A stretch of 28,029 nt of DNA. Origin: Clostridia bacterium (GTDB taxonomy: Bacteria; Bacillota_A; Clostridia; Oscillospirales; CAG-272). Positions 1 through 28,029 of this stretch are shown piece by piece. The position numbers were made by a program, and so were the translations under genes. The notes beneath the pieces are model-generated. The model did no database searches and had not been told where the DNA came from. It saw nothing but the letters and a program-made list of their open reading frames with translations. The stretch spans positions 1 to 28,029 of the forward strand of contig JAFVXC010000020.1 of assembly GCA_017501345.1 (NCBI GenBank), read 5' to 3'. The first letter of the stretch is position 1. Every line of letters begins with the position of its first letter.

Positions 1-13
1 CATAACGAAAAGA

Positions 14-43
14 GGGCTTGTCTCACCAAGGTGAGACAAGCCC
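14..43 (-). terminator. Rho-independent terminator after znuB
   Basis: Fourteen-bp perfect inverted repeat (GGGCTTGTCTCACC and its complement, 14-27 and 30-43). It is followed on the minus strand by TCTTTTC and on the plus strand by six T's (45-50), so it may work in both directions. It lies 14 bp past the znuB stop. Its stem resembles that of the terminator at 3256-3285. Confidence 0.85.
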
Positions 44-57
44 CTTTTTTATCTCCT

Positions 58-906
58 TCATCGCACCCTTCTCCGTACGAGATCGAAAAGCGTAAAAATC
101 AGATAGACCGCGAGATCGAGCACAACGACCGTCGCACCCGCAGGCGTCCCCAGAAGGATCGACACAAGGAGTCCGACGAGTGCGCCGAGCACGGCGATCA
201 CGGCAGACGCCACCGTCACACCGCGGAAGGTATGGAAGAGCCGCATCGCGGAGAGCGCGGGAAAAACGATCAGAGCAGACACGAGAAGCGATCCGACAAG
301 CTCCATCGCCGTCGAGATCACGACCGCCGCAAGGACCGCGAGCAGTACGCGGTAAAGCCGCGCGCGCATACCGACGGCACGCGCAAAGGTCTCGTCAAAG
401 GTGCAGGCAAAGAGCTTATGATAAAAAATCAGAAAGACCGCGAGCACGGCGACCGAGATGCCGACCGAGAGGAAAACGTCCCCCCGCGACAGGGTAAGAA
501 GCGAGGTCGAGCCGAAGAGTGACGAGCAAACGTCCCCCGAAAGATTTCCACCCGACTCCGAGAAATGAAGCAGAAGATATCCGCCGGCAAGCGACGATAC
601 CGAGATGAGTGCGATCGCCGAATCCCCCTTCAGCTTCGTGTTCTCACCGAGCAAAAGGAGAAAGACCGCCGCGATCACCGTAACGGGCAGCACAACGACG
701 AAGGGAGACGTCACACGCAGAAGGGTCGCGACCGCAACCGCACCGAACGCAACGTGTGAGAGCCCGTCCCCGATGAAGGAATACCGCCTCAGAACGAGCG
801 GAACGCCGAGAAGCCCTGCGGAGAGGGCGATCAGAACGCCGACGACGAGCGCATAGCGCACGAAGGGATAGGACAAAGCCTCAAAAAGCAGATCGATCAT
901 ACCCAT
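58..906 (-). CDS. znuB: Zinc ABC transporter permease (ABC-3 / ZnuB family)
   Basis: Integral membrane subunit that would carry Zn(II) across the cytoplasmic membrane, working with the adjacent ATPase and substrate-binding lipoprotein. The 282-residue protein is almost wholly hydrophobic, with about eight membrane segments. The N-terminal stretch GVPLVLRRYSFIGDGLSH matches the ABC-3 family signature (metal permeases ZnuB, TroC, MntB). The start overlaps the end of znuC by 10 bp, showing translational coupling. Two in-frame ATGs (906 and 900) are possible; the GAGGGGG upstream is better spaced for the second. Metal choice is inferred from the neighbouring Fur-family regulator and the His-rich loop of the binding protein. 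Manganese or iron cannot be fully excluded from this subunit alone. Confidence 0.9.
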   Translation of the reverse strand: MGMIDLLFEALSYPFVRYALVVGVLIALSAGLLGVPLVLRRYSFIGDGLSHVAFGAVAVATLLRVTSPFVVVLPVTVIAAVFLLLLGENTKLKGDSAIALISVSSLAGGYLLLHFSESGGNLSGDVCSSLFGSTSLLTLSRGDVFLSVGISVAVLAVFLIFYHKLFACTFDETFARAVGMRARLYRVLLAVLAAVVISTAMELVGSLLVSALIVFPALSAMRLFHTFRGVTVASAVIAVLGALVGLLVSILLGTPAGATVVVLDLAVYLIFTLFDLVRRRVR

Positions 907-1703
907 TCCCCCTCGGCGGCAGTGCCGCTATCCAAATATCGGGCATTCTCGCCCTTGCTCGCTTGTCCGTCACTCGAGGGTGTAGCATCATCCGAGCCGT
1001 TCTCACCCATCGATAGATATTCCCGCCCCGCCTCACTCGCCTCGTATTCGCGGATCGTGCCAAAGAAGGGGGGATTTTTTCCGAGATGCAGAACGCGATC
1101 GCTCTCCGTCCTGACTGCCGAGAGATCGTGCGTCACCATCAGAACGGTGATGCCCTTCTCTATGCGGAGACGGTGGATGAGCGCATAAAAATCCTGCGTT
1201 GCCGTTGGGTCAAGGCTCGCCGTCGGCTCGTCAAGCAGGATCATCCGCCGCGCCGCAAGAAGCGCACGCGCAAGCAGAACGCGCTGCTGCTGACCGCCCG
1301 ACAGGATGCGGTAGCTTTTATCTTTGAGCTCCTCGATCCCAAGCTCGCGCATCACAAGACGCGCCTCCATCTTCTCCCTCGCTGTGTAAAAGGGACGGAT
1401 CCCGCGGCGGACAAGAAGCCCCGTCAGCACGATCTCAAAAACCGATGCGGGAAAGTCGCGCTGAACGGCGGTCTGCTGAGGAAGGTATCCGACGTCGCGT
1501 ATCGAAAGCCCCTCCCCGAACTCGATCGCCCCCGATGCAGGGGGAACGAGCCCGAGAAGCGCACGGCAGAGCGTGCTTTTTCCCGTTCCGTTCGCACCGA
1601 CGATGCATAGGCATTCCCCCGCATCGACCGTGAACGAAAGGTGCTCGAGGATCGGCTTTCCGTCATACGCGAGCGTAATATCGTTACAAATAATCTGTGG
1701 CAT
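897..1703 (-). CDS. znuC: Zinc ABC transporter ATP-binding protein
   Basis: Cytoplasmic ATPase that powers the ZnuB permease. All ABC motifs are visible: Walker A GANGTGKST near residue 37, signature LSGGQQQRV, Walker B MILLDEPTASLD and the H-loop VTHDL. At 268 residues it is slightly longer than usual. The final 35 or so residues are a low-complexity hydrophilic tail (Ser, Asp, Gly rich) that is not part of the ABC fold and that overlaps the znuB start. It lies 25 bp downstream of znuA in the same operon. It belongs to the manganese/zinc/iron chelate uptake family of ATPases; zinc is inferred from context. Confidence 0.92.
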   Translation of the reverse strand: MPQIICNDITLAYDGKPILEHLSFTVDAGECLCIVGANGTGKSTLCRALLGLVPPASGAIEFGEGLSIRDVGYLPQQTAVQRDFPASVFEIVLTGLLVRRGIRPFYTAREKMEARLVMRELGIEELKDKSYRILSGGQQQRVLLARALLAARRMILLDEPTASLDPTATQDFYALIHRLRIEKGITVLMVTHDLSAVRTESDRVLHLGKNPPFFGTIREYEASEAGREYLSMGENGSDDATPSSDGQASKGENARYLDSGTAAEGEWV

Positions 1704-1728
1704 AGTATTATTCCGTCCTTCGTCAGTC

Positions 1729-2712
1729 TTACGGCGTAAGCGCGCGCGTAAGCACCGACAGATTGTTTTCCATAATTGAGAGATAGGTGACGCCCCGCTC
1801 GCGGTCTTTTTTCGTCACGCTTTGGCAGGAATGCAGAACGAGGATCTCTACGTTTTCCCGCCCCGACGCGCGAATGACCGTCTCGGCAAGCGCCCGATCC
1901 CCCGTCTCGGTTATGATGACCGCAGGGATCTCCGTGCCCTTCAGGGTCTCGGAAAGACGGGCGACCGTATCAAAGCTCGCATCACACTCGGTAGAGCAGC
2001 CGGGGAATGCCGCGTGATAGGTGAGACCGTAGTCCCTCATCAGATAAAGAAAGGGAAAGCGGTCCGCGACAAGGACCGTATCAAGCGCGGCACTCTCCAC
2101 CGCCTCTCTGTACCGCGCGTCAAGCGCCGCAAGGGACGCGAGGTATGCGTCCGCATTCGCGCGAAGGTCGGCTACCGTCTCGGCGTCGTCCGCATAGACC
2201 TCCGAAAGCACGCGGCAGATCTCCTCGACCGCCTGCATCGCGTTCGTCAGCGAGAGCCAGAAATGCTCGTCGTATTCCCCGTGGTCGTGGTGGTCGTGTC
2301 CGTGACCGTCCTCACCCTCGTCTCCGTGCCCGTGATCGCTCTCGCAAACGTCACAGACGTCAAGGAGAGCCACCGACACGGCATCGGGCGAGAGAAGCTC
2401 CTCCGCCCACGCATCCGACGCGCCGCCGACGTAGAGAAAGAGCGACGCATCCTTGACCGCCGCAATATCCCTGACCGACGGCTGAAGGTTGTGCGGATCA
2501 TTACCGTTGTCCGATAAAACGCCGACGGGATGCTCCGCTATACGGTCGCCGAGAACGCACCGCACAAGATCGTAGATCGGATAGATCGTGCAGACGATCT
2601 CAGGGTCCTCCTCCCCCGTAGCCCCCCCCGTACACGACGAAAGAGAGAGCGTAAAGAGAAGAACGCACAAAATAAGCGCCACAACGCAAGAAAATCCCCC
2701 CGCGCGCCTCAT
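1729..2712 (-). CDS. znuA: Zinc-binding lipoprotein of ABC transporter (ZnuA/AdcA type)
   Basis: Extracellular substrate-binding lipoprotein that captures Zn(II) and delivers it to ZnuB. Starting from the ATG at 2712 the protein has 327 residues, an N-terminal hydrophobic segment and a lipobox LSSC (Cys27). The cluster A-I metal ligands are recognisable: DPH near residue 74, DEHFW near 150, a His in YHAAFPGC and an acidic residue in TETGD. Between the first two lies a His/Asp-rich loop (DHGHGDEGEDGHGHDHHDHG), a hallmark of zinc-specific ZnuA proteins. An in-frame ATG 39 bp upstream lies inside the regulator gene. The 2712 start is preferred because it forms an ATGA overlap with the zur stop and gives a normal signal peptide. 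Confidence 0.93.
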   Translation of the reverse strand: MRRAGGFSCVVALILCVLLFTLSLSSCTGGATGEEDPEIVCTIYPIYDLVRCVLGDRIAEHPVGVLSDNGNDPHNLQPSVRDIAAVKDASLFLYVGGASDAWAEELLSPDAVSVALLDVCDVCESDHGHGDEGEDGHGHDHHDHGEYDEHFWLSLTNAMQAVEEICRVLSEVYADDAETVADLRANADAYLASLAALDARYREAVESAALDTVLVADRFPFLYLMRDYGLTYHAAFPGCSTECDASFDTVARLSETLKGTEIPAVIITETGDRALAETVIRASGRENVEILVLHSCQSVTKKDRERGVTYLSIMENNLSVLTRALTP

Positions 2713-3137
2713 CGGTCCCCTCCGTTCCTTGCGTCCACACATCCGCTGCAAAGACCGGGAACAAGCGCCCGCGCGGCATCGACCCGAAAGCCGCTCCGCT
2801 CAAGCACCTCGAGGAGCATCCGCTCGCTCGTCGAGTCGTCCATATGAATGATCCTGCCGCATCCCTCGCACTGCAGATGCAGATGCGCCTCGCATTCACA
2901 GCTCTTTACGTATTGATAATAAAACTTCCGACTGCCGTCGCGCGCGTGCTTGTGGAGAACGCCCTCGTCGCACAGCCGCGAGATCAGACGGTAGACCGTG
3001 CTGACACTGCAGTGCTTGTCGTCCTCACTGTCCCCTCTGAGGATCTCGGCAACCTCCTCCGCCGTGTAAACGCGGTCGGGATCGGCACGGAACAGCGCTA
3101 CGAGCAGCTTTCTCTGCTCGGTTTCATAGGTTTTCAT
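2709..3137 (-). CDS. zur: Fur-family metalloregulator, probably Zur
   Basis: Transcriptional repressor of 142 residues, the usual Fur-family length. The N-terminal winged helix spans about residues 1-80, with the recognition helix around VSTVYRLISRL (residues 45-55). The C-terminal dimerisation domain carries HLHLQCEGCG (Cys90, Cys93) and CSGC (Cys130, Cys133), the two CxxC motifs of the structural zinc site. The start at 3137 has GAGGAAAAG upstream; the reading frame extends further 5' but that part overlaps the promoter. It is first in the znu operon and lies below a Fur/Zur-type palindrome, so it probably represses itself and the transporter when zinc is replete. Fur or PerR identity is less likely given the zinc transporter genes. 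Confidence 0.9.
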   Translation of the reverse strand: MKTYETEQRKLLVALFRADPDRVYTAEEVAEILRGDSEDDKHCSVSTVYRLISRLCDEGVLHKHARDGSRKFYYQYVKSCECEAHLHLQCEGCGRIIHMDDSTSERMLLEVLERSGFRVDAARALVPGLCSGCVDARNGGDR

Positions 3138-3175
3138 TGTCTTTTCCTCTATCCTCTTCTCAAATTCTGATCCGA

Positions 3176-3196
3176 ATTTGAGAATTATTCGCAAAT
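3176..3196. promoter_or_regulatory. Fur/Zur box over the zur-znu transcription start
   Basis: The core TTTGAGAATTATTCGCAAA (3177-3195) is a 9-1-9 inverted repeat with one mismatched pair, and it extends one further pair on each side. This matches the 7-1-7 architecture of Gram-positive Fur, Zur and PerR boxes. It begins 9 bp downstream of the -10 hexamer, covering the expected transcription start. A second inverted repeat, CAAATTC-N6-GAATTTG, spans 3161-3180 and shares its right arm with this box. Confidence 0.85.
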
Positions 3197-3204
3197 CTCT
3201 GAAT

Positions 3205-3233
3205 ATGATAGCACATTTCGAGCAGTTTGTCAA
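3205..3233 (-). promoter_or_regulatory. Promoter of the zur-znuACB operon
   Basis: On the minus strand TTGACA (3233-3228), 17-bp spacer ending in TGC, then TATCAT (3210-3205). The leader to the zur start is about 60 nt and contains the Fur/Zur box. Confidence 0.88.
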
Positions 3234-3255
3234 GGGCTGACGAATATAAAAAGAA

Positions 3256-3285
3256 GGGACTGTCTCACCTTAGTGAGACAGCCCC
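3256..3285 (-). terminator. Terminator after the 3306-4568 lipoprotein gene
   Basis: Inverted repeat of 13-bp arms with one mismatch (3256-3268 and 3273-3285), followed on the minus strand by TTCTTTTT. It separates the lipoprotein gene from the zur promoter. Confidence 0.85.
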
Positions 3286-3305
3286 TTTTATCGGATCTTT
3301 CCCGA

Positions 3306-4568
3306 TCACTCGGCAAAGGGCTTCGTTACGACCGTCGAGCCGTAATCCTTGCAAACCGTCTTGCTCGAGATGATCTCGGTCATCGAAACGGTCTCGCCGC
3401 CCTCCGTGACCTCCATCGAAAGATTCGCATTCATATCCATTCCGGTCAGAACACCCTCCTTGACGTAGTAATCGGCATACATATCAATGCCCATTCCGTC
3501 AATGTTGATCATATCCGCAATGCCGTCCATTCCCTCAAGAGCCTCGGTCAGATAATATCTCGCGCTGTCTCTTGAGAGCGTGAAGCCGTAATCTGCCTTC
3601 GTGAAGTAGGTGTGATCAAGGTACTGATCGTAGAAGGGCGTCAGCTCCTCGATCGAATCAAATCCGATCGTCGACAGATAGGTGTCGTACCACTCGCCGC
3701 TCTCGTTGATCTTAACGTAGCACTGCACTCTGCCGTTGATCTCCTCCAGATACGCATAGATGACCTCGCGCTGCTCCATCCCCGCTCCGTTCGTTTCGAC
3801 CGACTGCTCGAGATAGACCTTGTTGTCCGCGTGCTTGATCAGCTGCGTCATCGTCACCTCAATGTTATTGTCGCCGAGGTAATCGCTGAGTGAGGCGCCG
3901 TCCACCTCTACCTTGACCTTGATCGTAGTCTCCATCGTACAGTTCTCGTACAGGTCCGAGCCGAATACCGAATTGTAGTAATCAAGGGAGATCTTGTCAC
4001 CCGAGGTCGGGCAGGGGGAGAAATATTTCCAGTCGTATTCATACTTGATGACGTAGACCTCGATCTTCTTCGTCGTGTTCAGGGTGTCGATCTTGCTCAC
4101 CCCGGGGGTCACGTAAGCCGAATCCGAGGAAACCGCCTCGGTGTACGTGACCTCGACCCTCTCAACTGCCTGCGCGTCAATCACGTATTCCTTGGGGATC
4201 CCAAGCTCCGCGGCCTCATTACTCGAAAGCGCACCGAGAGATACGATCTCATTGATCGTTGCAGACGAGGACGAACCGAACAGCTGCTCCGTGACGTACG
4301 CCTCCGCAGCCACCTCCATAGAGGAATATGAGCCCGCCGAAACAGTACCCTTGTAGGTATCGGACACACCGCCGATGCTGTTTATCATATCAGAATGATC
4401 TCTGTTGCTGCCACCGCCCGAGCCACCGTTTCCCTTGCCCGCAGCGTCAAGCACGTCCTCGCACCAGTCGAGGATCATACCGCAGCCCGACAAGGTAAGC
4501 ATAGAAAGCGCAAGAAGCAGGATCAGACAAACAGTCGCGATCCTTTTGATATAAACGCTCTTTTTCAT
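3306..4568 (-). CDS. Secreted lipoprotein of unknown function
   Basis: I do not recognise the family. From the ATG at 4568, which has AAAGGAG ten bases upstream, the product has 420 residues. It starts with MKKSVYIKR, a hydrophobic segment and a lipobox LSGC, so it should be a membrane-anchored exported lipoprotein. A Gly/Ser-rich linker follows (residues about 45-60). The rest is acidic, Tyr- and Thr-rich and predicted mostly beta, with one more cysteine pair in the middle (near CPTSGD and YENCTM). It is monocistronic, with its own promoter and terminator. The frame extends 24 codons upstream of this start but that part lacks a ribosome binding site and would disrupt the signal peptide. Function could be binding or structural; nothing catalytic is visible. 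Confidence 0.85.
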   Translation of the reverse strand: MKKSVYIKRIATVCLILLLALSMLTLSGCGMILDWCEDVLDAAGKGNGGSGGGSNRDHSDMINSIGGVSDTYKGTVSAGSYSSMEVAAEAYVTEQLFGSSSSATINEIVSLGALSSNEAAELGIPKEYVIDAQAVERVEVTYTEAVSSDSAYVTPGVSKIDTLNTTKKIEVYVIKYEYDWKYFSPCPTSGDKISLDYYNSVFGSDLYENCTMETTIKVKVEVDGASLSDYLGDNNIEVTMTQLIKHADNKVYLEQSVETNGAGMEQREVIYAYLEEINGRVQCYVKINESGEWYDTYLSTIGFDSIEELTPFYDQYLDHTYFTKADYGFTLSRDSARYYLTEALEGMDGIADMINIDGMGIDMYADYYVKEGVLTGMDMNANLSMEVTEGGETVSMTEIISSKTVCKDYGSTVVTKPFAE

Positions 4569-4638
4569 AACAGATATACTCCTTTGTAAGTCAGGTGATT
4601 GTAATGCGCCGCCGAAAATGCATAGCGTATCCGATTCC

Positions 4639-4667
4639 ATTTTACAACAATTTCAGATAGTAGTCAA
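4639..4667 (-). promoter_or_regulatory. Promoter of the 3306-4568 lipoprotein gene
   Basis: On the minus strand TTGACT (4667-4662), 17-bp spacer, TAAAAT (4644-4639), about 70 bp upstream of the start codon. Confidence 0.75.
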
Positions 4668-4780
4668 GACCTTTTTACAAAACAAATCCAAAATCCCCCC
4701 ATTCTCCCCGAATTTTTACCGTGAAACAGAAGAGATCAAGCAAAAGCGGCAAATTTGTCCGAAAAAATTTTGGAAAGCCC

Positions 4781-4809
4781 TTGACAAGCCCGCCGCTTTG
4801 TGATATAAT
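4781..4809 (+). promoter_or_regulatory. Promoter of tRNA-Ser
   Basis: Consensus TTGACA (4781-4786), 17-bp spacer ending in TGA, and TATAAT (4804-4809), 26 bp before the mature tRNA 5' end. Confidence 0.9.
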
Positions 4810-4835
4810 ACACAAGTCGCGAGCAAAGCGGCTAT

Positions 4836-4924
4836 GGAGAGATGGCTGAGCTGGTCTAAGGCGCACGACTGGAAATCGTGTTTGGGCTAATACCCCAACG
4901 AGGGTTCGAATCCCTCTCTCTCCG
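4836..4924 (+). tRNA. tRNA-Ser (anticodon GGA)
   Basis: All arms can be drawn. The acceptor GGAGAGA (4836-4842) pairs with TCTCTCC (4917-4923), and the discriminator is G4924. The anticodon stem CACGA/TCGTG encloses loop CTGGAAA, giving anticodon GGA, which reads UCC and UCU. A long variable arm (about TTTGGGCTAATACCCCAAC) is typical of serine tRNAs. The T arm is GAGGG-TTCGAAT-CCCTC. No CCA is encoded. The sequence from 4910 through the terminator is duplicated 171 bp downstream. Confidence 0.96.
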
Positions 4925-4964
4925 TAAACGAAAAGCAGGGCTTTTGCCCTGCTTTTTGTTTACG
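4923..4964 (+). terminator. Terminator of tRNA-Ser with extended dyad
   Basis: Arms of 19 bp (4923-4941 and 4946-4964, 18 of 19 paired) around a TTTT loop, with GCAGGGC as core stem and a run of T's inside the 3' arm. The symmetry reaches the last two nucleotides of the mature tRNA. Confidence 0.88.
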
Positions 4965-5094
4965 AAGTGGGATGTGTTGAGAAACCTCTGCAAGGTGCAG
5001 GGAGAAAATGGATTACCGGAAAGAAGCGAGCACCTTGCCGCAATAGGGAGCGGCAACGCCGCGAGTCTTTGCTGTTCGACATCCCTCTCTCTCC

Positions 5095-5134
5095 GTAAAC
5101 AAAAAGCAGGGCTTTTGCCCTGCTTTTTGTTTAC
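5095..5134. terminator. Second copy of the terminator hairpin, bidirectional
   Basis: A perfect 18-bp inverted repeat (5095-5112 and 5117-5134) around TTTT. On the minus strand it ends TTTTTGTTTAC and lies 20 bp past the CYTH gene stop, so it can terminate that gene. On the plus strand it closes the repeat element. Confidence 0.85.
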
Positions 5135-5154
5135 ATCTGAAAGGATTCGAGCTC

Positions 5155-5928
5155 TCACCCGATCTCATCGTACGGCACTTCCCTTGCGAGCCGCGCGTTC
5201 TTGTACCGCACATCCTCCGTCACCTCACGGATCACGCGGAAATAGGGCGGGAAATCGATCGGCGCGTCGCTCTTCTCCGCTGTCTCAAGCTCCACCGTCG
5301 CACGGTCGCTCCAGAACGGATATACGTCAAGCTCAAAATACTGCCCCGCGTAGAGAATGCACCACCGCGTTTTCTCGATCGGTGTCCGTTCGGGATCCGC
5401 TCTTTGAAGCAGCACACGGTATTCCTCCTCCGTGATCTCCCGCTCCCACTCCTCGCTCGTCTGTCGGTCGATCCTCCGCTTCAGCGTGTGCGTATAAGCG
5501 ATCGCACCGCCGTAGTCCCGCATCCGTACGCGCTCGGCTGTTCCCTCGTCCGACGTAAGATAGGTCTGCACGATATGCGACCGCGCCGCGAAGGGCGATG
5601 CCCCCAACCTCGCAAGCGCGGGATACGTCACAAGAAACTTCCGCTCACATTCCTCCCCGCTTGCGAGGGCCTTCTGCTCGCGCAGAAGCGCGGCGCGCTG
5701 CTCCTCCATCGTCTCTCCCGCAATCACCCTGAGGTGCGGATGCCCGATAAAGCCCCTCACCGTCTCGGGAGAGATCTCCTCCGCACGGCGTGCAAAGACG
5801 AATACAGCGGCATAGTCCGCCCATACCGCAGCCCCGCCACACGGATCCCACGTGTAGACGTGACCGTCCGGCAGAGCGTCAAGCACCGAGGGCGAGATCA
5901 GAGACGAACCGAGAAAAGCAAGCTTCAT
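5155..5928 (-). CDS. CYTH-domain protein with an uncharacterised N-terminal extension
   Basis: The product has 257 residues. From about residue 92 it matches the CYTH / triphosphate tunnel fold. The diagnostic ExExK is E93-C-E95-R-K97, followed by repeated basic and acidic strands such as RVRMRDYGG, THTLKRRI, EREITEEEY and YFELDVYPFWSDRATVELE. This family hydrolyses triphosphates (thiamine triphosphate, inorganic tripolyphosphate) or, rarely, makes cAMP; the substrate cannot be told from sequence. Residues 1-91 (MKLAFLGSSLISPSVLDALP onward) are unfamiliar; they are rich in Ala and Val and could be a small alpha/beta domain. The start at 5928 has AAAGGAG upstream. The frame remains open further 5' but runs past the promoter. 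It is monocistronic between the two RNA genes. Confidence 0.85.
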   Translation of the reverse strand: MKLAFLGSSLISPSVLDALPDGHVYTWDPCGGAAVWADYAAVFVFARRAEEISPETVRGFIGHPHLRVIAGETMEEQRAALLREQKALASGEECERKFLVTYPALARLGASPFAARSHIVQTYLTSDEGTAERVRMRDYGGAIAYTHTLKRRIDRQTSEEWEREITEEEYRVLLQRADPERTPIEKTRWCILYAGQYFELDVYPFWSDRATVELETAEKSDAPIDFPPYFRVIREVTEDVRYKNARLAREVPYDEIG

Positions 5929-6006
5929 ACGAAATACACTCCTTTCAGAGAGAGCGCGCGCGGGAGAGAGAGAGAATAGAAATATAAGCCCTACCGCCAT
6001 ACCTCC

Positions 6007-6035
6007 ATTATAGCACACGCGCCCCCCGTTTTCAA
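6007..6035 (-). promoter_or_regulatory. Promoter of the CYTH gene
   Basis: On the minus strand TTGAAA (6035-6030), 17-bp spacer ending in TGC, TATAAT (6012-6007). The leader is about 70 nt. It is divergent from the tmRNA promoter, whose -35 lies 40 bp away. Confidence 0.85.
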
Positions 6036-6074
6036 TATATTTTTCGGCGGCAAAGCGAAAATTCATCCACCCCC

Positions 6075-6103
6075 TTGACGAAAAGCGAAAAACGGTGTAT
6101 AAT
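6075..6103 (+). promoter_or_regulatory. Promoter of ssrA (tmRNA)
   Basis: TTGACG (6075-6080), 17-bp spacer, TATAAT (6098-6103), 30 bp before the mature tmRNA 5' end. Confidence 0.87.
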
Positions 6104-6133
6104 ATAACCGCAACGTGATATATAATATCATAA

Positions 6134-6497
6134 GGGCCCGTAAAGGTTTCGACGGGGATTTTGAGGTATGATAAGCGCGGCGAGCCGGGCAATCTCGTAA
6201 AAGGCCTAACCTTTAAAATTAAACGCTAACAATAACGTTGCAATGGCTGCCTAACGGCAGTGCCGTAGCCTAAGCGCTACCCGTCCTGCCGAGGAGGATC
6301 ACGGCCTCGGCAAGGGCGTCGACCAGTGATGCACGTGCATCGGCGGTTCGTCCTTGAACCGATCACGCAAAAAAGGGCTGCCCCGAGGGTAAGCGTGTCT
6401 GTTCGCGTACGCGAGGGGGAGAAAAAATAACAGACTGTCCGCGAAGAAGGTTGTACTGAGGGGTTTTCGGACACGGGTTCGATTCCCGCCGGGTCCA
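6134..6497 (+). ncRNA. ssrA: tmRNA (transfer-messenger RNA)
   Basis: Rescues stalled ribosomes by trans-translation together with SmpB. The 5' acceptor GGGCCCG (6134-6140) pairs with CGGGTCC (6490-6496), with discriminator A6497 and no encoded CCA. The tRNA-like ends show the typical AAAGGTTTCGACGGGGATT at the 5' side and ACGGGTTCGATTCCCGCC T arm at the 3' side. The tag frame starts at GCT 6225 and stops at TAA 6252-6254, giving A-N-N-N-V-A-M-A-A. This resembles the B. subtilis tag end NVALAA but with Met in place of Leu. Pseudoknot-like GC-rich segments follow. Length about 364 nt is normal for one-piece tmRNA. Confidence 0.96.
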
Positions 6498-6541
6498 TAA
6501 AAACAAGGGGTGCTTTTGTACCCCTTGTTTTTATGGACCCG
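6490..6541 (+). terminator. Terminator of tmRNA with 22-bp perfect dyad
   Basis: Perfect 22-bp arms (6490-6511 and 6520-6541) around GCTTTTGT, with a core GGGGT/ACCCC and a T5 run inside the 3' arm. The dyad includes CGGGTCCA, the 3' acceptor strand of mature tmRNA, which is re-created in inverse as TGGACCCG. Confidence 0.88.
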
Positions 6542-6860
6542 ACGGATTGGATCAAACCCTGCAAGGTTGCAGGAAACAAACACTTTCACACCTACCTCAC
6601 ACAACCTTGCCGCCGTAAGCGAGCAGGCGCAAGCGCCTGCGAGTCTCGGCTTTCGATCTCCCGCCGGGTCCGGCTTTTGCCAACGCAAACTCGCGATTTC
6701 GCGCCTTGCGCGAGTAATTCGATCTCCCGCCCCCGACGGATTGGATCAAACCCTGCAAGGTTGCAGGAAACAAACACTTTCACGCCTACCTCAAACAACC
6801 TTGCCGCCGTAAGCGAGCAGGCGCAAGCGCCTGCGAGTCTCGGCTTTCGATCTCCCGCCG
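6538..6860 (+). repeat. Two tandem copies of the structured repeat after tmRNA
   Basis: Two 129-bp copies (6538-6666 and 6732-6860) differ at only two positions. Each holds a hairpin CCTGCAAGGTTGCAGG, a long-range pair GCAAGGTTG/CAACCTTGC, a hairpin GCAGGCGCAAGCGCCTGC and an end TTCGATCTCCCGCC that copies the tmRNA T loop and acceptor. The 65 bp between them carries a further hairpin (CTCGCG...CGCGAG) and another TTCGATCTCCCGCC at 6718-6731. No plausible coding frame exists. From 6861 to the TetR promoter only AT-rich sequence is seen. Confidence 0.8.
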
Positions 6861-6917
6861 CACTTTGAGCTCCTCCCCTTCCTCTAACTCATAACTCATA
6901 ACTCCGAAAATTCCCCC

Positions 6918-6946
6918 TTGACAACTCCTCCTTTTTGTGCTACACT
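6918..6946 (+). promoter_or_regulatory. Promoter of the TetR-ABC operon
   Basis: TTGACA (6918-6923), 17-bp spacer ending in TGC, TACACT (6941-6946). Confidence 0.85.
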
Positions 6947-6950
6947 ATAA

Positions 6951-6978
6951 GCAACAGCTGTTGCACAACGGCTGTTAC
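6951..6978. promoter_or_regulatory. Probable TetR-family operator
   Basis: Perfect palindrome GCAACAGCTGTTGC (6951-6964) just past the -10. A second related site AACGGCTGTT (6967-6976) lies 14 bp from the equivalent AACAGCTGTT. The position over the transcription start suits repression of the operon by its own first gene. Confidence 0.75.
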
Positions 6979-7001
6979 CATTAAATCAAAAGGAGAAAGC
7001 T

Positions 7002-7574
7002 ATGCCCCCGAAAAATAAATTCACCCGTGACGAGATCGTCACCGCCGCCCTTGCGCTCACACGCGAGGCGGGTATCGAGGCGCTGACGGCGCGAACGCTC
7101 GCCGCACGGCTCGGGACCTCAACCAAGCCGATCTTCGGCGCCTTCAGCAGTATGGACGAGGTGCGCGAGGCGGTTTCCGATGCGGCAATGGCGCTCTATC
7201 AAAACTATCTCAGAGAGGATATGGAGCGCGGCAAATATCCGCCCTATAAGGCAAGCGGTATGGGCTACATCCGCTTTGCAAGAGAGGAGCCCCCCCTCTT
7301 CCGCCTGCTTTTTATGTGCGACCGCAGTGACGTGCGCGACTTCACCGACCCCGAGGAGCTCCCCATCATTCTGTCGATCATAAGAAATAATCTCGGGCTG
7401 TCCGAGGAGGACGCCCGCCTTTTCCATATCGAAATGTGGGTCGCGGTCCACGGCATCGCCGTTATGACGGCGACCTCATACCTCCCCTGGGACGAAGAAA
7501 TGATCAGCACCGTTCTGTCCGACATCTACCTCGGTCTCTCGGCTCGCTTCAAGGAAAGGAGAAATGCAGAATGA
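7002..7574 (+). CDS. TetR/AcrR-family transcriptional regulator
   Basis: DNA-binding repressor of 190 residues. The N-terminal HTH spans about residues 8-55 (TRDEIVTAALALTREAG, then LTARTLAARLGTSTKPIFGAF). The C-terminal ligand-binding half is helical and Trp/Met containing. AAAAGGAG precedes the ATG. The stop overlaps the start of the ABC ATPase gene in an ATGA, so regulator and exporter are translated together. The palindrome between promoter and gene is the likely operator, with a drug or metabolite exported by the pump as probable inducer. The ligand cannot be inferred. Confidence 0.92.
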   Translation: MPPKNKFTRDEIVTAALALTREAGIEALTARTLAARLGTSTKPIFGAFSSMDEVREAVSDAAMALYQNYLREDMERGKYPPYKASGMGYIRFAREEPPLFRLLFMCDRSDVRDFTDPEELPIILSIIRNNLGLSEEDARLFHIEMWVAVHGIAVMTATSYLPWDEEMISTVLSDIYLGLSARFKERRNAE

Positions 7575-8302
7575 ACGCAATCGAAACGATGGATCTCACG
7601 AAGCGCTACGGCTCGCTCACAGCAGTCAACGCACTGAACCTCACCGTCAGAGAGGGCGAATTGTTCTCCCTCCTCGGCATCAACGGCGCAGGCAAGACCA
7701 CCACGATCAAAATGCTCTCCACTCTCACAAAGCCGACCTCGGGCGACGCCTGCCTCGGGGGAAAAAGCATCACGACCGACGCGGACACCGTCAAGGCGCT
7801 GATCGGCGTTTCCCCACAGGAGACCGCCGTCGCCCCCAACCTCTCGGTGCACGAAAATCTCGCGCTGATATGCGGCATCCACGGCTTCGACAAGACAAAA
7901 ACGCAGAAGCGCATCGCGGATCTCACCGCAGAGCTCGATCTCTCACAGATCCTCAGAAAAAAAGCGGGCAAGCTGTCGGGCGGCTGGCAAAGACGGCTCA
8001 GTATCGCAATGGCACTGATCAGCGAGCCGCAGATCCTCTTCCTCGACGAGCCAACCCTCGGTCTCGACGTCATCGCGCGCAGTGAGCTGTGGGAGCATAT
8101 CCGCGCGCTGAAGGGCAAAACGACGGTCATTCTGACCACACACTATATGGAGGAGGCAGAGGCGCTCTCCGATCGGATCGGCATTATGAAGGACGGCAAG
8201 CTCCTCGTCACGGGATCTGCCGACGAGCTGAAGGCGAGCACGGGATGCGACCGCTTCGAGGACGCCTTTATTGCAATCGTGAAGGGAGGCGAGGTAATAT
8301 GA
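7571..8302 (+). CDS. ABC-2-type exporter ATP-binding protein
   Basis: Nucleotide-binding subunit of 243 residues. Walker A is GINGAGKTT (residues 36-44), the signature LSGGWQRRL (135-143), Walker B ILFLDEP (155-161) and the H-loop TTHYMEEAE. This order and the short C-terminus fit the drug and antibiotic exporter ATPases that pair with ABC-2 permeases (DrrA, YadG, linearmycin types). Both ends overlap neighbours by ATGA. Longer upstream frames run inside the TetR gene and are rejected. The substrate is unknown; a toxic compound sensed by the TetR protein is likely. Confidence 0.93.
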   Translation: MNAIETMDLTKRYGSLTAVNALNLTVREGELFSLLGINGAGKTTTIKMLSTLTKPTSGDACLGGKSITTDADTVKALIGVSPQETAVAPNLSVHENLALICGIHGFDKTKTQKRIADLTAELDLSQILRKKAGKLSGGWQRRLSIAMALISEPQILFLDEPTLGLDVIARSELWEHIRALKGKTTVILTTHYMEEAEALSDRIGIMKDGKLLVTGSADELKASTGCDRFEDAFIAIVKGGEVI

Positions 8303-9030
8303 AAATGCTGACCCTTGCAAAGCGGAATTTCCTCGAGATCCTGCGCGATCCCCTGACCGCGCTCTTCAGCCTCGGCTTTCCGCTCGTCATCCTGCTTCTC
8401 CTTTCGGCAATTCAGGCAAACGTTCCCGTCCCGCTTTTCGAGATCAATACCCTGACCCCCGGCGTCACCGTGTTCGGTCTGTCCTTTATGTCGCTTTTTT
8501 CTGCGACGCTGATCGCGAAGGATCGCGAGACCGCCCTTCTGGAGAGGCTATATACGACGCCCCTCACGGCAACCGATTTTATCCTCGCCTATGCCCTTCC
8601 GATGCTCCCCCTGTCGGTCGCACAGTGCGCGATCTGCTATGCCGTCGCCTTCCTCCTCGGGCTTCCCGTGACCCTCTCGGTCGCCTATGCGATCCTCTTT
8701 ATCCTTCCGATCTCCCTCCTCTTCATCGCGCTCGGACTGCTGTGCGGAAGCGTGTTCGGCGTAAAGCAGGTCGGCGGCATCTGCGGCGCACTCCTCACGA
8801 ATCTGACAGCGTGGCTGTCGGGCGTGTGGTTTGATCTCGAGCTCGTCGGCGGTGCCTTTCAGAGGATCGCACACGCACTCCCCTTCGTACACGCGGTCGA
8901 GCTTGAGCGAGCCGTGCTGAACGCCGATTACGGCGCGATCCTTCCTCATCTTTTCTGGGTTCTCGGCTACGCCGCTGTCCTTCTCTGCGGCGCTGTCCTG
9001 CTCTTCTTGCGGCAAATGAAGCGGTGCTAA
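8299..9030 (+). CDS. ABC-2-type exporter permease
   Basis: Membrane partner of the preceding ATPase, 243 residues. It starts MKMLTLAKRNFLEILRDP, the typical cytoplasmic N-terminus of ABC-2 permeases, followed by about six membrane segments. The cytoplasmic loop KDRETALLERLYTTPLTATDF between TM2 and TM3 is characteristic of the family. The ATG overlaps the ATPase stop in an ATGA. No terminator is obvious between its stop and the hup promoter, so some read-through into hup is possible. Confidence 0.92.
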   Translation: MKMLTLAKRNFLEILRDPLTALFSLGFPLVILLLLSAIQANVPVPLFEINTLTPGVTVFGLSFMSLFSATLIAKDRETALLERLYTTPLTATDFILAYALPMLPLSVAQCAICYAVAFLLGLPVTLSVAYAILFILPISLLFIALGLLCGSVFGVKQVGGICGALLTNLTAWLSGVWFDLELVGGAFQRIAHALPFVHAVELERAVLNADYGAILPHLFWVLGYAAVLLCGAVLLFLRQMKRC

Positions 9031-9073
9031 TCCTCCTTACGTGATAATTCTGCACAAAAGTCACAGTTTTTCG

Positions 9074-9111
9074 AAAAAATATTCAAAAAAATCATTAAAA
9101 ATCGCAAAAAA
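9074..9111. promoter_or_regulatory. Four phased A-tracts upstream of hup
   Basis: Runs of 5-7 A's at 9074-9079, 9085-9091, 9097-9101 and 9106-9111. Their centres are 9.5-11.5 bp apart, close to one helical turn, so this stretch should be intrinsically bent. The last tract ends 14 bp before the -35 and could also act as an UP element. Confidence 0.7.
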
Positions 9112-9125
9112 TCGCCTTTTACCAT

Positions 9126-9154
9126 TTGACAAACAGAAAAATATGTGATATACT
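9126..9154 (+). promoter_or_regulatory. Promoter of hup
   Basis: TTGACA (9126-9131), 17-bp spacer ending in TGA, TATACT (9149-9154). Confidence 0.87.
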
Positions 9155-9198
9155 ATTTACGTCACTTAAAAACTAAAATTCTTAGGAGGATTTTTCAA

Positions 9199-9474
9199 AT
9201 GAACAAGACCGAACTCATTGCTGCAGCTGCAGCAGAAGCAGGCGTATCCAAGAAGGATGCCGCTGCAGTCATCGACGCAACCTTCGACGCAATCGCAAAG
9301 GCTATGGCAGCCGGCGATAAGGTTCAGCTCATCGGCTTCGGCACGTTTGAAGCACGCGAGCGCGCAGCACGCGAGGGTCTGAACCCCCAGACCAAGGAAA
9401 AGGTTCAGATCGCAGCTTGCAAGGTTCCCGCTTTCAAGGCAGGCAAGGCACTCAAGGATACCGTAAATAAGTAA
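9199..9474 (+). CDS. hup: HU-family DNA-binding protein
   Basis: Histone-like nucleoid protein of 91 residues, the standard HU length. It reads [20 protein letters not shown] at the N-terminus and has the family core [20 protein letters not shown], the start of the beta arm that wraps DNA. It ends [17 protein letters not shown] as typical HU proteins do. AGGAGG sits nine bases before the ATG. Codon use is strongly biased (GCA, AAG, GGC), consistent with high expression. It is monocistronic, with a strong promoter and terminator, downstream of a predicted curved A-tract region. Confidence 0.96.
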
Positions 9475-9484
9475 TCCCCCATTC

Positions 9485-9512
9485 CCCCGCGGACAAGTCC
9501 GCGGGGATTTTT
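9485..9512 (+). terminator. Terminator of hup
   Basis: CCCCGCGGAC-AA-GTCCGCGGGG (9485-9506) followed by ATTTTT. Confidence 0.92.
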
Positions 9513-9520
9513 CTCCCAGT

Positions 9521-9558
9521 ATAAAACGAGGCCGATCCTACGGATCGACCTCGTTTTA
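9521..9558 (-). terminator. Terminator of the larA operon
   Basis: Eighteen-bp arms with one mismatch around TA(C), flanked by A4 and T4 runs so it may work from both sides. It lies 30 bp past the larA stop on the minus strand. Confidence 0.85.
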
Positions 9559-9588
9559 TTTGTAAGGGAAACCGCCCCAAAAGCCCAC

Positions 9589-10863
9589 TTATCCCTTCAC
9601 CATCACGGCAATGCCGTCGGGGATCGCGACGACGGTCGCGTCGTCCTTCCCGAGGATCCCGTGCGCCACGTCGAGCGCCTCCCCGATCGAATGCGCGGGG
9701 ATCATATGCATCGCGCGCACCATATCGTCGGGCATCTCGGACACGTAGATCACCGTCGCCCGCGAAAGAATGCGAAGCAGGATCTGCGACTGCCACTGAT
9801 CGGGCAGGGTCTCGTTCCTGCCGCGCGAAAGAAACTCCGCCATCGTCTTCGAAATATCGGGCTCGTCCGCAAGCTGATGATAGAAGTGATCGCCGCCCGT
9901 ACCGTCCGACGAGCTCGCAAGCATCACGATCACGCCGCCCTGCCTTACCGTCGCCTCTGCCGCCGTCATTCCCTTCACCGCCTGATAGACGTTCTGGTCA
10001 AGCGGATATCCACCGTTCGTCGAGATCACGATGTCGGCAAAGGTCGCCGCCACACCGCAAAGCCCCGACAGAAAATCGGTTCCCTTCTTGTGTGCCGCCT
10101 CCACGTCGCCCGCAACCGCGTAGATCACCTTCTTTTCGGCGTTCAGCACGACGTTTACGATATACGTGAGCCCCGCGCGCTTCGCCGCCCACAGCATATC
10201 CTTGTGGATCGGATTGTTTTCAAGAATGCCCGTCCGCGCACGGTCGTGTGCAATGAACTCCGAGCAGTGATTCGCAAGAACGGTCGTGCGCCCCGCAATT
10301 CCGGGGAGAACGCTCTTTCTGCCGCCCGAAAAGCCCGCAAAGAAATGCGGCTCGATGAAGCCCTCGGCAACGAGCAGATCGCATTCGACCGCGAGACGGT
10401 TGACCTCACACTCACCGCCCGACGGCAGAACGCCGAGATTCACGAGCATATCCCTCTCGTCGCAGTCGTGAACGTAGATCTTCTCCTTTTCAACGATCTC
10501 CTCACCGAACTTCGCAATAAGCTCCTCCCTCGTCGTGCCTCTGTGACAGCCCGTCGCGATCAGGATCATAATATCCGCCTCGGGATTTCCCTCACGGATC
10601 TCGCGGAGCATCTCGGGCATAATGACCTTGCTCGGAACGGGTCGCGTGTGATCACTCGCAATGATCACGATCTTCTTCTTTCCGCGCGCAAGCACCGAAA
10701 GGGGCTCGGAGCCAACAGGATTTGCCATCGCCTCCCTGACGAGGTCGCTTTCGCCCGCCGTCGGAACGTATTCCTCGATCGACGAGGTCAGCACCCCGAC
10801 AAGCTCATCCCCGAAGGTGTGCTCTACTTTCTCTTTTCCGTACGGAAAAACCACTTTTGTCAT
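9589..10863 (-). CDS. larA: LarA-family nickel-pincer racemase/epimerase
   Basis: Lactate racemase superfamily enzyme (DUF2088) of 424 residues. It interconverts stereoisomers of a 2-hydroxy acid using the nickel-pincer nucleotide. The catalytic and cofactor positions of L. plantarum LarA are all present one residue earlier: His107 (ATGCHRGT), His173 (EPHFF), Lys183 (GFSGGRK, the covalent cofactor lysine) and His199 (VLANHC). The DHTRP motif is at 71-75. The ATG overlaps the stop of the upstream S component gene in an ATGA. Cofactor genes larB, larC and larE are not in this window. Many LarA homologues act on hydroxy acids other than lactate, so the substrate is open. Confidence 0.92.
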   Translation of the reverse strand: MTKVVFPYGKEKVEHTFGDELVGVLTSSIEEYVPTAGESDLVREAMANPVGSEPLSVLARGKKKIVIIASDHTRPVPSKVIMPEMLREIREGNPEADIMILIATGCHRGTTREELIAKFGEEIVEKEKIYVHDCDERDMLVNLGVLPSGGECEVNRLAVECDLLVAEGFIEPHFFAGFSGGRKSVLPGIAGRTTVLANHCSEFIAHDRARTGILENNPIHKDMLWAAKRAGLTYIVNVVLNAEKKVIYAVAGDVEAAHKKGTDFLSGLCGVAATFADIVISTNGGYPLDQNVYQAVKGMTAAEATVRQGGVIVMLASSSDGTGGDHFYHQLADEPDISKTMAEFLSRGRNETLPDQWQSQILLRILSRATVIYVSEMPDDMVRAMHMIPAHSIGEALDVAHGILGKDDATVVAIPDGIAVMVKG

Positions 10864-11408
10864 ACGATATTTCTCTCCTTTTCGGATTTTTTCAGAATAG
10901 CTATGATCGCAGGAATGAGGACCAGCTGAAGTACGATCCCGGGAATCGCATTCAGAAACGCCCCTGCGAGAAAGGCACTCAAGGTAAAGGCACTGCCCGA
11001 AGCGCCGAGAAGGGCGGCATACACACAGCCCCAGACCGCCCGCCCCGCGAGCATCGCCGAGATGAGCGAAGCATAGACCTGCCACAGCCGCCGTCTCCCG
11101 AGCGCCGTATAAACGAGACCGACGACGATCCCGTACGTCATAAGCTCAAGCGCCATCGCGGCGGCATTCGGATACATCACGGGCCTCCCAAAGAGCAGCG
11201 AACGGAGGAGCGGAAGAATAAACCCGACCACACCGCCATATTTCCAACCGCAGATCAGCCCGCAAAGCATCACGGGGAGATGCATCGGCAGAAGCATATT
11301 CCCGATCTCCTCGAGCTGCATCGTGAAAAAGGGCAAAACGATACCGAGGGCGAGAAACATCGCCGATAGCGTCAGACTGCGTATGCGCCTCTTGTTTTCG
11401 TCCTTCAT
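10860..11408 (-). CDS. ECF-type transporter S component
   Basis: Small membrane protein of 182 residues with about five or six membrane segments and short basic ends. The N-terminal region (LTLSAMFLALGIVLPFFTMQ) and the LLPMHLPVMLCGLICGWKYG stretch look like ECF transporter substrate-binding S components (vitamin and metabolite uptake). No A/A'/T energising genes are nearby, so it would share a genomic ECF module. It is first in a two-gene operon and coupled by ATGA to larA, which suggests that its ligand is a substrate, product or cofactor precursor of that enzyme. GGGAGAGGG precedes the ATG. Confidence 0.82.
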   Translation of the reverse strand: MKDENKRRIRSLTLSAMFLALGIVLPFFTMQLEEIGNMLLPMHLPVMLCGLICGWKYGGVVGFILPLLRSLLFGRPVMYPNAAAMALELMTYGIVVGLVYTALGRRRLWQVYASLISAMLAGRAVWGCVYAALLGASGSAFTLSAFLAGAFLNAIPGIVLQLVLIPAIIAILKKSEKERNIV

Positions 11409-11453
11409 AATCCCTCTCCCTTGCTTTTTTGGATCTCACGGATCTCTCCTTGT

Positions 11454-11482
11454 ATTATAGCATAAAGCCGCTACGTTTTCAA
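11454..11482 (-). promoter_or_regulatory. Promoter of the S component-larA operon
   Basis: On the minus strand TTGAAA (11482-11477), 17-bp spacer ending in TGC, TATAAT (11459-11454); leader about 40 nt. Confidence 0.87.
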
Positions 11483-11537
11483 GCGGAATCGGAAAATTTC
11501 TCCGCAGCAGTCATATTGCCGCCGCGCTTCGCCCCCC

Positions 11538-11579
11538 AAAAAACGAGGTGAGCCTCGCGCCTCTCGGCACGGGCTCACC
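11538..11579 (-). terminator. Terminator after the 11644-12228 lipoprotein gene
   Basis: GGTGAGCC (11547-11554) pairs with GGCTCACC (11572-11579), with further partial pairing in the loop. It is followed on the minus strand by TCGTTTTTT. Confidence 0.8.
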
Positions 11580-11643
11580 CTTTTGGGTTTATGCGTGTGA
11601 TTTTCTGCTTTCAAAAGCTCTCTTTTCAGGGCTCACCGAGAGA

Positions 11644-12228
11644 TCAACGATGAACTAAAAAGTAAACAAGATATTTTACCTCACCACCCTTGGGAACCTC
11701 GTTTTCGTATAGTCCGAAAAACAAGTTGTAAAGTGCATCATTATCTTGTATATCGGGAACCTCGACCGAGAAGTTTACCGTGATCGTTTCCCCCGGCAAA
11801 AGATTCAAAAGAAGCGGTGCCTCCTCGGCTACGGTTGCAAATTTCTCACTCTGCTCAATTTGAGGAGTAGTGGAATATCGAACAACATCATCTTGAGCCC
11901 AATCTCCTCCCAGTTCAACGAAGGCGTGGAGATAACGAGAAATTTCCGTGCCCGTGTTGTTCGTGTAGGTTATCGTTCCCTCGATCCGTTCGCCGTACCA
12001 CGGGCGCGGCAGATTCCAAAAATCCACGCCGACAAGCACACCGTCACGCTCAAATTCATAGTGACCGATAACGGGTTCGGAGTCCGTATACGCCAGAATT
12101 GTGTCGCTCGCATCCCCCGAGCCGCTGTCCTGCGGAGTATCCGAGGGCTCATCTCCCCCCTGCGGAGCAGTACAGCCGACCGAGAGAAGGATGCATAGCA
12201 CGAGAAGCAGACATAGTAATTTTTTCAT
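11644..12228 (-). CDS. Small lipoprotein of unknown function
   Basis: The product has 194 residues: a signal sequence MKKLLCLLLVLCILLSVGC with lipobox SVGC at the end, then an acidic Ser/Asp/Gly linker to about residue 45. A beta-rich domain follows. Segments such as GERIEGTITYTNNTGTEI and LLPGETITVNFSVEVPD look like an immunoglobulin-like fold, as seen in extracellular adhesion or FxLYD/DUF4352-like domains, but I cannot assign one. AAAGGAGG sits nine bases before the ATG. The mRNA leader is about 200 nt long and contains a terminator-like hairpin, so expression may be attenuated. Confidence 0.83.
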   Translation of the reverse strand: MKKLLCLLLVLCILLSVGCTAPQGGDEPSDTPQDSGSGDASDTILAYTDSEPVIGHYEFERDGVLVGVDFWNLPRPWYGERIEGTITYTNNTGTEISRYLHAFVELGGDWAQDDVVRYSTTPQIEQSEKFATVAEEAPLLLNLLPGETITVNFSVEVPDIQDNDALYNLFFGLYENEVPKGGEVKYLVYFLVHR

Positions 12229-12310
12229 TGTCAGGTTCCTCCTTTCAAAAATGTAAAAATGTTGTGTTCATCGAAGAGGGGCTTGCTCCTCCCCCCCCTG
12301 CGGACAAATC

Positions 12311-12347
12311 AAAAAGCGCACGGATACCTTAACTGCGGAATCCGTGC
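12311..12347 (-). terminator. Terminator-like hairpin in the lipoprotein leader
   Basis: GCACGGAT (12318-12325) pairs with ATCCGTGC (12340-12347), followed on the minus strand by GCTTTTTGATTT. It could end an approximately 125-nt RNA started at the promoter 12442-12470, or terminate read-through from the SDR gene. The 300 bp between the two genes holds only this hairpin, the promoter and a second hairpin at about 12399-12428 (GGAAGC...GCTTCC with inner CGTAG/CTACG). Confidence 0.78.
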
Positions 12348-12441
12348 ACTTGACTTCTGATTGTTTCGTTCTGTTTGCCGTTTGGCTGAAAGTCGTGCGC
12401 GGAAGCGTAGCGCCCCTACGAGGCTTCCTCTTTACGGCTCT

Positions 12442-12470
12442 ATTTTACCATATTTTTCCGCGTTTGTCAA
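12442..12470 (-). promoter_or_regulatory. Promoter upstream of the lipoprotein leader
   Basis: On the minus strand TTGACA (12470-12465), 17-bp spacer ending in TGG, TAAAAT (12447-12442). It is about 215 bp from the start codon at 12228. Confidence 0.8.
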
Positions 12471-12528
12471 GAGGAGCGCGCGCGAATTTTTGCGTGTCCC
12501 CCCCGTTGCAGGTGTCTTGCAGCACCCC

Positions 12529-13329
12529 TTAAGGTCTCAGACCCATACCGCCCTCAAGCGTAACGGTCTCGCCGTTCATATACTTGAAATCGGGCGACGC
12601 AAGTCCGACGCAAACGCGTCCGATCTCGGTCTCGGGATCGCCGAAGTGACCCGCAGGCGGAACCTTGACGTTCGCCTTGAACGCCTCGGGATACGCCTTC
12701 TCGAAATTCTCGAGCTGTGCCGTCCAAGCAAGCGGACAAACAACGTTCGTGTTGATGCCGTCCTTCGCCCATTCGGTCGCCGCTACACGCGAAAGTCCGC
12801 GGATGCCCTCCTTCGCGGCGGCGTAGGAGCACTGACCGTAGTTGCCGAACAGTCCCGCACCCGATGCGAAGTTGATGATGCTTCCCTTCGTCTCCTTGAG
12901 ATAGGGATAGCAAGCCTTCATATAGTAGAAGGTCGCGTAAAGTCCCGAATACATCGCAAGATCAAACTGCTCGGTCGTGTGGTCCTGGATCGTCACACCC
13001 GATGCCGATGCCTGCGCGTTGTTGATCAGCACGTCGATCCTGCCGAATTCCGCGATCGCCGCCTCGGCAACACGCTTTGCGGTCGCCTCGTTGTCCGTGC
13101 CCGCCGCAATGTCAGCCTGAAGCGCGAGAACCCTCACGCCGTAAAGACGCTCGAGCTCCTCCTTCGCCTTTTCGAGCTTCTGGACGTTTCTGCCCGTAAT
13201 GACGAGGTTCGCACCCTCCTTTGCGTATGCAGTTGCGATGCCGTAGCCGATCGAACCGCACCGTCCGTCCGAAAGCACGGCATATCCCGCGCCCGTAATG
13301 ATCGCTGTTTTACCCTTCAAAAAGCTCAT
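12529..13329 (-). CDS. SDR-family NAD(P)-dependent oxidoreductase
   Basis: Classical-type short-chain dehydrogenase of 266 residues with a Rossmann fold. Features visible: nucleotide motif TGAG at 12-15 continuing to GSIGYG at 25-30, NNAQ at 103-106 (NNAG-like), catalytic Ser156 in NFASGAG, and Tyr169-x3-Lys173 (SYAAAKEG). The C-terminus NGETVTLEGGMGLRP fits the family (usually GG). The glycine-rich loop has about ten extra residues and the SIGYGIA run recalls enoyl-ACP reductases, though YxxxK spacing is classical. Substrate is unknown. AAGGAGGAG precedes the ATG. It is transcribed alone from its own promoter. Confidence 0.92.
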   Translation of the reverse strand: MSFLKGKTAIITGAGYAVLSDGRCGSIGYGIATAYAKEGANLVITGRNVQKLEKAKEELERLYGVRVLALQADIAAGTDNEATAKRVAEAAIAEFGRIDVLINNAQASASGVTIQDHTTEQFDLAMYSGLYATFYYMKACYPYLKETKGSIINFASGAGLFGNYGQCSYAAAKEGIRGLSRVAATEWAKDGINTNVVCPLAWTAQLENFEKAYPEAFKANVKVPPAGHFGDPETEIGRVCVGLASPDFKYMNGETVTLEGGMGLRP

Positions 13330-13372
13330 AAGCTCCTCCTTCCCCTTACGGGGGTTAAATTATTCCAACTTC

Positions 13373-13401
13373 ATTATAGCATAGGCTTCCTGTAATTGCA
13401 A
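13373..13401 (-). promoter_or_regulatory. Promoter of the SDR gene
   Basis: On the minus strand TTGCAA (13401-13396), 17-bp spacer ending in TGC, TATAAT (13378-13373). Confidence 0.83.
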
Positions 13402-13436
13402 GCCCATTTTTTTATCAGGTCATAAGACCACCGCGA

Positions 13437-14249
13437 TCAGCGCTCCTTGATGTGTACGTCCACCTGATCGAAGGGAATCTCGATACCGTTTTTATCAAAT
13501 TCCGCCTTGACGCCTTCAAGCACGTCAAAGTAGACCGTCCAGTAATCGGCGCTGTTGACCCACGCGCGCGACTTGATCACGATCGCGGACTTGCCGTGCT
13601 CGCTCATTCTGACAAAGGGCGCGGGATCCTTGAGAACGAGCTCGTGCTTCGTTAGGATCTCCGAAATGATCGCCTTTGCCTTTTCGCTGTCCGCATTGTA
13701 GGCGATGGAGAAGTCAAGATCCACGCGGCGGGTATCCTTCTCGGAATAGTTGACGATATTTCCGTTTGCGAGTGCCCCGTTGGGGATATAGACGACCTTG
13801 TTGTCGCCCGTGATCAGCTTGGTGCTTACGATGTGAATATCGGCGACCGTTCCCGAGACGCCCTGCGCCTCGATGAAATCGTCGACCTTAAAGGGCCTCG
13901 TAACGAGAATGAGTACACCGCCCGCCATATTCGAGAGTGCGCCGTTGACGGCAAGACCGATGCCAACGCCAAAGGAGGCGATCAGTGCCGTGATCGCGCT
14001 CGTGTCGATGCCGACGTAGCCAACGAGACAAACCACCACCACGACGCGCAGCACAAGACCGATCGCATATGCGGCGGTCCGCATGATCGTCTTGTCCGCG
14101 CCCTTCTTCTCGCCCGACGCCTGAATCTTGCGGCAGACCGCCTTGATGATCTTAAACGAGATGAGCAGGATAACAAGTGCAATGATGATCCTGATACCCG
14201 TGTGAGTCGCCCAATTTACAATTGAGTCAAGAAGTGCTTTCCAATTCAT
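13437..14249 (-). CDS. mscS: Small-conductance mechanosensitive channel (MscS family)
   Basis: Pore-forming membrane protein that releases solutes on osmotic downshock. From the ATG at 14249 (GGAGG five bases upstream) it has 270 residues, close to E. coli MscS. Three N-terminal membrane segments are seen; TM3 holds the Gly/Ala-rich pore helix IASFGVGIGLAVNGALSNMA. It is followed by the conserved GGVLILVTRPFKVDDFIE and VPNG-like YIPNGALANG of the beta domain. The C-terminal alpha/beta cage follows. The frame is open further upstream but that part crosses the promoter. The untranslated leader has a strong hairpin near 14291-14318. Confidence 0.95.
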   Translation of the reverse strand: MNWKALLDSIVNWATHTGIRIIIALVILLISFKIIKAVCRKIQASGEKKGADKTIMRTAAYAIGLVLRVVVVVCLVGYVGIDTSAITALIASFGVGIGLAVNGALSNMAGGVLILVTRPFKVDDFIEAQGVSGTVADIHIVSTKLITGDNKVVYIPNGALANGNIVNYSEKDTRRVDLDFSIAYNADSEKAKAIISEILTKHELVLKDPAPFVRMSEHGKSAIVIKSRAWVNSADYWTVYFDVLEGVKAEFDKNGIEIPFDQVDVHIKER

Positions 14250-14321
14250 TTTTTCCTCCACAAACAGCCGCTTTCGGCTTGTAAAATAAGTCGGCCCGAA
14301 GCAATTTCCGAGCCGACAAGT

Positions 14322-14350
14322 ATTATAGCACATTTTCGGGCTGATTTCAA
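14322..14350 (-). promoter_or_regulatory. Promoter of mscS
   Basis: On the minus strand TTGAAA (14350-14345), 17-bp spacer ending in TGC, TATAAT (14327-14322). A hairpin with outer stem GTCGG/CCGAC lies at the 5' end of the leader. Confidence 0.87.
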
Positions 14351-14401
14351 TACGCTTTTTTCGTTTTTTTCGAAAGAAACAGCGAAATCAGGCGGCTTCT
14401 C

Positions 14402-15535
14402 TCAGTCAAACACCCAAAAGAATGCCTCGATCTCCTCGGGGATCTCACTCGGAATGTAAACGAATCGGTAGTCGCACGCGATCGTTTCACTGCCGCCGTC
14501 GTCGCCCGTGTAGACTCTGCGGATCAGATTGCCATAGGCGTCGTAGGCGTATTCGATGACGTATCCGTCCCCCTCCGTAGGCGCGTAGACCTCCTTCACC
14601 CGGTTGCCGTCCTCGTCGTAGGTGTACGTGCGGACCGAGCTGTCCGAGACCTCTCTCAGAAGCCTGCCCGCACCGTCGTACTCGTATTCAGTGACCGTGG
14701 AGCCCGCGCCCTCATGCGTCTCCATCTTCCGTGTCAGCACACCCTTTTCGTCATAGGTGTAATTCGTCACGAACCTGCCGCCGTCGCCGTAGTAGGGATG
14801 CTCGTTGATCTCAGTGATCAGGTTACCCCTCGCGTCGTAGACGTACTCGTAGCTCAGCGTGCTCATACTGCTCGATCCAATGTAGTACTTCCCCGTCGGA
14901 CGCCCCATGTCGTCGTAGGTGTATTCAGCGGTATATACCGAACCGTCGGGATAGTTGCGCACCGCCTTCACAAGACTTCCTCGCCCGTCGTACTCGTGTT
15001 CGGTGACCGTCTCTTGACCGCTCGCCGACGTTTCGGTCATCCTCGTCATTCTCCCGTCCGCGCCGTACTCGTAATCGCAAACGCTCTCGATCTCGCCGTC
15101 AGACGTGACCGTCTTTTTCGTGATCCTTCCGCTCGCGTCATAAACGTAGTCGGTGATACGGTCGGACGTGGCTTCCGTGCCGCTGTAACGCGTGGTAAAG
15201 ATCCCGGTCGGCAAATTGCTTTCACCGTATGAATAGACGGTTTCAAGGATCCCGCCCGCAGTGTCCTGCACGACCTTCGTCGGAACGAAGCGGAAGCGCG
15301 TCAGCATCTCCCCGGCGTCCCTGTAGTCCCCAAGCTCCCCGAGGAGCGAGTAGGCGGTAGTGTAATCCCCCGCTTCAATGAGATCAAGCACCCGCAGGTA
15401 TCTCGAAGCATAGACGGGATCGTCCGCACCGCACTCCGTGCATTTCCCCTCCACATATTCGTGCCTGTGTCCGCAGGACGCGAGCAGCGATAAAAGGAGA
15501 CAGAAAAGCATCAGAAGCGATAAAAATTTTTTCAT
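14402..15535 (-). CDS. Lipoprotein with RHS/YD repeats
   Basis: Exported lipoprotein of 377 residues. It has a signal sequence ending in LLASC, a short His/Cys cluster (CGHRHEYVEGKCTECGADD, possibly a metal site) and a helical stretch (residues about 45-90). About nine YD repeats of the form YxYDxxGRLxx follow (e.g. YVYDASGRITKKT, YEYDGAGRLLREV, YTYDEDGNRVKEV). YD repeats build beta shells in RHS and teneurin proteins; here no toxin or cleavage domain follows, so it is a small shell or carbohydrate-binding protein. Two ATGs lie six bases apart (15541, 15535); GGAGAA is well spaced only for the second. No clear promoter was found. Confidence 0.88.
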   Translation of the reverse strand: MKKFLSLLMLFCLLLSLLASCGHRHEYVEGKCTECGADDPVYASRYLRVLDLIEAGDYTTAYSLLGELGDYRDAGEMLTRFRFVPTKVVQDTAGGILETVYSYGESNLPTGIFTTRYSGTEATSDRITDYVYDASGRITKKTVTSDGEIESVCDYEYGADGRMTRMTETSASGQETVTEHEYDGRGSLVKAVRNYPDGSVYTAEYTYDDMGRPTGKYYIGSSSMSTLSYEYVYDARGNLITEINEHPYYGDGGRFVTNYTYDEKGVLTRKMETHEGAGSTVTEYEYDGAGRLLREVSDSSVRTYTYDEDGNRVKEVYAPTEGDGYVIEYAYDAYGNLIRRVYTGDDGGSETIACDYRFVYIPSEIPEEIEAFFWVFD

Positions 15536-15607
15536 ATTCATTTCTCCATATCAGGTTTATCGGATCACGCACCGCACGTCGGGGGGGGCTTTTGAAGCAC
15601 TTCCCCG

Positions 15608-15661
15608 TTACGCCTCGGCAGAATAAGCGATCCCTCCGTCCACAACGGTGACGCGGAATCC
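15608..15661 (-). pseudogene. Remnant of an amidohydrolase C-terminus
   Basis: Directly after the XRE gene stop, one frame reads FRVTVVDGGIAYSAEA then TAA. This matches the final residues of the intact amidohydrolase upstream (AYVTVVDGRAVYRA then TAA). The DNA around CCGTC(C/T)ACAACGGTGACG is nearly identical between 15636-15653 and 17281-17298, and similarity continues past both stops (AACGGG, then AGCCC). Only about 17 codons remain and there is no start, so it is a fossil or a duplicated gene end. Confidence 0.6.
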
Positions 15662-17089
15662 TCACGGCGCAGTATACTCGATTTGATACTCTACGAGTCT
15701 CATCATTTCATTTTCAGGATAGTACAAAACGTTGACAAAAGCATATGTCCCGCTTTCCTGAGGAAGCCGATTGAGCTCCTTTGTATCCGTATTATATATA
15801 ATGTAATATGCCTTTACCTGTATGTCGCAGAAGTCTGATGTAATTCCGATCATCTCACTCGGTATATCGGACAACCATTTTCCGTCGGTCAGGAGTCCCC
15901 TCTCAAATTCCTTTGAGCTGTCTTCGTCAAAATAGATATCGCTGGAGGAATAAATATACCCGCGCGACACATTTTGCTCGCCCTTTGTCCAGTCCTGCGT
16001 AGTGATGTGCGTATGAGTGGGAATGTCGATCTCAAGCGCCTGCTCCACCCGAAGGATCGGCGCGTCATCGTGAGAATAGGTATCCCCAAAAAGAAAAGAA
16101 AACGATCCGAACACACAAAGGAAAAGCGCTATCGAAAGTCCTCCGACCACATTCAGGTTATATTTGTAACCCTTTTTCTTCAAATAAAAGCCGAACAGAA
16201 TCGATGCGATCGGAACAGGAAGAAACAGAAAGAGCGCCTTCAGGCTTTCGAGCATCGCGTAATGATGGTTCTCGATCAAGTAAGACGCAACGGTCAGCCC
16301 CCCGTAGATAGAGCCGAGCGCAAGAAGGAAAAGAAGAATCGAAAGGAGCGTCATAAGATCAGTCGGCTTTTTCACCTTCGTCCGTTCGGAGACCTCCTTG
16401 TAAAGAGAAAGGAATGCCGAATCCTCGTCGAGATCATCCTTTTTTATGAGGTAGCCCTGCCCCGAGATCTGAAGGATCATATACGAGCCGAAAACGTCGA
16501 TCTTCCCGATGTCACCGAAAAATATCTTCTGCGTTCGCCTGAGCTCTTCGTTTTTGAAAACCTTCAAGGCAAAATACTGATCATATACCTCATAGGAATA
16601 GGTTTCCTCAGGGATCTTGCTCTTTCCAAGCCTCCAGATCTTTTTATAGGACTTATATTCCTTGATATACGCAATCACAAGAACGAGACAAAACCCCTCT
16701 GCCACACCGATAATGATGCCGTGAGCCTCGATCAGAAGAAGCCCGATGAGAAGCATAATACCGAAGCCTATACATAGAACGATACGCTTGATCCACGGCA
16801 ATCGTCCTTTCCGATAGAAGGCCTCCATCTCTTCCGCTGAATACTGAAATGTGTAAGTCTCCCTCGGCGTTTCTCTTCTTTCCTCTGCGGGAGGTGATTC
16901 GCTCAGAATATCATCGATCGAAACGCCAAATACCTCCTTCAGCCGAAGCAGGTTGTCAATGGTGGGCAAGGTCTTATCCATTTCCCAAGAGCTGATGGTC
17001 TGACGGCTGACGAGTATCCTTTGTGCAAGCTCCTCCTGAGAGAGCCCGATCCGTTTTCTGTAAATCTGTATTTTTTCACCAACGGTCAT
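15662..17089 (-). CDS. XRE-family HTH regulator fused to a membrane/YcxB-like domain
   Basis: A 475-residue membrane-anchored regulator. Residues 6-61 form a Cro/C1-type HTH (RIGLSQEELAQRILVSRQTISSWE). Two membrane helices follow at about 101-120 and 124-141. A soluble YcxB/PH-like stretch (about 160-235, FFGDIGKIDVFGSYMILQISG) comes next, then three more helices (about 246-268, 284-303, 313-334) and a C-terminal region of about 140 residues with no known fold. Such HTH-membrane fusions usually sense envelope or metabolic state and regulate nearby genes. AAAGGGGG precedes the ATG. Codon use is AT-richer than neighbours, and the gene is flanked by related amidohydrolase ends, suggesting insertion. 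Confidence 0.87.
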   Translation of the reverse strand: MTVGEKIQIYRKRIGLSQEELAQRILVSRQTISSWEMDKTLPTIDNLLRLKEVFGVSIDDILSESPPAEERRETPRETYTFQYSAEEMEAFYRKGRLPWIKRIVLCIGFGIMLLIGLLLIEAHGIIIGVAEGFCLVLVIAYIKEYKSYKKIWRLGKSKIPEETYSYEVYDQYFALKVFKNEELRRTQKIFFGDIGKIDVFGSYMILQISGQGYLIKKDDLDEDSAFLSLYKEVSERTKVKKPTDLMTLLSILLFLLALGSIYGGLTVASYLIENHHYAMLESLKALFLFLPVPIASILFGFYLKKKGYKYNLNVVGGLSIALFLCVFGSFSFLFGDTYSHDDAPILRVEQALEIDIPTHTHITTQDWTKGEQNVSRGYIYSSSDIYFDEDSSKEFERGLLTDGKWLSDIPSEMIGITSDFCDIQVKAYYIIYNTDTKELNRLPQESGTYAFVNVLYYPENEMMRLVEYQIEYTAP

Positions 17090-17114
17090 AAAATACCCCC
17101 TTTCTTATGGAAAT

Positions 17115-17143
17115 AGCATAGCACAAGACGGGAAAATTGTAAA
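17115..17143 (-). promoter_or_regulatory. Promoter of the XRE-membrane gene
   Basis: On the minus strand TTTACA (17143-17138), 17-bp spacer ending in TGC, TATGCT (17120-17115). A small palindrome CTTGAC-CGT-GTCAAG (17154-17168) lies just upstream and may be a binding site. Confidence 0.75.
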
Positions 17144-17259
17144 GAATTTTATACTTGACCGTGTCAAGCACCGCTTGCGGCGCCCCAAATAAGCCGATTC
17201 CAATGGATAGCGCCGTCGGTAGGTCCACCGCCGACGGGCTTCATCCCATAAACCGCCCG

Positions 17260-18411
17260 TTATGCGCGGTAGACTGCCCTTCCGTCTACAACGGTGACGT
17301 ACGCCTCTGCGCCGACCTCGATGAGGGGATCGGCAGTCCAGACGACAACGTCGCCGTCCTTACCGCATTCAAGGCTTCCGACGCGGTCGCCGATGCCCAT
17401 CTGCTCTGCGGGATTTATCGTGATCGCGCGCCACGCCTCATCGTACGGCAGTCCCGCACGCGCCGCCATTCCCGCAACAAGCGGAAGATATCCAAGCGGC
17501 GTTACGGGCGCATCGGTCGTAATGCTGACAGAGACCCCCGCCGCGTGAAGCACGCCCGCCGTCGCAAATTCCTTGTTTCTGAGCTCGCTCTTCGACTTGC
17601 TTCCGAAGGACGGTCCGACGATCGCAGGGTATCCCTCCTCAGCAAGCTCGTCGGCGATGAGAGCACCCTCGGTGCAGTGGTCGAGCGTCAATTTGAGCCC
17701 GAATTCCTTCGCAATGCGGATCGAGGTGAAGATGTCGTCCGCGCGGTGCGCGTGTGCCTTCAGCGGGATCTCCCCCTTCATCACAGGGAGCATCGCCTCA
17801 AGCTTCATATCGAACTTCGGATCCTTCCCCGCCTCCTTCGCTTCAAGGTAATCCCGCGCCTTGAAGAGAAGCTCACGAAGCAGCGCCGCAGTCGCCATAC
17901 GGGTAACGGGCGCTTTACTGCCACTTTGTCCGTATGCTCCCTTGGGATTCTCACCAAATGCACATTTCATCGCAACGGGGTTCTTGATGATCATTTTGTC
18001 AACGCGCTTCCCGACAAGCTTGATCGCCGCAAAGGTACCGCCCACTACGTTCGCGCTTCCGGGGCCCGTACAAGCTGCGGTAACGCCGTGGCGGATCGCC
18101 TCCGTGAAGGTCTCATCCATCGGATTGATGCCGTCGATCGCACGCAAATGAGGCGTCAGCGGATCGGATTTTTCATTGTAATCTGCTCCCTCCCAGCGCA
18201 TAGCTGAATTATGCACACCGATATGACAGTGTGCCTCGACGCATCCGGGGGTCACAAGACGCCCTCCCGCGTCGATCACGGTCATCTCCTCGGTCTCCGC
18301 GATCCCGGATCCGACCGATACGATCCTTCCGTCGTCACCGATGAGAACCGATCCGTTCTCAATGTCCGCTCCGACCATTGTTTTGATTCGTCCGTTTTTG
18401 ATAAGAAGCAC
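17260..18411 (-). CDS. Amidohydrolase-superfamily metal-dependent hydrolase
   Basis: Cytoplasmic TIM-barrel hydrolase of 383 residues, related to imidazolonepropionase and dipeptidase-like amidohydrolases. Metal ligands are visible: HCH at 61-63 (VEAHCHIG), KAHAHRADDI, LDHCTEG and the catalytic Asp in TTDAPVTP. The N- and C-terminal composite beta domain is present (MLLIKNGRI, and LECGKDGDVVVWTADPL near the end). The start is GTG at 18411, since no ATG precedes the conserved LLIKNG; AAAGGCGG lies upstream. It is monocistronic. The substrate (a cyclic amide, or prolyl/other dipeptide) cannot be decided. Confidence 0.92.
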   Translation of the reverse strand: MLLIKNGRIKTMVGADIENGSVLIGDDGRIVSVGSGIAETEEMTVIDAGGRLVTPGCVEAHCHIGVHNSAMRWEGADYNEKSDPLTPHLRAIDGINPMDETFTEAIRHGVTAACTGPGSANVVGGTFAAIKLVGKRVDKMIIKNPVAMKCAFGENPKGAYGQSGSKAPVTRMATAALLRELLFKARDYLEAKEAGKDPKFDMKLEAMLPVMKGEIPLKAHAHRADDIFTSIRIAKEFGLKLTLDHCTEGALIADELAEEGYPAIVGPSFGSKSKSELRNKEFATAGVLHAAGVSVSITTDAPVTPLGYLPLVAGMAARAGLPYDEAWRAITINPAEQMGIGDRVGSLECGKDGDVVVWTADPLIEVGAEAYVTVVDGRAVYRA

Positions 18412-18442
18412 TTGCTTTACCGCCTTTCACCTTGATATCCTA

Positions 18443-18471
18443 ATTATATCACAAAAACAACCGTTTTGCAA
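18443..18471 (-). promoter_or_regulatory. Promoter of the amidohydrolase gene
   Basis: On the minus strand TTGCAA (18471-18466), 17-bp spacer ending in TGA, TATAAT (18448-18443). Confidence 0.83.
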
Positions 18472-18533
18472 CCGAAAATGAAGATTTCCTGCCGCAGGAT
18501 CATAGAAAAAGTCGAAAGCTCCGACGCCTACTG

Positions 18534-18569
18534 AAAAAGCACCTACGGCAGGCCTTTGCCATAAGTGCT
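18534..18569 (-). terminator. Terminator of the TM2-DUF2752 operon
   Basis: AGCACTTATGGCA pairs with TGCCGTAGGTGCT (arms near 18539-18551 and 18557-18569, one or two mismatches) and is followed on the minus strand by TTTTTC. Confidence 0.85.
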
Positions 18570-18599
18570 TATTCACAGATATGATCCTCTCCGTACCGC

Positions 18600-18950
18600 C
18601 TAAGGGCAAGGGATCGTCCCCGCGAGGCGCAGGATCCAGACGAGCACAAACGCCGCCGCAATCAGAGCGATCAGCACGGCATCGATGCTTTTTTTGAACA
18701 GACGGCCGTCAAACAGAAAATACAGCAGCATCAACGGAGTCAGAAAAAAGAGCGGATGATAGGCCAGCGCCGCCGTGAAATCGAGCCGTAAGACGGACAA
18801 AAGCGCCCGCGTCATACCGCACCCCAAGCAAGGAATATGCAAAGCTGCCTGAAAGATACACGGTATATGAAGCGCCCGAAGGATAAGAGCGTAAAGAAGT
18901 ACCCCAAAGAGAAAGAGGATCTTTTCTTTGGGGCTTTTGATTTTATGCAT
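18600..18950 (-). CDS. DUF2752 small membrane protein
   Basis: A 116-residue membrane protein with about three helices. The DUF2752 hallmark CxGCGMTRA is present as CLGCGMTRALLSVLRLDFTA with HPL shortly after; the family's usual CPGCG has Leu for Pro. Function of the family is unknown. It starts four bases past the end of the TM2 gene, without its own clear ribosome binding site, so it is probably translated by coupling. The pairing of DUF2752 with TM2 proteins is a recurring arrangement as far as I know. Confidence 0.88.
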   Translation of the reverse strand: MHKIKSPKEKILFLFGVLLYALILRALHIPCIFQAALHIPCLGCGMTRALLSVLRLDFTAALAYHPLFFLTPLMLLYFLFDGRLFKKSIDAVLIALIAAAFVLVWILRLAGTIPCP

Positions 18951-18953
18951 AAA

Positions 18954-19337
18954 TCAGTTAGGGGTTGCTACGTACTTGTCGGTGAGGATCTTGACAAGAT
19001 CGATCAGTGCAAGAATACCGCCGATACCGCAACACAGAGACAGAACGATCTTCAGGATACCCTTCTTGGTCTCGCCCATCATAAAGTTATGAATACCAAG
19101 TCCGCCAAGGAAGAGGCAAACCAGAACCATAGTCATCTTATCCTGACCGTTCAGGCCTCCTGCAACAGTCTTTTCATCCTCGACCTTAGCGCCACAGCTC
19201 AGGCAGACAGCCGCATTTTCACCGACCGGCTTGCCGCAGTTTGCGCAGAAGGATTTGCCCTTACCAACCTCAACACCGCATTTCAGACATATTGCCTGAT
19301 TTTCATTCAAGCTTTCGCCACAATTTTTACAGAACAC
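18954..19337 (-). CDS. Zinc-ribbon TM2-domain membrane protein
   Basis: From the GTG at 19337 the product has 127 residues. Two zinc ribbons come first (FCKNCGESL with CLKCG, then FCANCGKPV with CLSCG). After a short linker comes a TM2 domain: two membrane helices with the typical LFLGGLGIHNFMMGETKKGI loop. The GTG start is chosen over the ATG at 19352 because GGAGG overlaps that ATG and stands eight bases before the GTG. The resulting MFCKNCG start is also usual for this family. The role of TM2 proteins is unclear; the ribbons suggest protein or nucleic-acid contact at the membrane. First gene of a two-gene operon. Confidence 0.9.
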   Translation of the reverse strand: MFCKNCGESLNENQAICLKCGVEVGKGKSFCANCGKPVGENAAVCLSCGAKVEDEKTVAGGLNGQDKMTMVLVCLFLGGLGIHNFMMGETKKGILKIVLSLCCGIGGILALIDLVKILTDKYVATPN

Positions 19338-19391
19338 GATCAATTCCTCCATAGTATGTCATTTTCGGGCTTGTACGGATTGTACGTTATC

Positions 19392-19420
19392 AGTATAGCA
19401 TTTCATCTGCATTTTGTCAA
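19392..19420 (-). promoter_or_regulatory. Promoter of the TM2-DUF2752 operon
   Basis: On the minus strand TTGACA (19420-19415), 17-bp spacer ending in TGC, TATACT (19397-19392). Confidence 0.87.
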
Positions 19421-19499
19421 CACTTTTTTTCATATTTATTCATTTTTCGCGAACATTTTGCAAACAGTCCGAAGAAAAACCGATCCTTCGCTCGGGCGG

Positions 19500-21080
19500 T
19501 TACGCCCAGACCTCCACATCCCCATCCGTGCAGTGCACGACCTTGAAGGGCGAGGTATCACCCTTCCATCTCGGATGCAGACGCACGGATGACCACGCCG
19601 CCCGCGTGCCGCGGAAGGATACGTCCTCGAGACTCGAGCAGCACATAAACAGACAGTCTCCGACGTACGAAAGGGCTTCGGGGAGGGCAAGGCTCGTGAG
19701 GCTTTTGCAGCCCGAGAACGCGGATTCCTCAATGCGCGCCACCCCATTTCCGACGGTCACGCTCGTAAGACTTGAGCAGCCCCAGAACGCAGAAGATTCG
19801 ATGCACGTCACGCTGTCGGGGATCGTCACGCTCCTGAGGCTCGTGCAGCCGTTGAAGGTCGAGGTCTCGATGCTCGTAACGCCGCTCGGAATGATCATAG
19901 ACGTGAGCGCCGTGCAGTCGCGGAACGCCGCGTACCCGATGCGCGTAACGCCGTCGAGGATGACCACGCTCGCAAGCCTCGAGCAGCCCTCGAACACAGA
20001 GTCCCCAATGCTCGTAAGACCTGCGGGAAAGGCGATCCGCGCAAGACCGACGCAGTTTCTGAACGCCTCGTCGGCGATCACCCGCGTGTCGGGATGGATG
20101 GTGCAGGAGGTAATATCCTCGCTGACGGCACCGATCAGGGCGTAGTGGGGGTTACTCGGATTCCCGAGATACCGTCCGTTCTCGTAGACCGTAAAGCTGA
20201 TCTGATCACAGTCAAACGACTTGCCGCCGATATTCAAGGCGCCATTACCGACGGTCACGCGCGTAAGACTTGAACAGCCCGAGAACGCATAGTCTCCGAC
20301 GGTCACAACGCTGTCGGGAATCTCGATCTCCGTGAGACCATTGATGTGCGAGAACGCAAAGTCTGCGATCACCCGCGTATCGGGATGAATTTTGCACGAG
20401 GTAATATCCTTGCTGACGGCACCGATCAGTGCATAGTGGGGATTCTTCGGATTTCCGAGATACCTTCCGTTCTCATAGACCGTGAAGGGGAGGCCCGTAC
20501 AGTCCTCGAACGCATCGAAGCCGACCTTCGTCACGCTTTCGGGGATCTCAACGTGCGTGAGGCGCGCGGCGCCGAGGAAGGCATCTCGTCCAATACTCCT
20601 GACACTGCCGTCGTTCGGGATCACCGAGGTGCCACAGCCCGCCTGAAGCTCGCCCGTCTCCCGATTGATGAGACAGTTCCCCGCGCTGAAGTAGCGCTCG
20701 TTCTCGGGAGATACCGTGATGCTCGTGAGATTCGGACAATACGGCACGATGTTGCCGTATACGCTCCTGATCCTGTGGTGGAGCGTGATTTCCGTGAGAG
20801 ACGTACAGCCAAAGAAGGCTTTGTCAAAAATCCCCAGAACACTTTCGGGGATCGTCACCTTGGTGATCTGCGTACAATCCGCGAAGCCTTCTCTGTTGAT
20901 GTACGAAACGTACATTCCCTTGTAGACCGAGGGGATGACGACCTCGGACGGAAGTCGCTCCTTGTCACCCGAAACATCGTAGGTGCCGCTGTTCCGCAGT
21001 CTGAATCTGAAGCCCATCGCCTCTTCGGGTGATTCGAACTGCCTCTTGATAAAGCCGAAAAGACCGCCGTGCTTTTTCAT
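19500..21080 (-). CDS. BspA-type leucine-rich repeat (LRR_5) protein
   Basis: A 526-residue repeat protein. From about residue 60 it consists of 22-23-residue LRR_5 units of the form ITxVTIPxSVTxIGxxAFxGCTSL. A 45-residue segment (199-243, FTVYENGRYLGNPKNPHYAL onward) is repeated almost identically at 296-340, showing an internal duplication of one repeat block. No signal peptide, anchor or sorting motif is seen, and the N-terminus (MKKHGGLFGFIKRQFESPEE) is basic and hydrophilic, so it appears cytoplasmic, unlike most BspA proteins. GGAGG is nine bases before the ATG. No convincing promoter of its own was found; it may be read from the gene upstream. Confidence 0.9.
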   Translation of the reverse strand: MKKHGGLFGFIKRQFESPEEAMGFRFRLRNSGTYDVSGDKERLPSEVVIPSVYKGMYVSYINREGFADCTQITKVTIPESVLGIFDKAFFGCTSLTEITLHHRIRSVYGNIVPYCPNLTSITVSPENERYFSAGNCLINRETGELQAGCGTSVIPNDGSVRSIGRDAFLGAARLTHVEIPESVTKVGFDAFEDCTGLPFTVYENGRYLGNPKNPHYALIGAVSKDITSCKIHPDTRVIADFAFSHINGLTEIEIPDSVVTVGDYAFSGCSSLTRVTVGNGALNIGGKSFDCDQISFTVYENGRYLGNPSNPHYALIGAVSEDITSCTIHPDTRVIADEAFRNCVGLARIAFPAGLTSIGDSVFEGCSRLASVVILDGVTRIGYAAFRDCTALTSMIIPSGVTSIETSTFNGCTSLRSVTIPDSVTCIESSAFWGCSSLTSVTVGNGVARIEESAFSGCKSLTSLALPEALSYVGDCLFMCCSSLEDVSFRGTRAAWSSVRLHPRWKGDTSPFKVVHCTDGDVEVWA

Positions 21081-21187
21081 AAAAATTCCTCCACTGTATA
21101 GGCTGAAAATCCGCCTGATTTATGTTTTCCTTCCGCGCGCCGCACAGTGCGGCTTCTCCGCAGCTCCCGTTCCCAAGAATAAAATTT

Positions 21188-21820
21188 TCATTTTCTGTCT
21201 CCTTCCATCACAGCTTGGCGTATGCGCCTAACGCGAAATGCAAATACAAAAGTCAGGATCATATTCAACACCTCTGCGATAATGAGTGTCGCAAGAACAG
21301 CGCCTTCATTTTGAAATGCTTTCGGCAACGCGTCAATGTTCTCCATAACTATACAGGCACACGCCAAATAGATAAACATCAAAGCGATCCCTATAACGGT
21401 AAGAGCAACGTATACCTTATATTTTTTAGGATATTTTCTTTCTTCCGATTCCTTGTTTTGCTCTGCCGCCTGCACAACCATATCAAAAGCAGCCCTTCCC
21501 CGCCAATGTCCGTGAAACTCCTTTGAGTCACTTTCGACAAAATAGCAATCGGAATTCAAGCACATTCTTCTCAATTTAGGATATTTAGGATATTTTCTGA
21601 TAGCGAATATGACAACCGCCGGGAATATTACACCGTACAAATAACCAAGCGCGCCCAAAACCAGCATAGCGTAGCGATCTACAGGTCGTTCTTGTTGCAA
21701 TGCAGCGAAAACCACCATGGAACCCATACTGATTCCAATGACAGCAACAAGTATAATGGAGAACCATATGTATGAAACGTATTCACGCTTTATGTTTCCC
21801 TTAAAAATCCCTTTTTTCAT
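21188..21820 (-). CDS. Membrane protein of unknown function, four helices
   Basis: The 210-residue product starts at 21820 with GGAGGAG close upstream; 20 further codons upstream in frame include the hairpin repeats and are not used. Two membrane helices (about 17-38 and 50-72) and two more near the C-terminus (about 135-160 and 172-195) flank a cytosolic middle part. That middle part (CYFVESDSKEFHGHWRGRAA) could be a small PH/YcxB-like domain. I do not recognise a family. A -10-like TATACT lies 15 bp before the ribosome binding site, but no good -35 pairs with it. Confidence 0.78.
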   Translation of the reverse strand: MKKGIFKGNIKREYVSYIWFSIILVAVIGISMGSMVVFAALQQERPVDRYAMLVLGALGYLYGVIFPAVVIFAIRKYPKYPKLRRMCLNSDCYFVESDSKEFHGHWRGRAAFDMVVQAAEQNKESEERKYPKKYKVYVALTVIGIALMFIYLACACIVMENIDALPKAFQNEGAVLATLIIAEVLNMILTFVFAFRVRRIRQAVMEGDRK

Positions 21821-21856
21821 ATCTCCTCCGCCCTTATAGTATAGGTATCTCTCCGT

Positions 21857-21896
21857 GAGCCGAAGGCTCGCTTCATGCACCGTAGGTGCGCTTCAT
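21857..21896. repeat. Two tandem 20-bp mini-hairpin repeats
   Basis: GAGCCGAAGGCTCGCTTCAT (21857-21876) and GCACCGTAGGTGCGCTTCAT (21877-21896). Each is a short palindrome plus a constant GCTTCAT. The stem changes on both sides together while the flank is kept. They lie in the 92-bp gap between two membrane protein genes. Confidence 0.8.
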
Positions 21897-21912
21897 TTCC
21901 CCAAAGCACCGT

Positions 21913-22863
21913 TCAACCCAACGCTATCAACAAAAAAATAACTGTAGGTAATAATGCAAGAACGATCGTAAACGCAAGCTCGCCTTTGGCCCACCGTACA
22001 GCTCGCCTCGGAAGATGCTTCTTCAGCTGTCTTAACCCGTACAGCGTAAAGCCTGAAACCTCAACACGAAATTCTCTTTTCCCCGCAGGGGCTACGGTGA
22101 CCGTTATGTATGCTGCACGGAAATTGAGCCTTGAAGCACGTGTCGCGTTATATTCTACTGCTTTGATATCTTCCCAAGGAATAAAAGCATTTTCCAAATA
22201 CAAGCCTTTTTGTTCAACGACTGCTATTGTTTTTCCAAAGATATATTTGCTGCAAACAGACAAAAGAAGCAAAGGTAATATAAATGCCCCAATCATCGGC
22301 AAGGACTCGGCGGTAATGCTCCAAAGGAGATGCCACGAATTCCAGAGCGAAGCATTTTGCTTTTCGCATTCCAAAATGAATATCATCGGAATGATCGGAA
22401 GAAGCATAGCAAGAAACACATATAGGATAAAGTTAAAGTACTGTCTTCTGATCTTTATTCCGTTGATCTGATTCAGCTCGGGAGCCGTCCCGCCCGGTTC
22501 TTTGCTTTTCAGATAGGACAAGAATCCGGGCAAATTCTCCTTTTGAGAATGAATCGCCAACACCTTAGGAAAAGCGGTTATTCGACAAGGCGCCCCTTCG
22601 TTGAAGCTGATATCTATCACGTGCTCATTCAAAAAAATATTTTTCTTGATTTTTACAGAGCTTATATCCAGCGGAACGCGAATCGTATCCGTAACGGTTT
22701 TACCCGATACCAATGCTACCAGAAGAAAATCCTCAGTAAATCCGAAATATCCATAGTATTGCCTTCCGCCTTGCACCAATGAACCGTATATAGGATGTAT
22801 TAAAGCCTCACCATCTTCAAGCATATCGCTCAAAGCTTGCATCATACGCTCTTCAGCAGTCAT
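21913..22863 (-). CDS. Membrane protein with two PH-like domains
   Basis: A 316-residue protein, family not certain. The N-terminal 120 residues are soluble and beta-rich (FGFTEDFLLVALVSG, VPLDISSVKIKKNIFLNEHV). Two central membrane helices follow (about 143-162 and 182-207). A second beta domain comes next (VVEQKGLYLENAFIPWEDIKAV to VSGFTLYGLRQLKKHL), with the 'xxIPWEDIxxV' pattern of bacterial PH-like domains (bPH, YcxB), and finally a C-terminal helix. Probably acts at the inner face of the membrane. AAAGGCGGTGGAG precedes the ATG in a very short leader. Monocistronic, since the hairpin repeats follow. Confidence 0.8.
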   Translation of the reverse strand: MTAEERMMQALSDMLEDGEALIHPIYGSLVQGGRQYYGYFGFTEDFLLVALVSGKTVTDTIRVPLDISSVKIKKNIFLNEHVIDISFNEGAPCRITAFPKVLAIHSQKENLPGFLSYLKSKEPGGTAPELNQINGIKIRRQYFNFILYVFLAMLLPIIPMIFILECEKQNASLWNSWHLLWSITAESLPMIGAFILPLLLLSVCSKYIFGKTIAVVEQKGLYLENAFIPWEDIKAVEYNATRASRLNFRAAYITVTVAPAGKREFRVEVSGFTLYGLRQLKKHLPRRAVRWAKGELAFTIVLALLPTVIFLLIALG

Positions 22864-22886
22864 ATCTCCACCGCCTTTCTAGGTTT

Positions 22887-22915
22887 AGTATAGCACAAAC
22901 CCGCCGCTCTGTCAA
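22887..22915 (-). promoter_or_regulatory. Promoter of the PH-like membrane protein gene
   Basis: On the minus strand TTGACA (22915-22910), 17-bp spacer ending in TGC, TATACT (22892-22887); start codon only 23 bp further. Confidence 0.87.
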
Positions 22916-22968
22916 TCGGTTTCTTCGGGGGACGAAAAGATAGCGCGAGCACCCCATAAAGCAAAACG

Positions 22969-23006
22969 AAAAAGGACACCTGTCGGCAAATTGCAGACGG
23001 TGCCCT
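22969..23006 (-). terminator. Terminator of the XRE-divergent operon
   Basis: Stem of GGGCACC with AGGTGTCC (arms about 22974-22981 and 22999-23005, one mismatch), followed on the minus strand by TTTTTCG. Confidence 0.75.
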
Positions 23007-23057
23007 TTCTCTTTGAGCGATTTGACCAAAGGAATGCCAATTTAAGATTTATCGCTT

Positions 23058-23657
23058 TTATTTTCTACTAAACTGTATTTCTCCGTTTTCATTATAAGAG
23101 TATTCGTGAAGCCGACCATATCCAACATAAGTCTCATCAACAAAAGAAATTTCTATTATGTTGGAAACAAATGTAAAATCCTCGGGATTACCGTTACATA
23201 ATTCCTTTGAAAATGTATTATTATCTCTTTGAGTACAGCTCAATGAATATTCCAAGGTTCGATTTGTGTTTTTCTCATAGCACCTATAACTTGTTCCCTT
23301 GCCTTCCTTGGAAACATCACCGTAAAAATCGGTTTTGATATAGCCTATATATTTATCTCCCTTGTAAACGACGGTGTGAATTTCAAAGGAAGACACTTCA
23401 TATTTTTTGAAATCTACATCTACCGAAAAATCAAGAACATACGCACCATTTTTCCAATAAGAATTCTCCAAGGTTGTTTGATTGATAACAACTTGATTCC
23501 TATGCATAGCAACATTACACCACTGCACAGTCAATACGTAAGGATATATAGAGAGCGCAATGCATAAGCATATAATCAACCCAACAACTATCAAAGCCTT
23601 TCCGTTTCTTTCTTCTCTCTCCAATTCTTCAATTATCTTCTGAATACCCACTGCCAT
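23058..23657 (-). CDS. Single-pass membrane protein of unknown function
   Basis: A 199-residue protein with an acidic/basic cytosolic N-terminus, one membrane helix at about residues 21-44, and an external beta-rich domain of about 150 residues with five cysteines and several Asn. I do not recognise the domain. GGAGGAG precedes the ATG. It is second in a two-gene operon, one base after the small membrane gene, and is notably AT-rich (Asn, Lys, Tyr, Ile codons) compared with neighbouring genes. That suggests horizontal origin together with the adjacent XRE regulator. Confidence 0.82.
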   Translation of the reverse strand: MAVGIQKIIEELEREERNGKALIVVGLIICLCIALSIYPYVLTVQWCNVAMHRNQVVINQTTLENSYWKNGAYVLDFSVDVDFKKYEVSSFEIHTVVYKGDKYIGYIKTDFYGDVSKEGKGTSYRCYEKNTNRTLEYSLSCTQRDNNTFSKELCNGNPEDFTFVSNIIEISFVDETYVGYGRLHEYSYNENGEIQFSRK

Positions 23658-23658
23658 A

Positions 23659-23850
23659 TTAGTTTCTCCTCCACTTAAATATCATTATTATCGTTGCTAT
23701 GACCAGCATAACGGCATTGATGGCAATTGAACCCACAAGAAAATATCCGGTATTAAGTTCCGGAGGATTGAAACACATAATAATAACAGATAAAATTAGT
23801 CCAACAAAAAGATAACATAAAAAGAAAACAAAGAAAATTTTACGTAACAT
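23659..23850 (-). CDS. Small two-helix membrane protein
   Basis: A 63-residue protein with two membrane helices (about 5-25 and 34-56) joined by CFNPPELNTGY, and a basic end FKWRRN. The ATG at 23850 has GGAGG five bases upstream; twelve more codons are open upstream but lie in the leader. It is first in the operon controlled by the palindrome at 23903-23917. No family is recognised. The size and pairing recall holin-like, toxin-like or immunity-type membrane peptides, but that is inference only. Confidence 0.75.
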   Translation of the reverse strand: MLRKIFFVFFLCYLFVGLILSVIIMCFNPPELNTGYFLVGSIAINAVMLVIATIIMIFKWRRN

Positions 23851-23897
23851 AATTTCCTCCACTCTGTTAATCAATATAGATTCCAAGAACCAAAGAT

Positions 23898-23926
23898 ATT
23901 ATAACCTATTTTAGGTTAAATGTCAA
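23898..23926 (-). promoter_or_regulatory. Promoter and operator of the small membrane operon
   Basis: On the minus strand TTGACA (23926-23921), 17-bp spacer, TATAAT (23903-23898). The palindrome AACCTA-TTT-TAGGTT (23903-23917) fills most of the spacer. A further half site CCTAAAA (23930-23936) lies beyond the -35. Bound repressor would block polymerase directly. Confidence 0.85.
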
Positions 23927-23979
23927 TACCCTAAAACAGATTAAAATATAATAATTATATCTTTTTTGGAGGTAATAAA

Positions 23980-24192
23980 ATGTATCGAAGAATTCGTGAT
24001 CTGAGAGAAGATCGGGATATGAACCAAACACAAATAGCCCAAATGCTCGGAATGTCACAAACCGGCTACTCCAAATACGAAACCGGCGAAAACGATATTC
24101 CGACCTCCATCCTGATCAAATTAGCAAGGTATTATAACACAAGCATTGACTATCTGCTCGGTGAGACCGACAATCCGAAAAGATACGGATAA
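23980..24192 (+). CDS. Small XRE-family (Cro/C1) repressor
   Basis: A 70-residue stand-alone HTH protein. It covers the whole fold: MYRRIRDLREDRDMNQTQIA, then QMLGMSQTGYSKYETGEND with the recognition helix, and LIKLARYYNTSIDYLLGET. TTGGAGG lies eight bases before the ATG. It is divergent from the two small membrane genes, whose promoter contains the palindrome, so it is their likely repressor. It is AT-rich like them. A TATAAT at about 23949-23954 could be its own -10, without a good -35. Confidence 0.92.
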   Translation: MYRRIRDLREDRDMNQTQIAQMLGMSQTGYSKYETGENDIPTSILIKLARYYNTSIDYLLGETDNPKRYG

Positions 24193-24540
24193 ACCGTCGT
24201 CGCCACGACGCGCCGGTCGCGGTAGGGGCTGGCGACGGACTGTCCGTGTTTCCGTAGGGGAGGCGTTTCGCCTCCCGCCGTGACACGCGACGGCTCTGGC
24301 GGGTCGTCGAGGGCACGCGACATTTGCCTTTAGGGCGAACTCGTCGGTTGGCTTGCCAACCTGCCGCCATACCAAAAAAACAAAAGATGCACCGTAGGGG
24401 CGACCATCGGTCGTCTGCGGACGTGCAATGCACGCCCCTACAAGATGGGTTGTGTCTCCTTTGTAGGGACAGGCCCACGACAGCCCCAAAATACCTCTCT
24501 CACTTCACCTTTGGCGAAAATTCGCACGCCCCCTAAGCCT
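24193..24540. repeat. Cluster of GTAGGGG-type palindromic intergenic repeats
   Basis: Non-coding stretch with at least four GTAGGG(G) units: near 24222 (GTAGGGGCTGGCGACGG), 24256 (GTAGGGGAGGCG-TTT-CGCCTCC), 24394 and 24462 (GTAGGGACAGGCC). The 24394-24441 unit has inverted ends GTAGGGGCG/CGCCCCTAC and inner hairpins GACCATCGGTC and GTGCAATGCAC. The end (24499-24530) shares 29 of 32 bases with the 173-bp tandem repeat at the right edge. Open frames here are low-complexity Arg-rich and not credible genes. Confidence 0.75.
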
Positions 24541-24560
24541 GCCGTCGGCTTTTTCGCGGA

Positions 24561-24590
24561 GGGGCTGAGTCAATGGCTCAGCCCCTTTCT
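24561..24590 (+). terminator. Terminator-like hairpin
   Basis: GGGGCTGAG (24561-24569) pairs with CTCAGCCCC (24577-24585), followed by TTTCTT on the plus strand. It would stop transcription leaving the repeat cluster or the XRE gene. Confidence 0.65.
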
Positions 24591-24633
24591 TAAAGCTATT
24601 TGACATAAAGATGCCAGGCATTTTTAATCACTT

Positions 24634-25539
24634 TTATGCAAACGGATTACACAAAAATACAACCGAAGCAATTCCGAGAACAACGCCGACCCATCGTTTT
24701 TTTGAAAGCCTTTCCTTGAACAATAGCACCGCCGACAAGGTGGTAAGTACAAGACCGCCACCGTTGACGATGGGGAAAAAGACAGCACTATCCATCACGC
24801 CGGAGAGATAGAGATTGAATTTGTTATTGACGGCGACGCAAGCTCCGCTTGCAATCATGATAGTGAGCAAGAAGACGAAATGCTTATTCGGCACGTTTTT
24901 GTTGCTTTTCGAATCTGCAGATCTACCTTCACGTCTTTTCAGCAGCGCGGCGAAGACGGTGCAAATGATTGCCGATGAAACAAAAGCAATGATCAGAAAC
25001 GCATTCAGCTCGTCGCGGTATTCGGAGCTCTGGTGTACCTTCTGCATAATTCCAATACCGCCCGTTGCGGCAAATGTGATCAGACACAGAAAAAGCCATT
25101 TTAAATTTGCCTTTTTTTCATCGCCGTCGCTCTTTGCGGCAAGTACAAAGCTTGCCAGCATCAAAACGATTCCAACGATCTGCGCCCAGCCTAAGCTCTC
25201 GTCAAAGAACATCACGCCCGACAGAGCGGATATCAGCGTAGAAAAAGAAATGATAACAGACGTATAAGACATCGGTCCTACCTGTAAAGCGGCTATGTTC
25301 GTAATTCCTTGAAGTGCTGTAACGGCACCGAACACCACACCAAGCCATATCGTAAATACGGATGACGTGCCAAAGCCTCCCCAGCACAACAGAATGACGG
25401 CAGCAGTCAGACAGCCGACCGCATTGAAAGCAAAGCCGCCCGAAAGTCCCGCAGGCTCTTTGTCGGTATAATATTTTTTAGCAATGCTGCCACCGAGAGC
25501 CGCCGCAAGAGATAAAATGAGTGTAAGCGGAACGTTCAT
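24634..25539 (-). CDS. EamA/DMT-family transporter
   Basis: A 301-residue integral membrane protein with ten predicted helices in two homologous halves, as in the drug/metabolite transporter superfamily. The end of each EamA half is recognisable: FFDESLGWAQIVGIVLMLASFVL and LFKERLSKKRWVGVVLGIASVV. A hydrophilic loop (RREGRSADSKSNKNVPNK) separates them. AAGGAG precedes the ATG. It is divergently transcribed from an AraC regulator across a 128-bp gap, which suggests that the regulator controls it. Substrate unknown. Confidence 0.92.
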   Translation of the reverse strand: MNVPLTLILSLAAALGGSIAKKYYTDKEPAGLSGGFAFNAVGCLTAAVILLCWGGFGTSSVFTIWLGVVFGAVTALQGITNIAALQVGPMSYTSVIISFSTLISALSGVMFFDESLGWAQIVGIVLMLASFVLAAKSDGDEKKANLKWLFLCLITFAATGGIGIMQKVHQSSEYRDELNAFLIIAFVSSAIICTVFAALLKRREGRSADSKSNKNVPNKHFVFLLTIMIASGACVAVNNKFNLYLSGVMDSAVFFPIVNGGGLVLTTLSAVLLFKERLSKKRWVGVVLGIASVVFLCNPFA

Positions 25540-25568
25540 ATTTTTTTCTCCTTATTATGCAATTGGGG

Positions 25569-25597
25569 TTGACAATACGCTCTTTGTGTGATATTAT
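25569..25597 (+). promoter_or_regulatory. Promoter of the AraC gene
   Basis: TTGACA (25569-25574), 17-bp spacer ending in TGA, TATTAT (25592-25597). The complementary strand reads TATAAT at 25598-25593, a likely -10 for the divergent transporter with a poor -35, so both promoters use the same bases. Confidence 0.8.
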
Positions 25598-25667
25598 ACC
25601 ACTTAGATTATTGCATTTATATGACATTTCTATCATTTTATATAAATTTTCACTCATTGGAGAAGGT

Positions 25668-26528
25668 ATGTACGAGCCGAAAAATATACCGCAGCTGAAT
25701 AAGACCATAAGCAATCTTTCGGGGATGCGCTTTTCCATCGTTTACAATAACAAATACTCGAAAATTGACGATCCCGATGCCGACCCTTTGCATATTCATA
25801 ACTATCTTGAAATTTTTCTTAACGTTTCAAGCGATGTATCCTTTCTTGTAAATAACAGCCTATACCCCGTTCCCGTGGGGGATGCGGTAATATCCTGCCC
25901 GGGCGATATACATATGTGCATTTTTCAAAAGGCCTCTGTGCAGGAGCACGTATGCATCTGGGTCGATGCAGATTTTACTTCTCCAATATTTTCTTTTTTA
26001 CACGAGGAGAACTTTTGTCCTTTATTCTCCTTTGATGAAAAAACAAAGAAGGATCTACAGTCTCTTACCTTCTCGCTGTTGAACGTATGCGAGAAGGAGG
26101 GCTCGGAGCTTGAAAAAATATCTTATCTGCTCCAAATTTTAACGACATTCGAAAAGAAAGCGCCCCGTGATGCTGTCGCACAAGCGGATATTCCCGAGCC
26201 GCTTCAAAAAGTATTGGATGATATTCACGAGAATTTTGCCGAGATACACAGCGTCAACGATATTCTTACATCCCACTTTCTAAGCTCCGCCACCCTGACG
26301 CGCTGGTTCCGAAAGCACCTCCATACATCCCCAAAAGAATACCTCGAATCGGTAAGGCTTTCAGGTGCGGCAGTTCTGCTTTCAAACGGATATTCTGTAA
26401 CCGAAGCGTGTATGCGCTCCGGATTTTCGGATTGCTCGCATTTCATCTCCCTTTTCAAAAAGAAATTCGGGGAAACACCGTTAAAATATAAGAAAAAAGT
26501 TAAAACGAACCGGTTTTTTCAAGCATAA
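25668..26528 (+). CDS. AraC-family transcriptional regulator
   Basis: A 286-residue regulator. The N-terminal half is a cupin-like sensor (HIHNYLEIFLNVSSDVSFLVNN, VPVGDAVISCPGDIHMC). The C-terminal AraC domain has two HTH motifs: residues about 195-235 (VNDILTSHFLSSATLTRWFRKHL) and the signature region ending in SVTEACMRSGFSDCSHFISLFKKKFGETPLKYK. The ATG at 25668 has GGAGAAGG upstream; an earlier in-frame ATG at 25557 precedes the promoter and is excluded. It probably activates the divergent EamA transporter gene in response to a small molecule. Confidence 0.92.
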   Translation: MYEPKNIPQLNKTISNLSGMRFSIVYNNKYSKIDDPDADPLHIHNYLEIFLNVSSDVSFLVNNSLYPVPVGDAVISCPGDIHMCIFQKASVQEHVCIWVDADFTSPIFSFLHEENFCPLFSFDEKTKKDLQSLTFSLLNVCEKEGSELEKISYLLQILTTFEKKAPRDAVAQADIPEPLQKVLDDIHENFAEIHSVNDILTSHFLSSATLTRWFRKHLHTSPKEYLESVRLSGAAVLLSNGYSVTEACMRSGFSDCSHFISLFKKKFGETPLKYKKKVKTNRFFQA

Positions 26529-26557
26529 ATTGTTCGCAACTGTTTTTAATAAGTAAA

Positions 26558-26592
26558 AAATTCCGCACACTCGCGTGTGCGGAATTTTTTGG
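26558..26592 (+). terminator. Terminator of the AraC gene
   Basis: AAATTCCGCACAC-TCGC-GTGTGCGGAATTT (26558-26587) with T's following on plus and A/T-rich flank on minus, so it probably serves the HAD gene as well. Confidence 0.9.
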
Positions 26593-26641
26593 CGCGTCTT
26601 GACAAAAAAGATGCCGATGATTCCATGTCTCATTTTATAGT

Positions 26642-27286
26642 CTATAGATCAAGCAATCCAGAAAAATCATAAATATAGTGATCTGATATCCGTTTTATCT
26701 CTTCGGTATATTCTTCCGAGGACATATCATAAACACCGCAAACTTTCATATTGACACTCGCTGCGGTTTTATCTGCATTGTAGTTATCATCAAGAAACAG
26801 TATATCTTCAATCGGTTTACCAATCCTTTCGGCAGCCATTTTATATATTTCGGGATCTGTTTTGGTTGTGCCAAAATCCTCGCAGGACCAGATGGCAGTA
26901 AAAAGATCAAACATTTCAAGTCTCTTTAGGCATACGTCAAGAACGGAATGAGGACTTGCCGTCAAAACGTGAAGATCTGCGCCCTGTTCCTTTAGCTTCT
27001 TCAGTGTTTCGATTACATTCGTTTTTGCCTGAATATTGTGTGCATATTCATTGTATGCGTATTGATTCATAGTTTCAATAAGCTTGTCCTGCGTCATACC
27101 GAGTCCAAGCTGTTCAATATAATACTTAGCAGTACCTACATACCCCAATGGAGTAATTATCTTTATGATATCATTCGCATATCTTATATTATTTTCGTCC
27201 AATATCCTTAGCATAACCGCAATGTATGCGGGCATAGAACCGACCAAGGTGCCGTCAAAGTCAAACAAATAGGTATTATATTTCAT
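26642..27286 (-). CDS. HAD-family hydrolase (phosphoglycolate phosphatase-like)
   Basis: Cytoplasmic phosphatase of 214 residues. HAD motif I is DFDGTLV (Asp9 nucleophile, Asp11), a helical cap follows (residues about 15-85), motif II is LTASPHS, motif III the Lys in TTKTDPEIY, and motif IV FLDDNYNAD. This arrangement fits subfamily IA enzymes such as Gph, beta-phosphoglucomutase and PpaX. The substrate is not determined. The cap is typical in size. The short leader and ribosome binding site (AGAAAGGCGGTGGGGATATG) closely match those of the PH-like gene at 22863. Monocistronic. Confidence 0.92.
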   Translation of the reverse strand: MKYNTYLFDFDGTLVGSMPAYIAVMLRILDENNIRYANDIIKIITPLGYVGTAKYYIEQLGLGMTQDKLIETMNQYAYNEYAHNIQAKTNVIETLKKLKEQGADLHVLTASPHSVLDVCLKRLEMFDLFTAIWSCEDFGTTKTDPEIYKMAAERIGKPIEDILFLDDNYNADKTAASVNMKVCGVYDMSSEEYTEEIKRISDHYIYDFSGLLDL

Positions 27287-27309
27287 ATCCCCACCGCCTT
27301 TCTGATTTT

Positions 27310-27338
27310 ATTATAGCATAATTTTGATCGTTTGTAAA
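27310..27338 (-). promoter_or_regulatory. Promoter of the HAD gene
   Basis: On the minus strand TTTACA (27338-27333), 17-bp spacer ending in TGC, TATAAT (27315-27310). Confidence 0.85.
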
Positions 27339-27340
27339 GA

Positions 27341-27508
27341 GTGATGTTGCGGCGTTGCCACAGTGATGTTATGGCTTCGCCATAGTGATGTTGCTCCCGT
27401 TGGCCGCAGTGATGTGATGTTTGCCCACTTCGCCGCAAGGCGAAACATCACTCACGCAGTGAACATCACTGCCGAAGGCAACATCACTTGCCCGCAAGGG
27501 CAAACATC
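27341..27508. repeat. Array of GTGATGTT / AACATCAC hairpin repeats
   Basis: GTGATGTT occurs at 27341, 27363 and 27385 (22-bp period) and as GTGATG at 27409. The inverse AACATCAC then occurs at 27444, 27462 and 27480 (18-bp period). Between the constant words lie short variable palindromes (ATGGCTTCGCCAT, TCACGCAGTGA, TGCCGAAGGCA, TTGCCCGCAAGGGCAA). The left and right halves face each other, making one large nested palindrome. Confidence 0.85.
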
Positions 27509-27513
27509 GTTCC

Positions 27514-28029
27514 AAAACAAAAACGGTACGCTGTGCGTACTTCCCCGCCACCCTCACTTCGTCTGCGGCGAAAATTCGCACGCCTTGCCGCTTACGAGCG
27601 AGCTCGACGCGCTCTGCGGCGGCGAATGCGAACCGGATTCTGCGCGCGAGCGCGCAGAGCGCGGGACAACGATGGAGTGGCGGCTCAAAACAAAAACGGT
27701 ACGCTGTGCGTACTTCCCCGCCACCCTCACTTCGCCTGCGGCGAAAATTCGCACGCCTTGCCGCTTACGAGCAAGCTCGACGCGCTCTGCGGCGGCGAAT
27801 GCGAACCGGATTCTGCGCGCGGGCGCGCAGAGCGCGGGACAACGATGGAGTGACGGCTCAAAACAAAAACGGTACGCTGTGCGTACTTCCCCGCCACCCT
27901 CACTTCGCCTGCGGCGAAAATTCGCACGCCTTGCCGCTTACGAGCGAGCTCGACGCGCTCTTCGGCGGCGAATGCGAACCGGATTCTGCGCGCGAGCGCG
28001 CAGAGCACGGGACAACGATGGAGTGACGG
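27514..28029. repeat. 173-bp tandem repeat, three copies, running off the window
   Basis: Copies at 27514-27686, 27687-27859 and 27860-28029 (last cut by the window edge), with a few single-base differences. Each starts AAAACAAAAACGG and holds several palindromes: GTACGCTGTGCGTAC, GCGAAAATTCGC, CGAGCTCG and TCTGCGCGC-GA-GCGCGCAGA. The period is not a multiple of three, so the long frames across it are not repeat proteins. No promoter or gene was found here. Confidence 0.88.

What the first reader, a model, noticed from the sequence alone, without database searches (positions are those of the whole stretch)
4964..6860. Structured repeat family trailing both stable RNA genes, with compensatory base changes
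After tRNA-Ser (4964-5095) and twice after tmRNA (6538-6666, 6732-6860) lie related 115-130-bp elements. Shared landmarks in the same order: AACC(T)CTGCAAGGT, ACCTTGCCGC, GAGC(A)GGC...GCC(T)GCGAGTCT, GCT, TTCGA. The long-range pair is GCAAGGTTG/CAACCTTGC after tmRNA but GCAAGGTGC/GCACCTTGC after tRNA-Ser: both strands changed together. The distal hairpin is GCAGGCGC-AA-GCGCCTGC in one and GCGGC-AA-CGCCGC-like in the other, again keeping the pairing. This points to selection on RNA or single-strand DNA structure rather than chance. I know no named RNA or MITE family with this layout. Either a mini-element that targets tRNA/tmRNA 3' ends, or a trailing RNA made by read-through of the terminator.
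Basis: partly seen in the sequence, partly recalled or inferred. Interest (0 to 1): 0.85.

Follow-up and report, generated by a model that had tools for sequence, protein, structure and literature searches.

The report
Folded cassettes trailing tRNA genes
In a group of uncultured gut Clostridia, many tRNA and tmRNA genes are followed by small folded DNA units that end in a copy of that gene's own 3' end, often with a hairpin whose loop keeps its length while its sequence changes fast, which looks like an undescribed, tRNA-targeting kind of mobile cassette.

Summary
The three window elements are real and homologous: a covariance model built only from other genomes finds all three (E 2e-8, 1.6e-6, 1.6e-6, rough). 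No Rfam family reaches threshold on them. Of 90 relatives' tmRNA genes 13 have such a copy downstream (reversed control 0). Of 91 tRNA genes in three relatives and the window 23 do (22 without a double count), against 17 of 2730 tests with other tRNAs' ends. The copied T-loop is not intact in 21 of 22. The core is a fully paired stem around a 30-33-nt loop; a stem with such a loop, of varied sequence, is found in 15 of 36 elements. Units occur in tandem. Best reading: protein-free, site-specific cassettes that enter tRNA/tmRNA T-arms and rebuild the gene end, perhaps as a folded single strand, as integron attC sites do. They are not integrons by test: no IntI over cut-off (0 of 15 genomes), no attC box pair (0 of 36). 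Movement and the enzyme remain unproven.

The parts
4835..4925 (+). tRNA-Ser(GGA), host gene of the first element
   Evidence: ARAGORN; Rfam RF00005
4924..4963 (+). predicted terminator hairpin of tRNA-Ser (18 bp), duplicated at 5095-5134
   Evidence: fold; direct repeat D14
4964..5080 (+). Ser element body: closing-stem 5' arm GGGATGT 4969-4975, P1 4990-4998/5030-5038 with 31-nt loop, P2 outer 5040-5043/5069-5072, inner 5050-5054/5058-5062
   Evidence: relatives-only model R2 hit 4979-5042, E 2.1e-8
5075..5134 (+). direct copy of the tRNA-Ser 3' end (T-loop with one inserted base, TTCGACATCCC) and of its terminator; ACATCCC 5079-5085 pairs with 4969-4975
   Evidence: D14, 98% over 54 nt; own-end copy score 19
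6134..6500 (+). tmRNA (ssrA), host gene of the second array
   Evidence: ARAGORN; RF00023 151 bits
6500..6531 (+). predicted terminator hairpin of tmRNA
   Evidence: fold
6533..6545 (+). inverted copy of the tmRNA 3' end; extends the terminator palindrome and is the 5' arm of the closing stem
   Evidence: inverted repeat I4; folds
6550..6651 (+). element tm1 core: P1 6561-6569/6602-6610 with 32-nt loop, P2 6612-6615/6647-6650 and 6623-6629/6634-6640
   Evidence: R2 hit 6550-6614, E 1.6e-6
6652..6671 (+). direct copy of the tmRNA 3' end, T-loop with one inserted base (TTCGATCTCCCGCCGGGTCC)
   Evidence: own-end copy score 16
6672..6731 (+). spacer between tm1 and tm2, ending in a further partial copy TTCGATCTCCCGCC (6718-6731)
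   Evidence: read
6732..6860 (+). element tm2, tandem copy of tm1 (98%), P1 6755-6763/6796-6804, ending in a partial tmRNA 3' end copy 6846-6860
   Evidence: D5; R2 hit 6744-6808, E 1.6e-6

Best explanation
The elements are small, protein-free, site-specific mobile cassettes. They sit at the T-arm of tRNA and tmRNA genes, and each carries a new copy of the host gene's 3' end (T-loop to CCA) and often its terminator, so the gene stays whole while the old 3' end is pushed to the far side of the cassette. Because the gene end is rebuilt, further units can be added in tandem. The likely substrate is a folded single strand: in many units an inverted copy of the gene end pairs with the far copy (closing stem), the T-loop in that far copy is interrupted by one base or a small hairpin, and a fully paired stem with a 30-33-nt loop plus further hairpins closes the end. 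This is how integron attC sites work, with tRNA ends in place of attI. Shown: the anatomy, homology, tRNA link, own-end copies, tandem units. Inferred: movement by recombination, the single-strand substrate, an enzyme acting in trans. Unknown: the enzyme, and why the loop length is held while its sequence drifts.
For: Own 3'-end copies: 13 of 90 relatives' tmRNA genes (9 of the 90 have under 200 nt downstream), reversed control 0 of 91; 23 of 91 tRNA genes, 22 after removing tRNA-Gly(tcc) in L229 which re-counts the neighbouring His unit, against 17 of 2730 with other tRNAs' ends and 2 of 98 with reversed ends; inverted own ends 16 of 91 against 35 of 2730. T-loop 9-mer not intact in 21 of 22 far copies. 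Related cores at tRNA-Ser, Glu, Leu, Lys/Asn, His and tmRNA. Pattern for the core: 18 hits in 7 of 295 genomes, reversed pattern 1; of 14 newly fetched loci 10 hold a tRNA or tmRNA gene, always on the hit's strand, the other 4 hold a copy of a tmRNA, Glu or Leu 3' end. P1: 276 of 276 cells paired, 5 of 9 pairs changed on both sides, 0 of 500 shuffles on five measures. Loop: 23 of 36 elements (His counted twice) have an 8-bp Watson-Crick stem, 15 of these with loop 29-34 nt; shuffled mean 0.2 per set; in 57 tRNA flanks without a copy 33 have such a stem, 4 with that loop. L144 and L169 share one tmRNA unit, and L144 has a further one in front of it. Tandem units with near-identical frames and different loops: G001 and G684 at tRNA-Glu, G001 at Ser. 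A 279-aa HNH ORF lies between two units.
Against: No integron-type integrase above cut-off in 15 element genomes and no attC box pair. No excision, circle, transfer or precise empty site was seen. The inverted copy is not universal: of 31 tRNAs with either copy only 8 score for both, and the Glu units with this core show none by eye. Several cassettes carry a terminator nearly identical to the local one (window Ser, L152, L176), and in L144 the start of the extra unit resembles the local flank, as tandem duplication would give. In relatives-only alignment A6 two of five covariation measures do not beat shuffles (127 and 421 of 500), since 7 of 9 pairs never vary there. 21 of 36 elements lack the 29-34-nt-loop stem at the 8-bp threshold. 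A low own-end score need not mean an empty site: L269 scores 8 yet holds a diverged unit.
Confidence: 0.4

Rival explanations
1. Replication by-product: the palindromic terminators behind tRNA genes cause template switching and slippage. Fold-back synthesis makes the inverted gene-end copies and perfect hairpins, slippage makes tandem units, and hairpin arms keep matching because one arm is rewritten from the other, so no recombinase and no selection are needed.
For: Perfect or near-perfect extended palindromes of the gene end: window 6486-6545, L179, which has no direct copy. P1 changes on both sides with hardly any wobble step: 23 cells changed on both sides, 1 on one side. Terminator copied with the gene end. 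Pseudo-tRNA-Lys copies with hairpins set into their loops (L317, L352, read by eye). In 3 of 12 loci with a duplicated start the second unit stops at or within 7 nt past the P1 5' arm (L225, L264, L271), in 3 at or before the terminator's end.
Against: Does not predict one conserved core (ACCCTGCAAGRTGC) at unrelated tRNAs and across genomes, nor a loop held at 30-33 nt.
Confidence: 0.27
2. Selected structured RNA: a trailer made by read-through that acts on tRNA/tmRNA maturation or as a separate small RNA.
For: All 10 core loci with a gene have the unit on the gene's strand; conserved stem with compensatory changes; tm1 folds far better than shuffles (z -5.5); sense strand folds lower in 26 of 36; more G-U on the sense strand in 24 core loci (10.1% against 7.3%).
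Against: Lies behind a predicted terminator; G-U share slightly lower on the sense strand in the 36-element set (6.6% against 7.4%); the opposite strand of tm1 also folds far better than shuffles as single-strand DNA (z -4.9); patchy detection at the same tRNA between relatives; units without a host gene within 1.5 kb (L313, L315).
Confidence: 0.16
3. Scars of larger tRNA-integrated phages or conjugative elements: the far gene-end copy is an attR left after deletion of the body.
For: A direct copy of the tRNA 3' end is the classic mark of integrase insertion (recalled knowledge); an ORF lies between two units in G684 (L304 2667-3506); 3 of 10 loci with integrase-like matches hold tRNA genes.
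Against: Independent deletions would not leave related folded cores at Glu, Leu, Lys/Asn, Ser, His and tmRNA; four viral-contig pattern scans gave only matches unlike the elements by eye; phage and plasmid records gave only short partial matches.
Confidence: 0.12

Closest known systems
Integron cassette arrays and attC sites
   Same: Tandem units with poorly conserved sequence but conserved fold; ends pair in many units; extra base or hairpin in the copied T-loop; an ORF between two units in one case
   Different: No integron integrase above cut-off in 15 genomes; no RYYYAAC/GTTRRRY box pair in 36 units; the partner site is the host tRNA or tmRNA gene end; the window units are too short for an ordinary gene
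REP / REPIN repeats with RAYT (Y1) transposases
   Same: Short, protein-free palindromic repeats outside genes; single-strand substrate (recalled; papers seen as listing only)
   Different: Bound to tRNA/tmRNA 3' ends and carrying that gene's end; about 100-300 bp; Y1 transposase not found in 7 of 15 element genomes (draft genomes)
tRNA-targeting integrative elements (prophages, ICEs, islands)
   Same: Direct copy of the tRNA 3' end flanks the insert, so the gene is rebuilt; tandem accretion
   Different: Inserts of about 100-350 bp, too short for an integrase; related folded core; T-loop in the far copy not intact in 21 of 22
Structured RNA families of Rfam 15
   Same: Compensatory stems
   Different: No family reaches its gathering score on the elements; the permissive scan gives below-threshold matches, mainly to unrelated hairpin models over the terminators

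Membership tests
Integron / attC cassette array | integron-type tyrosine recombinase IntI in the genome (TIGR02249 over its cut-off) | tested here: not met
   0 of 15 element genomes; weaker matches in all 15 and in all 14 controls; genomes are drafts
Integron / attC cassette array | complementary R boxes RYYYAAC and GTTRRRY at the two ends of the site | tested here: not met
   first box 1 of 36, second 0 of 36, both 0; shuffled means 1.8, 1.5, 0.08
Integron / attC cassette array | recombination of the folded single strand | not testable with these tools
   only the fold and paired changes are seen
REP / REPIN (RAYT) | Y1 transposase (PF01797) in the host genome | tested here: inconclusive
   present in 8 of 15, not found in 7 of 15 including G001, which has 4 core pattern hits; genomes are drafts
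REP / REPIN (RAYT) | 20-40 bp palindromes dispersed between genes | tested here: not met
   units of about 100 bp or more, tied to tRNA/tmRNA ends
tRNA-targeting integrative element | direct copy of the tRNA 3' end on the far side | tested here: met
   13 of 90 tmRNA and 22 of 91 tRNA genes
tRNA-targeting integrative element | integrase gene inside the insert | tested here: not met
   copies counted lie within 500-600 nt of the gene; window inserts are about 115-140 bp
known structured RNA family (Rfam 15) | covariance-model match over gathering score | tested here: not met
   only tRNA and tmRNA in the window
CRISPR-like array | unrelated spacers between constant repeats | tested here: not met
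   loops differ strongly between like frames but those of G684 remain recognisably related by eye; the second Glu unit of G001 shows little likeness

The most novel reading that the evidence does not exclude
A new class of folded-site recombination cassettes in gut Clostridia: tRNA and tmRNA gene ends serve as attachment sites in place of attI, each cassette carries a fresh copy of the gene end it enters and often a matching pairing arm, and a stem with a loop of 30-33 nt of hypervariable sequence is the hallmark recognised by an unknown enzyme acting in trans. The constant loop length across unrelated stem sequences would be a structural ruler.
Probability: 0.28. Interest if true: 0.92.

Novelty: new variant of a known kind. 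Interest (0 to 1): 0.8.

Why it matters
tRNA gene ends are the classic doors for mobile DNA, yet here about a quarter of the tRNA genes examined in three genomes carry protein-free folded units that copy the gene end they sit on. If they move, this is a cassette system outside integrons that uses many different tRNAs as attachment sites and could shape assembly breaks, tRNA copy number and gene capture in an uncultured gut group. If they do not move, it is a striking case of palindrome-driven evolution in which both arms of a hairpin change together without selection on RNA, which would be a warning for covariation-based RNA discovery.

Tried and rejected
Exact landmark patterns outside the right taxon gave only chance-level hits: order of G002, 4 of 245 genomes, reversed control in 2; viral contigs 3, 24, 0 and 4 stretches, unlike the elements by eye. 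Plasmid and phage records: short partial matches only. Genes around the elements in the window do not explain them: a CYTH protein lies between the two arrays on the other strand, and the 26 of 80 CYTH loci scanned hold no tRNA gene. A Watson-Crick-biased count of wobble pairs was set aside because the finder penalises G-U; the fairer count is, and it is mixed. Similar 3' flanks of tRNA-Trp/Gln and Val/Arg turned out to be other repeats. The ten loci given for TIGR02249 matches hold no core match; three hold tRNA genes. The core model finds strong hits in 2 of 295 order-level genomes and weak ones (E 1e-4 to 1e-2 per genome) in 10 more, so the core subtype is narrow; other subtypes share the long-loop stem. 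CRISPR-like spacer capture was considered and dropped: loops in G684 are related.

Literature: six answered searches (listings with the starts of abstracts) and passages of PMC8040213 showed nothing like this. The library lacks most subscription journals and bioRxiv, so this is weak evidence of absence.
Full report
CHECK. The window holds tRNA-Ser(GGA) 4835-4925 and tmRNA 6134-6500. The three elements and their landmarks are there. A second stem also changed on both sides: GCAA/TTGC against GCCG/CGGC. On folding energy alone only tm1 stands well clear of shuffles (z -5.5; tm2 -2.0, Ser -1.8).

The Ser element ends in a copy of the tRNA-Ser 3' end and terminator (4910-4963 = 5081-5134, 98%). 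tm1 ends in the tmRNA 3' end (6652-6671) and begins with its inverted copy, which prolongs the terminator into a 26-nt palindrome. In both, the copied T-loop holds one extra base.

RELATIVES. No genome is held for the window. Relatives came through CYTH proteins and an amidohydrolase (46 genomes; best 76% identity, G004). In the family of G004, tmRNA was sought in 118 genomes (99 over the cut-off) and the downstream DNA of 90 tmRNA genes read. Thirteen of 90 carry a direct copy of their own 3' end within 500 nt (score 11 or more), with a reversed-query control of 0 of 91, window included; 9 of the 90 have under 200 nt downstream. In G001, G244 and G571 tRNA genes were located (105 matches) and most flanks fetched; 98 distinct genes were read, the window's included. 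Of 91 with at least 150 nt downstream 23 have a copy of their own end. One (tRNA-Gly(tcc) in L229) is the neighbouring His unit seen twice, so 22. Tests with other tRNAs' ends gave 17 of 2730, with reversed ends 2 of 98. Val, Tyr, Met, Ser, Thr, Leu, Gly, His, Lys, Arg, Ala, Glu and Trp genes are represented.

THE CORE. A sequence pattern for P1 hit 18 places in 7 of 295 family genomes, all 18 perfectly paired although the pattern let the variable positions change independently; the reversed pattern hit once. Of the 14 loci newly fetched from these hits, 10 hold a tRNA or tmRNA gene on the same strand; the other 4 carry a tmRNA, Glu or Leu 3' end copy without the gene in the locus. Two more G001 units are at contig ends with Glu copies. 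In an alignment of 31 cores (A5) all 276 cells with letters on both sides pair, 5 of 9 pairs change on both sides, and no shuffle of 500 matches any of five measures. Caveats: four rows (G001_tm, G244_Ser, G244_Lys, G001_His) were picked by eye or with patterns that nearly fix both arms, three of them are aligned with a gap in the 3' arm, and three rows are the window's own. Without these seven and the G244 tmRNA row (A6, 23 rows) all 207 cells pair, but only 2 pairs vary; two measures no longer beat shuffles (127 and 421 of 500), three do (0 of 500). A model from A6 finds all three window elements (E 2.1e-8, 1.6e-6, 1.6e-6, rough calibration). Beyond the family the core subtype is rare (strong hits in 2 of 295 order-level genomes).

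THE LOOP. A search for the longest Watson-Crick stem with any loop of 15-60 nt, blind to sequence, finds stems of 8 bp or more in 23 of 36 elements; 15 have loops of 29-34 nt, 14 of them 31-33 (the His unit is counted twice). Shuffled elements give 0.2 per set of 36. Of 57 tRNA flanks without a copy 33 have such a stem, 4 with that loop length; some of these flanks may hold diverged units. The stem sequences differ widely (GCAAGATGC, GAACGTTTC, GTTTGCGC and others). In tRNA-Glu units of G684 and G001 the frame is near-identical while loops differ strongly; those of G684 remain recognisably related. In the tandem Ser units of G001 the loop holds a small hairpin changed on both arms (GCCGCTTTGGC against GCCCCGTGGGC).

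ENDS. The T-loop 9-mer of the far copy is intact in 1 of 22 tRNA units. The rest carry one extra base, a hairpin with TAG at its foot, or a copy that starts later. Inverted own-end copies score in 16 of 91 against 35 of 2730 for other ends; 8 of 31 genes score for both copies, so the closing stem is common but not universal. Tandem units are seen at tmRNA (window, L176, L194; a partial second one in L208), Tyr, Glu, Leu, Lys/Asn and Ser. Of 12 loci whose start is duplicated behind the copy (prefix score 20 or more), 3 stop at or within 7 nt past the P1 5' arm (L225, L264, L271), 3 at or before the terminator's end, 4 run on through a further unit and 2 stop elsewhere. An HNH-domain ORF of 279 aa lies between two Glu units of G684, and tRNA-Lys genes sit inside Asn-type units of G671 and G686. 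At 13 anticodons one of the three genomes scores 11 or more and another under 9. That suggests gain and loss, but a low score can mean a diverged unit, as in L269 (score 8; unit seen), and Met genes of different kinds are pooled. Two related tmRNA loci, L169 and L144, share one unit while L144 has another in front of it.

MECHANISM. Shown: anatomy, homology, tRNA link, own-end copies, tandem growth. Inferred: the units are site-specific cassettes that enter the T-arm and rebuild the gene end, with a folded single strand as substrate. The parallel to integron attC sites is in how it works: pairing of the two ends rebuilds a site, an unpaired insert marks the stem, a variable branched tip closes it, cassettes stack in tandem. 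Membership fails: no integron integrase over cut-off in 15 genomes and no attC box pair in 36 units. REP/RAYT fails on size and site, and Y1 transposases were not found in 7 of 15 genomes. Phage or island scars would explain the gene-end copies but not the shared core. A mutational origin by template switching at palindromic terminators is the strongest rival: it explains inverted copies, perfect arms and near absence of wobble steps in P1 (23 double against 1 single change), but not the shared core or the loop length. A functional trailer RNA is not excluded: strand tests are mixed (G-U share 6.6% sense, 7.4% antisense in 36 elements; 10.1% and 7.3% in 24 core loci; sense folds lower in 26 of 36).

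NOVELTY. No Rfam 15 family reaches threshold on the elements, and six answered searches of an open-access library plus passages of one paper showed none, which is weak evidence. I rate it a new variant of a known kind (folded, site-specific mobile cassettes) while the enzyme is unknown.

Noticed in passing
window 27513-28029: Three tandem copies of a 173-bp repeat (98% identical), running off the contig end; unrelated to the tRNA units as far as read.
   Followed up: no
L312 226-355, also L317, L318: A complete tRNA-Lys gene sits in the loop of the hairpin behind tRNA-Asn (AAAAGAAAATCCATATGGAACA ... TGTTCCATATGGATTTTCTTTTT in L312), followed by a unit carrying the Asn 3' end.
   Followed up: partly
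L317 (G686) and L352 (G001): Degenerate tRNA-Lys copies with hairpins inserted in the D-loop and anticodon loop (and in L352 the T-loop region), read by eye.
   Followed up: no
L304 2667-3506: 279-aa ORF with an HNH endonuclease domain and an N-terminal hydrophobic stretch between two tRNA-Glu units of G684.
   Followed up: partly
L320/L324 against L310/L316 (G669 contig 89): Leu-type units lie 12 kb from the tRNA-Leu array in opposite orientation, as if a segment had been inverted between units.
   Followed up: no
L261/L245 and L255/L252: Other repeat families (ATTCATTATTC palindromes; ATGATG-rich hairpin strings) also lie just behind tRNA genes at different tRNAs of one genome.
   Followed up: partly
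L173, L191 and other tmRNA or tRNA loci: Several contigs of these draft genomes end at or just behind a tmRNA or tRNA gene, as expected if arrays of units break assembly.
   Followed up: no
window 8-47 and 3250-3289: Two similar palindromic terminator-like repeats (75% identical) flank the metal ABC transporter and Fur-family gene region.
   Followed up: no
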